This document shows positions 1 to 64,000 of a stretch of 64,000 nt of DNA, piece by piece; position 1 is the stretch's first letter; every line of letters begins with the position of its first letter. This stretch comes from Flavobacteriales bacterium (GTDB lineage: Bacteria; Bacteroidota; Bacteroidia; UBA10329), in NCBI GenBank assembly GCA_016124845.1, contig WGMW01000039.1, positions 1-64,000 on the forward strand, read 5' to 3'. A program made the position numbers and the translations under genes. The notes beneath the pieces were generated by a model. That model saw only the letters and a list, made by a program, of their open reading frames with translations. It searched no databases and had not been told where the DNA came from.

Positions 1-86
1 GTGTGTTTGGTAATGATGTGGCCGGCCAGTTCGAGCATCTGGTCGGGATTTGTGGGTACTACTACCCTGACATTTTTACGTGCCAT
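1..86 (-). CDS. Hypothetical protein, N-terminal fragment cut by the window edge
   Basis: An ATG on the minus strand at 86 opens a frame that stays open to the window edge. It begins MARKNVRVVVPTNPDQMLEL and continues for 28 complete codons. The start is basic, followed by a short hydrophobic strand, with no signal peptide. I do not recognise the family for certain, although short cytoplasmic Bacteroidetes proteins with a similar opening exist. It is listed because the frame is open and the codon use looks coding; its real length lies outside the window. Confidence 0.5.
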   Translation of the reverse strand, partial: MARKNVRVVVPTNPDQMLELAGHIITKH

Positions 87-177
87 GATTTCTACATTTT
101 AATGAAACTGAACGAAGGATAAATCCTCGGCAAGGAACTTCCTTGCGCCAGTTTAAACGTCAGGATGTTGAAGATCC

Positions 178-590
178 GTATGTAGCTTGTGAAAATTTCA
201 GCATAAAAACCCGATATTTTGTTCAATGGATTGATTATCAATCAACTAAAATTCAACATGTATGCCCGAATGTTCAACATTCCATTTCAGATGTTGAACA
301 TTGGAAAACCAAAGTCGGACATTGGTATTCAATTGTTGAAGATGTGGATTCTCAGCGGGTGCCTCCCATTTTCAATGTGCAGCATTGGTAATGCAGACCA
401 GGACTTTGGAATACCGACCTTGCACATCGGTATTCGCAACCGCTACTCCGATATTCCAAGGTTGTGGTCCAAACGCAAATGTTCAATATCGGTATTCCGA
501 TCCGCTACTTTGGTCTTTCAAACTCCTGCATTGGTATTGCCATGCGGCACGTTGGAATACCCAAGAGGTCTGTGGAAATACTAATGTTGG
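178..590. repeat. Degenerate 21-base periodic repeat region, not a real gene
   Basis: Short words such as gttgaacattgg, ttcaacat and tcggtattc recur about every 21 bases. In one plus frame (143-391) this gives a seven-residue periodicity with V(Q/E/G)H at matching positions, for example VQHSISD, VEHWKTK, VGHWYSI. Further right the same type of period continues in other frames (PCTSVFA, TATPIFQ). The units are heavily diverged and the frame shifts, so this reads as a decaying minisatellite-like array rather than a protein. No signal, domain or ribosome-binding context supports translation. Confidence 0.55.
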
Positions 591-643
591 GGACATAATA
601 AAAAGTCAAGCGCGGCATAATTAACCGCGCTTGAGCTTAATTG

Positions 644-1459
644 TCACCAAGCAAGTTTGTATCGAGATTTAACCCGCTCAAGTTCTTTATGAACTTCTCC
701 ATAATTATGTGGCGCTGACACTCGCTTTCTTGCTGCCAAATCAATACAAAAGCAATGTTCGGCTGAAACCCGATATTCTTCATCTTGATAATGAGCGATC
801 AACAACTCTTTAAGAAAGAAAGCTGCCAGTTTTCTTCTTGATTCATTGAGCAATGCGTCTTTATAAATAAGAACACAGGCTCCACCAATGATTTTCTCAC
901 CATCTGATTCCGCTTTAAAGATGTAATCTGGATTCATGACAATTTTAAAATCATCTATAACCAAGAAGCGTCTTCCTCTTTTAGAGGGAACCGCTTTCTT
1001 ATTTTGGAGCACACCAAAATTGATTGGACTTAGCCGAACAAACTCATCAATTGCATTGATGTTTGCGTTTACCCTACCTTTCGCCTTGCCTTGCTTGGTA
1101 ACTAACTCTGCTTTCAAGTCGTTTATTTTTATCAACGCAGATGAATGGTTACCGTTCCTTAGTGAACTTCTCATTGCTCCAGACGCAGCAGAATAGTACG
1201 GTGGAAACCCATTTGTATTATACTCTGGATGTTTTTGGCGAAGCACGGCTTGTTCCAAGGTATTTGGACTCAATGTATCAACACGCAATAGGTCTTTGTA
1301 ATCTACTGTGTATGCCACACCGGCTCTTGATTCACCTATCGAAGGAGCAATAGCGGATGAGCTTATTGCGAACCCTTCGACTTCTTCTGTATTCCTGCTT
1401 TTTAATTCAGCTTCCTTTAGCTGACTTTGTTTAATTCTATAATGGTCTTTAGACGCCAT
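644..1459 (-). CDS. Hypothetical protein, 271 aa
   Basis: This is an intact frame starting at ATG 1459, with no signal peptide or membrane segment. The first 40 residues are charged and look flexible. The C-terminal half (about 150-271) appears folded: a strand-rich stretch with NPDYIF and GEKIIGGACVLIYKD, a helix, then AEHCFCIDLAARKRV. The pattern 'bad-start-strand / GxKxxGxxKLxFxK / helix / CxxxDV' reminds me of a loose group of short hypothetical proteins of mobile regions, sometimes suspected to be PD-(D/E)xK-like, but I cannot demonstrate catalytic residues. It sits alone between a decayed repeat and a candidate small RNA, which suggests an accessory gene. The function is unknown. Confidence 0.6.
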   Translation of the reverse strand: MASKDHYRIKQSQLKEAELKSRNTEEVEGFAISSSAIAPSIGESRAGVAYTVDYKDLLRVDTLSPNTLEQAVLRQKHPEYNTNGFPPYYSAASGAMRSSLRNGNHSSALIKINDLKAELVTKQGKAKGRVNANINAIDEFVRLSPINFGVLQNKKAVPSKRGRRFLVIDDFKIVMNPDYIFKAESDGEKIIGGACVLIYKDALLNESRRKLAAFFLKELLIAHYQDEEYRVSAEHCFCIDLAARKRVSAPHNYGEVHKELERVKSRYKLAW

Positions 1460-1643
1460 TTTGATGTAATTAGATTATACACTTCTTCGGAATACCAATA
1501 TTTTCAACCTCGAGTGAATCCGATCCAATCGGATAATTTCTCTGGTATTTGAATACAATTCTCGAAGAGCCCCACCAGCCAAAGGATTCGGAGGTTATTA
1601 AAAACCAGCTAGTGAAAAAAATAAGGACAGTTGGTCAAAATTG

Positions 1644-1675
1644 TTTGGCAGTCAATTATCCGCCTTATACTTTAG
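1644..1675 (+). promoter_or_regulatory. Bacteroidetes-type promoter for the candidate small RNA
   Basis: TTTG at 1644-1647 is followed, after 20 bases, by TACTTTAG at 1668-1675. This is one mismatch from the Bacteroidetes -33/-7 consensus TTTG...TAnnTTTG. Transcription would begin a few bases downstream, near 1679-1683, exactly where the first stem of the candidate RNA opens. Confidence 0.5.
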
Positions 1676-1678
1676 ACC

Positions 1679-1790
1679 CCTGAAAGCTTTATGACATAAG
1701 GGTGGAAAGCCCTTACTGATATTTACCCGGCCAAAGGAAATTATTGCTTTCAGGAAGGCTCTTACTGTCGGTGGGAGCCTTTATTTATTT
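1679..1790 (+). ncRNA. Candidate structured small RNA ending in an intrinsic terminator
   Basis: A perfect 9-bp stem (CCTGAAAGC at 1679-1687 with GCTTTCAGG at 1746-1754) encloses an internal hairpin (TAAGGG at 1697-1702 with CCCTTA at 1710-1715, loop TGGAAAG) and a large asymmetric single-stranded region. It is followed at once by a terminator hairpin (AAGGCTC/GAGCCTT, 1755-1781) and a T-rich tail. A promoter lies just upstream and no open frame of note lies inside. Promoter, structure and terminator in about 150 bases define a free-standing RNA gene of roughly 110 nt. The closing stem with a wide internal bulge and the length suggest the 6S-like RNA described from Flavobacteria as one possibility; I cannot confirm that from memory of the consensus. 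Confidence 0.5.
1755..1790 (+). terminator. Intrinsic terminator of the candidate small RNA
   Basis: AAGGCTC (1755-1761) pairs with GAGCCTT (1775-1781) across a 13-base loop and is followed by TTATTTATTTTGTTTTT. There is no protein gene directly upstream on this strand, which supports a separate short transcript. Confidence 0.55.
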
Positions 1791-2186
1791 TGTTTTTCCT
1801 TGTAATGACTTTGTTCGGTTCAAATTTCGAGTGAAAACCCAACCATGTCAACTCTAAAGAATCAACAATCGGCCATAGTTCTTAACATCGGCTTCATTTC
1901 AGTCACGTTGATAAAAAAGGAAAACGCCTAAAACCCTTGCTATTACAGCATTTGCGCTTTTCGATAGTTACTATTATCGCAAAGAGATTGCGTAATGTGA
2001 CAGAGAATTCATGATAAATTCATGAAGATTCGTTTATAAGAGGTGCTTATCGTCTAATATCAGTTACTGTTCTATTTTATCCATAGATTGATACCGAAGT
2101 TTTTACTTTTTCATCTATTCGAACAAATCCTCCATTAAGGTAATCCACTGAACATATTGCATGGGTCGCTGAATTACCTTTAGCCC

Positions 2187-3974
2187 ATGCGCTCCCTCCT
2201 ACTCACCGTCCTTTTGGGTTGCTCGCAGTTGGTCCAGGCCCAATGGCAATGGGATTCGCTGCCACCCAACATCTATCCCGATAGTCTGCATGCCCCCTTC
2301 ATCTTGGGCGTGGCCTCCAACGAACCTTCGGCCAATGAGGTGAGCATTTGGAGCTTTGCCCAGCCACCGGGCGGCCTGGTGAACTATGAGATGGCCACCG
2401 ATTCGCTGTTCTCCAACATGGTTACAAGCGGGCAGTTGCTTTCAGCCGATACGGGCGGGTTCACGGTTCAGACCCGCATTGGCGGCCTGCAACCCGACAC
2501 GTATTACTGGTACCGCTTTTCGCAGAACGGCCAGTTTTCGGTCACGGGAAGAACACGCACCCTCCCCACCCAGACCGACCGCCTGAGGTTTGCGGTCACC
2601 TCGTGCAGCAGCGTCTGGTCGGGTTACTTCAACGCCTACAGGCGCATGGCGCAGCGCACCGACCTGAACGCGGTGATCCACCTCGGAGATTTCATCTACG
2701 ACTTTGTGGACCCCGATGAACGCGAACGCGTGCCTGTTCCCGAACCCATTGACGTTGCCTGCGGGTTGGACGAAAGGCGCAAACGCTATTTCTACTACAT
2801 GCTCGACCCCGACCAGCGCTTGGTACGGCAACAGCATCCGTTCATTCAGATATGGGACAACCATGACGTGGAACTTTCCGAGACGCCATCTGGAAGGTCC
2901 ACCTGCTACGATGCCTTCAGGGAATGGACGGCCATGCCGGTGTTCGATACGCAGGATTCGGCACGCCTTTACCGCAAGATAAGCCTTGGGCCGCTGGCCG
3001 ATCTTTTTATGATCGATACCGACCATCAGTTCATTGAAGATAGCATTGCTCCCAATGAGACCAGTTATTTGGGTACGGAGCAGTTCAACTGGCTGCTGAA
3101 CGAACTCGACCAATCCACGGCCAAATGGAAACTGGTGGCCAACCAGAAGATGTTCGCACCTTTTTCCATTCAGGGGTTGGAACAGTTCATCCCCAATGCT
3201 CCTACTGACGGACATCTCACAAACTCAGCGTGGGATGGGCATCCGCTTGAACGCCAAATGCTGTTGCAACACTTGGCCGATAACCAGATAGATAACGTGA
3301 TGCTGCTTTCGGGCGACATGCATTTCTCCCTCAACTCCGACCTTCCGATAGACCCGTTTGATTCGCTGAGCTATGACCCGGAGACCGGAGGGGGTTCCAT
3401 GGCGGTGGAATTCCTTCCTACCAGCATCAGTCGTGGCAACTTGGACGAGAAACCGGGTATTGATTCGGCCACGGCCGCATTCTTTGCCATGATTACGGAC
3501 AATATCAACCCGCATCACATATACACGCAACTTACAGAGAACGGCTATGGCATCATCGACCTGAACTCGGACAGCATCACAGCCGACATCTGGTTCAGCA
3601 AGATCCGTTGGTACACGGAAATGGAGGAGCTTGCCTCGCACATGGTACTGAAGGATGGCGAGAACCATTGGAGCCGCAATTCTCCCAATGGCATTGCCGA
3701 AAAGGAAATGACCTCGTTACAAACATTGGTCTATCCCAATCCTGCCACAGACCAAGTGACGCTTGAGTGTCTTAACCCCGAACGCCTCACTTACACCATC
3801 ACTATCATGGATGCCAGCGGACGACCTGTCCGAACGCTTCCCATGCAAGGATCAAGAATGCAGGTGAACACTTCCTTGTGGCCAAGTGGCATGTACTTCT
3901 ATCATCTTACTGCTAACGGCAGGAACAGTAACTATCGACAGGCAACAGGCAGGTTTGTGGTTGAACATCACTAA
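2187..3974 (+). CDS. Secreted PhoD-like metallophosphatase with type A T9SS sorting domain, 595 aa
   Basis: A signal peptide (residues 1-19, ending LVQAQ) is followed by a PhoD-type N-terminal beta domain (about 35-128, with VASNEPSANEVSIW) and a metallophosphatase domain. Metal-site motifs are HLGDFIYD (165-172), WDNHD (223-227) and SGDMH (375-379), the arrangement of PhoD-like alkaline phosphatases/phosphodiesterases. The last 80 residues start with VYPNPATDQ and end in a short strand-rich domain, the type A sorting signal of the type IX secretion system, so the enzyme should be exported across the outer membrane and anchored or released. It likely frees phosphate from organic esters outside the cell. 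The exact substrate is not visible. It stands as a single gene just before an S41 peptidase. Confidence 0.9.
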   Translation: MRSLLLTVLLGCSQLVQAQWQWDSLPPNIYPDSLHAPFILGVASNEPSANEVSIWSFAQPPGGLVNYEMATDSLFSNMVTSGQLLSADTGGFTVQTRIGGLQPDTYYWYRFSQNGQFSVTGRTRTLPTQTDRLRFAVTSCSSVWSGYFNAYRRMAQRTDLNAVIHLGDFIYDFVDPDERERVPVPEPIDVACGLDERRKRYFYYMLDPDQRLVRQQHPFIQIWDNHDVELSETPSGRSTCYDAFREWTAMPVFDTQDSARLYRKISLGPLADLFMIDTDHQFIEDSIAPNETSYLGTEQFNWLLNELDQSTAKWKLVANQKMFAPFSIQGLEQFIPNAPTDGHLTNSAWDGHPLERQMLLQHLADNQIDNVMLLSGDMHFSLNSDLPIDPFDSLSYDPETGGGSMAVEFLPTSISRGNLDEKPGIDSATAAFFAMITDNINPHHIYTQLTENGYGIIDLNSDSITADIWFSKIRWYTEMEELASHMVLKDGENHWSRNSPNGIAEKEMTSLQTLVYPNPATDQVTLECLNPERLTYTITIMDASGRPVRTLPMQGSRMQVNTSLWPSGMYFYHLTANGRNSNYRQATGRFVVEHH

Positions 3975-4004
3975 TTCTTCGCTCCTATTTATATTCGCCT
4001 GAGT

Positions 4005-5351
4005 ATGAGATGTCAACTGTTGACGATTTTATTGTTTGTATCCAATTTGCTCAGCGGGCAAACAATCGACTCGAAGAAAGCACTTGAAGACCTTCGGTTA
4101 TTAAAGCATTCGATTGAGATCTACAACCCAGCACTTTCTCATTACACACCTGATTTTGGCGCTCAGGCAGATGACTTACTTCAGGAAATTGGTTCTGCTG
4201 AGCTGAGTGCTGAAGAGTATTTTCAATTTGTCAGTCGATTATGCGCCTTAAGCAATGAAGGACACTTCTTGATGGGCAGCTGGAGCGATACTGTTCATTC
4301 AGGTTTTCTTCAGAACAGATTCCGCTATCTGCCACTGTCCATTAAAATTGCTTCGGATGGCGTGATTGTTTGGAGCGATTACTCAAATGAACAGCAACTG
4401 AAGCGTGGTGACCGCATCATCGCCATCAATGGGTTGGCGATGGACAGCATCCTCAATGCGATTTGGATCTGCTTACCGACCGATGGAAGAATTACAACCT
4501 ACGCAGATAGAAATATCGAACTTGGATTCTCATGGATGTATTACCTATTGGTGGATCAACCTGACAAATTCACCTTCAGTATTGGTACTGAAGAGATGTC
4601 CGCCCGTAGTGTGACATTATCGGCCATTAACCGCGATCAACAGCAAGACAACTATAAAAGGTACTGCACAATACAGGCACAGACTGATGAACCGGAATCA
4701 TTTTACGTACTGCGTTTCGATGGTACTACAGCGTATCTCAAGTTTCCAACATTTGACCGAGGCGAAATGGAGAAATACCACATCCAGCCTAAAAAGTTGT
4801 ATGCCGAGTTATTTAGAGAATTTAGGGAGAAACATATCACGAATCTCGTATTGGATCTTCGAGGAAATACAGGAGGCAGAAATGAGTTTGCGGATGCTAT
4901 GGTGCCATACATCCTGAAACACAACCACGATGTAAAACTGTTGAAGACCACTGTTTCGTGGAGTGGCAAAAAGAAGACATACAAACTCCCTAAAGTATCA
5001 AAGTGGTTGTTTGACGGAAGTATCTATGTTCTTGTAGATGGTAGAACTTATTCCGCGGGAAGTACACTTGCCCGTTACTTGAAAGAGTTTGGCCAAGCCA
5101 CCATAATTGGCGAAGAGACCGGAACACGATATGAAGGTTTTGCCGCAGGTTCCACGCAGTATGTCAGACTTACCAATTCAGGAATCCGGATAGGCATACC
5201 ACGCTATCTCATTCAGTTTCCACCATCCACGGTTCAGCCAACCTCTAATCAAGGTGTACTACCCGATTATCCTGTAAAATACACTGCAACGGACCTCTTG
5301 GACCAAAGAGATTTACATATTATGGAAGCGAAAAGGCTGATCGGTATGTGA
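4005..5351 (+). CDS. Secreted S41-family peptidase, 448 aa
   Basis: A signal peptide (1-19, LLSGQ) precedes a helical N-terminal region (about 20-100), a PDZ-like segment (about 110-150, GDRIIAINGLAMDSI) and a C-terminal-processing-peptidase fold. The core signature LVLDLRGNTGGR is near residues 280-291. The nucleophile is Ser350 in TYSAGS, and EETGTRYEG follows where the family often has a substrate-positioning loop. The general-base Lys expected about 25 residues further on is not obvious, as in several Bacteroidetes S41 members. It probably cleaves unfolded or C-terminal peptides in the periplasm or outside. It starts 30 bases after the phosphatase gene, with TATATTCG just upstream as a possible -7 element. 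Confidence 0.85.
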   Translation: MRCQLLTILLFVSNLLSGQTIDSKKALEDLRLLKHSIEIYNPALSHYTPDFGAQADDLLQEIGSAELSAEEYFQFVSRLCALSNEGHFLMGSWSDTVHSGFLQNRFRYLPLSIKIASDGVIVWSDYSNEQQLKRGDRIIAINGLAMDSILNAIWICLPTDGRITTYADRNIELGFSWMYYLLVDQPDKFTFSIGTEEMSARSVTLSAINRDQQQDNYKRYCTIQAQTDEPESFYVLRFDGTTAYLKFPTFDRGEMEKYHIQPKKLYAELFREFREKHITNLVLDLRGNTGGRNEFADAMVPYILKHNHDVKLLKTTVSWSGKKKTYKLPKVSKWLFDGSIYVLVDGRTYSAGSTLARYLKEFGQATIIGEETGTRYEGFAAGSTQYVRLTNSGIRIGIPRYLIQFPPSTVQPTSNQGVLPDYPVKYTATDLLDQRDLHIMEAKRLIGM

Positions 5352-5408
5352 AGGTCTGAATGGTAAGTCACACTTTGGTTGTCTTACTTTTACCCAAAAC
5401 CCACAACC

Positions 5409-6563
5409 ATGGTCAGATTTATTGAAGAAGTGATCGGCAAGTTCGGAGGACGGTACTTCGGCAGCGAACAGGAGAAACAGGCGCAACTGCATACCAAAGA
5501 CATTCTGGACCAATACTGCCACACTACTGAACTGATGCCGTTCGAATCGGCATTGGAGGCGCATTTCCAATCATTGAAGTGGTTCTGTCTGGTGTATGTG
5601 TTGGCCTTAGTGGTATTTCATTATACGGTAACGGGTGCGGCCATTATTGCCGTGCTCAATGCCGTTTTCTTCATTGGGCATTTCGTTACTTACCGCCATT
5701 GGCTCGATTTCCTCTTTCCGAAAAAGACCTCGCACAACGTCATCGGCAATATTGAACCACTGGATGAAGTGCGTTCCACGCTCATTATCGCAGGCCATAT
5801 CGATAGTGTGAAGGAGTTCAAATGGTGGTACCGACTGAAGCATGCGGGTGCCGTGCTTTCCGTGGTGGCGGGTGTTCTCTTCCCGCTACAGGCGGTATTC
5901 CTCATTGTGGCTTCCTTTTTCGGTGGCGAATGGACCACCTACGGTTGGTGGTTCTTCGTGGTGGCCTCTCCTATCCTACTCGTCTATTTCGACATGCATG
6001 GCAAAGAGGTGGTGCATGGCGCCAACGACAACCTGACGGGCGTGGCCATGACCGTGGAAATGGCCAAGGTCTTCTCCGATCAGAAACTGCAACACACCCG
6101 CATCCGCTGCATCAGTTTCGGTTCGGAAGAGGCCGGACTACGTGGGGCGTTCGCCTACGGCAAGATGCATAAACAACAGTTGTTGGATGAGAACGCGCTG
6201 CTGATCAACATAGACACCATCAAGGATCTGGAGCATTTGGCCATCGGTACGCGAGAGACGAACACGCTTGTGACCTTCGATGCGGAGCATATTGCCCAGA
6301 TGGAACGCTCCTTTGATGCCATGGGCGTTGCGGTGAAGAAACTTCCTATTGATGTGGGCGCGTCCGATGCCTCTGCCTTCCGTATTCTCGGACTGCCAGC
6401 CTTGAGCATCATCGGTATGCGCACCGATACCCTTGACCCTACCTACCACACCCGCCTCGATAACCTCGAATACCTTGATGGTACGGCCATGGAGGCCATG
6501 AAGAAGGTGCTGGTGCATTTCGTACAGGAGTGGGATGAGGAACGGAAGACCACAACCGAATGA
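5409..6563 (+). CDS. Membrane-bound M28-family zinc peptidase, 384 aa
   Basis: The M28 motifs run in order: AGHIDS (His ligand), GANDNLTG (bridging Asp), SEEAGLRG (catalytic Glu plus ligand Glu), NIDTI (Asp) and YHTRLDN (His). Two pairs of hydrophobic segments (about 57-95 and 155-205 of this product) are inserted before the bridging-Asp motif, so the protein is probably a membrane-tethered aminopeptidase. The frame is open from a TTG at 5379, but a -7-like TACTTTTA lies at 5386-5393, inside that extension. I therefore choose ATG 5409. Substrate preference cannot be read. Confidence 0.82.
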   Translation: MVRFIEEVIGKFGGRYFGSEQEKQAQLHTKDILDQYCHTTELMPFESALEAHFQSLKWFCLVYVLALVVFHYTVTGAAIIAVLNAVFFIGHFVTYRHWLDFLFPKKTSHNVIGNIEPLDEVRSTLIIAGHIDSVKEFKWWYRLKHAGAVLSVVAGVLFPLQAVFLIVASFFGGEWTTYGWWFFVVASPILLVYFDMHGKEVVHGANDNLTGVAMTVEMAKVFSDQKLQHTRIRCISFGSEEAGLRGAFAYGKMHKQQLLDENALLINIDTIKDLEHLAIGTRETNTLVTFDAEHIAQMERSFDAMGVAVKKLPIDVGASDASAFRILGLPALSIIGMRTDTLDPTYHTRLDNLEYLDGTAMEAMKKVLVHFVQEWDEERKTTTE

Positions 6564-6687
6564 AGGATCCCTCGATCTTTCGGTTTTCTGAATAAATGGA
6601 TTGATTTCAATCATTTCTTCCAATATCGAAAGTCAACGTTTTAGGTTATGCGTCATTGCATCTTCGTGGCATTCAACACATAAAGAC

Positions 6688-7137
6688 ATGAACAATCGAT
6701 TGCACTCTTTGGTAAACCTGCCGCTGGCAGGTTTTCTTATGCTGGCCCTGTCAATTACTGGTTGCAACCAGAACGACAAGGACGACCCGACCACGCGACA
6801 ACCACTTATTACGGCCATCATTATCAGCGGAGGCAACCCTGTTGAAATAACCACTTTCGGTGTAACGGTGATGGATCCGGCCAATTCGGGTCAGCCAATT
6901 TTGGATGCGGTGGTGAAAGTAAATGCCCTCAACCTTGCGGGTACAGGAGATGGCACCTACACCTACGTAGATACCGATACTCCGATTGCTGCCGGTGGTA
7001 TTGTGGCGCTTTCCGTCAATGTGGATGGAGAAGACTACGGTGTGTCGAGCGTGATGCCCGAAGATGGCCATGACAGTTATTTGGAGATACCGAGTGCTTA
7101 CGCAGGTTCCTCCTTACATATTGCAAATAATCCTTGA
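6688..7137 (+). CDS. Small lipoprotein, copy 1 of a tandem pair, 149 aa
   Basis: I start this gene at ATG 6688, where a basic n-region, a hydrophobic stretch (NLPLAGFLMLALS) and lipobox ITGC form a lipoprotein signal. The longer upstream frame runs through the leader shared with copy 2. After the Cys comes a charged linker (NDKDDPTT) and one domain of about 120 residues rich in strands and small residues, ending SSLHIANNP. It looks like a single immunoglobulin- or carboxypeptidase-regulatory-like beta-sandwich, but I recognise no named family. It is probably outer-membrane or periplasm anchored. Copy 2 follows 101 bases downstream. Confidence 0.7.
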   Translation: MNNRLHSLVNLPLAGFLMLALSITGCNQNDKDDPTTRQPLITAIIISGGNPVEITTFGVTVMDPANSGQPILDAVVKVNALNLAGTGDGTYTYVDTDTPIAAGGIVALSVNVDGEDYGVSSVMPEDGHDSYLEIPSAYAGSSLHIANNP

Positions 7138-7238
7138 GTATTGAACAGAGGAATTGACTTCAATCATTTCTTCCAATAGCCCAAGTCAACGTTTTAGGTT
7201 ATGCATCAAAGCATCTTCGTGGTGTAAAACATTGGATC

Positions 7239-7697
7239 ATGAAAATCAAATCACTCTCTTTGGTAAACCTTCCGCTTGTAGGTTTTCTAATTCTGACCCT
7301 ATCAATTGCTGGTTGCAACAAGGATGACAAGGATGACAAGGATGACCCGACCACTGGTCAGCCACTTATCACGGCCATCATTCTAAGTGGAGGAAATCCT
7401 ATTGACATCTCTACCTATACTGTTTCGGTTGTTGACCCGTCCAGATCAGGTCAAGGAATTTTGGATGCCGTTGTAACGGTGAATGCGATAGTTCTTTCGG
7501 GCAATGGAAGTGGCGGTTACTCGTACGTTGATCACGATACTCCCATTCAGGAAGGAGGAACTGTGGCGCTTTCCGTCAGTGTAAACGGAACAGCCTATAC
7601 CGCCACGGGTACAATGCCGGCCAACGGTCAATCTTCAGATCTGGCAATAGATGGGGCTTACACCGGATCTACGTTGCATATTGAGAACAACCCTTGA
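7239..7697 (+). CDS. Small lipoprotein, copy 2 of a tandem pair, 152 aa
   Basis: This paralogue of the preceding gene has the same signal (NLPLVGFLILTLS, lipobox IAGC), the same beta-rich domain and the same ending (TLHIENNP). The linker after the Cys is longer because a 9-base unit (GATGACAAG) is repeated three times, giving DDKDDKDD, a likely slippage expansion. The most conserved stretch between copies is QPLITAII.SGGNP; later loops have drifted, so the duplication is not very recent. The function is unknown. Both copies keep intact frames, which suggests both are used. Confidence 0.72.
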   Translation: MKIKSLSLVNLPLVGFLILTLSIAGCNKDDKDDKDDPTTGQPLITAIILSGGNPIDISTYTVSVVDPSRSGQGILDAVVTVNAIVLSGNGSGGYSYVDHDTPIQEGGTVALSVSVNGTAYTATGTMPANGQSSDLAIDGAYTGSTLHIENNP

Positions 7698-7783
7698 CCT
7701 GAGGATAGAAGTATCATGTGGTTTTCGTCTTTGGTCGGTTAAAAACTTTCGAATCCGTCAATTAACACCTTTAAGGGAAGAAA

Positions 7784-7791
7784 TACCTTTG
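7784..7791 (+). promoter_or_regulatory. -7 promoter element upstream of the PLP synthase gene
   Basis: TACCTTTG is an exact match to the Bacteroidetes -7 consensus TAnnTTTG, 23 bases before ATG 7815. A good -33 TTG at the right spacing is not obvious, so only half of the promoter is supported. Confidence 0.45.
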
Positions 7792-7814
7792 CCCCGACCA
7801 TTAGACTCAACCAG

Positions 7815-9059
7815 ATGGATATTTTCGAACGGATAAAACACAACCGTGGCCCATTGGGCGAACACGCCAAGGATGCACACGGATACTTCACCTTCCCGAA
7901 GCTGGAGGGCGAGATAAGCAATAGAATGATGTTCAACGGCAAGGAGCGCCTTGTATGGAGTTTGAACAATTACCTCGGACTGGCCAACCACCCGGAAGTG
8001 CGCAAGGCAGATGCCGATGCGGCCAAGGAATGGGGCATGGCCTACCCGATGGGCGCGCGGATGATGAGCGGCCAGACCAAATACCACGAGCAGTTGGAGC
8101 AGGAACTGGCCAAGTTCGTGATGAAGGAAGATGCGTACCTGCTCAACTTCGGTTATCAGGGAATGGTGTCTGCCATCGACTCGCTGGTAACGCGCCACGA
8201 TGTGATCGTGTATGATTCGGATTCGCACGCGTGTATTTTGGATGGCGTGCGTCTGCACATGGGCAAACGTTTCGTGTATCCGCACAATAATGTGGAGAAC
8301 CTGGAGAAGCAATTGCAACGCGCCACCAAATTGGCCAACGAGCAAGGCGGTGGTATTCTCGTAATCACCGAAGGGGTTTTCGGTATGACCGGAACGCAGG
8401 GGCGATTGAAAGAGATCGTGGAACTGAAGAAGAAATACGATTTCCGTCTGTTTGTGGATGATGCACACGGTTTCGGCACACAGGGAAAGACCGGTGCCGG
8501 AACGGGTGAACAGCAAGGTTGCCAGGATGGCATCGACATCTACTTCGGAACCTTCGCCAAGAGTATGGCCAGCATTGGTGGTTTTGTGGCCGGTAATGCG
8601 GATGTGATCGATTACCTACGGTATAACATGCGTTCGCAGATCTTTGCCAAGAGTCTGCCCATTCCGATCGTTATCGGAGCGTTGAAGCGTTTGGAGCTTC
8701 TTCGAACCAAGCCTGAATTGAAAGGCCAGCTTTGGAAGATCGTTGATGCGTTACAGGACGGACTGAAAAAGGCCGGTTTCGATATTGGCAATACCGAATC
8801 ATGCGTAACGCCCGTTTATCTCAACGGAACGATTCCAGAAGCTACCGCTTTGATTGTGGATGTGCGTGAGAACTACGATATCTTCTGTTCCATGGTGGTC
8901 TACCCCGTGGTTCCAAAGGGAATCATCCTGCTGCGTTTGATCCCTACAGCCGTACACACCATGGAAGATGTGAACTACACCATTGAGGTGTTCAGCAAGA
9001 TCCGTCAGAACCTGACCGCTGGCAAATATCAGGTGGATAAGATCTCCACAACCGTTTAA
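7815..9059 (+). CDS. PLP-dependent alpha-oxoamine synthase, serine palmitoyltransferase-like, 414 aa
   Basis: This is a fold-type I PLP enzyme of the family that condenses an amino acid with an acyl-CoA (serine palmitoyltransferase, KBL, BioF, HemA). Markers are SLNNYLGLANHPEV near the N-terminus, YDSDSHACILDG, DDAHGFGTQG and FGTFAKSMASIGG, where Lys249 should hold the PLP. Length and the N-terminal FERIKHNRGPLG extension match the Bacteroidetes members annotated as sphingolipid-synthesis enzymes. Substrate choice between serine/palmitoyl-CoA and another pair cannot be settled by eye. The next two genes are a stress protein and, convergently, a lipid kinase, so a membrane-lipid role is reasonable. 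Confidence 0.8.
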   Translation: MDIFERIKHNRGPLGEHAKDAHGYFTFPKLEGEISNRMMFNGKERLVWSLNNYLGLANHPEVRKADADAAKEWGMAYPMGARMMSGQTKYHEQLEQELAKFVMKEDAYLLNFGYQGMVSAIDSLVTRHDVIVYDSDSHACILDGVRLHMGKRFVYPHNNVENLEKQLQRATKLANEQGGGILVITEGVFGMTGTQGRLKEIVELKKKYDFRLFVDDAHGFGTQGKTGAGTGEQQGCQDGIDIYFGTFAKSMASIGGFVAGNADVIDYLRYNMRSQIFAKSLPIPIVIGALKRLELLRTKPELKGQLWKIVDALQDGLKKAGFDIGNTESCVTPVYLNGTIPEATALIVDVRENYDIFCSMVVYPVVPKGIILLRLIPTAVHTMEDVNYTIEVFSKIRQNLTAGKYQVDKISTTV

Positions 9060-9068
9060 TTGCATCCC

Positions 9069-9887
9069 ATGCTGAAGATCCTTATCCCAACCGATTTCTC
9101 GATACTGGCGCGAAAGGCGGCCGAGTATGCCGTTTCGCTGTCGGCCAATCTTGATGCAGTATATATTCTTCTGCATTGCGATAATGTGCCGCGTCCCTCC
9201 TATTCGTTCGTCAATCGTTTGGATGAGATTCTGAGGGAAGAAGCAATGAAAACCACGACCGAACTGGCTGATTCCATCCGTCATTCAACGGGCATTGAGG
9301 CCAAGATTACCTGCGATTTCACGTATGGCGACCCGATCGAAGTGTTGGAAACATACAGCAAGGAGCATGATGTGGACCTGATCGTGATGGGCACCAAGGG
9401 TGAGACCGTGGTCAAGAACCGCCTGTTCGGTTCCGTGGCATCAGGTGTATTGGAGCACATCTCCTGCCCTACCATCTTTGTGCCTTCGCAGGCAGAAACC
9501 AACAAACCGGAGAATATTGCCTTTGCCACCGACCTCGCCAACTTGGATGACGAGATCGGTGAACTCATCTCCTTCGCGCAGTTCTTCAACGCTACCATCC
9601 ACGTGGTGCATGTCTACCCGGATATGATCGATCCGAGTACGTTCGATGAGGAAGCGACCAAACTGGAACTGATCGCCAGTACTGATTACCCGAACATCAC
9701 GTTCAATGCGGTGATGGATTCAGACATCATCTCAGGTCTCGACAGTTTTGTGGAATCCGACAGACCGGACATGGTGGCCATGTTCACGTACAAAACAGGC
9801 GTGCTGGAATACCTCTTCGATACCAGCTACACCGAAAAGATGAGCATGCACAGCAAAACGCCTTTGCTGATCATGCGGAAGAAGTGA
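9069..9887 (+). CDS. Universal stress protein with two Usp domains, 272 aa
   Basis: The start is set at ATG 9069 (MLKILIPTDFS); an in-frame TTG at 9060 lies only 3 codons earlier. The first Usp domain (1-143) carries IPTDFS and the ATP-binding pattern GTKGETVVKNRLFGSVASGVL. The second (about 147-272) starts ENIAFATDLAN but lacks a clear nucleotide-binding loop, so it is probably degenerate. Tandem Usp proteins are common in Bacteroidetes and act in the cytoplasm in stress survival. It follows the PLP synthase by 9 bases, so the two are probably cotranscribed and end at the palindrome at 9892. Confidence 0.88.
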   Translation: MLKILIPTDFSILARKAAEYAVSLSANLDAVYILLHCDNVPRPSYSFVNRLDEILREEAMKTTTELADSIRHSTGIEAKITCDFTYGDPIEVLETYSKEHDVDLIVMGTKGETVVKNRLFGSVASGVLEHISCPTIFVPSQAETNKPENIAFATDLANLDDEIGELISFAQFFNATIHVVHVYPDMIDPSTFDEEATKLELIASTDYPNITFNAVMDSDIISGLDSFVESDRPDMVAMFTYKTGVLEYLFDTSYTEKMSMHSKTPLLIMRKK

Positions 9888-9891
9888 TTCA

Positions 9892-9922
9892 AAGTCGTCA
9901 ACTTTCAAAAAGTTGACGACTT
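9892..9922. terminator. Bidirectional terminator-like palindrome, copy 1 of the GTCGTCAACTTT family
   Basis: AAGTCGTCAACTTT (9892-9905) and AAAGTTGACGACTT (9909-9922) form a perfect 14-bp stem with a 3-base loop. It lies between two convergent genes, 4 bases after one stop and 4 before the other, so it can end both transcripts. Related palindromes occur at 10934 and 39897. Confidence 0.7.
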
Positions 9923-9926
9923 CCCG

Positions 9927-10889
9927 TCAAAAAGGAAACTCCTTCGCTTCTGGTGCTTCACCGATCACAAACCGAAGTGCCTGCTTCTGAATGCTGAACG
10001 TAGCAGGTGTTTGTCCGACATATTCGCCATCTGCTTCTACGGGACCAACGCCACCGATCTTCTCCACCTCCAATCTCTCGGTTCGGAATGCCTTGATCTT
10101 CGGGTTTTTGAAAATGGTTCCAGCACGCATCTTCGGGTAATCTTTCAGCACCGTCAGCTTCGACATGTCATCAAAGGTGGTCACATCAAAAATGCCATCG
10201 GCCGGGTCGGCAAACGGGGCTGGGATCATTCCTCCACCGTTGTAACGGCAGATGGCGATGCTCATGTTCATCAGTTTCCGTTGTTCCGTGCGTCCATTGT
10301 ACTTCAAAACGAATTCAGGAACCTTGAACCCCAAAAGCCCTTTGAATACGATATAATCGTAAAACCACTTCCCTTGCAGCAGGCTTGAACTTTTGCGTGC
10401 TTCCGTAATAAGGACCGCACACATTGCCTCGTATGCCAATCCCGCAATGTTCACGAAATAATGACGCGCTGGTTTTCCCTTCTTCATCAGGTCGATGATG
10501 CCGACATCGTGCTTGAAAACAAGTCCTTTATTGATAGTGGCAACCCAATCTTTCGGATTGTCTGGAACCTTGAAGAACCGACACCAATCATTGCCTGTCC
10601 CGCTCGGATAGTGTGCCAACAGCACTTCCTCAGGAGAACAGGCCGTCTGCGTCATCAGGCCGTTCACAGCTGCACTCAATGAACCATCACCACCATACGA
10701 AGCAATCTTCCGATAACCCTCGTGGCAGGCGCGTTCCATCAACTGCTCAATATGTCCGTTGTATTCAGATGACCAGACAATGGGGTCGAAACCGACCTTT
10801 ACCATGGCCTGATGGATCTTGGACCATTTGATACCACCCTTTCCATCTGCAGATTGGGGGTTGATGATGAAAAGCCAGCGGTCTTTCAT
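9927..10889 (-). CDS. Diacylglycerol kinase-family lipid kinase, 320 aa
   Basis: The DAGK catalytic domain (about 1-135) shows FIINPQSADGKG, then SYGGDGSLSAAVNGLM (the GGDGT-type nucleotide loop) and YPSGTGNDWCRFF. The C-terminal beta-sandwich domain includes NGGGMIPAP and ADPADGIFDV, as in YegS/DgkB-type bacterial enzymes. It should phosphorylate a lipid hydroxyl (diacylglycerol, or a sphingoid/ceramide base given the synthase at 7815). The ATG at 10889 is the first start in frame. The gene is divergent from the glycosyltransferase at 10983. Confidence 0.85.
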   Translation of the reverse strand: MKDRWLFIINPQSADGKGGIKWSKIHQAMVKVGFDPIVWSSEYNGHIEQLMERACHEGYRKIASYGGDGSLSAAVNGLMTQTACSPEEVLLAHYPSGTGNDWCRFFKVPDNPKDWVATINKGLVFKHDVGIIDLMKKGKPARHYFVNIAGLAYEAMCAVLITEARKSSSLLQGKWFYDYIVFKGLLGFKVPEFVLKYNGRTEQRKLMNMSIAICRYNGGGMIPAPFADPADGIFDVTTFDDMSKLTVLKDYPKMRAGTIFKNPKIKAFRTERLEVEKIGGVGPVEADGEYVGQTPATFSIQKQALRFVIGEAPEAKEFPF

Positions 10890-10933
10890 TGTAGGTTGAA
10901 CAGGACATCAATTCTACGAAAGAAACCTTCAAA

Positions 10934-10978
10934 GTCGTCAACTTTTGGAAAGTTGACGACCGTATGAAGTTAAATTCG
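10934..10978 (+). promoter_or_regulatory. Palindrome (copy 2, GTCGTCAACTTT family) overlapping the glycosyltransferase promoter
   Basis: GTCGTCAACTTT (10934-10945) and AAAGTTGACGAC (10949-10960) form a 12-bp stem. Here the element lies between divergent starts, not at gene ends. Eleven bases after it comes TAAATTCG (10971-10978), one mismatch from the -7 consensus and 4 bases before ATG 10983. TTG triplets inside the palindrome sit 15 or 23 bases before this, so the palindrome may carry the -33 contact. Confidence 0.45.
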
Positions 10979-10982
10979 CAGC

Positions 10983-12038
10983 ATGCGCATCGCACTCATT
11001 CATTATCGGTTGTTGCAGAACGGAGGTCTGGAAACATGCCTGTTCAATTATCTGGAGGAATTTAGACAGCGAGGCCATGAAGTGACTCTGATCGTATCTA
11101 AAATCGATCCGGATGTCACCATACATCCCGATATTAAGATTGAGCACGTGAACCTCAAGCGTGTTCCGAAGCCACTACGGATGTATTTCTTTGACCGAGC
11201 TTTGGCGAAGATCATTCCCGCAGGAAACTTTGACATTTCCCTTTCTCTTGGTAGAACGTCCAATCAAGACATCGTGATATGCCCTGGTAACCACCTTGGC
11301 TATCTGATGGCCATGAACAAGAAATTCTGGTCTCCTGTGGATCGACTGAACATCTACCTTGACCGAAAAGCATTCCGTAAAAGCAAGATCATACTTGCTG
11401 TATCGGAGATGATGAAAGAGGAACTGATTGAACTTTATGGGGTCTCACCAAAGAAGATAGAAGTGTTAATATCCCCGACAGATACTTCTCGTTTCAATGG
11501 TTCGGGGAAATTGAGAAAGCAAGATATTCGAAACAAATACGGTTTCAGCGAGGACAAAAAGTCGTTGCTGTTCTTGACCACGGGAAATGAGCGAAAGGGC
11601 TATCCGTTCTTACTAAAATTGATGGAAAAGCTCATTTCTGAACCTATTGAACTCATTGTGGCAGGGGTTAAACCAATGAATTCAAATCTACCGAACGTCA
11701 ACTACGTTGGTTATTCGCAACAGCCAGAAGAACTGCTGTTGGCGGCCGATGCCCTTATTCATCCTGCTTTGTACGAGCCTTTCGGGTTGGTTGTCACCGA
11801 ATCCATCCAATGCGGAACGCCCGTGCTGATCTCCGATATGGTGGGTGCCAAAGAGATCGTTTCCCCTGATGTTGGACGTGTTGTAAAAGGATTTGCAATG
11901 GATGACTGGAAGAATGCTGTTCATGAAATTCTGAACACGGATTTCAACATTCCAACAGACTTTGCTGAACAGCATGGCTTGACGGTGCAGCAGCATTGCG
12001 AACGAATTGTCCGATTAGCTGAAAGCATAATAGAATAG
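10983..12038 (+). CDS. Glycosyltransferase, GT4-like GT-B fold, 351 aa
   Basis: The N-terminal half opens with MRIALIHYRLLQNGGLE, the glycine-rich acceptor-side loop typical of GT4 enzymes. The C-terminal Rossmann domain has LLFLTTGNERKGYPFLLKLM, then ADALIHPALYEPFGLVVTES with the E-x7-E-type donor-binding motif (EPFGLVVTE). There is no membrane segment, so it is cytoplasmic or peripheral. It transfers a sugar from a nucleotide donor to an unidentified acceptor, perhaps a lipid or cell-surface glycan. It forms a single-gene unit ended by the hairpin at 12042. Confidence 0.85.
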   Translation: MRIALIHYRLLQNGGLETCLFNYLEEFRQRGHEVTLIVSKIDPDVTIHPDIKIEHVNLKRVPKPLRMYFFDRALAKIIPAGNFDISLSLGRTSNQDIVICPGNHLGYLMAMNKKFWSPVDRLNIYLDRKAFRKSKIILAVSEMMKEELIELYGVSPKKIEVLISPTDTSRFNGSGKLRKQDIRNKYGFSEDKKSLLFLTTGNERKGYPFLLKLMEKLISEPIELIVAGVKPMNSNLPNVNYVGYSQQPEELLLAADALIHPALYEPFGLVVTESIQCGTPVLISDMVGAKEIVSPDVGRVVKGFAMDDWKNAVHEILNTDFNIPTDFAEQHGLTVQQHCERIVRLAESIIE

Positions 12039-12041
12039 GAT

Positions 12042-12072
12042 GACCTTTAAGATTTTTGAAACCTTGAAGGTC
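12042..12072. terminator. Terminator-like hairpin between convergent genes
   Basis: GACCTTTAAG (12042-12051) pairs with CTTGAAGGTC (12063-12072), a 10-bp stem with one wobble and an AT-rich loop. It lies between the glycosyltransferase stop (12038) and the stop of the GH92 gene (12083). Confidence 0.6.
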
Positions 12073-12082
12073 TGAGAGGATT

Positions 12083-14278
12083 CTACCAAACTTTATTCGG
12101 GCGGCTGTCCATTTCAAAGATCAGTTCGCCACCGCGTGTGATATCCGAGTGGTGCAGGAACGGTTCCTCCAATCGCTGCCCGTTCAGATAGGCAGCTTTG
12201 ATGTACTTGTTCCGCTTCGAAAGGTTCTTGGCAAGAATGGTGAATTGGATGGATGGATCATTCGGATTCGGGTGGATGACCGCTTTCTCGAACAAGGGTG
12301 TTCCAATGGCATACACATCGGTTCCTGGCGTGACAGGATAAAATCCGAGCGAACTGAAAATGTACCACGCGCTCATCTGTCCGCAATCATCGTCTCCGTT
12401 CAGTCCGAAAGGCTGGTTGTGGTATTTCGTCTTTCGGAAATGCGCAACTCTTTTCTGGGTCTTCCAAGCAGCATCGGCATAATCGTACAAATAACTGTAG
12501 TGATGTCCTGGCTCGTTCTCGTGGATGTAACGGAATATTCCACCGAAACCTTTGTCAAGCCTTTTCACAAACGCATCCTTCCCTCCCATCAGATCGATCA
12601 TCCCTGGCACATCCTGCATCACGCAGAAAAGATAGGTCCACGGACCGCCTTCGGTGAAACCCCACTTGCGATGCTCATTCCATGAACCATCCGCATTGCG
12701 AGGTGCCATGAACTTGGTTTCGGGATTGTAGAGATTCTGATAGAACTTGCTCCGCTGCATGAAATAGTCGTGATCTTCGGTTTTCCCGACCGCTTTGGCC
12801 ACCTGCGCCACGCAGAAATCATCATAGGCCGATTCAAGCGTTCGCGACACGGATTCGCTTGTCTTGTCCACAGGGATGTAACCAAGCTTCTTGTACCAGT
12901 AAAGGCCCGAACGTGCTTCGTAAGAGGTCCACGGTGCGCGGTCTCGCCAATCTTTCACACTATCACCATCAGGTGGAACCATGGCATCCTTCCAAACCGC
13001 AGCGTAGGCCGTGTCTAAATTGAACCCACGGAAACCTTTCACCACTGCGTCTGCCACAACTGCATCCGCGTGGGTTCCGATCATGATGTTCGTGTAGGTC
13101 GGGTTCGGCCATTTGGGCATGTAACCACCCTGCTGATACATCTGCAAAAGCGCTCGCACCATGCCGTCCACACGTTCGGGTGCAATAATGGTCAGAAGCG
13201 GATGCTGCGCGCGGAACGTGTCCCAAAGCGAAAAGTCATTGTAGCTGTCCCCATCGTGCACCGCATCGTCAAACGCGCTGTAGTATTGGCCGTATTCCGA
13301 AGTGTTTCTCGGAAACAGCAGACTGTGATACATGGACGTGTAGAAAATATCGAGCGCGTCTTCATCCGCACCTTCCACTTCAATGCGGTTCAAATGGTCA
13401 TTCCAAACTTTTTTACATTCCTGCTCCACCCGTTCAAAATCAAAATCGGGAATCTCCTTTGCCAGATTATCGCGTGCCTGATCTATGCTGATAAATGAAC
13501 TACCGACCTTGAATTTCACCTCTTTCTCGTCCGCGAAGCGAAGCCAAACGCCCACGTTCTTTCCTTCAATCTGAACCGAATCATTGTAAATCTCGCCACC
13601 ATTCCACGTTCCGTAGGAAGTGATCTTGCGATCGATCTTGATGCAGAAATATCCTTTGAAGCCTGGCACTTCAGGCCCTGTGATGGCCGAATTCCGATCG
13701 GCATTCCAACCGATGATCTCGCCATTTTCGGCATCCACTTTTATCCAACCGTCAAACGCTGGGTTCTGGGTCGCTTCAATAATGACGAAACCATCCTCAT
13801 CATTCGGGAAGTTGAAGCGCAGCAGACCGCATCGCTCGGTAGCCGTCATCTCGGCCTTCACAATTCCCTGTTTTGCCTTGAGGTCGACCGAATAGAAATA
13901 GGGCGTTGAGGTTTCGTGTTTGTGAGAGAATCGCAGTCTGCGCTCGTCTGAGAGTGTTTTCACCTCACCAAATCCAGGCATGAGGCCGACATAGCCGTAA
14001 TCGCCCATCCATTTGGCGGGTTTGTGCGACCCTCGGAAACCGATGATATGTCGGTCGCCATAGTAGTACGAAAGCTCGTTGATGCGGCTGTTGCGCGTCT
14101 GCGGTGTCCAATGCGTCATTCCGAAGGGAGGCGTTACAAATGGCGTGGTGCGGCCATGAAGGAGCAGGATCTGTTTGGTTCCCATCAGCGGATTCACGCG
14201 GTCAACAGCATCTGTCTGCGCGTTTGCAAACAATGCTTCCAGAAGCAACAGCACGAAAATGATGGAGTGAAAAATCAT
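12083..14278 (-). CDS. Secreted GH92-family glycoside hydrolase (alpha-mannosidase type), 731 aa
   Basis: The start is ATG 14278, which gives a clean signal peptide (MIFHSIIFVLLLLEALFANAQ). The 15-codon upstream extension would bury it. The N-terminal beta-sandwich (about 22-250) begins with VNPLMGTKQ. The (alpha/alpha)6 catalytic barrel contains GGYMPKWPNPTYTNIMIGTHADA, FTEGGPWTY (with the family's conserved Glu) and GLNGDDDCGQMSAWYIFSSLGFYP. GH92 enzymes are calcium-dependent exo-alpha-mannosidases acting on N-glycans or fungal/algal mannans. No SusC/D pair lies nearby, so this is not a polysaccharide-utilisation locus within this window. Length is normal. Confidence 0.92.
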   Translation of the reverse strand: MIFHSIIFVLLLLEALFANAQTDAVDRVNPLMGTKQILLLHGRTTPFVTPPFGMTHWTPQTRNSRINELSYYYGDRHIIGFRGSHKPAKWMGDYGYVGLMPGFGEVKTLSDERRLRFSHKHETSTPYFYSVDLKAKQGIVKAEMTATERCGLLRFNFPNDEDGFVIIEATQNPAFDGWIKVDAENGEIIGWNADRNSAITGPEVPGFKGYFCIKIDRKITSYGTWNGGEIYNDSVQIEGKNVGVWLRFADEKEVKFKVGSSFISIDQARDNLAKEIPDFDFERVEQECKKVWNDHLNRIEVEGADEDALDIFYTSMYHSLLFPRNTSEYGQYYSAFDDAVHDGDSYNDFSLWDTFRAQHPLLTIIAPERVDGMVRALLQMYQQGGYMPKWPNPTYTNIMIGTHADAVVADAVVKGFRGFNLDTAYAAVWKDAMVPPDGDSVKDWRDRAPWTSYEARSGLYWYKKLGYIPVDKTSESVSRTLESAYDDFCVAQVAKAVGKTEDHDYFMQRSKFYQNLYNPETKFMAPRNADGSWNEHRKWGFTEGGPWTYLFCVMQDVPGMIDLMGGKDAFVKRLDKGFGGIFRYIHENEPGHHYSYLYDYADAAWKTQKRVAHFRKTKYHNQPFGLNGDDDCGQMSAWYIFSSLGFYPVTPGTDVYAIGTPLFEKAVIHPNPNDPSIQFTILAKNLSKRNKYIKAAYLNGQRLEEPFLHHSDITRGGELIFEMDSRPNKVW

Positions 14279-14298
14279 GCGTGACGTTGAGCCGAAAG

Positions 14299-14829
14299 TT
14301 ACGTGAGAGAAGTCGTTTGCCACGGATCGGCAACGGTTCGTTTTCCCAATTCAATTACTTCCAGATTCTTGATATCACCATTATCGAGCACGAACCGAAG
14401 CAGCGTTTTTACCTGATGAAACCCACTGATGCCAGCTGCTCCTGGATTCATGTGCAGCACCTGATGTTTCTTATCAAACATCACTTTCAGAATGTGCGAA
14501 TGACCACAGATGTAGAGTTTCGGTTTCTCTTGGATGATGAGATCACGGACACGGGCCGTGTATTTTCCAGGGTAGCCGCCAATGTGGGTCATCAGCACTT
14601 TCACACCTTCCAATTCAAAGATCTGATTCTCTGGATGCATCGCGCGCAGCTTGCCACCATCAATGTTTCCGTAAACCGCGCGGTACGGTTTCCAAGCTGC
14701 CAACGTATCCGAAACTTCAACCGAACCGATGTCTCCCGCATGCCAGATCTCATCGCAATTGACGAAATGCTTTTTGATTCCCGCATCCAAATAACCGTGC
14801 GTGTCCGAAAGCAGCCCGATCCGTTTCAT
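14299..14829 (-). CDS. YfcE/MJ0936-type metallophosphoesterase, 176 aa
   Basis: Metal-binding motifs appear in order: LLSDTHG (7-13), HAGDIG, YGNIDG, THIGGYPGKY and CGHSHI. This is the compact two-metal phosphodiesterase fold of the YfcE family (about 160-180 aa). It is cytoplasmic and hydrolyses phosphodiesters; the natural substrate is unknown. ATG 14829 shares a base with the stop of the giant surface-protein gene upstream (TGATG), so the two are translationally coupled although the functions look unrelated. Confidence 0.88.
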   Translation of the reverse strand: MKRIGLLSDTHGYLDAGIKKHFVNCDEIWHAGDIGSVEVSDTLAAWKPYRAVYGNIDGGKLRAMHPENQIFELEGVKVLMTHIGGYPGKYTARVRDLIIQEKPKLYICGHSHILKVMFDKKHQVLHMNPGAAGISGFHQVKTLLRFVLDNGDIKNLEVIELGKRTVADPWQTTSLT

Positions 14830-17800
14830 CAACGTACTAAGCTGACGTTTCCTGTGTAGTAATGGTCGTTGCCATCCACATCAACGGTGGCAATGCGATA
14901 GATGTACACGCCATTTTCAACAGGCGCGCCCTTGTACGTGCCATCCCAACCTTCCGACATGTTGGCCGAGTAAAAAATGATCTCGCCCCAGCGGTCGTAG
15001 ATATACATCTCATAAGAATCAATGCCCACGCCATTTCCCACAAACACATCGTTCTTGCCATCCGCATTGGGCGTAAACGCATTCGGAATGTACATGGTAA
15101 TGGCAGGGTCGACAATGATGCGCAAGGTCGTCTCATCATCACAGCCATAATCGTTGTTCACGTATTGACGGATGGTGTAAGTTCCCGCATCTTGATATTC
15201 GTGCATCGGATTCTGATCCACAGAAGTGAACCCATCATCAAAATCGTAATACCACTCTGTGGCTCCGAAGCTTTCGTCAATCACCTCTACCTGCGGAAAG
15301 AACATGATGTAACGGTCCTTATCGGTATGGAAACCAGCTATCGGCCGTGGCCAAGAATCGATCGCGTTCACCAGCTGCAGCGTATCATCACAACCTTTGG
15401 TTGAAGTGGCGATCAGCTGAATGTCGTAGAAGCCGCTATCGGGATAAACCGTCTGCGGATTGGTTTCGGTGGATGTAGCTCCCTGACCGAAATCCCATTG
15501 GTAGCCCGCGATCTGATAACCCTGCGTGATCTGCGTTTGGTTGTCAAATGCCACGGTCAGCGGTTGGCAGCCTGCGGCTGGAAGAATATTGATCGATATC
15601 TGCGGCAGCGGATAGATCTCTACTTGGTGTGTGATTGATTCGGCACAACCGAAATTGGATGTGGCCACCAACTCGGCCTGATAGAATCCTTCAGCTCCGT
15701 AATGATTCATTGGATCCTGAAGCGTAAAAGTGTTCGAATCCCCGAAATCCCAATCGTATTGATCGATGGTGCCTTCGCTGATGGTCGATTGATTCACGAA
15801 ATTGACATCATCCTCAAAACACGTGTCATTGTGCGCAAACTCAGGCTCAGGCAACACATAAACGCGGATGTCTTTGGTAATGGTGTCCTTACAACCGAAA
15901 TCGGAAGTGACGGTCAGGAAGACAGGTAGATAACCCGTTTCGGGAAAAATATTGGTCGGATCGGCCAACGAACTGGTTGACCCGAAACCGAAATTCCAAG
16001 CATTGGTCGCAATAGTTCCCGTGGAAATAGAAGATTGATTGGTGAAGGTGGTGATCTGTCCAAAGCAAACGCTGTCCGCCACAAAATCGGCCACAGGCAT
16101 CGGATAAATGGTGATGGTCTGCTCCAGCGTATCTAAACAACCGAGGTCGGTCTCCACGATCAGCTGCACATCATAATCTGCTGGTGCTGCATAAACGTGA
16201 CTGATCGGACCCTGTCCAGTCGTTGCCGTTCCATCTCCCAAATTCCAATTCCACGTATCGACCGAACCCGAATTGCTTGTGCTCTGATCGGTGAAGGTTG
16301 CGGCAGCATTCAGACACACATTATTGAAACTGAAATCGGCCACGGGAAGTTGGTACACCTCCATTTGCTGCTGCACCGTATCGCGGCAACCGTTGTCGGT
16401 CTCCACCATTAGCACCACATCATACAGCCCGAAGTTCGAATACAGATTTGAGGTGTTCTGCGTAGAATCAATATTGCCGTCATCAAAGTTCCAATCCCAA
16501 TCGACCACACTTCCTGATGCAACGGACGATTGATCGGTGAACGTCATCAGGTCGTTCAAGCATACATTCTGCGCGCTGAAATCGGCTTCAGGTTTCGGGT
16601 CCACAACCGTTGGAACGGTCACCGAAGTTTCACACCCGAAATCGGACGTGACCGTTTGCGTCACATTGATCGGACCAGCAGCAGCATACAAATGATTCGG
16701 ATTCTGCTGTGCGGATGTGGAATTGTCCCCCAGATCGTAATTCCAGCCTACGATGCTTCCTTCCTGAATGGAAGATGTATCGTTATACTGCATCGGTTGC
16801 AACTGGCAAATGTTCGGAATTTCAAACCCTGGAACGGGATTATCGTGCAGAACGACCGTCTGCGTGATCGTATCCCCACAACCATGATCGCTCACTGCAA
16901 TAAGCGTGGCATCATACTGCCCAAACCCAGCATACGTGTGCGTTGGATTTTGCTGGGTTGAAGTTCCTCCATCGCCAAAATCCCATTGCCATGAGACAAC
17001 TGTTCCCGAACCAATGGTGGAAACATCCTCGAACGGATAATTGGGTGCAAAGCAATCTTCAATGGGTGTAAATCCCACTTGCGGCAGTTCATAGATCTCA
17101 ACCAGATGTGTGACCGTATCTTGACAACCATACGTGTCCTGTACTCCCAGACCAACGATGTATTGTCCTGGAGCCGAGAATTGATACGTTGTGTTCTCCT
17201 GAATGACCTGATTGCCATCGATCAGCCAAGCATAGCCTGCAATCGGATAATCTCCCTGCTGCGATGCATCGGTAAATTGTGTATTGTCCTGAAAACATTG
17301 GTCGGAGAACATGAAATCCGCGATCGGATTCTGCAATACGTGAATGTTCTTGTAGACCGTATCACGGCAACCCAGCGTATCCAACGCCACCAGTTGTACA
17401 GTGTAATTGCCACCCGATTGGTAAATGTGTCGAGGATTAACATTCGCCAACGTCAAATTTGAATTGACCACCGTGTTTCCATCCCCAAAATCCCAATGCA
17501 GTTCATCAAACTGGCTCAAATTGTTGAAGTTCCCGCATTGCTCAAGGAACGTGAAATGAGCGGTGTCGCCAGCACAGACCTCTGGATCTTCTACCGTGAA
17601 ATCTGCAAATAACTCATACACGAAATCGGCATAGGTCACATTTTTCTGACTGTAGTTGTAGAATCCAAAGCGTCCCGCCTCAAAGCAGTCGTTCACATCA
17701 AAAATGGTGTCGCCATCAACAAGAATGACTGCTCTATTTACTGTATAAACGACTTCAATATTGTACCAGGTGTTCTGGTTCCAGCCATTGTTGCCATAGT

Positions 17801-19808
17801 TGGTCGCCACCACATTGAACTCAGGCGTGGTGGTATGCCCCCAAAACGTTCCCGAATATTGCGAAGACGGGATCGTACCCACTGCATGACTCAGGTTGAA
17901 CCCTTCCTGACCGCTGAAACTTCCGCTGGCCTGCGTTCCCTGCTTCCAGTCAAAAAGCCATGTATCGAAATAGTCCGAAGCACCCAACGGTTCTTTGAAT
18001 CCGAACACAACGCCCATGAAATCGTTGTCGTTGTCCGTTGTTTTGAAACGCCCGCGCATCCGAACATTGATGTAGTCTGCGGGTGTGACGAAGAATGTCG
18101 GGTTACCATTGATGGTCTGAATCACTTGCGTACCTCCCCCCTGCACCGTCCAGTTTCCGTTGGCAGGCTGACCTGCTTGCACCCATGTGTAAAAGTCAAC
18201 ATCCGTGAGGCATTGAGGAATGTTGATATTCAACGGTTGTGTCGTCACACAGCCGTTGGCATCGGTAACGGTCAAGTTCACAACTCCTTCGCACAGTCCG
18301 CTGATGCTCTGCGTGTTCTGTCCAGTTGACCAGCTGTACGTATATGGCGGTGTTCCGCCAGAAGGATTTGCCGTGGCAGTTGCATCACACGCTCCTGGTG
18401 CGCTCACATACGAAGCTGTTGCACTGCTCAGCAATGAATTCGGTTGTCCCAGAACGACCGAATCCGTGTACGTGCAGGCATTGGCATCAGTAACGGTGTA
18501 AATGTTGCCGCCTGCGATAAGATCGGTCGCGTTCTGCTGCGTGCTTCCAGTTGACCATGAAAAGCTGAACGGGGCTGTTCCTCCCACCACGTTGATATTT
18601 CCTGTTCCATCATTGCCACCATAGCAAGTCGGGTCGGTTCCAGTAGCCGTTGCCGAAACTGGCGGAGGCGGATTGAGCGTGATGCTCTCGGTGGCCGTGC
18701 ATCCGTTTGCATCGGTAATGGTCACCGTATTATTTCCAACGGTGAGGTTGGTCGGATCTTCGGCCGTGCTTCCAGATGACCATGAGAATGTGTAGGGCGG
18801 TGTTCCTCCATTTACGGTAAGATCGGCTGTTCCGTTGTTTCCCGCACAGCCAGGATCGGTTCCTGTAATGGATGTGGTGATCACCGTTGGCTCATTCACC
18901 GTTATCGGAATCATCTCCTGACAACCGCTGTTGGCACCCGACTGCGCCCAAACAACTCCGTTCCCCGCAGGGAGTCCGCTAATGGTATTTGTTGGATAAT
19001 AATTGACCCCGTCTGGCGAATAGGTATAGTTCGGATGTCCACCCGAACTGGTAATGGTCACTTCGCCATCCGAACCTCCGTTGCAACTCACATCTGTGAC
19101 CGTAACCTGATTCTGAAAACTCAGATCCACGTTCTGACAGGCTGTGTTCGTCTGCAATTGCGGACTTCCTACAGGCGTTCCGTTCCAAGCAGCATTTCCC
19201 TGAAGGTTCGTGTAATTTCCATCAAACTTGTAATAGGCCAACAATCCAGGCTGTGTGGTCGGATTGGGCAGATCCATCATATTGGCCTGAATTTCCGCCT
19301 GCGTGCGCGCCACATTCCAAATACGCACTTCATCAATGTAGCCGAGCCAAGATTCGCACGAACAGTTGGATTGATCTCCAATGGCGGTTGCATAATTGTT
19401 TGTGACAAGATTTCCTGTGTGAGGTGTAGATGAGGCCAAGCAACCGTTCACGTAGTAGTTGAGGCTGGTACCATCATACGTGAATGCCAAATGATAACAT
19501 TGGCCGTTCACCAAATTGAAACCTGTAACTGCATTGATGTAACCATTGGTGGTGGTCAGCTCGGCTGAACCAGGACGCATCAGATAATTTACGTTACCTG
19601 GGTTGGTGTGCTTAGAAACGATATTGACCCCATTTCCTGTTTTGGTGATGAGTGCCTCGACCGTGATCTGATTCCCTGTCACGTCAAGGTCACCAACCGT
19701 CACATAGTTCGGGCCACTTGGAATGTAAAGCGATTGCGCTACTGCTCCAACTGCCGAAAAAGCAATGGCAACAATTGTGAAGAGGTAAAAGGAAACTAAG
19801 CGTTTCAC
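14829..19808 (-). CDS. Giant surface protein with LamG, SprB, TSP-C-like and PKD repeats and type B T9SS domain, 1659 aa
   Basis: A signal peptide (1-24) is followed by a LamG/concanavalin-like domain (about 30-215, with DEVRIWNVARTQAEI and GLLAYYKFDGN). Four SprB-type repeats follow (about 230-525, each C.GG.DG...GG..PY.YSW). Next is a thrombospondin-C-terminal-like jelly roll (about 530-740; DNDNDFMGVVFGFKE, FDTWLFDWKQG). About ten PKD domains follow (about 745-1560; repeated WDFGDG and ADF...C). The last 85 residues begin PNAFTPNADGKNDVF and contain YDRWGEIIF and NGVYIYRI, the type B (gliding/CHU_C) sorting domain. It should be secreted by T9SS and act as an adhesin or surface filament. 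It is the first gene of a two-gene unit with the phosphoesterase. Confidence 0.93.
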   Translation of the reverse strand: MKRLVSFYLFTIVAIAFSAVGAVAQSLYIPSGPNYVTVGDLDVTGNQITVEALITKTGNGVNIVSKHTNPGNVNYLMRPGSAELTTTNGYINAVTGFNLVNGQCYHLAFTYDGTSLNYYVNGCLASSTPHTGNLVTNNYATAIGDQSNCSCESWLGYIDEVRIWNVARTQAEIQANMMDLPNPTTQPGLLAYYKFDGNYTNLQGNAAWNGTPVGSPQLQTNTACQNVDLSFQNQVTVTDVSCNGGSDGEVTITSSGGHPNYTYSPDGVNYYPTNTISGLPAGNGVVWAQSGANSGCQEMIPITVNEPTVITTSITGTDPGCAGNNGTADLTVNGGTPPYTFSWSSGSTAEDPTNLTVGNNTVTITDANGCTATESITLNPPPPVSATATGTDPTCYGGNDGTGNINVVGGTAPFSFSWSTGSTQQNATDLIAGGNIYTVTDANACTYTDSVVLGQPNSLLSSATASYVSAPGACDATATANPSGGTPPYTYSWSTGQNTQSISGLCEGVVNLTVTDANGCVTTQPLNINIPQCLTDVDFYTWVQAGQPANGNWTVQGGGTQVIQTINGNPTFFVTPADYINVRMRGRFKTTDNDNDFMGVVFGFKEPLGASDYFDTWLFDWKQGTQASGSFSGQEGFNLSHAVGTIPSSQYSGTFWGHTTTPEFNVVATNYGNNGWNQNTWYNIEVVYTVNRAVILVDGDTIFDVNDCFEAGRFGFYNYSQKNVTYADFVYELFADFTVEDPEVCAGDTAHFTFLEQCGNFNNLSQFDELHWDFGDGNTVVNSNLTLANVNPRHIYQSGGNYTVQLVALDTLGCRDTVYKNIHVLQNPIADFMFSDQCFQDNTQFTDASQQGDYPIAGYAWLIDGNQVIQENTTYQFSAPGQYIVGLGVQDTYGCQDTVTHLVEIYELPQVGFTPIEDCFAPNYPFEDVSTIGSGTVVSWQWDFGDGGTSTQQNPTHTYAGFGQYDATLIAVSDHGCGDTITQTVVLHDNPVPGFEIPNICQLQPMQYNDTSSIQEGSIVGWNYDLGDNSTSAQQNPNHLYAAAGPINVTQTVTSDFGCETSVTVPTVVDPKPEADFSAQNVCLNDLMTFTDQSSVASGSVVDWDWNFDDGNIDSTQNTSNLYSNFGLYDVVLMVETDNGCRDTVQQQMEVYQLPVADFSFNNVCLNAAATFTDQSTSNSGSVDTWNWNLGDGTATTGQGPISHVYAAPADYDVQLIVETDLGCLDTLEQTITIYPMPVADFVADSVCFGQITTFTNQSSISTGTIATNAWNFGFGSTSSLADPTNIFPETGYLPVFLTVTSDFGCKDTITKDIRVYVLPEPEFAHNDTCFEDDVNFVNQSTISEGTIDQYDWDFGDSNTFTLQDPMNHYGAEGFYQAELVATSNFGCAESITHQVEIYPLPQISINILPAAGCQPLTVAFDNQTQITQGYQIAGYQWDFGQGATSTETNPQTVYPDSGFYDIQLIATSTKGCDDTLQLVNAIDSWPRPIAGFHTDKDRYIMFFPQVEVIDESFGATEWYYDFDDGFTSVDQNPMHEYQDAGTYTIRQYVNNDYGCDDETTLRIIVDPAITMYIPNAFTPNADGKNDVFVGNGVGIDSYEMYIYDRWGEIIFYSANMSEGWDGTYKGAPVENGVYIYRIATVDVDGNDHYYTGNVSLVR

Positions 19809-19893
19809 TCTTTGGGACGGGGTTTGATGGTAAAGCTAAAAAATGTCCTTACCATAACAGACGAAACCCGTCAAAAAGGCTGCTTCGGAATTT

Positions 19894-20685
19894 TCAAATG
19901 GAAACAGCCGCAGACTCAGGAATCCAACCCACATCTCCATTGGAAAGTTTGATGCGAATCCAACCGTTGAGATTGTCCTCAACCGTCACCACCAATCCTT
20001 CATGGATCACAAACAGGTCTTTCCCATTGTCATTGGGAGCACTCTTGGCCGTTTGCGTGTACGCAAAAATTACGGCTCGCTTGTCGTTTACCACGTGGTC
20101 GTAGTTCTTTTCGGCAGCATAAACGGACAATGCTGTCCAGATCAATGCAAACAAAGCCGTGTAGAATGTAAGCCGCTTCATGCCTTCTTCACTGGACAGT
20201 TTGAAAAGTAGCAGACCTGCCAAACCAAGAACGAACGCAACAACCGCGCTCCATGCCCAACCATCGGTGGTGAACACTTTTAAAAAGGTCTTCCACCACG
20301 TGACGAAAAAGAGTTCAGGGATCACTTCCACCTTGTCCTTCACGCTCAAGTTCACCAACCGAAGGTTGAACTGGATGTCTTCATCGTTCGGTGCCAACTT
20401 CAGCGCACGCTCATAATTGAGTACGCTTGGCGCGATCTTGCCTGACTTGAAATAAGCGTTACCCAAGTTGTAATAGACCTCGGCCGAAGTGTAATCCTGT
20501 CCAAGAATCTCTTCATAGAGTTCAATGGCTTTTTGGTAATCCTGTGCGATGTAAGCCTGATCGGCCGAAGCCTTCAGTTCATCCACCTGTGCAGAAGCAG
20601 CAAAGGACGAAACCATGAAAACCACCATAAGCAATATGCTGGCTTTCAAATTTCGAATTCCATATTTCAGATTTCCGTCACGCAT
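19894..20685 (-). CDS. batE: BatE: TPR and SH3 aerotolerance protein, 263 aa
   Basis: A signal peptide (to ASAQ) precedes two or three TPR units (about 30-120; AIELYEEIL, YYNLGNAYFKSGK, YERALKLAPND). Two membrane segments (about 150-200) follow, then a C-terminal SH3b domain (NLNGWIRIKLSNGDVGWIPE). This is the standard BatE layout, the last gene of the Bat operon. ATG 20685 overlaps the batD stop by 8 bases, with ATG 20697 a possible alternative. The N-terminal NLKYGIRNLK is encoded by an AATTCGAAATTTGAA-type sequence that looks like a dispersed repeat. It is periplasmic and membrane-linked, presumably a scaffold for BatA/B. Confidence 0.88.
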   Translation of the reverse strand: MRDGNLKYGIRNLKASILLMVVFMVSSFAASAQVDELKASADQAYIAQDYQKAIELYEEILGQDYTSAEVYYNLGNAYFKSGKIAPSVLNYERALKLAPNDEDIQFNLRLVNLSVKDKVEVIPELFFVTWWKTFLKVFTTDGWAWSAVVAFVLGLAGLLLFKLSSEEGMKRLTFYTALFALIWTALSVYAAEKNYDHVVNDKRAVIFAYTQTAKSAPNDNGKDLFVIHEGLVVTVEDNLNGWIRIKLSNGDVGWIPESAAVSI

Positions 20686-22483
20686 GATTCTCCACATTTA
20701 CGATGGCTTTCAGCGCCTCATCATACACACTTCCCATCTGCTTGTCCGCCCCAGGTGCAAATCGCGCAAACTCCGTTTTATCAAGCACCCCAATGAATTC
20801 ATTCACGGTCTGTTCGGGAACATTCTTGGTCGAAAGCACCTCTTTGATGCGGTCTTTGCTCAAAGCAGAAACTGGTATTCCAAACTTATCTGCAGCATAA
20901 TCTGAAAGCGCCTTGAAGACCTCTTCGTAGAAGGCAGCCGTGTCATTTGCATCCCACAACTTCTTGGCTTTGGTGAGGCGTTTTTTTGCCAATCCCGTGG
21001 CACGTTTACTCTTCAGTTTGCCAACATCTTTGCCTTGCGATCTCTGATACTGCGAATAGCCGAGGAATAGGACGAACAGCAACAGCGGAACTCCCATCGC
21101 GGCATAAAAACCTCCCGAACGATAGAAGAAATTCATTCCGCTCTGCAATGGATATTGACCTTGCTTGATGTAGCGGATGTCGCTTCCAATGAGTTCAATA
21201 TCCTCCTTATTGGTGATGTTTACGGATGGCGATGGCCCTTCATCTCCCTCACCTTTTTCCACGATCAGGTCGAACGCATCTTGAGAAATGGTCTTGAACT
21301 TTCCTGCCTTCGCATCGAAATAACTGAATGAGAACGGGCCAATCTTGAATTCGCCTGAGTAGCGCGGAATGAGCACGTATTCGAACGTTCGGCTACCAGA
21401 AATGCCGTTTCCATTCACTTTGATATTGTCCGATACTTTCGGATCGTACGCTTCAATGTCTGGCGGAAATTCAAGGTCAGGTGCCTGCAACTGATAGAGG
21501 TTTCCATCTCCGCTGACCGTTATTTTCAGGTTCACCGCTTCATTCGACTTGGTCTCGGTCCTGTCAAGCGAAGCTTTCATGTTCAGATTTCCTGTAAGAC
21601 CAGAGAAATCAGCTGGTTTGCCTCCTGGAAATGGCTTCACGTTTATTTTGACCGAATTGGACTTTACGGGACGCTTGTAATCCTCGTAGCCTCCAAAGAA
21701 CTGGTCGAAAACAGAACGACCTCTACCACTTGTCCTCTCTCGAACAATGGCGCTCAGCTCCATCGGGTCGATGGTTATTTCGCCCGATTTCTGAGGATAA
21801 AGCACCACGCTTTTAATGACGCCTGTCTGATACATGACACCGTCAACGATCTCGTTCTTAAACTGGATCTGTCGATCAGCATCAAGGTCTTTCGACCAGA
21901 AACCTTCGAATGACGGCAGCTTCCAATCATCAAAGTTCACAATCGTCACACGGCTGTAAATTTTCAACGTGGCCGTGATCTTCTCTCCGAGATACACGTT
22001 CCGATCGCTTACTTCGATGCGAGCAAACAGGTCACTGTCACTCGTGGAGGAAGACCGCTGTTGTTGCGTATTCTGCTGCTGCCCGCCTGTATTTGACTGC
22101 TGCTGAGTATTTCCTTTTACAACATTGATCGTCAATGAGTTGGATTCAACTACATTTCCTCCGACTTTAATTTTTGCGGGGCCGATGGTGAAGTTCCCTT
22201 CCTGCCCTGCGCGAAGCACATACGAATACGAAATGGACTGCGACATGCTACCATTCACGAACTGCATGCTGGTGCTTTGATTCGGTCCTCCAAGCACTTG
22301 AAAGTCGGTGATCTCTGGAGCAACGAAATTGGAACCGCTGGCATTCAGTTCCCAAGTTACCTGAAAACGCTGCCCCACCTGAACCTGATTCGGAGCAGAT
22401 GCTGTCAGCTTCTGACCGAGTGCAACTCCCGAAAAGAGTGATCCCACAAGAAGGGCAAACAGATATTTCAAATTCAACTTCAC
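20678..22483 (-). CDS. batD: BatD: BatD-domain oxygen-tolerance protein, 601 aa
   Basis: A GTG start at 22483 gives a signal peptide ending ALGQ. Several beta-sandwich domains follow, with BatD hallmarks: VGQRFQVTWEL near the N-terminus, the low-complexity QQQ/SSST region around 125-150, GEKITATLKIYSRV, FEYVLIPRYSGEFKIGP, and a single membrane helix (about 467-487, PLLLFVLFLGY). The cytoplasmic tail is helical (ALSDYAADKFGIPVSALSKD). It is the periplasmic partner in the MoxR/Bat complex, whose molecular role is still unclear. It lies between batC (36-base gap) and batE (8-base overlap). Confidence 0.9.
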   Translation of the reverse strand: MKLNLKYLFALLVGSLFSGVALGQKLTASAPNQVQVGQRFQVTWELNASGSNFVAPEITDFQVLGGPNQSTSMQFVNGSMSQSISYSYVLRAGQEGNFTIGPAKIKVGGNVVESNSLTINVVKGNTQQQSNTGGQQQNTQQQRSSSTSDSDLFARIEVSDRNVYLGEKITATLKIYSRVTIVNFDDWKLPSFEGFWSKDLDADRQIQFKNEIVDGVMYQTGVIKSVVLYPQKSGEITIDPMELSAIVRERTSGRGRSVFDQFFGGYEDYKRPVKSNSVKINVKPFPGGKPADFSGLTGNLNMKASLDRTETKSNEAVNLKITVSGDGNLYQLQAPDLEFPPDIEAYDPKVSDNIKVNGNGISGSRTFEYVLIPRYSGEFKIGPFSFSYFDAKAGKFKTISQDAFDLIVEKGEGDEGPSPSVNITNKEDIELIGSDIRYIKQGQYPLQSGMNFFYRSGGFYAAMGVPLLLFVLFLGYSQYQRSQGKDVGKLKSKRATGLAKKRLTKAKKLWDANDTAAFYEEVFKALSDYAADKFGIPVSALSKDRIKEVLSTKNVPEQTVNEFIGVLDKTEFARFAPGADKQMGSVYDEALKAIVNVENHA

Positions 22484-22518
22484 TACTAATTCAACATTTC
22501 TAATTCACAGTCGAAAGA

Positions 22519-23283
22519 TCACCAGTCCTTTTCAATCTTCACCTTCACTCCTTTCTTCTTTTTCTCGTCCTCCAATCGGTCGCGGATCTGCTTTTCGTCC
22601 TGATTCAGCGCATCTAACATACGCTCGGCATCTTCTTTTGAGATCTGACCTTCCTGAGGCTGTGGCTGCTCTTGCTTCTGTTGATCCTTTTGATCTTGAT
22701 TCTGCTGCTGATCTTGCTTATTGTCCTGGTCTTTCTTCTCGTCCTGATTCTGATCTTGGTTCTGTTGCTGATCCTGCTGTTGCTTCTGCAACTTGCGCAT
22801 TGCGTAGGCCAAATTATACTTCGTATCCAGATCTTTCGGATTATTTCTCAGAGATTGTTTGAAAGCATCCACACTTTCCTGGTATTTCTCTGCTTTGAGG
22901 AACGAGTTGCCCAAGTTATGATACGCAGCCGCTTTCTGCTCCTTATCGTCTGTAAGATTCGGTAACGTTTGGAAAACGCCAGCAGCTTCTTCATAACGTT
23001 CCTGCTTAAAAAGCGCATCACCCAAATTGAACCCAGAAATAAACGCATCGGCCCCAGACTCCTGCCCTTCTCGGTAGGTCATTTCCGCCTCACCGAATTT
23101 TTGCTCGTCATAAAGCTTGTTTCCCTTCGAGATGAAATCGTTTGCTTCTTGGGCGAACGTAGTTCCTAAACCAAGGATAACCAAAATGAAAGTGCAGAAC
23201 AGAATCTGACCTCCCCCAACCCCTCCTTTCCAGGAGGGGAGTTTAAGTTCACATGAGTTCGATATGTCTGATTTCCTAATCAA
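22519..23283 (-). CDS. batC: BatC: TPR protein with Gln-rich tail, 254 aa
   Basis: Three TPR units (about 50-160; YDEQKFGEAEMTYREG, AAYHNLGNSFLKAEKY, NPKDLDTKYNLAYAM) are followed by a Gln/Asp/Lys low-complexity tract (about 165-225) and a charged C-terminus. The only start before the hydrophobic signal segment is TTG 23283, which overlaps the batB stop as TTGA. The n-region then includes KLPSWKGGVGGG, encoded by a CTCCCC-type dispersed repeat (23209-23240). There is no in-frame ATG between the repeat and the hydrophobic core. It is exported or membrane attached and belongs to the Bat operon. Confidence 0.85.
   Translation of the reverse strand: MIRKSDISNSCELKLPSWKGGVGGGQILFCTFILVILGLGTTFAQEANDFISKGNKLYDEQKFGEAEMTYREGQESGADAFISGFNLGDALFKQERYEEAAGVFQTLPNLTDDKEQKAAAYHNLGNSFLKAEKYQESVDAFKQSLRNNPKDLDTKYNLAYAMRKLQKQQQDQQQNQDQNQDEKKDQDNKQDQQQNQDQKDQQKQEQPQPQEGQISKEDAERMLDALNQDEKQIRDRLEDEKKKKGVKVKIEKDW
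23209..23240. repeat. CTCCCC-type dispersed repeat, copy A (inside batC)
   Basis: This palindromic GC-rich element consists of CCTCCCCCAACCCCTCC followed by CAGGAGGGGA. It resembles copies at 27227 and 27342 and a repeat type I know from many Bacteroidetes intergenic regions. Here it is read in frame as part of the BatC signal peptide n-region. Confidence 0.65.
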
Positions 23284-24329
23284 CTTATACTCTGATTACT
23301 GTTCTTGAATAGACTGAAATCTCCGAGGAATTTGAGCTTGCGCGATGGCAATAACAGTTCGATCAGCAATAGAATTAACGCTGCCGCGATGAAATACTGG
23401 AAACGGTCTTCATAGCTCGTAAACATCTTGCTGCCAAACTCCTCACGTTGCATTCCTTCCAGTTCGTCCATCAGCGCATTCAAACCCGTTCTGCTGTTGT
23501 TGGCGCGAACATACGTCCCATCTCCCGCAGCAGCAATCTGCTGAAGCATCGTCTCGTTCAATTTCGTCACCACCGTATTGCCAGCACGGTCTTTACGGTA
23601 GCCCAACATCTGGCCGCGTTTGTAAATGGGAATAGGCGTTCCGTCTGTTGAACCGATGCCAATGGTGTAAACCTTGATTCCCTTCTCCGAAGCCGCAGTA
23701 GCCTGCTGTAAGGCGTCATCCTCGTGGTTTTCACCATCAGTAATGACAATGATGGATTTATTGGCCTTTGTGTTGTCGCTGAACGAACCTGCCGCCAACT
23801 GAATGGCCTTGCCGATGGCGGTTCCCTGTGTTGGAACGATATCCGTATCAATGGAACGCAGAAACAGCTTGGCCGCTGAATGATCCACGGTCATTGGAAG
23901 CTGAATGTAGGCATCGCCCGCAAAGACAACAATACCGATCTTGTCGTTCTTCAATCGGTCGATCAACCGCGAAATTGCCTGCTTGGCGCGCTCCAAACGG
24001 TTTGGAGTAAGGTCTTCGGCCAGCATACTGTTCGATACATCCAAGCAGACCATCAGTTCAAATCCTTCCCGTTTCACTTCTTCGTACTTGCTACCAATTT
24101 GAGGATTGGCAATTCCGAACACCAGAAACACAAGGGCCAGCGTAAACAAAAATCTTTTCCAACGTGGTAGATTCTGGGAATACGTTGGGATGAGCGTTTC
24201 GAGCACATTCAGGTCGCCAAGCTGCTGCATCACTTTCTTGCGCCAGCTTGCATTCATCCAAAAAAGGACAAGCAACGCTGGAACGAGCAGCAACGCATAA
24301 AGCCATATTTCATTTGCAAACCTGAACAT
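23280..24329 (-). CDS. batB: BatB: membrane-anchored VWA-domain protein, 349 aa
   Basis: Membrane segments lie at the N-terminus (8-27 and about 57-75) and near the C-terminus (about 310-328). They flank a periplasmic von Willebrand A domain with an intact MIDAS (DVSNS near residue 95), then PNRLERAKQAISRL and VITDGENHEDDA. The family pairs with BatA; the VWA domain binds partners through a metal ion. It is coupled to batA by a one-base TGATG overlap. TTG starts batC inside its stop. Confidence 0.92.
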   Translation of the reverse strand: MFRFANEIWLYALLLVPALLVLFWMNASWRKKVMQQLGDLNVLETLIPTYSQNLPRWKRFLFTLALVFLVFGIANPQIGSKYEEVKREGFELMVCLDVSNSMLAEDLTPNRLERAKQAISRLIDRLKNDKIGIVVFAGDAYIQLPMTVDHSAAKLFLRSIDTDIVPTQGTAIGKAIQLAAGSFSDNTKANKSIIVITDGENHEDDALQQATAASEKGIKVYTIGIGSTDGTPIPIYKRGQMLGYRKDRAGNTVVTKLNETMLQQIAAAGDGTYVRANNSRTGLNALMDELEGMQREEFGSKMFTSYEDRFQYFIAAALILLLIELLLPSRKLKFLGDFSLFKNSNQSIS

Positions 24330-25327
24330 CAGACAATACTTCGCAACACGGTTTGTTTCAACAATACTTCAAGAGCGAGCAACAGCAAGGCCGCGATGGC
24401 CAGCGGCAGGTATTCTTCCTTGCGCTTGCGGTATTCCGTTACATCGATCTTCGATTTTTCCAGCTCATCAATTTCCTTGTACACGTCTTCCAAACTGGCG
24501 TTGTCGGTAGCACGGAAGTAATGACCGCCCGTCATGTCGGCAATTTGGGTCAACAGTTCTTCATTGATCTTCACTTCCATCTGCGTGTAAACCGTTCTAC
24601 CGAATGGATCGACCTGCGGATAGGGCGCTGTACCTCTTGTTCCCACACCGATCGTGTAAACGCGCACTCCGAATTCCTTGGCGATCTCTGCTGCGGTCAG
24701 CGGAGCTATCGAACCTGAGTTGTTGTCGCCATCCGTAAGCAAAATCACCACTTTGCTGATGGCCTCACTGTCTTTCAGTCGCTTTACCGAAGTTGCCAAT
24801 CCCATGCCGATGGCGGTACCATCTTCGAGCATGCCGCTCTTCACATCATTGAAAAGATTGAGGATGACCGAATGATCGGTGGTCAGCGGACATTGCGTGA
24901 AACTTTCACCCGCAAACACCACAAGCCCGATGCGGTCGTTCGGTCGGCTTTGGATGAAGGTCTTGGCCACTTTCTTGGCAGCTTCCAAGCGGTTCGGTTT
25001 GAAATCTTCGGCCAACATGGATCCCGAAATGTCCAACGCCATCACCATATCAATTCCTTCGGTGGTCACGTCCTGCCAACTGCTGCTCGACTGTGGCCGC
25101 GCCAGCACCACAATGAGCAAGGCCGCGGCCAACATTCGCAGCGCGAACGGAAGATGGACCAGCTTCGATTTGATGGTCGATTCCGCACCACGAATGTTGT
25201 TCACGTTCGAGTAGCGAAAATCAACACGGTTTTTGGATTGACGGAACACATAATACGCCACCATTGGCAGCAGAACCAGCAGCAGCCAGAACAGCTCAGG
25301 ATTCTTGAATGTGATCTCCGACATCAT
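24329..25327 (-). CDS. batA: BatA: membrane-anchored VWA-domain protein, 332 aa
   Basis: The layout matches BatB: membrane helices at about 13-28 and 60-77, a VWA domain with MIDAS DISGS (near residue 99) and LLTDGDNNSGSIAP, and a final helix at about 308-325. KNPELFWLLLVLLP is a typical BatA opening. ATG 25327 overlaps the stop of the preceding gene by 4 bases (ATGA). BatA and BatB are thought to form a periplasmic complex with BatC-E under a MoxR ATPase. Confidence 0.92.
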   Translation of the reverse strand: MMSEITFKNPELFWLLLVLLPMVAYYVFRQSKNRVDFRYSNVNNIRGAESTIKSKLVHLPFALRMLAAALLIVVLARPQSSSSWQDVTTEGIDMVMALDISGSMLAEDFKPNRLEAAKKVAKTFIQSRPNDRIGLVVFAGESFTQCPLTTDHSVILNLFNDVKSGMLEDGTAIGMGLATSVKRLKDSEAISKVVILLTDGDNNSGSIAPLTAAEIAKEFGVRVYTIGVGTRGTAPYPQVDPFGRTVYTQMEVKINEELLTQIADMTGGHYFRATDNASLEDVYKEIDELEKSKIDVTEYRKRKEEYLPLAIAALLLLALEVLLKQTVLRSIV

Positions 25328-26274
25328 TGTTCCTTCTCCTCTTCTTTCGGTTCATCCAAAGGCATCACCAACGTATTGTTCACAAACTGAACAGCAATAT
25401 CAAAGCATTGCTCATTCTCGTTCGAAACAGGCTTGTACTTGGCAAACTTGGCAAGGTCGGCCATTTGCAGCATCTGCTTCAGCGAACCGACATGCTGCTC
25501 AGAAACTCCCCTCAATCGTAGTGCAGCAACCGTTTCTTCCGTGGTCATTTCCAACGCGATCACACCAAAGCGGAACTCAGCATACTCACGGATAATATCA
25601 GATAGCTCAATGTAGTATTCTTTGGTCTGATCGCTCTGCCATAGTTTTTTCTGACGCAACGCCTCCAGTTTCTCCAACGCGATCTCGTGCGCTGGTCGTT
25701 TCGGTTTTGGACGCGCCACAGGAACTTCCTCTTTCTTGCGATGCTTCATCCAATACAGAATTCCACCGATGATCAATGCAAGCACCGCCAGAATAATGGC
25801 TGCCCACGTCAACAACTTTTTCCAATTGTAGGGAACGTCCAATCGCTCTTTAATGTCCTTGATGTCCGCTTCCATTTCCACAGGAATGTCAGACACGAAC
25901 AGCATCTGCGCCTCGGTGGAAAGCATTTGCGTGGAATCCTGATTGAAGACGAAATGAATGGGCGGAACGATGACGAAACCCGTGTCGAACGTGGTGAGTA
26001 CCAATCGCTGATGGATCACGGTCTCACCCGTTTCCTTCTTCACCGTGTCGGGGATGGATGATTGGATGATCTCCAATTGACCTGTAATCGTGTCTTTGAA
26101 CACAGGCCAAGCGACTGTGACGCCATCATTGAGCGTTGCGCTAAGATCAAGATTCACCTGATCCCCGATAAGAATCTGCTGGCTGTCGAGCGTGGCGGTT
26201 ATTGTGGCGTTCTGGGCAAACAGACCCGATACACAGATCAGCGTCATTGCGAGGAACGAAGCAATCTTTTTCAT
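25324..26274 (-). CDS. BatD-like membrane protein between DUF58 and batA, 316 aa
   Basis: I start at ATG 26274, which gives a signal peptide (MKKIASFLAMTLICVSGLFAQ). The longer frame upstream runs through a palindromic repeat. The periplasmic part (about 22-155) is a beta-sandwich with ILIGDQVNLDL. One membrane helix follows (about 160-180, LLTWAAIILAVLALIIGGIL), then a basic linker (RPKPKRPAHEIALEKLEAL) and a helical cytoplasmic tail (YYIELSDIIREYAEFRFG) closely resembling the tail of BatD. A gene of this type regularly occupies this position in Bacteroidetes Bat operons. Its signal peptide is encoded by one arm of the repeat at 26242-26317. Confidence 0.82.
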   Translation of the reverse strand: MKKIASFLAMTLICVSGLFAQNATITATLDSQQILIGDQVNLDLSATLNDGVTVAWPVFKDTITGQLEIIQSSIPDTVKKETGETVIHQRLVLTTFDTGFVIVPPIHFVFNQDSTQMLSTEAQMLFVSDIPVEMEADIKDIKERLDVPYNWKKLLTWAAIILAVLALIIGGILYWMKHRKKEEVPVARPKPKRPAHEIALEKLEALRQKKLWQSDQTKEYYIELSDIIREYAEFRFGVIALEMTTEETVAALRLRGVSEQHVGSLKQMLQMADLAKFAKYKPVSNENEQCFDIAVQFVNNTLVMPLDEPKEEEKEQ

Positions 26275-26317
26275 CGATACCGATTGCCGCGCTCCGCAAG
26301 CTACGCTCGCAATGACG
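26242..26317. repeat. GTCATTGCGAG-type inverted repeat overlapping a gene start
   Basis: CGTCATTGCGAG (26242-26253) and CTCGCAATGACG (26306-26317) are perfect 12-bp arms. Inner GCAATC/GATTGC pairs at 26261-26266 and 26282-26287 extend the foldback. The motif 'GTCATTGCGAGGAACGAAGC' is a very common dispersed palindrome in environmental bacterial genomes. The left arm encodes IASFLAMT of the signal peptide of the gene at 25324-26274. Confidence 0.75.
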
Positions 26318-26348
26318 ACTGGAACTTTGAACCTTGAATGTTGCCCCA

Positions 26349-27221
26349 TCATTTCGCTCCTCTTCGTTTAAACAGGTTCAACAACGGTTTCACATACGAA
26401 TGATCGGTTCGAATCTCCGCCATATCAACACCCGCACGCATCAAAGTTTCCTTCAATTGAGCTTCAAATTTGAGCGATGAAGCTTTCAGTTTTGTGCGTG
26501 TCTCGTGGTTCGAAGTATCGAGCCAGATGACCTCGCCCGTTTCCGCATCGGTAATTGGCAAAAGCCCCACATTCGGAACTTCCTGCTCCAACTGATCGAA
26601 AATGCGAATGGCCACAAGGTCATGTTTCTTGTTCGCCAACTTCAATGCGTCCGAATAATCCTTGTCCATGAAATCGGTGAGCAGAAAGGCAATGCTTCGC
26701 TTCTTGACCACATTGGTGAGGTAACGCAATGCTTCGCTCAAGTTGGTGCCTTTGCTTTCTGGCTGGAAGTCGATCAACTCACGGATAATGCGCAGAATGT
26801 GACTCTTTCCCTTTTTGGGCGGAATGAACTTCTCGATCTTATCACTGAAGAAAATGATACCGACCTTATCGTTATTCTGAATGGCCGAGAACGAAAGAAC
26901 CGCACATATTTCGGTCATCAGTTGACGCTTCAACATCACTTTCGAACCGAAATTGCCCGAGCCGCTCACATCGACCAAAAGCATCACCGTTAATTCACGC
27001 TCTTCTTCAAATACTTTTACGTAAGGCACTCCACTCCTGGCAGTTACGTTCCAGTCAATGGTCCGTACATCATCGCCCATCTGGTATTCACGAACCTCCG
27101 AAAACGCCATACCACGACCTTTAAAAGCCGAGTGATACTGCCCCGAAAAGATCTGATTGCTCAGACCACGGGTCTTGATCTCGATCTTACGTACGCGTTT
27201 TAAAAGCTCTGACGTTTCCAT
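26349..27221 (-). CDS. DUF58 (VWA-like) protein of the MoxR/Bat operon, 290 aa
   Basis: The DUF58 signature GRGMAFSEVREYQMGDDVRTIDW (about 36-58) is followed by ARSGVPYVKVFEEERE and a VWA-like core with MLLVDVSGSG (about 79-88) and FLLTDFMD. It has no signal peptide, so it is cytoplasmic. In MoxR operons DUF58 proteins sit between the AAA+ ATPase and membrane VWA proteins and are believed to link them. The start ATG 27221 is clear. The 149-base gap to moxR holds two CTCCCC-type repeats. Confidence 0.9.
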   Translation of the reverse strand: METSELLKRVRKIEIKTRGLSNQIFSGQYHSAFKGRGMAFSEVREYQMGDDVRTIDWNVTARSGVPYVKVFEEERELTVMLLVDVSGSGNFGSKVMLKRQLMTEICAVLSFSAIQNNDKVGIIFFSDKIEKFIPPKKGKSHILRIIRELIDFQPESKGTNLSEALRYLTNVVKKRSIAFLLTDFMDKDYSDALKLANKKHDLVAIRIFDQLEQEVPNVGLLPITDAETGEVIWLDTSNHETRTKLKASSLKFEAQLKETLMRAGVDMAEIRTDHSYVKPLLNLFKRRGAK

Positions 27222-27226
27222 TAGCT

Positions 27227-27254
27227 GCCCCTCCTAACCTCCCCAAGAGGGAGG
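27227..27254. repeat. CTCCCC-type dispersed repeat, copy B
   Basis: GCCCCTCCTAACCTCCCC followed by AAGAGGGAGG can fold back on itself. It lies just upstream of the DUF58 start codon, in the moxR-DUF58 gap. Confidence 0.6.
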
Positions 27255-27341
27255 AATGGCACTCGAAAGCCATTGTTGATTGAATTATCTTCTTTACTCG
27301 TTAACATCACGGAACTTCAATAGACCCAAGCCATCAACCAA

Positions 27342-27370
27342 AGCCTCCCCTTTGGGAAGGTTGGTGGGGC
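27342..27370. repeat. CTCCCC-type dispersed repeat, copy C
   Basis: AGCCTCCCCTTTGGGAAGG followed by TTGGTGGGGCT forms an inverted repeat ending at the moxR stop. It is the same family as 23209 and 27227, with the order of short words rearranged. It may act as an mRNA-stabilising hairpin at the moxR 3' end. Confidence 0.55.
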
Positions 27371-28369
27371 TCAAGGCACCTCAACCGTATTCAGAATATC
27401 GGCAATGATCTCTTCGGAAGTGATGTTCTCCGCTTCGGCCTCGTATGTAAGCCCAATGCGGTGGCGAAGCACATCATTGCATACCGCACGCACATCCTCT
27501 GGAATCACGTAGCCTCTTCGCTTGATGAAAGCAAACGCTTTCGCAGCCTTTGCCAAGGCGATACTTGCCCGTGGCGAACCTCCGAAACTGATAAGGTCTT
27601 TCAGTTTGCCAAGATTGTAGTCTTCTGGCTTACGCGATGCGAAAACGATATCCACGATATACTTCTCGATCTTCTCATCCATATACACCTGACGGACCAC
27701 ATCACGCGCCTTGATAATATCGTCTGGATGCAGAATGGCGTTCGCCTTCGGGAATTCGCCCGCCACATTCTGACGGATGATCAATGTTTCCTCATCCTTC
27801 TTTGGGTAGGTGATCACCACCTTCAGCATAAAACGGTCAACCTGCGCCTCGGGCAGTGGGTACGTTCCCTCCTGCTCCACCGGGTTCTGTGTGGCCATCA
27901 CCAAAAACGGTTCTTCCAATTTGAAGGTCGTATCGCCAATGGTCACCTGTTTCTCCTGCATGGCTTCGAGCAGCGCACTCTGAACCTTTGCAGGAGCACG
28001 GTTGATCTCATCCGCCAGAATGAAATTGGAGAACAATGGTCCTTTGCGGACATCGAATCCTCCCGTTTTCTGGTTGTAGATCATGGTTCCCACGAGGTCT
28101 GCCGGCAGCAGGTCGGGTGTGAACTGAATACGGCTGAAACCCGCATTGATGGTGGAGGCCAGCGTATTGATGGCCAGTGTCTTTGCCAATCCCGGAACTC
28201 CTTCCAGTAGGATGTGGCCTTTGCTTAACAGACCGATCAGGAGGCTTTCAACCATGTGGCTCTGTCCAACGATCACCTTGTTCATTTCCATGGTGACCAA
28301 GTTGACAAAGGCACTCTCCTTCTCGATCATCTCATTGATCTGCTTAATGTCTGTCATGCCTGAATTCAT
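27371..28369 (-). CDS. moxR: MoxR-family AAA+ ATPase, 332 aa
   Basis: Walker A is GVPGLAKT (about 57-64) and Walker B FILADEINRAP, then LLEAMQEKQVTIGD with sensor 1 ATQNPVEQEGTYPLPEAQ and the C-terminal lid (GASPRASIALAKAAKAFA). This is the standard MoxR subfamily length and layout, cytoplasmic. MoxR ATPases remodel or activate partner VWA proteins; here the partners are the DUF58 and Bat proteins encoded directly downstream. It is the first gene of the operon, with a consensus promoter ending 11 bases before the ATG. Confidence 0.93.
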   Translation of the reverse strand: MNSGMTDIKQINEMIEKESAFVNLVTMEMNKVIVGQSHMVESLLIGLLSKGHILLEGVPGLAKTLAINTLASTINAGFSRIQFTPDLLPADLVGTMIYNQKTGGFDVRKGPLFSNFILADEINRAPAKVQSALLEAMQEKQVTIGDTTFKLEEPFLVMATQNPVEQEGTYPLPEAQVDRFMLKVVITYPKKDEETLIIRQNVAGEFPKANAILHPDDIIKARDVVRQVYMDEKIEKYIVDIVFASRKPEDYNLGKLKDLISFGGSPRASIALAKAAKAFAFIKRRGYVIPEDVRAVCNDVLRHRIGLTYEAEAENITSEEIIADILNTVEVP

Positions 28370-28379
28370 TTGGTTGGGG

Positions 28380-28409
28380 CAAAAATAGAACTGTCACTTT
28401 CCTACCAAA
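28380..28409 (-). promoter_or_regulatory. Promoter of the moxR-bat operon
   Basis: On the minus strand TTTG (28409-28406) is followed by 18 bases and TATTTTTG (28387-28380), an exact -7 consensus. The ATG of moxR is 11 bases further, so the mRNA leader would be only about 5 bases long. Confidence 0.65.
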
Positions 28410-28456
28410 CAATGATGTGTCTTAATTGGTGTGAACAAGCCGTTAAAAAGTGTTAA

Positions 28457-28474
28457 GCGAGTTGATGAACTCGC
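28457..28474 (-). terminator. Hairpin after the 45-residue gene
   Basis: GCGAGTT (28457-28463) and AACTCGC (28468-28474) form a 7-bp stem with loop GATG. On the minus strand it is followed by TTAACACTTTTT. It lies 37 bases beyond the stop of the small gene at 28511-28648. Confidence 0.5.
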
Positions 28475-28510
28475 TCAGACCAAATGAAAAGACATGATTT
28501 CGAACCCCAC

Positions 28511-28648
28511 TCAGTAGTTGTCGCGGGTACCGCCATGCCCTCCGGCAACGATGCTCAAGATCTTCAGATTCAAGTAGATGAAACGGAAAAACTGCAGAAT
28601 CGGGTTCTGCATCTGCCTGTGCTGTGCTTTGGTGATCTTCTGTGCCAT
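28511..28648 (-). CDS. Conserved-looking small basic protein, 45 aa
   Basis: An ATG at 28648 opens a 45-codon frame: MAQKITKAQHRQMQNPILQF, then FRFIYLNLKIL and the ending SIVAGGHGGTRDNY. It is strongly basic at the N-terminus, hydrophobic/aromatic in the middle, and ends in a Gly/His-rich tail, with no lipobox. I have a recollection of similarly short Bacteroidetes proteins with QNP...FxRFIxLNxKIxxIVAGGHGGTR, so this is probably a real family member. A terminator-like hairpin follows. It is too short for standard gene callers. The function is unknown; membrane-surface or nucleic-acid association are both possible. Confidence 0.65.
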   Translation of the reverse strand: MAQKITKAQHRQMQNPILQFFRFIYLNLKILSIVAGGHGGTRDNY

Positions 28649-29154
28649 GGTTCAGTATTTATTCCGGGATAAGCCACCAGAATGGTCTCATCTTGGCCAT
28701 ATTATAGAAATGGGCAGTGAAACGATAATTAATGGAATGGTAGGTCAAAGCCAAAGGCAAGCCAACGGAAACGGCAAGATCAACTTTGCGAACTGCCCCA
28801 AAGGCTGGGGCGCCTACTCCGATGTGGTCACCGTTCTGGTGATCTGAGCAACCCAAACAGGGCTGATAGGTTCCAATATTGGAGCCAAGGGTGTTCAACC
28901 ACAGCCCTGCGCCCCGCTCTCTGCTGTTGTGGAGGGCGGGTTTTTCTTTTGTCAGTAGGGTGTTGCAAGTATGGGAGATTGTTGGTAGTATTGGGTAACC
29001 AAAAACCGATTGGCGCAACCCCGTTATTACGTTTAGCACTACCCAAGGTCGGGCTAAAACAACTTTTTAGGTACAGGCAAAGCTTGCTAAAGGTAACTGG
29101 GTGCGTTTAGCCAATAGTTGAGTTGTTTCACGTTAAAAAAACATAGAACTATAT
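28649..29154. other. Intergenic stretch with plus-strand terminator and TTTAGC inverted repeats
   Basis: No convincing gene is present. A short plus-strand frame ending at 28847 (NGNGKINFANCPKGWGAYSD) may be a decayed gene end. A strong plus-strand terminator follows at 28913. From 29031 to 29112 the words GTTTAGC, GCTAAAAC, GCTAAA and GTTTAGCC alternate in inverted orientation and can fold into nested stems just before the AT-rich DUF262-HEPN pair. They may mark the left boundary of that insert. Confidence 0.4.
28913..28945 (+). terminator. Intrinsic terminator, plus strand
   Basis: CCCGCTCT (28913-28920) pairs with AGGGCGGG (28933-28940) across a 12-base loop, followed by TTTTTCTTTT. It has no recognisable gene upstream on this strand. 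Confidence 0.55.
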
Positions 29155-30285
29155 ATGGAACAAGAACACATAGAAGAGATTAAAGAAGAGATAAATGACT
29201 CATACTCAAATGACGATTTATACAACATAAATTCTTGGGGAGCTGACTTATCCTTCAGAGAATTAATTACAATGTATGATGAGGACGAACTCTTAAAACC
29301 TGAACTTCAAAGGTATTATGTGTGGGACAAACCTGAGGCAAGTCGATTTATTGAATCCATTCTTTTAGGTCTTCCGGTACCAAGTATTTTTCTAGCCAAC
29401 ACAAATGATGATAAGAAGCTAATTATTGATGGCTATCAAAGAATCATGACGGTGTTCGACTATGTCAAAAAAGGGGTATGGCGAAAAGACGGAAAAACCT
29501 TCAAACTATCGAACACGGATAGAATCAATGAACGCTACAGAGGTAAGGCGTTCTCTGAATTGCCAGAACAAGACCAAAGACGAATAAGAAGCACTACGAT
29601 ACACGCTATCGTATTCGAGCAAAAAGCACCCAATGACAATGACACAAGTTTGTATCAAGTTTTTGAACGAATAAATACTGGAGGAAGAGCATTAATGCCT
29701 CAAGAAATAAGAAACTGTGTGAATCAAGGAGGCTTTAATGATTTACTATTTGAACTAAATGAAAATCCTAATTGGAGAACTCTCTTTGGTAAAAATGATG
29801 TTGACCCAAGAATGAGAGATATGGAGTTCATTCTTAGATTCTTGGCTTTAGATACTGATTATGTAAAGGATAATGAATCCTCGAACATTTCCTTGAAGAA
29901 ATACTTAAATGAATTTATGGGAAATAGCAATTCTCAAAATCCAGAAATTATTGAGGAGCGTAGAGTGAAATTCAATTACGTAATGCAATTTGCTCTTGAC
30001 CACATTGGAGAAAATGCCTTTTACAACATTACAGGTGGTGATGAAACCAAAATCAGAAAGAGGTTTTATCCTACGATTTTTGATTCTATTTGTCCAGCAA
30101 TAGCAATTGCTCACAGACATTTTGGCGAAAATATACCTACTGAAAATCTAGAAGAAAAAAGACTTGCACTTTTAAAAGATGAGGATTATAAAACCTTCAT
30201 ATCAGAAGGCACCATGCAAATAGCACATATACATGGCAGAATAAACAAAGTACTCAATTACCTCTTTGGAATTAGCTATGAATAA
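29155..30285 (+). CDS. DUF262 (ParB/GmrSD N-like) protein, 376 aa
   Basis: The DUF262 core is clear: LKPELQRYYVWDKPEASRFI (48-67), then SILLGLPVPSIFLA and LIIDGYQRIMTVFDYV. The active-site loop reads DGYQR (92-96), where DGQQR is commoner. FERINTGGRALMPQEIRNCV follows (about 168-188), a signature of the family. The C-terminal DUF1524 (HNH) nuclease domain of full GmrSD enzymes is absent; the remainder is helical. DUF262 domains have a ParB-like nucleotide-processing fold and are frequent in defence islands. The gene is visibly AT-richer than its neighbours and overlaps the next gene by 8 bases, so the two form one unit, probably acquired horizontally. Confidence 0.85.
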   Translation: MEQEHIEEIKEEINDSYSNDDLYNINSWGADLSFRELITMYDEDELLKPELQRYYVWDKPEASRFIESILLGLPVPSIFLANTNDDKKLIIDGYQRIMTVFDYVKKGVWRKDGKTFKLSNTDRINERYRGKAFSELPEQDQRRIRSTTIHAIVFEQKAPNDNDTSLYQVFERINTGGRALMPQEIRNCVNQGGFNDLLFELNENPNWRTLFGKNDVDPRMRDMEFILRFLALDTDYVKDNESSNISLKKYLNEFMGNSNSQNPEIIEERRVKFNYVMQFALDHIGENAFYNITGGDETKIRKRFYPTIFDSICPAIAIAHRHFGENIPTENLEEKRLALLKDEDYKTFISEGTMQIAHIHGRINKVLNYLFGISYE

Positions 30286-30772
30286 TCAAAACGCACAAAG
30301 CAGTATTGATTCTTGCATAGAGGAACTTGATAGAATTGAGACCCTTATTGAGAATTTACTTGGTCATACCTCACCTATAATTCCATATCTAACCAAATAT
30401 GCAATTGTCCGTACTTGTGGAACTATTGAATATTGTTTCAAAACCATAATTGCTGACTTACATACTGGCAGTCCACAGGTTATGAACTATATCGATAGTA
30501 CAATCCGCAGTAGCTCTATGAACCCCAGTATTTCAAATATTTGCAGTACTCTCAAGAAATTTGATGACGACTGGAATAATTCGTTTACTGGTAAGATCAG
30601 AGACCATGAACACCCGCAACGTCTTCGGGATTCAATCGAATCACTAAATAGTGCCCGAAATTCTTTCGCACATGGAGGAACTTCCTCCTCTTCTTTTGAA
30701 AACGTAAGGAACTATTTTAATGATACCGTGATAATTATCGAAATGCTTGATGAAGTAGTTAATGAAGAATAA
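30278..30772 (+). CDS. HEPN-domain protein, probable RNase toxin-like partner, 164 aa
   Basis: ATG 30278 lies inside the end of the DUF262 gene. The product is all-helical with a first helix pair (SSIDSCIEELDRIETLIENL), a conserved-looking YAIVRTCGTIEYCFKTII, and R-x4-H near residues 127-132 (RNSFAHG), the catalytic motif of HEPN ribonucleases. The order and the AHGG ending resemble the RiboL-PSP-HEPN branch. HEPN proteins commonly act as toxins or abortive-infection RNases, with the partner gene controlling or targeting them. Cytoplasmic. Base composition matches the DUF262 gene and differs from the flanks. Confidence 0.78.
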   Translation: MNNQNAQSSIDSCIEELDRIETLIENLLGHTSPIIPYLTKYAIVRTCGTIEYCFKTIIADLHTGSPQVMNYIDSTIRSSSMNPSISNICSTLKKFDDDWNNSFTGKIRDHEHPQRLRDSIESLNSARNSFAHGGTSSSSFENVRNYFNDTVIIIEMLDEVVNEE

Positions 30773-30844
30773 AACAATTTCAATTAAAACCTCTAAGCAA
30801 TATCATGCGACCTGTGCATCGCCAAACCGCAAACGATCTTTTAA

Positions 30845-32932
30845 TCAATAATCCAATAACAATCGGATGGCGTCCCCTACCCGCTCCTTGCTTGGCACCA
30901 TGGTAGCCTCTAAGGTAGAGTTGAGCGGTATGGCAGGCACATCTTCTGAGCCCACCACTTTTACAGGGGCATCCAAGTATTCGAAACAGGTATCGGAGAT
31001 ACGGGCCGCAATGCTCTGTGCAAACGAGTTGGAAACGGGTTCTTCCGTTACCACCACACACTTGCCGTGCTTCTTCACGGTGCTGTAAATGAGTTCTTCA
31101 TCCAGCGGCTGTAGTGTACGCAGGTCTATCACCTCTACCTGCCCTTCAAAGAAATGCTTGGCAGCATTCATGCTCCAATACACCCCGCGGCCATAGGTGA
31201 TGACGCACACGCTTTCGCCTGCATCAATTTTTGCTTGGTCTGCTTCCAGCGCCACCCTTCCTTTCCCGAAGGGCAGCACGTAATCTTCGCTCGGTTCAAT
31301 GGTACGCGCGCCTTCCGTGCCTTTTATCTTACTCCAATACAGGCCTTTGTGCTCCAGCATCACCACTGGATTCGGGTCGTAATAGGCGGCTTTCATCAGT
31401 CCTTTCAGGTCGGCACCCGTACTCGGGTACGCCACCTTGATGCCTTTGATGTTGCACAGCACGCTCTCCACACTCGAAGAGTGATACGGGCCACCGCTGC
31501 CATACGCGCCAATAGGCACGCGCAGAATGCTGCTTACAGGCCATTTGCCGTTACTCAGGTAGCACGAGCGGCTCACCTCCGTGAACAGCTGGTTCAATCC
31601 TGGCCAGATGTAATCGGCAAACTGAACTTCCACAATGGGTTTCAGCCCTGCCGCACTCATCCCCACCGTAGAACCGATGATGAACGCTTCCTGAATAGGC
31701 GTGTTGAACACACGGTGGTCCCCGAACTTCTCGGCCAACGTGGCGGCCTCACGGAATACACCGCCCAATCTTCTGCCTACGTCCTGTCCGTAGAGCAGAC
31801 ATTCGGGGTGCTTTTCCATCAATTCGCGAATGGCGAAAAGGGCGCTGTCCACCATCACGGTAGGTTCCTTGCCCGCTGGGGCGCGTTCGCCTTTCTCTTC
31901 GGTTATCGGAGTCGGGGCGAAAACATGGGTGAACAGGTCTTCGGGTTTCGGGTCTTCAAAACCCAGTGCTTTCTCGTATTCGGCAGCTACGAATTCCGTT
32001 GCTTCCGATTCCATGGTCAGCAGTTCGGCTTCCGAAACATCGGCATCCAAAAGCTGCTTTCTGAGTATCGGGAACGGGTCCCGCTTGCTGTGTTCTTTCA
32101 GGTTTTCGTCCGTGCGGTAAAAGTCCATCCGAACCCCCGAAGTATGGTGGTTCAACAACGGCACTTTCGCATGAACCATGATCGGTCTTCGCTCCTTACG
32201 TATGGTGTTGAAAGCCTTTTCAATCGTAGTGAATGACTCAATAAAGTCACTTCCATTGATCGACAGTATTTCCAGCCCTTTGAATCCTTTACCGTATTCA
32301 TCCGCATCCATCACACGAATCTCTTCTGCACTGGCAGAAATGTCCCATTCGTTATCCTGAACCAGATACAGAATGGGCAGCTTTTTGAGCACCGCCATTT
32401 GTAGCGCTTCGGCTACTTCTCCTTCGGTAATGGCCGCATCGCCAATGGAACAGACCACCACGGGTTTCTCGTCCGTTTCAGCATCCATGTTCATCAACTC
32501 GCGGTACTGCACGCCCATGGCAATTCCTGTGGTCGGAATGGCCTGCATGCCCGTTGCCGAACTCTGATGCGGAATCTTCGGCATGTCGTCTCGCCTCAAG
32601 CTTGGATGGCTGTAGTACGTACGACCGCCTGAAAACGGGTCATCGCGCTTGGCCAACAATTGCAGCATCAGCTCATGCGGCTGCATACCGATGGAAAGCA
32701 AAATGCTGTCATCGCGGTAGTAAGGCGCCACAAAATCCTGAGGCTTCAGGTGCAATCCCAACGCAATCTGAATGGCCTCGTGACCTCTGGAAGTCGCGTG
32801 AACGTATTTGCTGGTCACACGCGCATTCGCCTCATACAAGGTGGTCATGGCCTTGGCGGTTGCCATCAGGCGGAAGGCTTTCTTCAGCGTTTCTGTTGAT
32901 ATGGAGGTTTTCTTTTTGGTCAAGGTTGACAT
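30845..32932 (-). CDS. Fused E1 alpha-beta 2-oxoacid dehydrogenase, 695 aa
   Basis: I start at ATG 32932 (MSTLTKKKTSIS); the longer frame adds 20 codons through an AT-rich repeat. The N-terminal half (about 1-340) is the E1-alpha TPP domain: ATSRGHEAIQIA, then CSIGDAAITEGEVAEALQMA with the matching Asn of the GDG-x-N metal/TPP motif in VQDNEWD. The C-terminal half (about 360-690) is E1-beta: LLYGQDVGRRLGGVFR, EAFIIGSTVGMSAAGLKPIVE and MLEHKGLYW. Such fusions act as the decarboxylating component of branched-chain or pyruvate-type dehydrogenase complexes. E2 and E3 are not in the window. Branched-chain 2-oxoacids are the likelier substrate. Confidence 0.88.
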   Translation of the reverse strand: MSTLTKKKTSISTETLKKAFRLMATAKAMTTLYEANARVTSKYVHATSRGHEAIQIALGLHLKPQDFVAPYYRDDSILLSIGMQPHELMLQLLAKRDDPFSGGRTYYSHPSLRRDDMPKIPHQSSATGMQAIPTTGIAMGVQYRELMNMDAETDEKPVVVCSIGDAAITEGEVAEALQMAVLKKLPILYLVQDNEWDISASAEEIRVMDADEYGKGFKGLEILSINGSDFIESFTTIEKAFNTIRKERRPIMVHAKVPLLNHHTSGVRMDFYRTDENLKEHSKRDPFPILRKQLLDADVSEAELLTMESEATEFVAAEYEKALGFEDPKPEDLFTHVFAPTPITEEKGERAPAGKEPTVMVDSALFAIRELMEKHPECLLYGQDVGRRLGGVFREAATLAEKFGDHRVFNTPIQEAFIIGSTVGMSAAGLKPIVEVQFADYIWPGLNQLFTEVSRSCYLSNGKWPVSSILRVPIGAYGSGGPYHSSSVESVLCNIKGIKVAYPSTGADLKGLMKAAYYDPNPVVMLEHKGLYWSKIKGTEGARTIEPSEDYVLPFGKGRVALEADQAKIDAGESVCVITYGRGVYWSMNAAKHFFEGQVEVIDLRTLQPLDEELIYSTVKKHGKCVVVTEEPVSNSFAQSIAARISDTCFEYLDAPVKVVGSEDVPAIPLNSTLEATMVPSKERVGDAIRLLLDY

Positions 32933-32935
32933 TTG

Positions 32936-33023
32936 GTTCAATTTGTCAATTAGCGAATAGCAAATGAGAAATGTGGTGACGCCTACCACCATCTGCTAAT
33001 TTGCTAATTATCTCATTAGCTAA
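32936..33023. repeat. AT-rich TTAGC/GCTAA repeat in an intergenic gap
   Basis: Words TTAGCGAATAGCAAAT, GCTAATTTGCTAATTA and CATTAGCTAATTA recur around a GTGGT/ACCAC hairpin. They fill the gap between the enoyl-CoA hydratase stop and the E1 start and read through in frame as a spurious N-terminal extension of E1. This kind of TTAGCTAATTTGC sequence is a common intergenic repeat in Bacteroidetes. Confidence 0.5.
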
Positions 33024-33806
33024 TTATCTCTCCCCCTTCTTAAACTTAGCAATCGCATTCCGCGTAAAGTCCGACAGCACCAAACGACCGCTCATTTCCG
33101 CACGTTCAGAAAGCAATTGTTCCCAATGCTCGGTTCCTTCCCAGAACACGCCTTTTAAAAGCGCCATTGCTTCTGGGTTGCTCTTGGATAGCTTATCGGC
33201 CAATTCATCAATGGCAGCATCCATTTCTTCAGCGGTTTCGTGAATGCTGGTGTACAGTCCTTTCTCTCTGGCCCACTCTGCCGAATACCACGTGGTGGCA
33301 TCAATGCTCATCTGACTGAAAGCCGAATTGCCGATCTTCTTCTCCACGGCTGGTCCAACCACAAACGGGCCGATGCCGATGGCCAATTCGCTGAGCTTCA
33401 CCGCTGCGTGTTTCGTTCCGAAAGTATAATCAGCTGCGGATGCCACACCTACTCCACCGCCAACGGCTTTTCCTTGTACTCTGCACAGCACAAACTTTGG
33501 TGCTTTACGAATGGCATTGATGACGCCCGCAAAACCAGAGAAAAATACCTTTCCCGTTTCGAGGTCATTGATTGAAACCAACTCATCGAATGAAGCACCT
33601 GCACAGAAGGCTTTCTCGCCTGCGCTTTTCAGCACGATCACCTTCACGTTTTGATCCTTGCCAGCATCCTCAATGGTCTGCGCCAATTTGCGCAACACCT
33701 TGCCTGGCAGTGAATTGCTAAGTGGATGAAAGAACTCAATGGTTGCAACACCACGTTCATCTACGGAGATGTCAACACCTCCCTGATCGATCACATTTTC
33801 ACTCAT
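33024..33806 (-). CDS. Enoyl-CoA hydratase/isomerase family protein, 260 aa
   Basis: ATG 33806 (MSENVIDQGG) is chosen over a TTG 14 codons earlier. The crotonase fold shows KAFCAGASFDEL (oxyanion loop 1, A/CAGAD-like), then GKAVGGGVGVASAADYTFG (oxyanion loop 2) and LSELAIGIGPFVVGPAV. The Glu normally used for hydration is not clearly placed, so it could be an isomerase or a methylglutaconyl-CoA-hydratase-like enzyme. It is probably cotranscribed with the E1 gene downstream; together they suggest branched-chain or fatty/aromatic acid catabolism. Confidence 0.85.
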   Translation of the reverse strand: MSENVIDQGGVDISVDERGVATIEFFHPLSNSLPGKVLRKLAQTIEDAGKDQNVKVIVLKSAGEKAFCAGASFDELVSINDLETGKVFFSGFAGVINAIRKAPKFVLCRVQGKAVGGGVGVASAADYTFGTKHAAVKLSELAIGIGPFVVGPAVEKKIGNSAFSQMSIDATTWYSAEWAREKGLYTSIHETAEEMDAAIDELADKLSKSNPEAMALLKGVFWEGTEHWEQLLSERAEMSGRLVLSDFTRNAIAKFKKGER

Positions 33807-33864
33807 GCTTTCAGATTTTGAAGCGACAAAACTAACAGGTTGAGGCAAAGAAGGGCTCTTGAAG

Positions 33865-34224
33865 CTACTGTCTGACCTCTACCTCCTCAAGAACTGCGGG
33901 TTGCCCCATTTGGCAATCGCCTTGTGCTATTCTCGAATAGTGGAATTCAAATTCAATCTTCAATCCGTTCTTCTTGTAAGCATCATCCAACTGAACCGGA
34001 ATGAGGTACTTGTCTTCCACTCCATCGTTGTAAACGATCAGCCACGGACAACCGTCTTTTTCAAACTCATTGGTGATGATACCAACATATTCGTCTTCTT
34101 CCGATTCATTGTCCAGTTTAACGCTCGGCTTCTTCATCACACATCCGAAATGTGACGAAATGAACAGCGCACTTATGACCGTCATAAGTGCGCTGTGAAA
34201 CGTACGTTGACCGAACCTCATCAA
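33865..34224 (-). CDS. Small putative secreted or lipid-anchored protein, 119 aa
   Basis: The N-terminus (MMRFGQRTFH, then SALMTVISALFISS and a Cys at residue 28) reads as a signal peptide. The residues before the Cys (HFG) fit a lipobox poorly, so anchoring is uncertain. The mature part (about 90 aa) is acidic, with DEYVGIITNEFEKDGCPWLIVY and a C-terminal strand-rich part. No family is recognised. The hydrophobic core is encoded by a perfect 33-base palindrome (34164-34196) that also sits where a terminator of the upstream gene would be, so the start may instead be ATG 34185. The first codons overlap the stop of the upstream T9SS gene. Confidence 0.55.
   Translation of the reverse strand: MMRFGQRTFHSALMTVISALFISSHFGCVMKKPSVKLDNESEEDEYVGIITNEFEKDGCPWLIVYNDGVEDKYLIPVQLDDAYKKNGLKIEFEFHYSRIAQGDCQMGQPAVLEEVEVRQ
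34164..34196. repeat. Perfect 33-base palindrome within a signal-peptide coding region
   Basis: ACAGCGCACTTATGAC (34164-34179) and GTCATAAGTGCGCTGT (34181-34196) are perfect 16-bp arms around one base. It begins 25 bases beyond the stop of the 1089-residue T9SS gene on the same strand, the position of a terminator, though no strong T-run follows. Confidence 0.75.
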
Positions 34225-37200
34225 TCAGTAACTATAAACTGAACCTTGCCCAGTTTTCCGTCTTTCTCTGCTACCAGGAAATAGGAACCCGGAGCAGCAT
34301 TGGGCAAACGCACGCGTTGGTTCTCCACCACGATCTGCTCACCGATAATCAGTTTTCCTACGCTGTTGAACACATGATAGCTCGTTCCCTTCTCCAATCC
34401 TGAAATGGTGAACGAACCATCGTTCGGGTTCGGGTACACATTCACATCAGTCAGCACTTCATCCACACTTGTAACGGTTGTGTTCAGAATTCCCACACCG
34501 AAGCCTGAGAATCCGGTATTGAAACTGGATGTGAACGTAACGTCCGAATTGAATGCGCCAACGGTGGCTGCGGCATTTCCGATGGAATAGGACGTGAAGT
34601 TGGCTGGGGTTACATCGCTGATGTGGTTGTTCGCCACTTTGATGATCTCGGCACTGTTCCGGCTATTTCCGGTGGCACTTTCCCAGGCTGCAACCTCCGC
34701 TTCCTTGTAATAGAGCGTGAGGTTGTATGTTCCGTTCGGGTTGTTGTTTTCAGGAACAATGGAGAACGTTTTGGAATGAAGAAAATCTGCCGTAGCGCTG
34801 GAATTGAATACGACTGCCGAAGGATTCGAACCATCACGGTCCACTTCCAAACTCACACAACCGTAATCCCACGAACTGGTGTTTTCGATGGAAGCCATCA
34901 CATTTCCGGTGGTGGGATCGTAGAAATAGACCGTTCCATTTGGGCCGAGTTTGGCATCATCACCATTGTTCGTATTCACGGCAGTTTGAATGTCGATGCT
35001 GGATTCTCCGGTCACTTCCACGTTATCCACCGTGCATCCATAGAGCCAACCACCGCCATCATTGTACTTCACGCGAAGCCGCACATCGCTTTGGCCTACG
35101 TATGCATTGAGCGAATACTGCTGCGTTACCCACGAACCGTCAACGACCGAGGCGACCAATGAACCCACAAGTGTATAAGTACCTTGGTTTACAGAAACGT
35201 AAAGTCCGGCTGTTTCGGTCACGTTCTGGTAGGTGTTCGATTCGAAGTACGTATCGAACGTTACCTGAGCGCTGTTCAGGTTGCTGAAATCCAAGGTTGG
35301 GAAATCAAGGTACACCGCGCTCATATTGCAATCACAGTTGTCATCGTTCACGTAAGCGTAGTTGGTAGTGTTGGATGATGGAATATCGTAAGCCTGCGAC
35401 TGTGCCTGCGTCTCATTTCCAACCTGCCAAGGCGTGTCGCCCGATGGGTTGGTGGTTGTAAATGTTCCCAAGCCACTCTCAAAATCCTCTGAAAGCAAAA
35501 CCTGTGTTCCTTGAATAGAAAGCGGATCCTGATCATCATCATTGATCGTAACCGTCACGCTCTGATTGATGCTTCCCTGCGTGGCGTTTCCATTGTTCGC
35601 GTTGAGCGAATAACCAAGAAGAATGGTCTCATCCCCTTCCACGTAATCGTCATTGTAAACACGTATGGTTACATCGTCCGTTAGGTTACCGCTGTTCAGC
35701 GTGAGATTGGTGGTTAGAAGGTCGTAATCAACACCTTGGGTGGCCGTACCACCGGTAACGTTTACGGTAATAGTTGCATTCTGCGAAGGAGCCGAAGCGA
35801 TGCTCATGGAGATGACCACATCCTGATAAGGCAAGCAACCGTTGGCCTGCGTGCCATCACCTTCGTTCACATTCTCATCCGAAACAGCGAACATGACCGA
35901 TGGCGAACAGTTTGGCAGATCGAACGCGGCCACACGTGTGCTCCACGCATTTCCAGTTCCGTAAGCTCCTGTAAACCAAAAGGTTTCGCCATTGGAAGGA
36001 TCCGTTCCCATTCCGTGATAGTCGCCCCAACGGTTTGAGTTGTTCGGTGAAGTTCCTGCAATGATGGTGGTTTCCGGCTCGGTCATGGAGTTGAGCGGAT
36101 CACAGGCCTTTCTTCCCGTGTAGCGCAACGAAGGATAAATTGAACTGCTGCTGACGCTGTACGCCAATCCGATGTTTCCAGAAGCGGAAATACCGATGGA
36201 GGCCATCCAACGACTTGCGGCATCGGGCGAGTATGTTCCTTGCTGATAGATGCTCCAAGAACCGGAAGTTCCGTTGGTCCTGCGCAACTCATACCAACGC
36301 ACGCCAGCGCGGTCGTTGCCGTTCACATCTGTTGCGTGGCAGCAAACAATAGACTCATGCGTACCGAAATTGCGGTAATGCACGCGGTTCATCAACACTT
36401 CGCGAAGCGGATCCAAGTTGGTGCTGGAACCGGGCTGATCGATACAGGAAAAAGACGTGTAACCGCACAGATCGGTGTCAAATGCCTGCGTGTTCAGCGT
36501 AGCTACCTGAGTCAAAGAAGTGTTGTTGGCGTTGTTCCAATCGATGTCGAACTCCCATATCTCCAATGCATCTGTTGCGGCTCCGCTCCAAGCATCATCG
36601 CGCATGCGCATAACCATGGCCGGAGTTCCGCTTGGTGGTGCTGTGCTGCCATCGAGGTTTACCGGTGCTGCCGATTGGAAACCGATGGTACCGAAGTTGG
36701 GAATGGTGAACCGCTGTGCTGTTCCGGATGAGCCGGAAAGCATCTGCGTTCTGTTCAGCGCATACACCGCAGATGGGCTTTCGTTGGTGGTCACGATATA
36801 GGCATCGTTCCAGATGGAATATTTCGGATAATCAGGAAAACTCTGAGCGTTGTAAGAGTAAGTGTACCAACTGCCCATCGGGTCGGCCGTGGTTGAAATG
36901 GCCACGTGCAGCACATTTCCGCTGCTTGCAAATTCGCTCATCAGCCAACGGTCGGCCAATCCGTCATAGATCACGATCGGATCTCCGGCTCCGCCACTGA
37001 ACCCCATGTAATTATCGAGGTAGGTGGCGTTCTGAAGCACCGTTCCAGTCTTGCTCCATATCTTGAAATAGGAACCTGAACCACCGTTGATCATCTGAAT
37101 AACGTGGTTGGGACCCACATCCACCACGGGGTCGGCCGGGCTGACGTTTGTGTTGCCAACACCTTCAAAATTGTACGATAACGACCGTCCGTTCTCCGGC

Positions 37201-37490
37201 CGTGGTCGCGCATAGCTCTGCTGCCATGCCGGGTCATCGCCATCTGGCTTTGCCAATGGGTTCACTTTCGGATTCAGGATCCAATCATCTTTCGGATGAT
37301 AACCGGGTTTCTCTGTCTTGGTGATCTCATTCACCGCATTCGGGTCTTCCACGTAATCGCGAAGCGGAACCGTTTCTCCGTGGAAGGTTACCGGGATCAT
37401 GGAAGGATTCCGTAGAATATTGTCTTTGTTCTGTGCATGGGCCAGCATGCCAATGGTCAGCATACTGATCAGGAAGTAGATCTTTTTCAT
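34221..37490 (-). CDS. Secreted surface protein with Calx-beta and choice-of-anchor domains and type A T9SS domain, 1089 aa
   Basis: ATG 37490 gives a signal peptide ending MLAHAQ; the frame extends 15 codons upstream without one. The first 530 residues look like a beta-propeller-like secreted domain (VDVGPNHVIQMINGG, DYPKYSIWNDAYIVTTNE, RWGDYHGMGTDP). A Calx-beta repeat follows (VSDENVNEGDGTQANGC ... DDYVEGDETILL ... VTINDDD, about 535-650). Then comes a jelly-roll choice-of-anchor-type domain (LSEDFESGLGTF), a further beta domain and the type A sorting domain (VNVYPNPNDGSFTISGLEKG to the end). Extracellular; probably binding or enzymatic on surfaces. It ends at the palindrome at 34164. Confidence 0.88.
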   Translation of the reverse strand: MKKIYFLISMLTIGMLAHAQNKDNILRNPSMIPVTFHGETVPLRDYVEDPNAVNEITKTEKPGYHPKDDWILNPKVNPLAKPDGDDPAWQQSYARPRPENGRSLSYNFEGVGNTNVSPADPVVDVGPNHVIQMINGGSGSYFKIWSKTGTVLQNATYLDNYMGFSGGAGDPIVIYDGLADRWLMSEFASSGNVLHVAISTTADPMGSWYTYSYNAQSFPDYPKYSIWNDAYIVTTNESPSAVYALNRTQMLSGSSGTAQRFTIPNFGTIGFQSAAPVNLDGSTAPPSGTPAMVMRMRDDAWSGAATDALEIWEFDIDWNNANNTSLTQVATLNTQAFDTDLCGYTSFSCIDQPGSSTNLDPLREVLMNRVHYRNFGTHESIVCCHATDVNGNDRAGVRWYELRRTNGTSGSWSIYQQGTYSPDAASRWMASIGISASGNIGLAYSVSSSSIYPSLRYTGRKACDPLNSMTEPETTIIAGTSPNNSNRWGDYHGMGTDPSNGETFWFTGAYGTGNAWSTRVAAFDLPNCSPSVMFAVSDENVNEGDGTQANGCLPYQDVVISMSIASAPSQNATITVNVTGGTATQGVDYDLLTTNLTLNSGNLTDDVTIRVYNDDYVEGDETILLGYSLNANNGNATQGSINQSVTVTINDDDQDPLSIQGTQVLLSEDFESGLGTFTTTNPSGDTPWQVGNETQAQSQAYDIPSSNTTNYAYVNDDNCDCNMSAVYLDFPTLDFSNLNSAQVTFDTYFESNTYQNVTETAGLYVSVNQGTYTLVGSLVASVVDGSWVTQQYSLNAYVGQSDVRLRVKYNDGGGWLYGCTVDNVEVTGESSIDIQTAVNTNNGDDAKLGPNGTVYFYDPTTGNVMASIENTSSWDYGCVSLEVDRDGSNPSAVVFNSSATADFLHSKTFSIVPENNNPNGTYNLTLYYKEAEVAAWESATGNSRNSAEIIKVANNHISDVTPANFTSYSIGNAAATVGAFNSDVTFTSSFNTGFSGFGVGILNTTVTSVDEVLTDVNVYPNPNDGSFTISGLEKGTSYHVFNSVGKLIIGEQIVVENQRVRLPNAAPGSYFLVAEKDGKLGKVQFIVTD

Positions 37491-37612
37491 TTGACTGGGT
37501 CTTGTTCGGAAACGTTGCGAAACTAAGTGTATCACGCAACCCTGAACGTAAACTATCGGTCAATTGTTGAAATCTTATTTGGCATACCGAATATGCTGAT
37601 CGGGTTGAAGAA

Positions 37613-37933
37613 CTACCCCATTCCATATTCGCGCTCCACTTTGGCAATCCGAACACGGTAACCTTCATACCATTTCTGTTTTCCCAGTTGCTTGGCGCGA
37701 ATATGTTTCTGGTACTTGGCCCATTCCTGAACGTCTTCCATGCTTCGCCAGTATAGAACCGCAACGCCATAACCGCTGGCATCACGCAAGGTTTCCGCGC
37801 CATAATAACCCTCCAATTTCTGAGCTTCCGCATACAACTCATCATTCAGTTCCGAATAGCCATCGTCCAACGTTGTCCGCTGCGAGGTAAAAATGACCGT
37901 GTAATAAGGAGGTTTGGGAGTTTTGGTGAACAT
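37613..37933 (-). CDS. Antibiotic-biosynthesis-monooxygenase-like (ABM fold) protein, 106 aa
   Basis: ATG 37933 opens MFTKTPKPPYYTVIFTSQRT, a ferredoxin-like ABM/dimeric alpha-beta barrel protein: strand, helix (ELNDELYAEAQKLEGYYG), then GYGVAVLYWRSMEDVQEWAKY with the family's W-S-x4-(A/Q)xW-type motif. Such small proteins are usually haem-independent monooxygenases or enzymes of unknown substrate, cytoplasmic. A near-identical second copy (38792-39124) is damaged at its C-terminus. This copy ends KVEREYGMG and looks intact. The longer upstream frame is ignored because the paralogue starts at the same place. Confidence 0.8.
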   Translation of the reverse strand: MFTKTPKPPYYTVIFTSQRTTLDDGYSELNDELYAEAQKLEGYYGAETLRDASGYGVAVLYWRSMEDVQEWAKYQKHIRAKQLGKQKWYEGYRVRIAKVEREYGMG

Positions 37934-38134
37934 GGGACCGAGAGGCAATAAATGAATGACCGGGACAAATCGGTGATAAAGAAATGAGAAAAGAGCCAAA
38001 TAAGCTATCGTAAGACAAAGGACAGTAATCGTCCCGCTCAACACTTACTGACAATAATCATGCTATAGATCGAATTCCTGTCAGTATTTCAAATCGATGA
38101 AGCTCTTCTCTTTGAGTAACCATAATCCAACCCC

Positions 38135-38683
38135 ATGAAATTGCAAGAATATCTTCCAATGCTGCTGATTTCCATTACAATTTCCAGTTGTAATGGCTGT
38201 GGCGATCCGCAGTCGGCATGTGAATGCGAAAACGAAAAGCACATCGAGGGATATGCAACACTCGGGCCGGCAAATCAAACTGCCGTTCTCAGCACATACG
38301 ATACTGATGGTGGATTCACTGCAGATGGTGGGTGTCACGCCAACATGATCATCTCTTACCATTGGTCAGATTCTGCACGGGCAGCGTCAGAGGAAATGCC
38401 ATGTCTGAACTATTCGTTCGAAACGGTCAACGGATATTTTCCTATTGGGTCTGAAAGTCTGACGAAAGAATGGGATTCTTATCACGGTTATTATCATTGG
38501 GGCGTTAACATCAATGAAGCTTCGGACTTTTCAAACCCTGAGGCAATCTTGTACAAGATCGTATGCACATACAACTCATCATGTCAACCACCGGGTGATA
38601 TTGAACTTCATGCCGAAATGTTCTATAAGGTGTACAACGAAGCGCAATACGAACGCGAGGAAAAAGACCCGTGTGCCAATTAA
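38135..38683 (+). CDS. Cysteine-containing lipoprotein, 182 aa
   Basis: The signal sequence ends in ISSC (lipobox, Cys19) and is followed by a Cys-rich start (CNGCGDPQSACECE). The rest has about 160 residues with DTDGGFTADGGCHANMI and many Trp/Tyr, with paired Cys later (IVCTYNSSCQPP), suggesting disulfides outside the cytoplasm. No known family is recognised. It lies alone between the ABM gene and a lipoprotein relic. Confidence 0.65.
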   Translation: MKLQEYLPMLLISITISSCNGCGDPQSACECENEKHIEGYATLGPANQTAVLSTYDTDGGFTADGGCHANMIISYHWSDSARAASEEMPCLNYSFETVNGYFPIGSESLTKEWDSYHGYYHWGVNINEASDFSNPEAILYKIVCTYNSSCQPPGDIELHAEMFYKVYNEAQYEREEKDPCAN

Positions 38684-38700
38684 GTTAGCATCTTGGCGCA

Positions 38701-38841
38701 ATGAAGGGTCGCTTATGTGATCGGTGGCTTTGGCTCAGTGCCATTATCTATTCAGGCGTTATCATATTGCTGAACGGCTGCGTGGTTTCGCCTACTTCGC
38801 CAATGGTGTCGTATGGAGGACCGCAGCCGCTAGGCAAATAC
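38701..38841 (+). pseudogene. Truncated N-terminal relic of the outer-membrane lipoprotein gene at 39197
   Basis: ATG 38701 begins MKGRLCDRWLW, then a lipobox LLNGC and VVSPTSPMVSYGGPQPLGKY. The last part matches VVAPPSSMVSFGGPQPIGKY of the intact gene at 39197. Immediately after GKY (about 38841) homology stops and the reverse complement of the ABM gene 3' end begins. The downstream frame is therefore not coding sense. This is a broken copy, fused tail-to-tail with the second ABM copy. Confidence 0.8.
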
Positions 38842-39124
38842 GAACACGGTAACCTTCGTACCATTTCTCTTTGCCCAGTTGCTTGGCGCGAATATGTTTC
38901 TGGTACTTGGCCCACTCTTGAATGTCCTCCAATGTTTTCCAATAAAGCACGGCAACGCCAAAGCCGTTCTCATCGCGCAGCGTTTCAGCTCCGATGTAAC
39001 CATCCAGTTGCTGGGCTTCTGCGTACAGCTCATCGTTCAGCTCTGTGTAGCCTTCATCAACAGCGGTTCGCTTTGATGTGAAAATGACCGTGTAATACGG
39101 AGGTTTTGGTGTATCTGTGAACAT
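38792..39124 (-). CDS. Second ABM-like protein, C-terminus replaced by read-through, 110 aa
   Basis: MFTDTPKPPYYTVIF through EGYRVRI matches the copy at 37613-37933 nearly residue for residue. The normal last ten residues (AKVEREYGMG) are missing, replaced by CLAAAVLHTTPLAK, read on the antisense of the truncated lipoprotein relic. The switch lies at about 38839-38842. Most of the ABM fold is present, so the product may still work, but it is a rearranged copy. Coordinates give the full open frame including the foreign tail. Confidence 0.75.
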   Translation of the reverse strand: MFTDTPKPPYYTVIFTSKRTAVDEGYTELNDELYAEAQQLDGYIGAETLRDENGFGVAVLYWKTLEDIQEWAKYQKHIRAKQLGKEKWYEGYRVRICLAAAVLHTTPLAK

Positions 39125-39196
39125 ACGCGTTTGTGCTGGCCGATGAAATTACAAAGACCACGAGTGAAATAGGTTGGAATTCTGCAATTTCGGGGC

Positions 39197-39889
39197 ATGA
39201 AAAACAGGGTTGTCTGGATTTTCATTGCCATCACGGTAATGTTGACACAAAGCTGTGTGGTGGCTCCTCCTTCGTCCATGGTCTCATTCGGTGGGCCACA
39301 ACCTATCGGGAAATATGTACCTGAACTGACCGCAGCCTCTGGCGCGGGATTGAGCATTTCGGATAAGGCACGAGGAAGCGAAATGGCTTGGTTCAGCCGT
39401 TTCCGTTTCGGTGTGAGCGATAAAATGGACATCGGTGCCGAGGCACTTGGGTTCCGCTACAACAATAACCTGAACCTGACCGGAAAAGCATCTGTCAGAT
39501 ACAGTTTTAAACCTTGGTTGCGGGCAGATATCGGTGGCGGAATGGGCGACAACTCCTACGGACGAAGTGTGAACGGTGATGTCGGTCTTACAATCGGTTC
39601 GGCAAGAGATGACCGCACGTGGAATCCTTACGGAACGCTGCGTTACGGTTTTGCCTACGGTCTTCAAGGCACAGGACTGAAACCAGCCATCGAAAACATG
39701 AAACTTGGCCGTTTGGTGAACTCCCACACCATCATGCTGAACATCGGGGCGCAGGCCAAGTTGGTGCCTTACGTCTATTTCCTGGCCGAAGCTGGATTCG
39801 GAGAATTTTTCCCCATCGGGCAACCGAGCGGTACCATCATTTATCTCTCTGGAGGATTCTCTTTCCGCTTGCCGCGGAAGAAGGATTGA
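39197..39889 (+). CDS. Outer-membrane beta-barrel-like lipoprotein, 230 aa
   Basis: A signal peptide with LTQSC (lipobox) is followed by VVAPPSSMVSFGGPQPIGKY and a body of alternating strands with glycine/aromatic turns (MDIGAEALGFRYNNNLNLTG, LRADIGGGMGDNSYG, PSGTIIYLSGGFSFRLPRKK). The final strand ends in F-x-F-x-L. It looks like an 8-10-strand porin-like or surface barrel, a common type in Bacteroidetes with no fixed function. It ends 7 bases before a 16-bp palindromic terminator. A truncated copy lies at 38701. Confidence 0.75.
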   Translation: MKNRVVWIFIAITVMLTQSCVVAPPSSMVSFGGPQPIGKYVPELTAASGAGLSISDKARGSEMAWFSRFRFGVSDKMDIGAEALGFRYNNNLNLTGKASVRYSFKPWLRADIGGGMGDNSYGRSVNGDVGLTIGSARDDRTWNPYGTLRYGFAYGLQGTGLKPAIENMKLGRLVNSHTIMLNIGAQAKLVPYVYFLAEAGFGEFFPIGQPSGTIIYLSGGFSFRLPRKKD

Positions 39890-39896
39890 CATTATA

Positions 39897-39929
39897 AGAG
39901 TCGTCAACTTTTCAAAAGTTGACGACTCT
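39897..39929. terminator. Bidirectional terminator-like palindrome, copy 3 of the GTCGTCAACTTT family
   Basis: AGAGTCGTCAACTTTT (39897-39912) and AAAAGTTGACGACTCT (39914-39929) are perfect 16-bp arms around a single base. It lies between convergent genes, 7 bases after one stop and 4 before the other, like copy 1 at 9892. Confidence 0.7.
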
Positions 39930-39933
39930 GCAA

Positions 39934-41973
39934 TTACTGCTCCTTATTCTTCACCATCGTGAGAATCGTTGCAATCGCACAGGTTTCGTTTTCTTGGTCG
40001 TAAACTTCAACCTGCCATTTCACAATTCCTTTTCGGATGTCCTCTTCATCCCGCTTTTCCTGCTGGATCTTCTCCTTGCAAGTGAGACGCACACCGATGG
40101 TCATTCCCGGATAGACGGGTTTGGTGAAACGCGCTTCGTCAATGCCATAGTTCAGCAACACAGGGCATTTTCTGTTCTCCACAAACATACCAGCGGCCTT
40201 GCTCAAAATCCAATATCCGTGCGCCACGCGTCCTTCGAAAAGCGTTCCGTCCAATGAAGTGACATCTGTGTGCGCGTAGAAGTGGTCACCACTTACATTG
40301 GCGAAGTTGATGATGTCGGCTTCTGTTACAGTGTGCTTGTGCGTGACCAGCGTCTCGCCTATTTCCACTTCTTCAAAATGCTTCATGAATGGATTGAGTA
40401 GCACTTCCTTCTGCTTGGCTCCTTGCTGATAGACATTGGTAATGGCCGTGATCATGGTCGGAGTTCCTTGAATAGCGGTTCGCTGCATGTAATGCAACAC
40501 GCCACGCTTTCCTCCCATCTCTTCTCCTCCACCCGCTCGTCCGGGGCCGCCATGCACCAACAATGGCATGGGCGAACCATGACCTGTGCTTTCCTTGGCG
40601 CATTCGGCATTCAGCACAAGAATCCGTCCGTGGTATGAGGCAGCACCAAGCACGAAATCGCGGGCAGTTTTCTCATTATTTGTCACAATGGAACAGCAAA
40701 GCGAACCCAAACCAAGTTTCGACATGGCAATGGCATCATCCAAGTTCTTGTAAGGAAGAATGGTGCTGACAGGTCCGAAGGCTTCGATGTTGTGTACCGC
40801 CTTGGCATTGAATGGGTCATCGTTCCGCATCAGAATCGGTGACATGAACGCTCCTTTGGAACCGTCTGCTCCAAGTGCTTCCACTTGATCGAGATTTCCG
40901 AACACAAGCTGATTTTCTGCCAGCAGTTTCTCCACCTGCTCTTTCACTTCGCGCATCTGATCCTGCCCTGCCAATGCGCCCATGCGAACGCCTTCTGCCG
41001 TTGGCGAACCGATGGTTGTCTTCTGAAGTTTTTCTCCAACAGCTATCTGCACATCTTCCACCAGCTTCTCTGGCACCATGATTCTGCGGATGGCCGTACA
41101 CTTCTGGCCACATTTCACGGTAATTTCCTTGACCACCTCCTTCACGAAAATGTCAAACTCAGGCGTTCCCGGAACCGCATCTTCTCCCAGAATGGAAGAG
41201 TTCAAACTGTCTGCTTCCATGTTGAATGGTACAGCATTTTCGATGATGGAAGGTTTGGATTTCAGCATTCTTCCCGTGGATGCAGAACCTGTGAATGTCA
41301 CCACATCCTGACTGCCCACATGATCGAGCAGATCACCAGCCGAGCCGCAGATCAGCTGCAACGCTCCTTCGGGAAGAATTCCTGAAGCAACGATGTCTTT
41401 GACCATGGTTTCCGTTAGAAACGATGTAACCGTTGCTGGTTTCACAATGGCCGGAACGCCCGCCAACCAGTTCACGGCCACCTTTTCCAACATTCCCCAA
41501 ATAGGAAAATTGTAAGCGTTGATATGAACCGCAATTCCTTCTTTCGGCACCATGATGTGATGCCCAATGAAAGTTCCGCCTTTACTCATGGGCGCATATT
41601 CGCCATCCACGTAATAGGATTCGTCTCCGAACTGCCTGCGCAGACTGGCGTTGGCGAACAGGTTACCGATTCCGCCCTCAATATCAATCCAAGAATCGAT
41701 GCGCGTGGCACCGGTCTTGTAACTCACTTCGTAGTACTTCTCCTTTCTCTCCAGAAGATACATGGCAAGCGCTTTCAACATCAATCCACGCTCTTGGAAG
41801 GTCATTTTCCGTAATGCACTTCCCTTCTCTCTTCCGTATTGCAAGGCTTGATCGAAATCCAACCCTTTGGTTGTGGCCGTTGCCACCATTTCTCCCGTTA
41901 TGGAGTTGAAAAGCGGACTTCCTTCGCCATCTCCCTCTATCCAATCTCCTGCTATGTAGTTCTGAAGTTTCAT
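39934..41973 (-). CDS. paaZ: PaaZ: bifunctional aldehyde dehydrogenase / enoyl-CoA hydratase, 679 aa
   Basis: The N-terminal 510 residues are an aldehyde dehydrogenase: FPIWGMLEKVAVNWLAGVPAIVKPA, TFTGSASTGRML, NMEADSLN with the general-base Glu, and GQKCTAIRR with the catalytic Cys. The C-terminal domain (about 535-679) is a MaoC/R-hydratase hot dog with INFANVSGDHFYAHTD. This domain order is specific to PaaZ, which opens the oxepin-CoA ring and oxidises the aldehyde in phenylacetate degradation. The rest of the paa cluster is not here. ATG 41973 gives MKLQNYIAGDWIEG; a second ATG lies one codon upstream. Confidence 0.92.
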   Translation of the reverse strand: MKLQNYIAGDWIEGDGEGSPLFNSITGEMVATATTKGLDFDQALQYGREKGSALRKMTFQERGLMLKALAMYLLERKEKYYEVSYKTGATRIDSWIDIEGGIGNLFANASLRRQFGDESYYVDGEYAPMSKGGTFIGHHIMVPKEGIAVHINAYNFPIWGMLEKVAVNWLAGVPAIVKPATVTSFLTETMVKDIVASGILPEGALQLICGSAGDLLDHVGSQDVVTFTGSASTGRMLKSKPSIIENAVPFNMEADSLNSSILGEDAVPGTPEFDIFVKEVVKEITVKCGQKCTAIRRIMVPEKLVEDVQIAVGEKLQKTTIGSPTAEGVRMGALAGQDQMREVKEQVEKLLAENQLVFGNLDQVEALGADGSKGAFMSPILMRNDDPFNAKAVHNIEAFGPVSTILPYKNLDDAIAMSKLGLGSLCCSIVTNNEKTARDFVLGAASYHGRILVLNAECAKESTGHGSPMPLLVHGGPGRAGGGEEMGGKRGVLHYMQRTAIQGTPTMITAITNVYQQGAKQKEVLLNPFMKHFEEVEIGETLVTHKHTVTEADIINFANVSGDHFYAHTDVTSLDGTLFEGRVAHGYWILSKAAGMFVENRKCPVLLNYGIDEARFTKPVYPGMTIGVRLTCKEKIQQEKRDEEDIRKGIVKWQVEVYDQENETCAIATILTMVKNKEQ

Positions 41974-42004
41974 CATCAAAATGTTTGACCGTAAATATTG
42001 TAAA

Positions 42005-42042
42005 ACTAAACCACTATGGACTGTAGTACATAGTGGTTTAGT
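42005..42042. repeat. 14-bp inverted repeat at the end of the transposase relic
   Basis: ACTAAACCACTATG (42005-42018) and CATAGTGGTTTAGT (42029-42042) are perfect arms with a 10-base loop. It lies at the 3' side of the IS-like relic, just upstream of paaZ. It may be a terminator or part of an element end. Confidence 0.55.
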
Positions 42043-42370
42043 GATTGGTTGATTGATGTTGTTCTATCTGAATAGTTTAGATAATGTTTCGAGGAATACT
42101 GTAGTCCTTTGTCTGAGTGATGTATCATCGGCAAAGCTGTTCTTCTTTCTGTGACAACCATCTTCACGGAAACAACCACGTTGTCAGAACATGTGTCATC
42201 GCATAAGTTGTGTCCTATTGTCCTTCTACTGCACGCATTGGTCACCATTCCAGAGATAATAGGTGCATTCCATTCTTTTTATATATGTGTTCGCTGACCA
42301 GCACCTGTTCTGCTCTTGTCACATCGGTGTTCTCAAGCAGGTTCGGATACTTGCTTCTTGTAGCAGGTGG
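42043..42370 (-). pseudogene. IS3-family transposase relic (rve/DDE domain, frameshifted)
   Basis: Two minus-strand pieces in different frames read on as one IS3-type OrfB. The first (42370-42245) has NLLENTDVTRAEQVLVSEHIYK...GMHLLSLE, the WVSDITYI.....YLSL region. The second (42248-42043) has VTNACSRRTIGHNLCDD...PMIHHSDKGLQYSSKHYLNYS, the usual TDAYSRKIVGYNLSDD...IHHSDRGxQY region. A frameshift joins them near 42246. The first catalytic Asp (TDA) has become Asn (TNA). The element is dead and truncated at both ends. Confidence 0.75.
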
Positions 42371-42438
42371 TTCTCGTATAATTCTTCTTGGGGCAGATTG
42401 TGCCTTTTGGACTTGCAACAAAAAAAATGGACGGCAGG

Positions 42439-42870
42439 TTAAGATAGGCTGCAAGTTTTCGGGTTTGAATTTGATTTAAATATTCCGTTGGCATCATGTA
42501 GTTCAGTGTTGAGTGCGGCCAGGCGGCTCTCGCTCGAGAGTTTCAGCCCAGAGGGGATGGCGGCATTCATCGCATCGCCCACATGGCAGAGGTAATACTC
42601 GGCCATCCAGCTCCAGAAGGCCATCTGGCCGGACAGCACCACGGGCGCATCGTCCAGCAGGTCTTCGAGGTATTTGGCCTGATAGTGCTGCGGGGGCGTG
42701 TGGTGCACCTCGCTGATGATGCCCGTGTAGAGTTTTCTGCGGCCGAACTGCACCACTACGCGCTTGCCCATGGCCACGTATTCCTCCATGCTGCGCGGCA
42801 CGCGATAGGTGAACGTGCCGGCCAAGGGCAACGGCAATATCACTTCCACAAACACGGCAAGGGCGCTCAT
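42439..42870 (-). pseudogene. priA: Truncated priA (primosomal helicase N', N-terminal 3'-DNA-binding domain only)
   Basis: Residues 1-121 match the PriA N-terminal domain: VFVEVILPLPLAGTFTYRVP, VAMGKRVVVQFGRRKLYTGII, and SWMAEYYLCHVGDAMNAAIPSGLKL. A full PriA has about 800 residues. After about residue 121 (near 42505) the frame leaves PriA and stops in unrelated AT-rich sequence leading into the IS3 relic. The piece is distinctly GC-richer than its surroundings. Either the gene was cut by the element, or this is a stray copy, or a misassembly. The helicase part is nowhere in the window. Confidence 0.72.
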
Positions 42871-42936
42871 GCGGCCAAGGTAAGGGAATGCAGCATTAGG
42901 AATGAAGAATTATGGGGGAAGAATTGCGCTGCCAAC

Positions 42937-42973
42937 GGATAGGATGAATGCGTGGAGTTTGGTATGTTCATGG
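42937..42973 (+). repeat. Repeated leader motif, copy 1
   Basis: GGATAGGATGAATGCGTGGAGTTTGGTATGTTC precedes the YD-repeat gene. Near-identical copies precede the genes at 44061 and 45123. Conserved core: ATAGGATGA, then GGAGTTTGGTA and TTC. Confidence 0.6.
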
Positions 42974-42981
42974 TTAGAAAC

Positions 42982-43881
42982 ATGAGACACATCAAATCCA
43001 TAATCGGTCTGTTGCTCTTAATGACTATCCAGGTGAATGGTCAGTCAATAAAGAAGATAACGTATCGAATTAAGGACGATAGTCTGCACAACCCCATTTT
43101 GAAAATAGAGGAATTTGATCTGAATGGAAATCTCATGCGGAAAACTGACTGTTTAGATGAAAAATGCAAAGGCAAGGACGTGGACACCTTCATCTACAAT
43201 AGCAAGGGGCTCAAAATCATGGACTCCACCTACACTACCAAATACGGTTATCATCAACTCATTACGAAGTACATGTATCAGTACGACATCGATGGTAACC
43301 TCATCGTCAAACGCGACATTGAGGAATTAACAAAAGACAGCGTTGGATATGCAGAAGTATATAAGTACAGCAACGGTCATGTGATTCGCGAAGAGCATTA
43401 CCCAGCCTTTGGAAAGAAGCCTTACCTCACATTAATACTACACGATTATAACGCCCTTGGCCAACTGACTTCCAAAACTGAGCTTCGCGGTCACGATACA
43501 ACAACGATTGATAATCAACGCACCTATTTGTATGATGAATCAGGTAATCTTTTAGAAGAAAAATTTAGTACTGACGAGAACGGAGAGTTAAAGTGGAGTT
43601 CATCAACAGAATACGAGTACGATAGCCTCAACCGTTTGACGCAAGAACGATGGCTATGCTGTGAAAACACCATTGATTCAACCAATTATGCATATGATGA
43701 ACATGGTAGGTTACTATCTGAGATGACGTTCCCAGGATATGATGGTGAGAGTTGGAGCAAGTGGTTCGTAAACTCTTATGATGAACAGACGGGACTTCTT
43801 ATACAGCGTAATCACTTTCTGACCTATAGAGACACGGTATATCCTAAGCAAATAGAAATCGTGTCATACGAGTATTATTAG
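42982..43881 (+). CDS. Secreted YD/RHS-repeat-like protein, 299 aa
   Basis: ATG 42982 (MRHIKSIIGLLLLMTIQVNG) gives a signal peptide; the frame opens 10 codons earlier inside the repeated leader. The mature protein contains about eight irregular strand repeats built on Y-x-Y-D-x-x-G-x-L, for example YDIDGNLIVK, YDESGNLLEE, YEYDSLNRLTQE and YAYDEHGRLLSE. These are the YD repeats of RHS/Teneurin-type beta shells, but too few for a toxin cocoon and with no C-terminal toxin. It is probably a periplasmic or outer-surface protein of unknown job. Confidence 0.7.
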   Translation: MRHIKSIIGLLLLMTIQVNGQSIKKITYRIKDDSLHNPILKIEEFDLNGNLMRKTDCLDEKCKGKDVDTFIYNSKGLKIMDSTYTTKYGYHQLITKYMYQYDIDGNLIVKRDIEELTKDSVGYAEVYKYSNGHVIREEHYPAFGKKPYLTLILHDYNALGQLTSKTELRGHDTTTIDNQRTYLYDESGNLLEEKFSTDENGELKWSSSTEYEYDSLNRLTQERWLCCENTIDSTNYAYDEHGRLLSEMTFPGYDGESWSKWFVNSYDEQTGLLIQRNHFLTYRDTVYPKQIEIVSYEYY

Positions 43882-43982
43882 GAGTAATGGATCAAGTGTA
43901 TAACCCACTCGGTGTTCGGTACCTTATAATAATCTTTGAGGAATGCACCTTATGCCACTTCATTTCTTCTGCCCGTAAATGA

Positions 43983-44020
43983 GGCATAGGATGAGTGTGG
44001 GGAGTTTGGTAGTTTCAGAA
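43983..44020 (+). repeat. Repeated leader motif, copy 2
   Basis: GGCATAGGATGAGTGTGGGGAGTTTGGTAGTTTC lies 41 bases before ATG 44061. It shares the core with copies at 42937 and 45045. Confidence 0.6.
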
Positions 44021-44060
44021 CTTTATTATTGAGATGTAATTCAATAACAGGTCGATCACC

Positions 44061-45044
44061 ATGCTGAAGAACACGGTCATTCTCATCATTGTCCTTGCTT
44101 TCAATTTCCTTGGAGCTGGGAATGCTACAGGCCAATTTGCAACACCAGACTATTCTGAAACGCTCAAACCTGCCAATGCTCTTTTCAGGCAGAAAAAATA
44201 CAAGGAGGCGGCAATTGCCTTTTCAGAAGCATTCGCAAAATGCGGAAATGTGGGGTCTGCTGACGACAGGTTCAAAGCTGCTGGCTCATGGGCCATGGCC
44301 GGAAATGCTGATAGTGCATTTATACAGCTGAAGAAACTGGCAGACTCAGGCCTGTTCTATGGCCAGAAAGGCAAGATCGATGATAAACGACTTGCATCCC
44401 TTCATTCCGATTCCAGATGGGCGGCCATAGTAGATGGTATCTACCGGAACTATGAGAACAGGCCTCAGCTGAACAAACCTCTTGCCCAAGAACTCAATAA
44501 AATTCTGGCAGAAGATTATGGCATGAGGAACAAGATCCACAGGATGATGAAGAAATATGGTTACGATTCTCCTCGCGTTAAGGAATATTGGAAAGAGGTC
44601 TCTGCCCGCGATTCCGTTCATCTGGTAGCAGTTAAAAAGATCATTGAGGAACATGGATGGCTTGGATGGAATGAGGTTGGAAGAAAAGGCTATGAAGCTC
44701 TTTTTCTGGTCATACAGCATTCAGATACCGCTACGCAACGGAAGTATCTTCCCGTACTAAGACAGGCGGTAAAAGACCATAATGCCCTACCGGCCGACCT
44801 TGCCTTACTGGAAGACCGTGTTCTTATCGGTCTTGGTAAGAAACAGATATACGGAAGTCAGCTGGAAACTGACCCTGCCACAGGAAAATACTTTGTATCG
44901 CCACTGGAAGACCCTGAGCATGTGGACGAAAGACGCAGAAAGATCGGACTCAGCACCATGGCGGAGCACCTCTCCTTCTGGCATCTGGAATGGGATGTGG
45001 AAGCTTACAAGGAGTTTCTTAAGGGGTTGGATGCGGATAGATGA
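44061..45044 (+). CDS. Secreted DUF6624-type protein with TPR-like N-terminus, 327 aa
   Basis: A signal peptide (to about residue 24, ATGQ) is followed by a TPR-like segment (about 35-110; NALFRQKKYKEAAIAFSEAF, AGNADSAFIQLKKLADSG). The C-terminal domain (about 150-300) carries HGWLGWNEVGRKGYEALFLVIQHSD and LALLEDRVLIGLGKKQIYGSQ, the signature of proteins grouped as DUF6624 in Bacteroidetes. Enzymatic function is unknown. It belongs to a row of small envelope genes sharing a repeated leader. Confidence 0.78.
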   Translation: MLKNTVILIIVLAFNFLGAGNATGQFATPDYSETLKPANALFRQKKYKEAAIAFSEAFAKCGNVGSADDRFKAAGSWAMAGNADSAFIQLKKLADSGLFYGQKGKIDDKRLASLHSDSRWAAIVDGIYRNYENRPQLNKPLAQELNKILAEDYGMRNKIHRMMKKYGYDSPRVKEYWKEVSARDSVHLVAVKKIIEEHGWLGWNEVGRKGYEALFLVIQHSDTATQRKYLPVLRQAVKDHNALPADLALLEDRVLIGLGKKQIYGSQLETDPATGKYFVSPLEDPEHVDERRRKIGLSTMAEHLSFWHLEWDVEAYKEFLKGLDADR

Positions 45045-45081
45045 GGGATAGGATGAGTACAGGGAGTTTGGTATGTTCGGG
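45045..45081 (+). repeat. Repeated leader motif, copy 3
   Basis: GGGATAGGATGAGTACAGGGAGTTTGGTATGTTC begins at the end of the DUF6624-type gene and precedes ATG 45123 by about 40 bases. It is the closest match to copy 1. Confidence 0.6.
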
Positions 45082-45122
45082 ATGCTAATCAAACATGGAC
45101 TCATGATTTCCGGTGCAAAGGG

Positions 45123-45476
45123 ATGGGATTTAAGAATACATATGGAAAGTTGAGATCGAGAGTAAAGGAAATGAATGATGCAGACCGCTTAGCTGCTTAT
45201 GCCTTCACCACGCTCATTGGTTTTATTGTAACCTTTTCCTGCTTCTTCTCAGGAGCTTACATGTGGGACTGGAAATACTTGACACTAACAATCACGCTTT
45301 TGACAATGTTAACAATGGCGACCACTACGGTTTTGTCCATAGCCAAGATGAAGTTCAATTGGCTTCTTCTCATCAATATCCCGATTATTGTCTTCAACGC
45401 CATGCTCATGTTAATCAGCTCACTGGTGATTTATGACCTCTTGACCCTTGGACATGTTAATTGTTTCGCCTGTTAA
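45123..45476 (+). CDS. Small integral membrane protein, 117 aa
   Basis: A basic N-terminus (MGFKNTYGKLRSRVKEMND) is followed by three hydrophobic helices (about 25-47, 52-74 and 80-108). The C-terminus ends VNCFAC. No family is recognised. Its stop overlaps the ATG of the next gene (TAATG), so the pair is cotranslated. Confidence 0.65.
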   Translation: MGFKNTYGKLRSRVKEMNDADRLAAYAFTTLIGFIVTFSCFFSGAYMWDWKYLTLTITLLTMLTMATTTVLSIAKMKFNWLLLINIPIIVFNAMLMLISSLVIYDLLTLGHVNCFAC

Positions 45477-46015
45477 TGTTTCGCCTCCTCATCCTCCTAC
45501 TCGTTCTTCCAACCATTTGTTTGGGGCAGAAGGCAGACCTTGAGGCGCTTAATGACGAGATGTACAAACTGATGGGAACAAATGATGAAGACGGATTCTT
45601 AGCAGTATGTCTTCAGATAAAGGCCGCCAGCAAAAAGTTGGCAAGGGAAAATAATGTCGATTACTACATTGCTGATGGCTATTTCGAGACGGGACAATAT
45701 GACCTTGCCATCAAGTATGGCAACCAGTATCTGAGAAGTCTTCCTAATGCAGATACCCCAAGATGGAGACTGAAACTCAACAAGAGAATGATCTGCACAA
45801 ACCTCTACAAGATCTATAAAGAGCGAGGCGACAACAAGAAGGCCGTTGAATACATTAGAAGGATTGAGAATCACTATGATGTCTATTTTGATGGACATAT
45901 GGTAAGACTTGGCAAAACGAAAATGTATGAGCGGATGATCGAGTGCTACACCGCATTGGGCAACCAGAAACTTGTAGACCGCTATACCGAGAAACTGGAA
46001 GCGTTGAATAACTGA
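45476..46015 (+). CDS. Secreted TPR-like protein, 179 aa
   Basis: ATG 45476 overlaps the preceding stop; an upstream TTG in frame is inside the previous gene. The signal peptide ends CLGQ. The rest is helical with TPR-like spacing (YFETGQYDLAIKYGNQYL, YKIYKERGDNKKAVEYIRRI, CYTALGNQKLVDRYTEKL). The function is unknown, probably a periplasmic scaffold. Confidence 0.65.
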   Translation: MFRLLILLLVLPTICLGQKADLEALNDEMYKLMGTNDEDGFLAVCLQIKAASKKLARENNVDYYIADGYFETGQYDLAIKYGNQYLRSLPNADTPRWRLKLNKRMICTNLYKIYKERGDNKKAVEYIRRIENHYDVYFDGHMVRLGKTKMYERMIECYTALGNQKLVDRYTEKLEALNN

Positions 46016-46026
46016 ATCTTAGTACG

Positions 46027-46482
46027 GTGAATACATTCATACTCCGTACTCTAAAGTTCCTTCTCGCTGTTTTCGTGGTGGCAGTGGCACTTGCCATTCT
46101 CTATGCGGTTCGGGAACCTGAATTTGAAACGTACATAATCGATGAGAGAACTGGCGTATTCAATGGTGTCGGGCTGGTCATTTTCAATCAATCTGACGGG
46201 CTGCCTATGGAGTTCGGTACAGATGATCACGCTCGAATCTATCGTATTCCGAAAGAAGGTGTGTTGAAGACCCAGTTTCCTGCAAACAACGGTTGGAGAT
46301 TATTTGACGACATGACCTATCAACGGTTCTGGGTTCAATATCAAGATTCCATGTATGATAATTCGTGGCATTTCCCCAAAGTACATCGTTTGAACATCGA
46401 AGGAACGGAAGTGGCCTATTTCACGGTTGGAGACACAACGATCGATATTGAAGGGTTGGTGAAGAACCAGCTAACATATTAA
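46027..46482 (+). CDS. Single-pass membrane or secreted protein, 151 aa
   Basis: The GTG start at 46027 is 11 bases after the previous stop. One N-terminal hydrophobic helix (about 8-28, FLLAVFVVAVALAILYA) anchors a 120-residue periplasmic domain with FNGVGLVIFNQSDGLPMEFG and paired strands at the end. The family is not recognised. It is probably in one operon with the two genes before it. Confidence 0.6.
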   Translation: MNTFILRTLKFLLAVFVVAVALAILYAVREPEFETYIIDERTGVFNGVGLVIFNQSDGLPMEFGTDDHARIYRIPKEGVLKTQFPANNGWRLFDDMTYQRFWVQYQDSMYDNSWHFPKVHRLNIEGTEVAYFTVGDTTIDIEGLVKNQLTY

Positions 46483-46606
46483 GACCAACTGCCCCGATCA
46501 TCTTAGCTGGAAGCCGCCATCGATTTTTTATTGGGGGTAAATAGCCCTTTAGGGTCATTTCTTCCAAATCTCTAAAAGTGTCTGCTAAAAGTCATATTAT
46601 TGAAGT

Positions 46607-47602
46607 ATGTTATTGAAACTACTCCGACCAACAAGATTCTCGAAACGCCCTATCGAAAATGGCATTTCGGAACTTTATGAGACCGATGTGAACGGCACCA
46701 GACAATGGCTGATGGTGCGTGGCAACTCTACAGACCTGCCCATGCTGCTGATGCTGCATGGCGGACCAGGCTTTACGGACATGTGGCTTTCCGAAACGTG
46801 CAATGCTGAACTGGAAAAGCACTTCATGGTAGTGAACTGGGACCAGCGTGGAGCGGGAAAATCATTCGACAAAAAGGCAGACCCGAAGCACCTTACCATC
46901 AACCAATTTGTAGAAGACGGCAAGGTGGTGATAGACCATCTGTTGCAAAAGTTCGGTAAAGACAGGCTCTACCTGCTTGGTCAATCATGGGGCAGCATTC
47001 TCGGCTGGAAACTGACGCAGGAGGTACCCGAAAAACTGCATCATTACATAGGGGTGGGCCAAGTGAGCAATATGGCCGAAAGTGAGAACCGCTCCTACAA
47101 ATTTGCACTGGAGGCAGCAAGAAAAGATGGCAACAAAAAGGCCATCAACGAACTGGAGAACCTGACCATGCCCGCCCCGAATGACGGCAAAGACCCGTTC
47201 AAGGCGTTGATGAAACAGCGGAACTGGCTTGCTTACTACGGAGGCATGATGAAAGGCGCCAAGAAACTCAGTTCCATATCCAAATGGTTGATGGGTGCCA
47301 AGGAATATTCCTTTATGGATGCGCTCAAATTCAACAACGGCATGAAGGTGAGCACCTCCAACATGTGGCACGAGCTGTTGGAGGTAGACCTCTTCCATGA
47401 ACAGCTGGATGTTCAGGTTCCCGTCACATTCATTCTCGGAAAACTGGACCACACGGTGGATCATCAGCTTTCGGAAAAGTTCTTTGAATCGATAGTGGCC
47501 CCATCCAAGCAATTGAAGTGGCTGAATGCCGCACACATGGGAAACATAACCGACAAAGAGGCCTACGCCAGATGTGTGATCGAAACGCTGGATAACACAT
47601 GA
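46607..47602 (+). CDS. Alpha/beta hydrolase, proline-iminopeptidase-like, 331 aa
   Basis: The markers are LMLHGGPGFTDMWLS (oxyanion-hole HGGPG, about 47-61), NWDQRGAGKS, and the nucleophile elbow GQSWGS (Ser near 127). The late VTFILGKLDHTVD and AAHMGN carry the acid and the His. HGGPG and DQRGxGxS are typical of S33 proline iminopeptidases and related hydrolases. There is no signal peptide, so it is cytoplasmic. The stop overlaps the LuxR-type gene by 4 bases (ATGA), suggesting that the regulator and hydrolase act in one circuit. Confidence 0.85.
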   Translation: MLLKLLRPTRFSKRPIENGISELYETDVNGTRQWLMVRGNSTDLPMLLMLHGGPGFTDMWLSETCNAELEKHFMVVNWDQRGAGKSFDKKADPKHLTINQFVEDGKVVIDHLLQKFGKDRLYLLGQSWGSILGWKLTQEVPEKLHHYIGVGQVSNMAESENRSYKFALEAARKDGNKKAINELENLTMPAPNDGKDPFKALMKQRNWLAYYGGMMKGAKKLSSISKWLMGAKEYSFMDALKFNNGMKVSTSNMWHELLEVDLFHEQLDVQVPVTFILGKLDHTVDHQLSEKFFESIVAPSKQLKWLNAAHMGNITDKEAYARCVIETLDNT

Positions 47603-48357
47603 GAGAATCTGCTGAAAAGTTCCTTGAGTACTTGGAACAGTTGAAACGGGACGGTTTCGATGCACAGCCAGACCCAAAACTTATTGAGGCGCAATTTGTC
47701 AACGTGATGCACATGCCCGATATGGTGACCTACGTGGCCGACTATCGGAGCGGGCAGATCGTCTATCATCATGGGTTCAACTCGGTGCTGGGCTACCCGC
47801 AGGGCTGCAAGATCGACATTCCCTTTGTGCTGAATGTCATTCACCCTGATGACCAGCCTGTGGTGCATTACCTGAGCCAATTGGCCACCGAGTTCCATTT
47901 TACCAGAGACAGGAAGGAGCCTTTCCGCAGCATGCTGGAAATGAATTACCGCGTGCGGAAGTTCCATGGCGATCATATCATGATGCTGAAACGCAGTACA
48001 GGATTCATCAATGATGGCGATGCTCCTGTTATGAGCATGACCATGCTCCATGACATCAGTTTTATGGATGTCAAGAAGATACACAGTCGCATCCTTGGCC
48101 CCAAAGACAGCGAGCGGCTCTACAGGGAAAAGCTGAAGGAACTGCATGAGAGCCGCCACAAGGTCGGCCCGTTCAGTCAGCGCGAAACACAGGTGCTTGC
48201 CCTCATGGCGCAAGGCTTCCGGAGCAGGGACATTGCCGACACGGTTCATCTTTCGGTGCATACCATCCATAACCACCGCAAGAACATGATGCGTAAAACA
48301 GGTCTCAAGAACACGGCCGACCTCATTCGTTATGGCTTGGAGAATGGGTTGCTTTAA
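47599..48357 (+). CDS. LuxR-type transcriptional regulator with N-terminal PAS-like domain, 252 aa
   Basis: The N-terminal part (about 35-150) looks like a PAS fold (VTYVADYRSGQIVYHHGFNSVLGYPQG, then INDGDAPVMSMTMLHDIS). The C-terminal HTH (about 190-250) reads FSQRETQVLALMAQGFRSRDIADTVHLSVHTIHNHRKNMMRKTGLKNTADL, shown here only to its key words: RE..VL.L...G, IA..L..S..TV..H. It binds DNA in response to a small-molecule or redox cue. ATG 47599 overlaps the hydrolase stop. Its TAA shares TTAA with the convergent pfkA stop. Confidence 0.88.
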   Translation: MRESAEKFLEYLEQLKRDGFDAQPDPKLIEAQFVNVMHMPDMVTYVADYRSGQIVYHHGFNSVLGYPQGCKIDIPFVLNVIHPDDQPVVHYLSQLATEFHFTRDRKEPFRSMLEMNYRVRKFHGDHIMMLKRSTGFINDGDAPVMSMTMLHDISFMDVKKIHSRILGPKDSERLYREKLKELHESRHKVGPFSQRETQVLALMAQGFRSRDIADTVHLSVHTIHNHRKNMMRKTGLKNTADLIRYGLENGLL

Positions 48358-49325
48358 GCCGCCAGTATCTCCGCCAGCTTCAGGAAATCGGTGTTCACCT
48401 TATCGTGGTGCTTGATGGCCTGGTCGAAATGCGTGTAACACACCTGCTTGTTCACAATGCCCACCATAACGGAATGTTTGCCCGCCAGAATGGCGTTGAC
48501 CGCCTCATAACCGAGCTGCGAGGCCAGCATGCGGTCCAAGGCCGAAGGGCTGCCGCCCCGCTGCTGATGGCCCAGAATGGAAACGCGCGTCTCATACTGC
48601 GGAAGTTCCTTTACCACCTGCTCGGCTATCTTGTAAGCGCCTCCCGCATCATCGCCTTCGGCCACAATAATGATGCTGCTGCTCTTTTTGCGCGTATATG
48701 CTGCCGTAAGGTGATCGATAAGACTGCGAAGGTCGGTGTGCACCTCAGGTATGAGAATGGCAAACGCCCCTACTCCAATTCCCGAACGCAGCGCAATGAA
48801 ACCGGCATCCTTGCCCATTACCTCTACAAAAAAGAGGCGGTCGTGCGATGCGGCCGTGTCCTTGATCTTGTCCACCGCTTCAATTACGTTGTTCAAAGCC
48901 GTATCGTACCCGATGGTGTAATCGGTGCCAATAAGGTCGTTGTCGATGGTTCCCGGCAGGCCGATGAAGGGAATTCTGTGCTCCTCGGTGAAGACCTTCG
49001 CGCCAGCAAAGGTGCCGTCTCCGCCAATGGCAATAATGCCCTCAATGCCGTATTTCTTCAGGTTATCGAATGCTTTCTGACGGCCTTCCTTGGTCATGAA
49101 GTCCTTGCTGCGCGAAGACTTGAGGATGGTGCCACCGCGCTGTAGGATGTTTCCCACATCATCGCTGGTAAGCAGCTTGAATTGATCCTCGATCATGCCC
49201 TGATAGCCATGCATGATGCCGTAAACCTTCAGTCCGTGATGGAGCCCTGTTCTTACCACCGCACGGATGCAGGCATTCATGCCGGGTGAATCGCCTCCGC
49301 TGGTGAATACCGCGATCGTTTTCAT
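48354..49325 (-). CDS. pfkA: ATP-dependent 6-phosphofructokinase PfkA, 323 aa
   Basis: The ATP loop TSGGDSPGMNACIRAVVR (8-25) is followed by GGTILKSSRSKDF, AIGGDGTFAGA (about 101-111), GTIDNDLIGTDYTIGYDTA (catalytic TIDND), then MGKDAGFIALRSG and ILGHQQRGGSPSALDR. The TIDND/TDYTIG pattern and GGDGT glycine after the second Asp indicate an ATP-using PFK rather than a PPi enzyme. It carries out the committed step of glycolysis. Length is canonical. The gene stands alone, convergent to the LuxR gene and next to the SiaC-like gene. Confidence 0.95.
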   Translation of the reverse strand: MKTIAVFTSGGDSPGMNACIRAVVRTGLHHGLKVYGIMHGYQGMIEDQFKLLTSDDVGNILQRGGTILKSSRSKDFMTKEGRQKAFDNLKKYGIEGIIAIGGDGTFAGAKVFTEEHRIPFIGLPGTIDNDLIGTDYTIGYDTALNNVIEAVDKIKDTAASHDRLFFVEVMGKDAGFIALRSGIGVGAFAILIPEVHTDLRSLIDHLTAAYTRKKSSSIIIVAEGDDAGGAYKIAEQVVKELPQYETRVSILGHQQRGGSPSALDRMLASQLGYEAVNAILAGKHSVMVGIVNKQVCYTHFDQAIKHHDKVNTDFLKLAEILAA

Positions 49326-49334
49326 GCGGTCAAG

Positions 49335-49712
49335 TTACACTTCAATAATTTCAAACGGAACTCTGATCACCTCGCGGAACGACTCGCCATCGGCCACATT
49401 GTCCTCATCGCCTTCCTCCACTATCCATCGCACCCGGAACTTGTTGTCCTTCTTGTTCAGTTCCTCCAGCAGATTGAACAACGCCATCAGGCGGATGAAT
49501 GAACCCGTGTTGTAATATTCCAGCGCCACATCGAAGGTGGCCTCCAAAAACTGGAAGGCCAGATTCTCCTGCATCCAACTCAGAATCGGGTTATAGAACT
49601 TCTCTGAATTCTCGGGCATGGACCGCCCACGGATAACGAACTTCTTCTCCGAGAGATTGAAATCGATCTCGGGTGACAGGTCCGTGGCCTCTATGAACAG
49701 CGTTACACTCAT
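49335..49712 (-). CDS. SiaC-like (DUF1987) protein, 125 aa
   Basis: This is a compact alpha/beta protein: TDLSPEIDFNLSEKKFVIRG, RSMPENSEKFYNPILSWMQE and YYNTGSFIRLMALFNLLEEL. The SxPENxxxFYxPxxxW pattern is the hallmark of the DUF1987/SiaC family, phosphorylation-controlled partners that regulate GGDEF or kinase/phosphatase enzymes in other bacteria. Which Ser/Thr is phosphorylated here cannot be told. No SiaA/B-type gene is adjacent. It ends 10 bases upstream of the pfkA start, so cotranscription is likely. Confidence 0.8.
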   Translation of the reverse strand: MSVTLFIEATDLSPEIDFNLSEKKFVIRGRSMPENSEKFYNPILSWMQENLAFQFLEATFDVALEYYNTGSFIRLMALFNLLEELNKKDNKFRVRWIVEEGDEDNVADGESFREVIRVPFEIIEV

Positions 49713-49778
49713 TCCGATCCCAAAGATGAAAAGTCCAACGGGATTTCAATACACTGTTCAAGAAAATCCTCAGACCGA

Positions 49779-51107
49779 TCAGGTCTTCAGCTTCGGATCG
49801 GTGGCATCGCGAAGCCCTTCGCCCAACAGATTGTAGATGGCTACGGTAAGGATGATGGCGATACCTGGGAAGATGACCAGCCACCACGCAGCGAAATTCT
49901 CGCGGCCTGAACTGATGAGCGAACCCCACGTGACCACATCTGGCGGAACACCCACACCGAGGAATGAAAGGCTCGATTCGATAAGGATGGCCGAGGCCAC
50001 ACCGAACGCAATGGCCACCAACGCTGGTGCCACGCCATTGGGCAGCGCATGGCGGAAGATGATGCGCATTTCGCTGAAACCGAGCGATTGCCCCGCCTGA
50101 ATGTATTCCAAGTTGCGAATCTTGAGGAATTCTGCGCGGGTAAAGCGCGCAATGCCCGTCCAGCTGGTAAACCCGATAATGAGCATGAGGTTGATGATGG
50201 ACGGCTTGGCCACCGCAGCAATGGAGATGATAAGCACCATCCGAGGAATGGATATCAGGATCTCGATCATTCTGGAAATGAACGAATCGACCGGAATGTT
50301 GCGCTCTGAACGGAACAGCGGCAATTTCCCAACCAGTTTTCCGAGGAAATAGAACACCGCACAGATTCCTGCGAAGATGAGAATGCTCACCAGCAACTGT
50401 AGCAGCAAGGCTCCGCCAGAGGTTCCGATGGCATCGGAGAGATTGTCTGCACGGATCATGAAGGCATAGTAATACGCGAACACCAGCCCGAGGATGAACG
50501 TGTAGAACTGACCACGTGTTGTTCTCAGTTTGCTATCGCCAAAATAGCCTGCCAGTGCTCCGAGCACCAATCCGATAACCGTGGCAATGCCCATGGCGAT
50601 GATACCGATGGAAAGCGAGATGCGCGCAGCATGGATCAGCCCGGACAGTACATCCTCGCCTTTCTTGTTGGTTCCCAACAGATGACGGAAACGCCCTGGC
50701 ATATCCACCATTTCCCCGTTCGGATCCTCGAAATACTGTTTTCCTCCCGGTGAGGCGAAATCGGAATTCAGGAAATCCGATTTGTTCGGTGCGTAGGGCA
50801 CAGGTGCCCAGATCACCGCATCCAGTTTCATCTGCTTCCACTTGGCTATGTCCAATTGAATGCGCTCGGTCTTTCCTTCCTCCAGTTGAAGCTCATACGA
50901 GTTCTGTAGCGAGAATGCCGGAAAAAGTGAATGCCCCTTGTAGCTGGCGTATAGCGGCTGATCGTTGGCGATGATGGGCGCAAAAAGTGCCATCACCGCC
51001 AGCGTGGCCAGGGTCCACAAGGAGATGTAGGCCGCGCGGTTCTTCTTGAACTGTCCCCAAGCGTATTCGCGGAAATTGAACTGCTTTATTTCTGCCTTCC
51101 CACTCAT
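49779..51107 (-). CDS. Oligopeptide ABC transporter permease, OppC/DppC type, 442 aa
   Basis: An N-terminal helix (about 25-45) is followed by a periplasmic insert of about 110 residues, then the BPD_transp_1 domain: HLLGTNKKGEDVLSGLIHAARISL at its entry, the EAA loop EYIQAGQSLGFSEMRIIFRHALPN, and IESSLSFLGVGVPPDVVTWG near the end. These are OppC-subfamily hallmarks. The insert makes it longer than the usual 280-300 residues. It joins directly to the OppB-type gene (TAG then ATG). ATPase genes are not in the window. Confidence 0.9.
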   Translation of the reverse strand: MSGKAEIKQFNFREYAWGQFKKNRAAYISLWTLATLAVMALFAPIIANDQPLYASYKGHSLFPAFSLQNSYELQLEEGKTERIQLDIAKWKQMKLDAVIWAPVPYAPNKSDFLNSDFASPGGKQYFEDPNGEMVDMPGRFRHLLGTNKKGEDVLSGLIHAARISLSIGIIAMGIATVIGLVLGALAGYFGDSKLRTTRGQFYTFILGLVFAYYYAFMIRADNLSDAIGTSGGALLLQLLVSILIFAGICAVFYFLGKLVGKLPLFRSERNIPVDSFISRMIEILISIPRMVLIISIAAVAKPSIINLMLIIGFTSWTGIARFTRAEFLKIRNLEYIQAGQSLGFSEMRIIFRHALPNGVAPALVAIAFGVASAILIESSLSFLGVGVPPDVVTWGSLISSGRENFAAWWLVIFPGIAIILTVAIYNLLGEGLRDATDPKLKT

Positions 51108-52601
51108 CTACTTCGAATAACTGATTCTTGGGTCCGCCACCGCATACAGAATATCTGAGACCAGATACCCGACCAGCGTCAGCACGCCCGTAATGGTAAG
51201 CACGGCCACCACCATCGGATAATCCTGGTTCACAATGGCCTGATACACTTCATTTCCCATGCCCGGTATGGTGAAGATCACCTCCAAGACCACCGAACCG
51301 CCAATGGCCACAGGGAATATGTTGGCAAAGACCGTAATGATCGGAAGCAAGGCATTTCTCAGCGCATGCTTGTAAACCACCTTGGTTTCACTCAATCCTT
51401 TGGCACGTGCCGTACGGATGTAATCCTGATTGACGATCTCCAGCATGGAAACGCGCATGGTACGCGAAAGGAATGCGAAGGAACTGTAGGTGTAACTGAT
51501 AATAGGCAGGATCAGGTAAGGCAACCTTGCGCCCCACTTCTCAAAGAAGCCGGCATTTTCCGCAAAGCCTCTTACAGGCTCTACACCGGAAGCGGGAAAC
51601 CAGTAAAGCACGTCCGGATTGGCAAAGGTCATCAGCAGCACGGTGGCCAACCAGAAGCTCGGAATGGAGAACAGGATGAACACCAGCACGGTGGTAACGG
51701 TATCGAAACGAGAACCTTTATTTACCGCAGCATGAATTCCCATAGGCATACTTACAAGGTAGCCCAACACCACCGAAATAATGGTGAAGAAGAACGACCA
51801 GAATATTTTGATGGAGATCACCTCGCTGATGGGCATCTTGGTGCGGTAGCTGGTGCCGAAATCTCCACGGATGACACCTGTGGTGAACTCAGCGCCTTTG
51901 CCTGTGAGCCAATCCCCATCACCGAATATCCACCGGTGATATTGGTTGTTCGGATAAAAGTTGATGACCGGCACATACTTTTTCCAAGGCGTGGCCGAAT
52001 CTTTCATGGCTTGGAGTTTCGCCTTCACATTATCCAACTCAGGACGGAAACTGGCCATGTACGGAGCATCATAGATCTCGGTCAACGCCTCCAGCTTGGC
52101 CTCTATCACGTTCTCAGAATATGTGGCTTTAAGCGCAGATGATTCAAAAAAGCTCTGATTGATGTCCTGCTTCACCTTATCAATGGAATACCCCATGGCC
52201 ATGCTGCTATCGACCCGCAGCGAACCGTGCGCATCATTCAGCGCATCAATGGCCTGAAAGTAATCAGAAACGGCAGGCCAGTTGCCGTAAACATTGGCCA
52301 ACCTTGACAGTGACTCGCGTTCGTTCCTGTCATAAACGCGATAAAGCGTGTCCGACTGCGACATGGAATTGAGGCTGAAGTAGAAAATGGGAAGATCGAG
52401 TCCCAATTTTCGGCTCCAGAATTTCTTCTGCTCTATCTGATTGGCCGTTTGCGAACCGACCTCTCCCCCGCTCTGCGCGGCCACCACCATCCGCTCCACA
52501 GGATCGCCCGGGGCGGAGATCATGATCACGAACCCGAGCAGTGTAATGGCCACCAAGGTCGGTATGAAAACCAGAATTCTACGGAGAACGTACTTCAGCA
52601 T
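51108..52601 (-). CDS. Oligopeptide ABC transporter permease, OppB/DppB type, 497 aa
   Basis: MLKYVLRRILVFIPTLVAIT and ISAPGDPVER are the OppB-type opening. About 200 extra periplasmic residues follow (about 45-245, helical, SKLxALTEIYDAPYM) before the typical GVIRGDFGTSYRTKMPISEV. The membrane domain then carries the EAA loop DYIRTARAKGLSETKVVYKHALRN and the end VGYLVSDILYAVADPRI. Known OppB proteins are about 310-340 residues, so the insert is notable; inserts of this kind occur in other Bacteroidetes members. It works with the substrate-binding gene upstream. Confidence 0.9.
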   Translation of the reverse strand: MLKYVLRRILVFIPTLVAITLLGFVIMISAPGDPVERMVVAAQSGGEVGSQTANQIEQKKFWSRKLGLDLPIFYFSLNSMSQSDTLYRVYDRNERESLSRLANVYGNWPAVSDYFQAIDALNDAHGSLRVDSSMAMGYSIDKVKQDINQSFFESSALKATYSENVIEAKLEALTEIYDAPYMASFRPELDNVKAKLQAMKDSATPWKKYVPVINFYPNNQYHRWIFGDGDWLTGKGAEFTTGVIRGDFGTSYRTKMPISEVISIKIFWSFFFTIISVVLGYLVSMPMGIHAAVNKGSRFDTVTTVLVFILFSIPSFWLATVLLMTFANPDVLYWFPASGVEPVRGFAENAGFFEKWGARLPYLILPIISYTYSSFAFLSRTMRVSMLEIVNQDYIRTARAKGLSETKVVYKHALRNALLPIITVFANIFPVAIGGSVVLEVIFTIPGMGNEVYQAIVNQDYPMVVAVLTITGVLTLVGYLVSDILYAVADPRISYSK

Positions 52602-52619
52602 GAATTGCTATGGCAGCGA

Positions 52620-54764
52620 TCAGTTGGCTTCGGCAGTTGGAGCCGCAGCACCACCTGTCAACAGTTTAAGATTATTGAGAATAACGCCCGGGCGCTCGAA
52701 ATACATGTCGGCATTTCCGAAGCGCTTGTGAATCACGTTTCTGCGCGTGGCTGCAAACAGGAACACATAAGGCTGCTCGTCATAAATAATTTCTTGCAGT
52801 TCGCGCACCATTGGAATTCGCTTTTCCATGTCCAACTCATACTTCAACGAGTCGATCAAAGCATCACTTCTTGCATCTCCAAAACCTGTGAAATTGGAAC
52901 CTTTGGAAGCCCACGATTCGGTGTGCCAGATCTGCGTGAAATCTTCTGGAAGCGAAGAACCCGCCCAAGCTGCCAGCATCGCATCGAATTTGTGGTTTCG
53001 TGCGTTATCGTAAAGCACCGCAAAATCAAGTGGATTGATATTGCACTGAATGCCAGCTTCGTACAACGCCTCAGCGATCATCTGTGCCTCATCTCTCCAT
53101 TCAACCGTGGTTGTCATGTAGTTCAGGTCGAACTCGAATTTCAACTTCTCGCCATCAACGATCTTGTCGCGGATGTTATCGCCATCCGTATCGGTCCAAC
53201 CGGCCTCTTCCAAGAGTTGCTTCGCTCCTTCCACGTCTCTTTGAATGAGTTGAAGATCATCATTGTATTCCTTTTTCAATGGCGAAACCGGACCGACCAT
53301 GCGCTTGTTCTTGTTCTTGTTAAGCACCATGTTTATCTGATTTACAGGAACAAGCATGGCAACCGCTCTACGAACCCGTTTATCATCGAAGAATTTCTTG
53401 TACTCTACACCATCAGGGCGACAATTGAAACCCAGATAGCTGTAATTATATGTGTTGGTAAAGCGTGAATGATAGTTCGCATTGAAATTGGGATCTTCCT
53501 GAAGTTCCAACAACTTCTTGGTTCCCAAATAGGTTGAAGCATCCAATGTTTGCGTCTTGAACTCCAATCCCTGTGAGTTCGGGTCGGTATTGATCTTAAA
53601 GATGATCTTGTCAGGATAAGACGTCTCGTAAGCATCACGCTCAGCCAGTTTCGATGTCCAATGGTCTTTCTTGCGCACCAGCGTATATGACTGTCCTGGT
53701 TTCCAATCTTCAAATTGATAGGCACCCATTCCTACCAGGAATTCTGGTTTGCGGCTATACTTGGCATCGTTGAATTCCGTTGCCCAAGCGTTCAGGTCAG
53801 ATGGAAAATCTATCCTTGCTCCAGACCTTGTTCTTTCCTCTTTCACAAAATCTTTTGTTACCCAACCTGACTGACCCTTTGAAGATTGAACAAATAACCT
53901 TTGGCCGTCCTTGCTTCTTTTGACAACAGAGACCTTTTCACGATTCATAGCTTGCCAAACGACCTTACCATAATCTTCTGGCCCCTCATTAGTCCAAATG
54001 TTAACATGACCTATATCATTTCCATTCTCATCCTTTGCACTGATGAAATTTGTCACGACTTCATTACCACCCCAAGAATCAAGTTGCTGAAATGAATATT
54101 TACGCAAGGTCTTGTTCGGATCCCAGTAGCTTTCCTGAAGCATCGGATAATCTGACGAAAAGATGATGTTCTGAATGTACTTCTTCTTCATCTTTATGGT
54201 AAACTTTCTCGGATTTTCCGGATCGACAACGATCGTTTCCAAATTTTCCACATACGGCTTTGCATGAGGATTATTTGTCAACGGACATTTTACCGCTTTG
54301 AACGTGAAGATCACATCCTCAACAGTAAGTGGAGAACCATCATCCCATGTTGGTTCATCACGAAGTTCATAGGTGAACTCCAGTTCGTTCTCCGAAACTT
54401 CAGGCCATGCCTTTACCACATCAGGGCGAACATTCAAGTTGATGATATCGCCACCCATGATGAAATTCTGGGTGTAATTGAAAAGGAAGGACTTGGTAGC
54501 TGAATTCCCGTTGGTCGGGTGCATATCATCCGGCTCACCGATAACGTGAAAAACCACCGTGTTCTCTTTCGACCAGTTCGGGTCAATATCTGTTGCATCA
54601 GGAATTTGTACATAGGTGAGGTCGTCACTTGCCTCGGTCACCTTATCTTCAGAGTTGGTAGACTCATTTGTAGATGTGCCTCCGCATGATGACAGCAACG
54701 ATGCGCCAGAGAATAGCGTCAGCGCAACCAGTAAATTCCTATTGTTTTTCAGGTTCATGTTCAT
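52620..54764 (-). CDS. Family 5 peptide-binding lipoprotein of the ABC transporter, with inserted SH3-like segment, 714 aa
   Basis: ATG 54764 leads to a lipobox LLSSC (about 26). The SBP_bac_5 fold is clear: ENELEFTYELRDEPTWDDGSPLTVEDVIFTF, then RVRRAVAMLVPVNQINMVLN and the late FDAMLAAWAGSSLPEDFTQIWH. Between about residues 265 and 325 lies an additional piece (KVSVVKRSKDGQRLFVQSSK, GQSGWVTKDFVKEE) that resembles an SH3b domain, unusual for this family. It binds peptides in the periplasm and delivers them to the OppB/OppC permeases encoded directly downstream. TATATTTG at 54791-54784 could serve as the -7 element. Confidence 0.9.
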   Translation of the reverse strand: MNMNLKNNRNLLVALTLFSGASLLSSCGGTSTNESTNSEDKVTEASDDLTYVQIPDATDIDPNWSKENTVVFHVIGEPDDMHPTNGNSATKSFLFNYTQNFIMGGDIINLNVRPDVVKAWPEVSENELEFTYELRDEPTWDDGSPLTVEDVIFTFKAVKCPLTNNPHAKPYVENLETIVVDPENPRKFTIKMKKKYIQNIIFSSDYPMLQESYWDPNKTLRKYSFQQLDSWGGNEVVTNFISAKDENGNDIGHVNIWTNEGPEDYGKVVWQAMNREKVSVVKRSKDGQRLFVQSSKGQSGWVTKDFVKEERTRSGARIDFPSDLNAWATEFNDAKYSRKPEFLVGMGAYQFEDWKPGQSYTLVRKKDHWTSKLAERDAYETSYPDKIIFKINTDPNSQGLEFKTQTLDASTYLGTKKLLELQEDPNFNANYHSRFTNTYNYSYLGFNCRPDGVEYKKFFDDKRVRRAVAMLVPVNQINMVLNKNKNKRMVGPVSPLKKEYNDDLQLIQRDVEGAKQLLEEAGWTDTDGDNIRDKIVDGEKLKFEFDLNYMTTTVEWRDEAQMIAEALYEAGIQCNINPLDFAVLYDNARNHKFDAMLAAWAGSSLPEDFTQIWHTESWASKGSNFTGFGDARSDALIDSLKYELDMEKRIPMVRELQEIIYDEQPYVFLFAATRRNVIHKRFGNADMYFERPGVILNNLKLLTGGAAAPTAEAN

Positions 54765-54871
54765 TTGCAATTGATGAAGGCTGCAAATATAACATTAGCT
54801 TATAGTTACCGTAGGGCTGACCAAACTGTGATGTCACTTGATTTTCGACATGATCACATGCATCATTTCTG

Positions 54872-54901
54872 TTGTTGGAAATAAAACTATTTATACTTTT
54901 G
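54872..54901 (+). promoter_or_regulatory. Promoter of the tRNA cluster
   Basis: TTG at 54872-54874, 19 bases, then TACTTTTG at 54894-54901, a full match to the Bacteroidetes -33/-7 consensus. It lies 60 bases before tRNA-Ser. Confidence 0.7.
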
Positions 54902-54960
54902 CAGCCCGTTCTCAAAACGTTACGAAGCCGGTCGGATTGAGACGTGTTCTTTGAACGTTA

Positions 54961-55047
54961 GGAGAGGTGCCAGAGTGGTAATGGAGCAGATTGCTAATCT
55001 GTCAACGCGAAAGTGTTGCCTGGGTTCGAGTCCCAGTCTCTCCGCCA
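54961..55047 (+). tRNA. tRNA-Ser (anticodon GCT)
   Basis: The acceptor GGAGAGG pairs with TCTCTCC. The anticodon stem-loop is CAGATT-GCT-AATCTG, and a long variable arm (CAACGCGAAAGTGTTG) follows, as in tRNA-Ser. GGGTTCGAGTCCC is the T arm and CCA is encoded at 55045-55047. The anticodon GCU reads AGC/AGU. Confidence 0.95.
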
Positions 55048-55081
55048 CCTTTTTGCAACTTCGGTTGCAGCAAAAATATTT

Positions 55082-55156
55082 CGGGGTGTAGCGTAGCCCG
55101 GTTATCGCGCCTGCTTTGGGAGCAGGAGGTCGCAGGTTCGAATCCTGCCACCCCGA
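55082..55156 (+). tRNA. tRNA-Pro (anticodon TGG)
   Basis: The acceptor CGGGGTG pairs with CACCCCG. The anticodon stem CCTGC/GCAGG encloses TTTGGGA with anticodon TGG. The T arm is CAGGTTCGAATCCTG and the discriminator is A at 55156; CCA is not encoded. It lies 34 bases after tRNA-Ser. Confidence 0.95.
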
Positions 55157-55190
55157 CAAAGGCCAACTTGGTTCTCCATGTTGGCCTTTG
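55157..55190 (+). terminator. Intrinsic terminator after tRNA-Pro
   Basis: CAAAGGCCAAC (55157-55167) and GTTGGCCTTTG (55180-55190) form an 11-bp stem with loop TTGGTTCTCCAT, followed by ACTTTTTT. Confidence 0.8.
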
Positions 55191-55226
55191 ACTTTTTTAT
55201 CCGGTCATGTTCCGCCTATGGTGGAA

Positions 55227-55252
55227 GATAGAGCATCTGCTCCGTCAGACCG
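55227..55252 (+). repeat. Partial tRNA-Arg-like duplicate
   Basis: GATAGAGCATCTGC (55227-55240) is identical to the D arm/anticodon stem region of the tRNA-Arg at 55281-55294, and TCAGACCG continues like its AGCAGACGG. It lacks acceptor and T arms. It is a decayed internal fragment of the neighbouring tRNA, 54 bases upstream. Confidence 0.5.
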
Positions 55253-55262
55253 AGAACATATT

Positions 55263-55336
55263 GGTCGCGTAGCTCAGCTGGATAGAGCATCTGCCTTCTA
55301 AGCAGACGGTCACAGGTTCGAATCCTGTCGCGATCA
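55263..55336 (+). tRNA. tRNA-Arg (anticodon TCT)
   Basis: The acceptor GGTCGCG pairs with CGCGATC (one G-T). D arm AGCTCAGCTGGATAGAGCA, anticodon loop CTTCTAA with anticodon TCT, T arm CAGGTTCGAATCCTG, discriminator A at 55336. It reads AGA/AGG. A terminator follows at 55348. Confidence 0.95.
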
Positions 55337-55347
55337 CTCTCAAAATG

Positions 55348-55369
55348 AAAGCCTCGAAGTCGGGGCTTT
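55348..55369. terminator. Terminator between tRNA-Arg and the homoserine dehydrogenase gene
   Basis: AAAGCCTCG (55348-55356) pairs with CGGGGCTTT (55361-55369), loop AAGT, followed by TCGTTTTTATT on the plus strand. It can also end the convergent hom transcript. Confidence 0.75.
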
Positions 55370-55375
55370 TCGTTT

Positions 55376-56575
55376 TTATTCCGCCATCACGCACACGAAA
55401 AGTCCGTTCTCCCTATCGTTGTAGATGTTGAACAGTGAGTTGAACTTCACATTGGCCACCACGTAATTCAAGTTCGTAGAACGGTATTCCTCTTCAATTG
55501 AAACGATATCCAGTTTCCTCAGGTCTTCACGGTCAGTGAAGCGGATGTACAATTTCAGTTCGAAATCGGTGTCGAGTTTCAGATTCGGGCGACCGTTTTT
55601 GATGGACTTGTCGAGTTTCTTGTAGGCGTATTTGTAATCATAGGTAAGTGCCGAAACATCCGAGAGGACCGCGCTTCCTGTTGGATACGAACCCGCACCT
55701 TTTCCAGCCAGCGTTTGACGGTCAGAATAAGCACCTTCCACTTCAACAGCGTTGTATTCGTAGTTGATATTGTATAGCGCTGTGCCACGATCCACGAACT
55801 GCGGCAGCACATAAACTCGCACCGTATCATCGATCTTCGAAGCCTTTGCCACCAACTTGATGCGCTTGTCGCGCTGCTTGGCAAACTGAATATCATCGAA
55901 CGAAACGTTATTGATGCCGAGGTTCAGAATCTGATCGGGTTTCAGAATTACACCAAAGGCATGAATGGCCAACAGACACAATTTGTACTTGCTATCGAAA
56001 CCGCCCACATCCAGCCACGGATCGCTTTCGGCAAAGCCCGCTTCCTGAGCGAGATTCAGTGCTTCCGAATAATCCATCTTCTCCACTTCCATCATGGTCA
56101 GGATATAATTGGATGAACCGTTCAGGATTCCTTCCACGTGCTCCAAAAGCTCGTTGTCGTAATACTCCTCCAAGTTGCGGATGATGGGAATGCTGCCTCC
56201 AGCCGAGCCTTCATAAAGCAACGCCACTTTATACTTCTTCTGCAGTTCGTACAGCTCCGCGAAGTTCTCGGCCAGCATCTTTTTGTTGGCCGTAACCACA
56301 TTCACGCCATTGCGCATGGCTTCGCTCACGATCTTGAACGCTTCGTCCGCATCATCGATCAGCTCCACCACCACATCCAAGTTGTCGCGGCTCAGAATAT
56401 CGGCCTTGTCAAACGTGAAATAGCTGCTATCGATCTTCCGTTTCTTGGTTCGGTCCTTCACACAGATCTTCTCCACGCTCGCCTCCAATATCTGCGATTG
56501 GTTCAGCACATCGTAAAGTCCTTGCCCCACACATCCGAAGCCGAATAGACCGAGTTTGATTTTCTTGTCTTCCAT
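55376..56575 (-). CDS. hom: Homoserine dehydrogenase, monofunctional, 399 aa
   Basis: The NAD(P) loop KLGLFGFGCVGQGLYDVL (7-24) is followed by VVTANKKMLAENFAELYELQKKY (catalytic-domain entry), YEGSAGGSIPIIRNLEEY and the substrate domain SNYILTMMEVEKMDYSEALNLAQEAGFAESDPWLDVGGFDSKYKL, given here in pieces by key motifs (SNYILT, GFAESDPWLDVGGFDSKYKL). The last 80 residues are degenerate ACT-like. It reduces aspartate semialdehyde to homoserine. Most Bacteroidetes use an aspartokinase fusion; this free-standing copy sits at the end of the sulfur/methionine operon and probably feeds MetX. Confidence 0.9.
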   Translation of the reverse strand: MEDKKIKLGLFGFGCVGQGLYDVLNQSQILEASVEKICVKDRTKKRKIDSSYFTFDKADILSRDNLDVVVELIDDADEAFKIVSEAMRNGVNVVTANKKMLAENFAELYELQKKYKVALLYEGSAGGSIPIIRNLEEYYDNELLEHVEGILNGSSNYILTMMEVEKMDYSEALNLAQEAGFAESDPWLDVGGFDSKYKLCLLAIHAFGVILKPDQILNLGINNVSFDDIQFAKQRDKRIKLVAKASKIDDTVRVYVLPQFVDRGTALYNINYEYNAVEVEGAYSDRQTLAGKGAGSYPTGSAVLSDVSALTYDYKYAYKKLDKSIKNGRPNLKLDTDFELKLYIRFTDREDLRKLDIVSIEEEYRSTNLNYVVANVKFNSLFNIYNDRENGLFVCVMAE

Positions 56576-56613
56576 GAATATTCTTAATTCTTCATTTCTA
56601 ATTCATAATTGCA

Positions 56614-57261
56614 TCATAGATGCAAGCCGCATTCCGTCTTTCCTGATGTTCCCCAACGTCCACTTCTACCCTTTCCCTTAAAGGTGCATTGCGCACAACC
56701 GATGGAATGATACCCGACTTTTTCGAGGGGATGTTTCGGCAGATCATGCTCCGCGAAATAAGCATTCTGTTCCTCTTCCGTGAAGTCGATTATCGGATGG
56801 AATTTGAGCAGGTTTCCTTTCTTCTCAAAAATCTTCCGCGATTTGCGTTCGGTGTTCTGAAATCGCATCAACCCCGACATCCACACTTCATAATTTGGCT
56901 TCAGCGCATCCAACGGTTCCACCTTATTGATGGAACAGCACAGGTCTGGGTCTTTTGTCCACGTTTGGTCATCACGCGTAAATGCATTTTTCCAATCCGC
57001 AGGGAGGACCTTTTCAAGGTTCAGACCGAGTTGTTCTGTGAGCTGATCGCGGTACGCCATCGTCTCGGCAAAATGATAGGTCGTATCAATGAAATGCACC
57101 TTCTGCTCGGGTTTCAGCTTCGAAACCAAATGCAACAGAATTGCCGCAGACGTTCCGAACGATGACGTAAACAGCACCTTGTCGAAGTCGCGGTACACGT
57201 TCAGGATGCGGTCTTCCACCGTCATCTGCCCGTACCTATCGTTCAACTCCTGCAAATTCAT
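56614..57261 (-). CDS. cysH: Assimilatory APS reductase (CysH family, 4Fe-4S type), 215 aa
   Basis: The PP-loop FTSSFGTSAAILLHL (about 31-45) is followed by FIDTTYHFAETMAYRDQL. DLCCSINKVEPL supplies the Cys pair and GCAQCTF the CxxC of the 4Fe-4S cluster, and the redox-active Cys is in TECGLHL at the C-terminus. The CC...CxxC pattern marks adenylylsulfate (APS) reductases (EC 1.8.4.10) rather than PAPS reductases. It makes sulfite for the reductase encoded upstream. The gap before the next gene holds an ACCACAGAG-type repeat. Confidence 0.93.
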   Translation of the reverse strand: MNLQELNDRYGQMTVEDRILNVYRDFDKVLFTSSFGTSAAILLHLVSKLKPEQKVHFIDTTYHFAETMAYRDQLTEQLGLNLEKVLPADWKNAFTRDDQTWTKDPDLCCSINKVEPLDALKPNYEVWMSGLMRFQNTERKSRKIFEKKGNLLKFHPIIDFTEEEQNAYFAEHDLPKHPLEKVGYHSIGCAQCTFKGKGRSGRWGTSGKTECGLHL

Positions 57262-57270
57262 CTTCTACTT

Positions 57271-57360
57271 TTTTACCACAGAGAACACTAAGGTTTCACA
57301 GAGGAACACAGAGAAATAATCCGCGAAATCTGAGAAAATCTGTGCATCTGTGGCTAATCA
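57271..57360. repeat. ACCACAGAG-type dispersed repeat, copy 1
   Basis: TTACCACAGAGAACAC, CACAGAGAAATAATCCG, TCTGAGAAAATCTGTGCATCTGTGGCTAAT: the same order of words recurs at 58817. It lies between siroheme synthase and cysH. The beginning and end pair (CCACAGA/TCTGTGG), so a long weak foldback is possible. Confidence 0.75.
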
Positions 57361-57364
57361 ATGT

Positions 57365-57955
57365 TTATCGTTTGGTTTCAGATAACAGTCCTACGGTAAG
57401 TTCGTTCATCCTCTTCACCTTGAACTCAAAATCATCCTTGAGCGTAGCACGAATGGCACGTAGATTATTCGCCAATTGGTTAATGTCTTCTGGGATCACC
57501 TCTTCAAATAGCTGCCGCAAACGTTTGGCAAGTGTAGGCGATTTTCCGTTAGTGGAAATGGCAATTTTCAGGTCGCCTTTGGTCACAATTCCACCCAAGT
57601 AGAAATCGCACATTTCAGGTGTATCGGCCACATTGGTCAGAATGCCTTTCTGCTTCGCGATGGCCTTCACTTTTTCGTGCAACGATGGATTTTCGGTTGC
57701 CAGGATCAGCAGTTGTTTTCCTTCCAGGTCACGTTCCTCAAACGAGCGCTCGATCAATTTCACCGAAGGATGTTTTGCAGCAAGGTCGATCACCTCCTGT
57801 TTGAAGAATTTGGCCACCACCGTCACTTTCGCATTCGGACTGCTTTTGAGCAGGAACGTGAGTTTTTCCAACCCCACATTTCCAGCGCCTACAAGTAGCA
57901 TTTCAAACTCGTGAACCTTCAGGAAAATGGGGTATAGTTCGTTTTGGGTACTCAT
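57365..57955 (-). CDS. Siroheme synthase N-terminal-type protein (precorrin-2 dehydrogenase / ferrochelatase), 196 aa
   Basis: ATG 57955 gives MSTQNELYPIFLKVHEFEML. The NAD-binding loop is VGAGNVGLEKLTFLLKSSP (CysG-N/Met8 type) and NVADTPEMCDFYLGGIVTKGDLKIAISTNGKSPTLAKRLRQ is the family's core, seen here as NVADTPEMCDFYLGG and ISTNGKSP. It oxidises precorrin-2 and inserts iron to make siroheme, the cofactor of the sulfite reductase in the same operon. A GTCATGCTGAAC palindrome separates it from cobA. Confidence 0.92.
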   Translation of the reverse strand: MSTQNELYPIFLKVHEFEMLLVGAGNVGLEKLTFLLKSSPNAKVTVVAKFFKQEVIDLAAKHPSVKLIERSFEERDLEGKQLLILATENPSLHEKVKAIAKQKGILTNVADTPEMCDFYLGGIVTKGDLKIAISTNGKSPTLAKRLRQLFEEVIPEDINQLANNLRAIRATLKDDFEFKVKRMNELTVGLLSETKR

Positions 57956-57972
57956 GATTAACATTTCTTACG

Positions 57973-58028
57973 GTCATGCTGAACTTGTTTCAGCATCTAA
58001 ATAGACCCTGAAACAAGTTCAGGGTGAC
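57973..58028. repeat. GTCATGCTGAACTTGTTTCAG-type palindromic repeat
   Basis: CTGAACTTGTTTCAG (57979-57993) and CTGAAACAAGTTCAG (58008-58022) are perfect 15-bp arms, flanked by GTCATG and GGGTGAC. It is a well-known type of dispersed element in Bacteroidetes genomes, here in an intercistronic gap of the operon. Confidence 0.75.
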
Positions 58029-58042
58029 ACGAATCGGTCGTT

Positions 58043-58807
58043 TTACTGTTTTAAATAATTCGTCTCTACAAAAGCGTGACTGAAATTGGGATGATGCTTC
58101 ACCACCTCTCCCAAAACAATGATGGCGGGAGCACCAATCTGGCTATCAGCCGCCAATTTTTCAATCGTATCTACGGTACCCAAAACCACCTTTTCGTTCT
58201 CCAACGAACCATTCTGAATGATGGCAACAGGCATCTCATTGCGACCAGCATTTCGGTACGTTTCTGCGATGAGGGCCAGTTTTTTCGTTCCCATCAACAC
58301 GATAACCGTGGCTGAGCTTTGAGCCGCCAACGTCAGATCTTTCGAGAGTTCAAGATCTTTCGTTGTGCCTGTGATCACCCAGAAACTTTCGCTGTCTTCT
58401 CTTCGCGTTACTGGGATTTTTTGCAATCCAGGAACACCGATGGAACTGCTGATGCCAGGCACAACTTCAGTAGGAATATCGAATGCCTCAACGTACTCGA
58501 TTTCTTCCTGTCCACGCCCGAACACAAACGGGTCGCCACCTTTCAGTCGCACAACATGTCCGTAATTCAATGCATATTCCACAATCAATTTGTTGATCTC
58601 ATCCTGCTTGAATGAATGTTGCCCAGAACGCTTGCCGACAAACACTTTCGGAGCGTTTTTCGGAGCATAGTTCAAAAGGTCAGGGTGCGTCAGCGCATCG
58701 TATAGTACGGCATCTGCCTTGGTCAAAGCCTTCATACCTTTGATGCTTATCAGGTCTGGGTCGCCTGGGCCAGCGCCTAATAATGTGAGTTTGGGGTTAT
58801 TTTTCAT
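58043..58807 (-). CDS. cobA: Uroporphyrinogen-III C-methyltransferase, 254 aa
   Basis: LLGAGPGDPDLISIKGMKAL (9-28) is the SAM-binding start of the SUMT family. LKGGDPFVFGRGQEE, PTEVVPGISSSIGVPG and TVIVLMGTKKL follow. It methylates uroporphyrinogen III twice to precorrin-2, the substrate of the next gene product. Together the two genes make siroheme for the sulfite reductase. It is a separate SUMT, not fused to CysG. Length is canonical. An ACCACAGAG-type repeat fills the gap on its 5' side. Confidence 0.95.
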   Translation of the reverse strand: MKNNPKLTLLGAGPGDPDLISIKGMKALTKADAVLYDALTHPDLLNYAPKNAPKVFVGKRSGQHSFKQDEINKLIVEYALNYGHVVRLKGGDPFVFGRGQEEIEYVEAFDIPTEVVPGISSSIGVPGLQKIPVTRREDSESFWVITGTTKDLELSKDLTLAAQSSATVIVLMGTKKLALIAETYRNAGRNEMPVAIIQNGSLENEKVVLGTVDTIEKLAADSQIGAPAIIVLGEVVKHHPNFSHAFVETNYLKQ

Positions 58808-58816
58808 AATTGTTGT

Positions 58817-58910
58817 TTTTTACCACAGAGAGCACGGAGGCTACACGGAGAGACACAGAGAAATTTCATCTGAGAAATCCGTGAAAATCTGTGCATCTGT
58901 GGCTATTTCA
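58817..58910. repeat. ACCACAGAG-type dispersed repeat, copy 2
   Basis: TTTACCACAGAGAGCACGGAGGCTACACGGAGAGACACAGAGAAA, then ATCTGAGAAATCCGTGAAAATCTGTGCATCTGTGGC (given here by its two halves). It matches copy 1 at 57271 word for word in most places; a further short piece (CACGCAGAG...CACAGAGAAA) follows at 58921-58950. Confidence 0.75.
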
Positions 58911-58971
58911 TGTTTTATTGTCACGCAGAGTAAAAGAGAACACAGAGAAACATTTTCTCCTTTTTCATTTT

Positions 58972-61068
58972 TCATTTTTCTCCTTTCAGTTGTTCTTCTC
59001 TGTAATTTTTGATGGTGACAAGGAATTGCTCCGCTTGCGCGAAATACAGTTTTGCGAATTCCTTCGAGGGTTTCTCCGAACGCATTGTCAACACCAGTTC
59101 CGTGAATGTCGTTCCAAATTGAATTTTGACCGTTTCCACGAACGTTTTGTCGAAATCGGAGATGATGCCTGCCTGTGTGTTGCAACGGACGTTGTCGCCC
59201 AAAAGCAAGCCTTTTGCTCCGTTAACAAAAGCGGTGTAGGTGTGGTAAATGCCATCTGCGTAGCGACTTTCCTTCAATGCTTCTGTAGCCCATTCGAGCT
59301 TTTCTTCAGCTTCGAAAAACAGTGTTTGCACAAGGTCAATAACCACACCAGCACACTCTCCCAATCCAATTTCAGGCTTGAAAAGTTGTTCTTTGCCCCA
59401 ATCGTAGTAATCGCTCTCTTGAATCGTTTCCAACTCGGCAAGCGGCTTGAAAAGTTCATAGAAATAATGGTTGCCCAAACGCTGGTAGTAGTCATTGAAG
59501 TACTCGCCTTCAAGCCCGTTTTCTTCGTAATCATTCAATACCGAACGAAGCAAATCAGGTGTTCTTTTCGATGGAATTTTGATGACCTTATCGGCCACCG
59601 TTCCATTGCCGTTTCCGAGCGTTCCACCGCCCAAAAGCACTTGCATGGCAGGAACGACTTTTCCGTCATGCTTCATGGAACTTCCATGGAAACCGATGTT
59701 GGCAATGCCGTGCTGCCCGCATGAGTTCATGCAACCGCTGATCTTGATTTTGATGTCACGGTTATGAATCAATTCTGGGTATTCCGAACGAATCACTTTT
59801 TCCAATTCAAGTGCCGTTCCCGTGCTGTTGGAAATCCCCAAGTTGCAGGTGTCCGTTCCTGGACAAGCCGTAATGTCGGCCACACTGTCGAAGCCTGGTT
59901 CTGCCAAACCGAGCGCGTTCAGTCCTTCATACAAGGGCGAAAGTGCTTCTTGCGTTACGTAGCGCAACAGATAACCTTGATTGATGGTCACACGGATGTC
60001 ATCAGCCGCAAATTCCTTCACCACCTTGGCAAAAGCACGGGCAGTATCGGATGAAATATTTCCCAACGGAACACGGACAAAAACCCCGAAGAAACCTTCC
60101 TGTTTCTGCTCAAAAACGTTCGTTTTGAGCCAGTTGTCATAATGCTCTCGGTCTTTGATGCGAGCGGTAAGCACGGTTCCCAATTTTGGTGGTTCGGGCG
60201 TGATGACCGCGTTTCGATCAACCCAAACTTCTTGATCCTTCAACGCTACGTACTCGCCCTTGATCTGCTTCATCAGTTCTTCCAAACCGACATCCTGAAG
60301 CAAGTATTTGAATCGCGCCTTGTTTCTACGATTTCGCTCTCCGTAACGGTCGAAAATGCGCAACGTAGCAGCGGTGAATGGGATGATCTTTTCTTCTTCG
60401 AGAAACTCGAAAGCGGTCAGAGCCAAATGCGGCTGAGCACCCAAGCCACCACCGATAAGCACTTTGAAACCGCGCTTTTCTCCATTTAGAACAGGGATGA
60501 ACCCGAGGTCGTGGATGAGGGTGAAAGACGTGTCTTTGACCGTTGACGCAAAGGCGATTTTGAACTTACGCCCCATTTCCTGACAGATCGGATTTCGTAG
60601 AAAATATTCGAACATCTGCTGCGCATAAGGCGAGACATCGAACGGCTCTTCGGGGTCGATGCCAGCCTTGTCAGAAGCCGTAATGTTGCGCACCGTGTTT
60701 CCGCAAGCTTCGCGAAGTGTGATGTTGGATTTTTCCAATTCGTGCCAAAGCTGTGGTGTTCGGTCCAAACTCACGTAATGGATCTGAATGTCCTGTCGCG
60801 TGGTAGCATGCAGCGTGCTGCTGGCGTACTCATCCGAAATGTCCGCGATCTTAATCAGTTGCTCGCTGGTCATCCTGCCGTACGGGATCTTGATGCGGAT
60901 CATCTGCACGCCTTGCTGCCGCTGGCCGTAAACGCCTCGCGCCAACCGCAGACTGCGGAATTTCTCCTCGTCAACCTTGCCTTCTTTGAAGAGACGGATC
61001 TTCTTTTCCAGATCGAGAATGTCCTTCTCAACCACGGGGTTTTCTAACTCTGTTCTGAAACTCTGCAT
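58972..61068 (-). CDS. Siroheme/4Fe-4S sulfite (or nitrite) reductase with C-terminal helical HEPN-like domain, 698 aa
   Basis: Two ferredoxin-like/siroheme half-domains are present. Cys ligands are in ITACPGTDTCNLGISNSTG and KIKISGCMNSCGQHGIANIG (C-x5-C and C-x3-C). RLARGVYGQRQQGVQMIRIKIPYG is the typical N-terminal substrate-side segment. Genome context (APS reductase, siroheme genes, metX) favours sulfite over nitrite. About 130 helical residues (from LGECAGVVIDL) are fused at the C-terminus and look like a HEPN-type bundle, seen in other Bacteroidetes homologues. I start at ATG 61068 (MQSFRTELENP); ATG 61092 directly abuts the T-run of the attenuator terminator. Confidence 0.88.
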   Translation of the reverse strand: MQSFRTELENPVVEKDILDLEKKIRLFKEGKVDEEKFRSLRLARGVYGQRQQGVQMIRIKIPYGRMTSEQLIKIADISDEYASSTLHATTRQDIQIHYVSLDRTPQLWHELEKSNITLREACGNTVRNITASDKAGIDPEEPFDVSPYAQQMFEYFLRNPICQEMGRKFKIAFASTVKDTSFTLIHDLGFIPVLNGEKRGFKVLIGGGLGAQPHLALTAFEFLEEEKIIPFTAATLRIFDRYGERNRRNKARFKYLLQDVGLEELMKQIKGEYVALKDQEVWVDRNAVITPEPPKLGTVLTARIKDREHYDNWLKTNVFEQKQEGFFGVFVRVPLGNISSDTARAFAKVVKEFAADDIRVTINQGYLLRYVTQEALSPLYEGLNALGLAEPGFDSVADITACPGTDTCNLGISNSTGTALELEKVIRSEYPELIHNRDIKIKISGCMNSCGQHGIANIGFHGSSMKHDGKVVPAMQVLLGGGTLGNGNGTVADKVIKIPSKRTPDLLRSVLNDYEENGLEGEYFNDYYQRLGNHYFYELFKPLAELETIQESDYYDWGKEQLFKPEIGLGECAGVVIDLVQTLFFEAEEKLEWATEALKESRYADGIYHTYTAFVNGAKGLLLGDNVRCNTQAGIISDFDKTFVETVKIQFGTTFTELVLTMRSEKPSKEFAKLYFAQAEQFLVTIKNYREEQLKGEK

Positions 61069-61093
61069 ATATATTGGTTTGTTTTTGTGCATT

Positions 61094-61127
61094 AAAAAAG
61101 CCCTTCCACGCTTGGCAGAAGGGCTTT
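61094..61127 (-). terminator. Attenuator terminator 2, before the sulfite reductase gene
   Basis: On the minus strand AAAGCCCTTC (61127-61118) and GAAGGGCTTT (61106-61097) form a perfect 10-bp stem with loop TGCCAAGCGTG and a run of T to 61094. It lies 24 bases after the stop of leader peptide 2 and 26 before the chosen start of the reductase gene, so it must be bypassed for the operon to be expressed. Confidence 0.85.
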
Positions 61128-61150
61128 GTACGATTGAATTGAATGTACCA

Positions 61151-61213
61151 TCACCACCTCCACCTCTCGGCAGACATGCAGCAACAACACATCATTTTAT
61201 TCACTCGGATCAT
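61151..61213 (-). CDS. Cysteine-run leader peptide 2, 20 aa
   Basis: ATG 61213 opens MIRVNKMMCCCCMSAERWRW and stops at TGA 61153-61151. Cys 9-12 are encoded by TGT TGT TGC TGC and are flanked by Met codons. The last codons (AGG TGG AGG TGG TGA) make a G-rich stretch. GGTGGAGG (61164-61157) can pair with CTTCTGCC of the following terminator's 5' arm and loop (61121-61114), with three G-U pairs. This is the layout of a ribosome-stalling leader peptide. It is too short for a gene caller and is not expected to have a function as a protein. Confidence 0.8.
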   Translation of the reverse strand: MIRVNKMMCCCCMSAERWRW

Positions 61214-61227
61214 CGTTTTCAAGTCAT

Positions 61228-61258
61228 AAAAAAAGCCCCTCAGTTGTTTGAGAGGCTT
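61228..61258 (-). terminator. Attenuator terminator 1, between the two leader peptides
   Basis: On the minus strand GCCTCTCA (61256-61249) and TGAGGGGC (61242-61235) pair in an 8-bp stem (one G-U), loop AACAAC, followed by seven T (61234-61228). Its 5' arm AGCCTCTC (61257-61250) is perfectly complementary to GAGAGGCT at the end of leader 1 (61300-61293), the expected antiterminator. Confidence 0.85.
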
Positions 61259-61290
61259 GTAGTTTTCTGTTCGTTTATCCAATAAACGCA

Positions 61291-61368
61291 TCAGCCTCTC
61301 CACGAAAATGCACAGCAACAGCACATGCCGTTGTTCATCATTTCCATAAGAGACTTCATTGCTTTCAT
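61291..61368 (-). CDS. Cysteine/methionine-rich leader peptide 1, 25 aa
   Basis: ATG 61368 opens MKAMKSLMEMMNNGMCCCC (residues 1-19), then AFSWRG and TGA at 61293-61291. Six of the first 15 residues are Met and residues 16-19 are four Cys (TGC TGT TGC TGT). The segments AGTCTCTT (codons 5-7, 61355-61348), GAGAGGCT (last codons, 61300-61293) and the terminator's AGCCTCTC can pair 1:2 or 2:3, and the terminator is 3:4, as in classical amino-acid operons. A ribosome waiting at the Cys codons leaves 2 free to pair with 3, so the terminator cannot form. Confidence 0.82.
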   Translation of the reverse strand: MKAMKSLMEMMNNGMCCCCAFSWRG

Positions 61369-61378
61369 TGTGTGATGC

Positions 61379-61409
61379 CAAATGTAGAATGCGAACTTTT
61401 ACAAAACAA
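61379..61409 (-). promoter_or_regulatory. Promoter of the cysteine-attenuated sulfur operon
   Basis: On the minus strand TTG (61409-61407), a 20-base spacer, and TACATTTG (61386-61379), a perfect -7 element. Leader 1 ATG is 10 bases further, giving an almost leaderless leader-peptide mRNA. The promoter lies within the 57 bases between metX and leader 1. Confidence 0.7.
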
Positions 61410-61425
61410 CAGCGGTAACCATTTT

Positions 61426-62448
61426 TTAATATTTTGAGTTCAAAAAGTCGGCCAATAGACGCGAAACCGTATCTGTTTCAACCAAAAAACCATCATGCCC
61501 AAAGGGCGATGAAATGACCTCTAACTGCGAATTTGGAATGTGCTTCGCGATGAATTGTTGCTCCGTTATCGGACAAAGAATGTCGCTATCGACACCGATT
61601 ACCAGCGTGTTCGCTTGAATCATTCTAAGAGCTTCCTCAACCGAACTTCTTCCGCGCCCCAAATTGTGGCTGTCCATGGCTTTTGATAGTAGGATGTAAC
61701 TCTGCGCGTTGAATCGTTTCACCAGTTTTTCGCCCTGATAACGGATGTACGAAGCGGCCTTATAGCCTACCAACTTCTCTTCTTCGTCTTCTTGCGTTTG
61801 CTTGAATGCCTCGTAGTTTCTGTATGTCAACATTCCGATTCCGCGAGCGGCTTTCAATCCATTCGCGCCAGCGTTGGGTGATTCATCTTTCCAAGTCGCA
61901 TCAGCTTCAATGGCCAACCGTTGTGCCTCGTGAATGGAAATTTCCCAAGCAGATGCTTTGGCGCTTGTCACAAGCAAACAGAGGTTGTTGAAAAGACTTT
62001 CATCGGCAATTGCCCATTCCATCAATTGATAACCGCCCATGCTGCCGCCCATTCCCAGGGCAATTTTCTTCACGCCCAAATGCGCTTGCAACAGTTGATG
62101 CGCTTTTACCATATCTCGTATCGTCACCATCGGAAACGAACCGAAATATGGTTTTCCAGTTTCTGGATTTTCCGTCAGCGGCCCCGAACTGCCATAGCAC
62201 GAACCAAGAATGTTGGCGCAAACGATGAAGCATTTGCTCGGGTCAAACGTCCTCCCTTCTCCGAAAAGTCCGCTCCACCAGTCAGCAACATCAGAGTTGG
62301 CGGTAAGCGCATGGCACACCCAAATGACGTTATCGCCAGCGGCATTCAACTCGCCATACGTGTGATAGGCGATTTCAACCTGCGGTAGAATCGCGCCACA
62401 CTCCAATGGAAATGGTTGGTTATGGATGTATTTTTGGACAGGATTCAT
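61426..62448 (-). CDS. metX: Homoserine O-acetyltransferase MetX, 340 aa
   Basis: This is an alpha/beta hydrolase-fold acyltransferase: VWVCHALTANSDVADWW, FIVCANILGSCYGSSGP, the nucleophile elbow GGSMGGYQLMEW (Ser near 138) and the late VIGVDSDILCPITEQ and SPFGHDGFLVE holding the Asp and His. These match MetX (EC 2.3.1.31), which activates homoserine for direct sulfhydrylation. It sits upstream of the attenuator, so read-through transcripts from metX would also pass the two terminators. Length is typical. Confidence 0.93.
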   Translation of the reverse strand: MNPVQKYIHNQPFPLECGAILPQVEIAYHTYGELNAAGDNVIWVCHALTANSDVADWWSGLFGEGRTFDPSKCFIVCANILGSCYGSSGPLTENPETGKPYFGSFPMVTIRDMVKAHQLLQAHLGVKKIALGMGGSMGGYQLMEWAIADESLFNNLCLLVTSAKASAWEISIHEAQRLAIEADATWKDESPNAGANGLKAARGIGMLTYRNYEAFKQTQEDEEEKLVGYKAASYIRYQGEKLVKRFNAQSYILLSKAMDSHNLGRGRSSVEEALRMIQANTLVIGVDSDILCPITEQQFIAKHIPNSQLEVISSPFGHDGFLVETDTVSRLLADFLNSKY

Positions 62449-62483
62449 TTCGGGGCTAAATATCGTAAAGCTGCGAAGGGTTT

Positions 62484-62585
62484 CGAATTACGAATCCTGC
62501 AAGCAGTACGAATATGACGAATGCGCCCTTTCTGAACATTTGATAACCTCGAAGTATTCGCATATTCGTATCCATTCGTAATTCG
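62484..62585. repeat. About 100-base AT-rich foldback repeat upstream of metX and osmC-like gene
   Basis: CGAATTACGAAT (62484-62495) and ATTCGTAATTCG (62574-62585) are perfect 12-bp arms. Between them ACGAATATGACGAATGCG and CGCATATTCG extend the fold. This TTCGTA/TACGAA-rich type is frequent in Bacteroidetes intergenic gaps. It lies in the divergent promoter region of two genes, so it may overlap both promoters. Confidence 0.65.
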
Positions 62586-62592
62586 CAACCAT

Positions 62593-63009
62593 ATGAAGAT
62601 CACCCTGAAAAGACTGAACGACAACTACCACATGCAAGCCCAAAATGAGGACGGCAACACCATTCAGATGGACGGATCGCCAGCCATTGGTGGAGAGAAT
62701 TTGGGTGCGCGACCTATGCAGGTATTATTGATGTCGTTGGCGGGCTGTACCAGCATCGATGTCATTTCCATACTCAAGAAAATGAAGCAGGAAGTAGCCG
62801 ACTATCATGTGGAAGTGGATGCCGAACGCGAAGCCGATGTGGTCCCGAGCCTGTTCACGAACATTCACATCAAGTACATTCTGAAAGGCAACAACCTTGA
62901 GGAAAGCAAAGTGAGACGCGCCATTGAACTTTCGGCCGACAAATACTGCTCGGTTTCCAAAATCCTTGAACCGACCGCCAAGATCACTTGGAGCTACGAA
63001 ATAAAGTAA
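62593..63009 (+). CDS. OsmC-family protein, 138 aa
   Basis: An OsmC/Ohr fold is indicated by MDGSPAIGGENLGARPMQVLLMSLAGCTSIDVISILKKM, shown here by its motif: P-M-Q-x-L-L-x-S-L-A-G-C with the first Cys (about 55), and a later DKYCSVSK with the second Cys (about 117). Such proteins reduce organic hydroperoxides with a Cys pair; the YhfA-like subgroup of this length is less well understood. It is cytoplasmic, divergent from metX and just upstream of the sulfhydrylase gene, so a link to sulfur metabolism or oxidative stress is possible. Confidence 0.88.
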   Translation: MKITLKRLNDNYHMQAQNEDGNTIQMDGSPAIGGENLGARPMQVLLMSLAGCTSIDVISILKKMKQEVADYHVEVDAEREADVVPSLFTNIHIKYILKGNNLEESKVRRAIELSADKYCSVSKILEPTAKITWSYEIK

Positions 63010-63010
63010 G

Positions 63011-63070
63011 AAGTTGATAGAGTTTACTGAGTTGAAAAGGTTTAGAACATGCCATCAACTTTATCAACTT
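63011..63070. terminator. Weak foldback after the OsmC-family gene
   Basis: AAGTTGATAGAGTT (63011-63024) and AACTTTATCAACTT (63057-63070) pair in 14 positions with one wobble, loop 32 bases. It lies between the OsmC-family stop and the sulfhydrylase start. It has no T-run, so it could be a dispersed repeat rather than a terminator. Confidence 0.4.
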
Positions 63071-63101
63071 TGTAGACCAATCTCTCTGTAAACTAACGAA
63101 G

Positions 63102-64000
63102 ATGAAAGAGAATCAGTTTGAAACCGAAGCCATCCGAACGCAAATGGAGCGTACGGCTCAAATGGAACACAGCGTGCCGTTGTATCTCACTTCAAGCTTC
63201 ATGTTTGAAGATGCGGAGCACATGCGTGCCGTTTTTGCTGATGAGGCAGGGGGCAACATCTACAGCCGATTTACAAATCCGAATGCCACCGAACTCATTG
63301 ACAAGATGTGCAAGTTGGAAGGTGCGGAGGCTGGATATGCAACCGCCACGGGAATGGCTGCTGTTTACGCTGGGTTTGCAGCATTGCTAAGTAGTGGAGA
63401 CCACATTCTCAGCTGTCGCTCGATCTTCGGTTCCACGCATACCGTGCTGACCAAAATTCTTCCTCGGTTCGGTATTACCACTACTTACGTAGATGTGGAT
63501 GATCTGGAAAGTTGGGAAAAAGCCATTCAGCCAAACACGAAAATGATATTCGTGGAAACCCCGTCCAACCCAGGTTTGGATGTAATTGACCTTGAATTTG
63601 TGGGGAAATTGGCGGCAAAGCACAACCTGATTTTCCATGTGGATAACTGCTTTGCTACGCCTTATTTGCAACGTCCGATCGATTTTGGAGCTCATTTGGT
63701 AAGTCATTCAGGTACGAAATGGATCGATGGCCAAGGACGCGTTACTGGTGGAATTCTACTTGGTGACAAGAAGCTGATCGATGATGTCTATACCTTCTGT
63801 CGTTCAACTGGGCCAGCAATTTCTCCGTTCAATGCGTGGGTGCTTTCCAAGAGTTTGGAAACGTTGGCGGTACGAATGGACCGTCATTGCGACAATGCAG
63901 TAAAACTGGCCAATTGCCTCGAACACCATCCCGAACTTTCGAATATCCGCTACCCTGGATTGCTTTCTCATCCGCAGTACAAAGTGGCACAGAAACAGAT
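63102..64000 (+). CDS. Cys/Met-metabolism PLP enzyme, O-acyl-homoserine sulfhydrylase-like, 5' part (299 codons seen)
   Basis: ATG 63102 opens MKENQFETEAIRTQMERTAQ and the frame is open to the window edge. The fold-type I transsulfuration family is clear: PLYLTSSFMFEDAEHM, YSRFTNPNATELIDKM, ATATGMAAVYAGF, VETPSNPGLDVID and VDNCFATPYLQRP. SHSGTKWIDGQGRVTGG carries the PLP lysine (residue 206). The FTNPN and SGTKWIDGQGR forms suit MetZ/MetY-type O-acyl-homoserine sulfhydrylases, which make homocysteine directly from sulfide, rather than cystathionine synthases. MetX product and sulfide from the adjacent operon would be its substrates. The C-terminal quarter lies outside the window. Confidence 0.88.
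   Translation, partial: MKENQFETEAIRTQMERTAQMEHSVPLYLTSSFMFEDAEHMRAVFADEAGGNIYSRFTNPNATELIDKMCKLEGAEAGYATATGMAAVYAGFAALLSSGDHILSCRSIFGSTHTVLTKILPRFGITTTYVDVDDLESWEKAIQPNTKMIFVETPSNPGLDVIDLEFVGKLAAKHNLIFHVDNCFATPYLQRPIDFGAHLVSHSGTKWIDGQGRVTGGILLGDKKLIDDVYTFCRSTGPAISPFNAWVLSKSLETLAVRMDRHCDNAVKLANCLEHHPELSNIRYPGLLSHPQYKVAQKQ

Follow-up and report, generated by a model that had tools for sequence, protein, structure and literature searches.

In the trp, his and phe attenuators (Rfam Trp_leader, Phe_leader, His_leader) a leader ORF with consecutive codons for the amino acid under control precedes, together with mutually exclusive antiterminator and terminator structures, the first gene of the respective pathway. 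Leaders with cysteine codons are described from actinobacteria, where leaderless poly-Cys short open reading frames (ORFs) of mycobacteria and others precede cysteine-synthesis genes (PMC1262725, PMC4633059). The Cys run of these ORFs lies at the stop codon, no intrinsic terminator follows and they are described as translational attenuators (PMC1262725, PMC4633059, PMC13236596 citing Canestrari 2020). The uORFC-8-2 motif of Rhodobacterales has two Cys codons with an intrinsic terminator thereafter and is reported only before cysS (PMC8632094). The tandem attenuators of Salmonella mgtCBR control a single operon by a pair of leader ORFs in its leader region (PMC3641672). In the phylum Bacteroidota, transcriptome data from Flavobacterium psychrophilum give evidence of attenuated leaders at amino-acid operons; the main text names neither a cysteine attenuator nor a tandem arrangement (PMC9723704).

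We analysed a stretch of 64,000 nucleotides from a Flavobacteriales bacterium (contig WGMW01000039.1; hereafter the window), in which the sulfite reductase gene SiR is preceded by two consecutive units, each consisting of a cysteine-run leader peptide and an intrinsic terminator. With the trp, his and phe attenuators the region shares the run of product amino-acid codons, the exclusive antiterminator and terminator and the position in front of the first pathway gene; it differs in the amino acid being cysteine, in the Bacteroidota-type promoter TAnnTTTG, in an almost absent 5' UTR and in two units being arranged in series. Like the actinobacterial poly-Cys ORFs, the leader region of the window places short ORFs with consecutive Cys codons ahead of cysteine-synthesis genes, yet it is not of that type, as it carries two terminators with an antiterminator and leaves 6 and 8 sense codons between the Cys run and the stop. 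With uORFC-8-2 it likewise shares a short ORF that contains Cys codons and is followed by an intrinsic terminator, while that alphaproteobacterial motif has two Cys codons before cysS, with no tandem mentioned in the passage on it, instead of four before a SiR operon (PMC8632094). In contrast to mgtCBR, a virulence and Mg2+ operon with two different leader ORFs (PMC3641672), the leader region of the window uses the same regulatory codon twice. No Rfam 15 family scored above its gathering threshold on the leader region; the Phe_leader and Trp_leader models matched both units weakly, below threshold. Nor did we find a description of a cysteine attenuator in Bacteroidota or of a tandem cysteine attenuator in any organism in a literature search that covered chiefly openly accessible papers, and the statement of the initial annotation that no such tandem was described in Bacteroidetes agrees with this incomplete literature.

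All features lie on the minus strand in the order metX, one promoter, leader 1, terminator 1, leader 2, terminator 2, SiR, cobA, cysG-N, cysH and hom. The gene directly upstream, identified as MetX by Pfam and NCBIfam, ends at 61426. The first structural gene, at 58972-61068, encodes sulfite reductase with NIR_SIR and NIR_SIR_ferr domains; a start at 61092 was rejected in favour of the conserved ATG at 61068, since homologues begin with MQSFRTELENP. Pfam and NCBIfam assigned the following genes to uroporphyrinogen-III C-methyltransferase (cobA/cysG C-terminal type; 58043-58807), precorrin-2 dehydrogenase/siroheme synthase N-terminal type (cysG-N; 57365-57964), phosphoadenylyl-sulfate reductase cysH (56614-57261) and homoserine dehydrogenase hom (55376-56575). 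The genes after the leader region thus belong to sulfate assimilation and the operon makes the amino acid that its leaders encode, as in trp-type systems. With hom inside and metX upstream it serves the synthesis of both Cys and Met.

The initial annotation had postulated a consensus promoter in front of leader 1. A promoter is present, but its consensus is of the Bacteroidota type TAnnTTTG: the -7 element TACATTTG is located at 61379-61386, 10 nt from the ATG of leader 1, and the predicted 5' UTR has a few nucleotides only. A probable -33 region (TTGTTTTG...) at 61396-61409 was deduced from the sequence alone. A sigma-70 promoter scan of the region returned a single chance-level site located elsewhere and none that was credible.

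The two leaders were read as announced, with 25 and 20 residues and four consecutive Cys codons each, at 61368-61291 and 61213-61151, and a strong intrinsic terminator follows each of them (61258-61228 and 61127-61094). Leader peptide 1, MKAMKSLMEMMNNGMCCCCAFSWRG (61291-61368 including the stop), contains the Cys codons TGC TGT TGC TGT at 61312-61323. Its end is overlapped by segment 2, GAGAGGCT (61300-61293), the exact complement of segment 3, AGCCTCTC (61257-61250), which constitutes the 5' arm of terminator 1. The terminator with its U-tract (AAGCCTCTCAAACAACTGAGGGGCTTTTTTT; 61228-61258) has a stem from 61258 to 61233 and is closed by 61241-61235; the U-tract reaches to 61228. Segment 1 (61344-61355), the protector arm of a predicted leader hairpin, would mask segment 2 in the absence of a stalled ribosome; pairing between 61355-61348 and 61300-61293 is possible with G-U pairs. 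The fold of the whole unit had a z of -6.3 with a strong predicted 1:2 protector. The segment coordinates of the initial annotation were right, whereas the exact 8-nt 1:2 match was not conserved; what is kept in congeners is the larger predicted leader hairpin that encloses it. A longer ORF (MRLLDKRTENYK...) that extends from the stop codon of leader 1 across terminator 1 and into leader 2 was dismissed because it is interrupted in a congeneric genome (G004).

Leader peptide 2, MIRVNKMMCCCCMSAERWRW (20 residues, 61151-61213 including the stop), carries the run TGT TGT TGC TGC at 61178-61189. Pairing analysis placed its segment 2, GGTGGAGGTGG, at 61153-61164 and its segment 3, CTTCTGCC, at 61114-61121 within the 5' arm of terminator 2 (61094-61127; stem 61127-61097, U-tract to 61094). 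In the predicted fold segment 2 is sequestered by a local GNRA-loop hairpin, TCTGCC-GAGA-GGTGGA (61159-61174), whose 5' arm would lie beneath a ribosome that has halted at the Cys codons. The hairpin is also predicted in the congeners G004 and G005 with a GAAA loop (TCTACC-GAAA-GGTGGA or close). In this model the hairpin would be the local equivalent of the protector, and a stalled ribosome would free segment 2. The supposition that unit 2 is the weaker one did not hold, as the 2:3 energy was -17.7 kcal/mol compared with -16.1 kcal/mol in unit 1.

The arrangement before the SiR operon most probably represents two trp-type, ribosome-mediated transcription attenuators in series behind one promoter, which sense charged tRNA-Cys. 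As far as sequence can tell, the leader region works like trp-type attenuation: we found a leader ORF with a Cys run, an intrinsic terminator, a 2:3 pairing exclusive with that terminator, and a segment 2 so placed that it would be free at a stall on the Cys run and covered at the leader stop. With plentiful cysteine the ribosome would pass the Cys codons, reach the leader stop and cover segment 2, so that segment 3 would pair with segment 4 and RNA polymerase would terminate. When cysteine is short, the ribosome would stall on the Cys codons about 11 nt before segment 2, which would stay free, pair with segment 3 and let polymerase proceed. Read-through would be needed at gate 1 and then at gate 2 before SiR, cobA, cysG-N, cysH and hom are transcribed. 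We infer that read-through responds to Cys-tRNA; most likely transcription of the operon is let through only at a shortage of cysteine, and perhaps of methionine too. Transcripts reading through from metX, if any, would likewise meet both gates.

The congeners G004 and G005 both have the two units in unchanged order, with the leaders MKAKKSNMKMMNNGMCCCCAFLWRG and MINQNKMMCCCCKSTERWKW in the former and MTNAQFDMKMMNTACCCCCLFPMRS and one ending in KMKCCCCKSTERWE in the latter. Aligned Cys codons of the window, G004 and G005 differ only by synonymous TGC/TGT changes, in leader 1 between the window and G004 for instance; the sequence that separates terminator 1 from leader 2 is freely variable. Unit 1 of G005 has one mismatch between segments 2 and 3 (p=0.033). 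Conservation of the Cys runs and of the complementarity of segments 2 and 3, which the initial annotation had made the touchstone of its proposal, was borne out in both congeners that retain the locus, and equivalent complementarity occurs in many other families. Five further genomes of the genus (G001-G003, G007, G008) gave no SiR match. The sixth, G006 (L017/L190), has just one Cys leader, whose antiterminator is perfect, in front of a mere SiR remnant with stop codons, and hom is the next intact ORF; here the operon appears to be partly lost and the attenuator retained.

To look beyond the genus, 95 SiR upstream regions, drawn from 80 named Bacteroidota loci and relatives and including records of Chitinophaga, Pedobacter, Mucilaginibacter and Cyclobacteriaceae, were surveyed. 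By relaxed criteria a Cys-rich short ORF with a terminator was present in 43 regions, as opposed to none on the antisense strand and 0-2 in shuffled sequences; strict criteria for a Cys-clustered short ORF with a terminator left 25 of the 95 (antisense 0, shuffles 0-1). Of the 59 regions that have a terminator close to SiR, 43 carry a Cys leader. About half of the SiR upstream regions had no such leader by these criteria; often no terminator was found near SiR or SiR was not the first gene. As a positive control, His-run leaders with terminators preceded hisG in 18 of 30 loci. The one in the present genome, MTRTHHHHHLNCSEKPE, is located before hisG at L221 (G000:C26), in addition to 17 further hisG loci. 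Judged by the His leaders with terminators, classical attenuation is general in this bacterial group.

The survey bears on a reading by chance, namely that termination here belongs to the metX transcript and that the Cys-rich ORFs arose by accident. The end of metX just upstream, at 61426, would suit this reading, and TGY runs are common in the genome, which has 60 sites with four in a row. Yet leader 1 is separated from metX by a promoter element, not one of 30 sites examined out of these 60 resembled a sulfur-gene attenuator, and chance is contradicted by the sense-strand excess and by conservation in other families; we consider it extremely improbable. Of the 30, only two had a terminator, L123, where a signal-peptide-like leader precedes an aldehyde dehydrogenase-like ORF, and L127 without a downstream ORF; both were judged to be chance occurrences. 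The class-wide pattern ATGTGYTGYTGYTGY did not yield an attenuator in the first 30 loci, and most of its matches are therefore due to chance; further matches picked by hand gave L164, L185 and the terminator-free form described below.

Alternative pairing was examined in 45 units by comparing the stretch from the last Cys codon to the terminator with the 5' arm of the terminator, against dinucleotide shuffles. Antiterminator pairing exceeded the shuffles at p<0.05 in 23 units and individually missed this level in the other 22. The combined Fisher value of 1.6e-23 is overstated as several of the units are related; a thinned set of 36 gave 2.8e-20. The median distance from the last Cys codon to the start of segment 2 was 11 nt (quartiles 9 and 13). 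This start fell at +7 to +16 in 78% of the units compared with 23% in shuffles, and in 38/45 it came before the leader ORF ended. A fixed position of segment 2 combined with a changing sequence matches the geometry required by a stalled ribosome. In predicted folds of partial transcripts ending before segment 4 a 2:3 hairpin of at least 5 pairs formed in 44 of the 45 units, both window units among them. The 1:2 protector pairing is predicted in unit 1 of the window and, as a structure, in its congeners, with weak support across the class.

In a second form of Cys leader in Bacteroidota, which resembles the actinobacterial poly-Cys ORFs, the Cys codons lie at the stop codon or adjacent to it and an intrinsic terminator is lacking. 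We saw it before hom (L158-L160), an O-acetylhomoserine sulfhydrylase-like gene (L162), cysH (L175-L177) and SiR (L019, L020, L026, L036); at L158-L160 a long hairpin of GGTTTGATG with CATCAAAC follows the leader stop. That such leaders exist before hom, cysH, metY-like genes and SiR, and that mycobacterial poly-Cys ORFs are reported to act without intrinsic terminators (PMC1262725; Canestrari 2020 as cited in PMC13236596), would favour leaders that sense Cys while acting mainly on translation or RNA stability, with incidental terminators. In the window, however, the strong terminator of each unit can pair with segment 2 through its 5' arm, a combination that is conserved. Moreover, about 25 nt separate the end of terminator 2 from the SiR start; for translational control, another gate further upstream would be odd. 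Thus we regard an action mainly on translation or stability as improbable and favor transcription attenuation.

Tandem units were detected in about six lineages, namely this genus, L008/L056, L011, L016, L042 and L164. The pair of L042 precedes cysH-cysD-cysN-SiR, as named from ORFs and sequence resemblance, and that of L164 a gene resembling O-acetylhomoserine sulfhydrylase in sequence. The TAnnTTTG element lies ahead of first or single units in 32 of 37 cases and ahead of none of eight second units. This indicates gates in series, the second of which lacks a recognisable promoter, and lends support to the two serial gates suggested at the outset; we infer that read-through of the two gates multiplies.

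Clusters of cysteines are generally able to bind metals, and the leader products might be functional small proteins, e.g. for metal or sulfide binding. Between families, however, the leaders differ greatly in length and in the residues that do not belong to the Cys/Met cluster, whereas the codon run, its spacing to segment 2 and the terminator are constant; we therefore hold a function of the peptides themselves to be very unlikely, and attenuation by the codon run remains the preferred reading.

The Met-rich start of leader 1 had raised the idea of a methionine input, which gained comparative support. Met accounts for 10.9% of the non-start, non-Cys leader residues compared with 4.0% in shuffles (maximum 5.3%) and 2.6% in His leaders of related genomes (Fisher p=2e-5 for Cys versus His leaders), and peaks just ahead of the Cys cluster (20/54 at the position before the first Cys). 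This enrichment, and an operon that feeds both pathways, argue for leaders that sense Cys and Met alike. On the other hand, internal Met codons may be alternative starts near the Cys run or suit the RNA structure, the leaders are phylogenetically non-independent, and we could confirm no leader that carries runs of Met only. Sensing of both amino acids is accordingly a serious possibility, though one we put somewhat below the opposite view. One contig carries a poly-Cys leader and also a SAM-I (S-box) riboswitch that scores above the Rfam gathering threshold (L162:1922-2058); SAM-based control of the Met side may operate there next to Cys control.

More tentatively still, assimilatory sulfate reduction in Bacteroidota may be governed by a phylum-wide, undescribed regulon of attenuators that sense Cys and Met codons, in which doubling of the gate on one promoter arose several times and gives a two-step, AND-type response with the same tRNA read twice. 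Bacteroidota are abundant in soil, sea and gut, the literature searched says little on how they regulate the assimilation of sulfate, and Cys attenuators with true intrinsic terminators are rarely described in bacteria. Two gates in series with the same codon are a natural test of whether stacked attenuators sharpen a response, and the leader sequences can be used as ready-made reporters. Predicted leaders before hom, cysH and the O-acetylhomoserine sulfhydrylase gene outline a cysteine regulon. Finally, a Cys leader with a terminator also precedes two genes located directly upstream of SiR, a peroxiredoxin-like one at L073 and an aldo/keto reductase-like one at L045, both named from sequence resemblance only.
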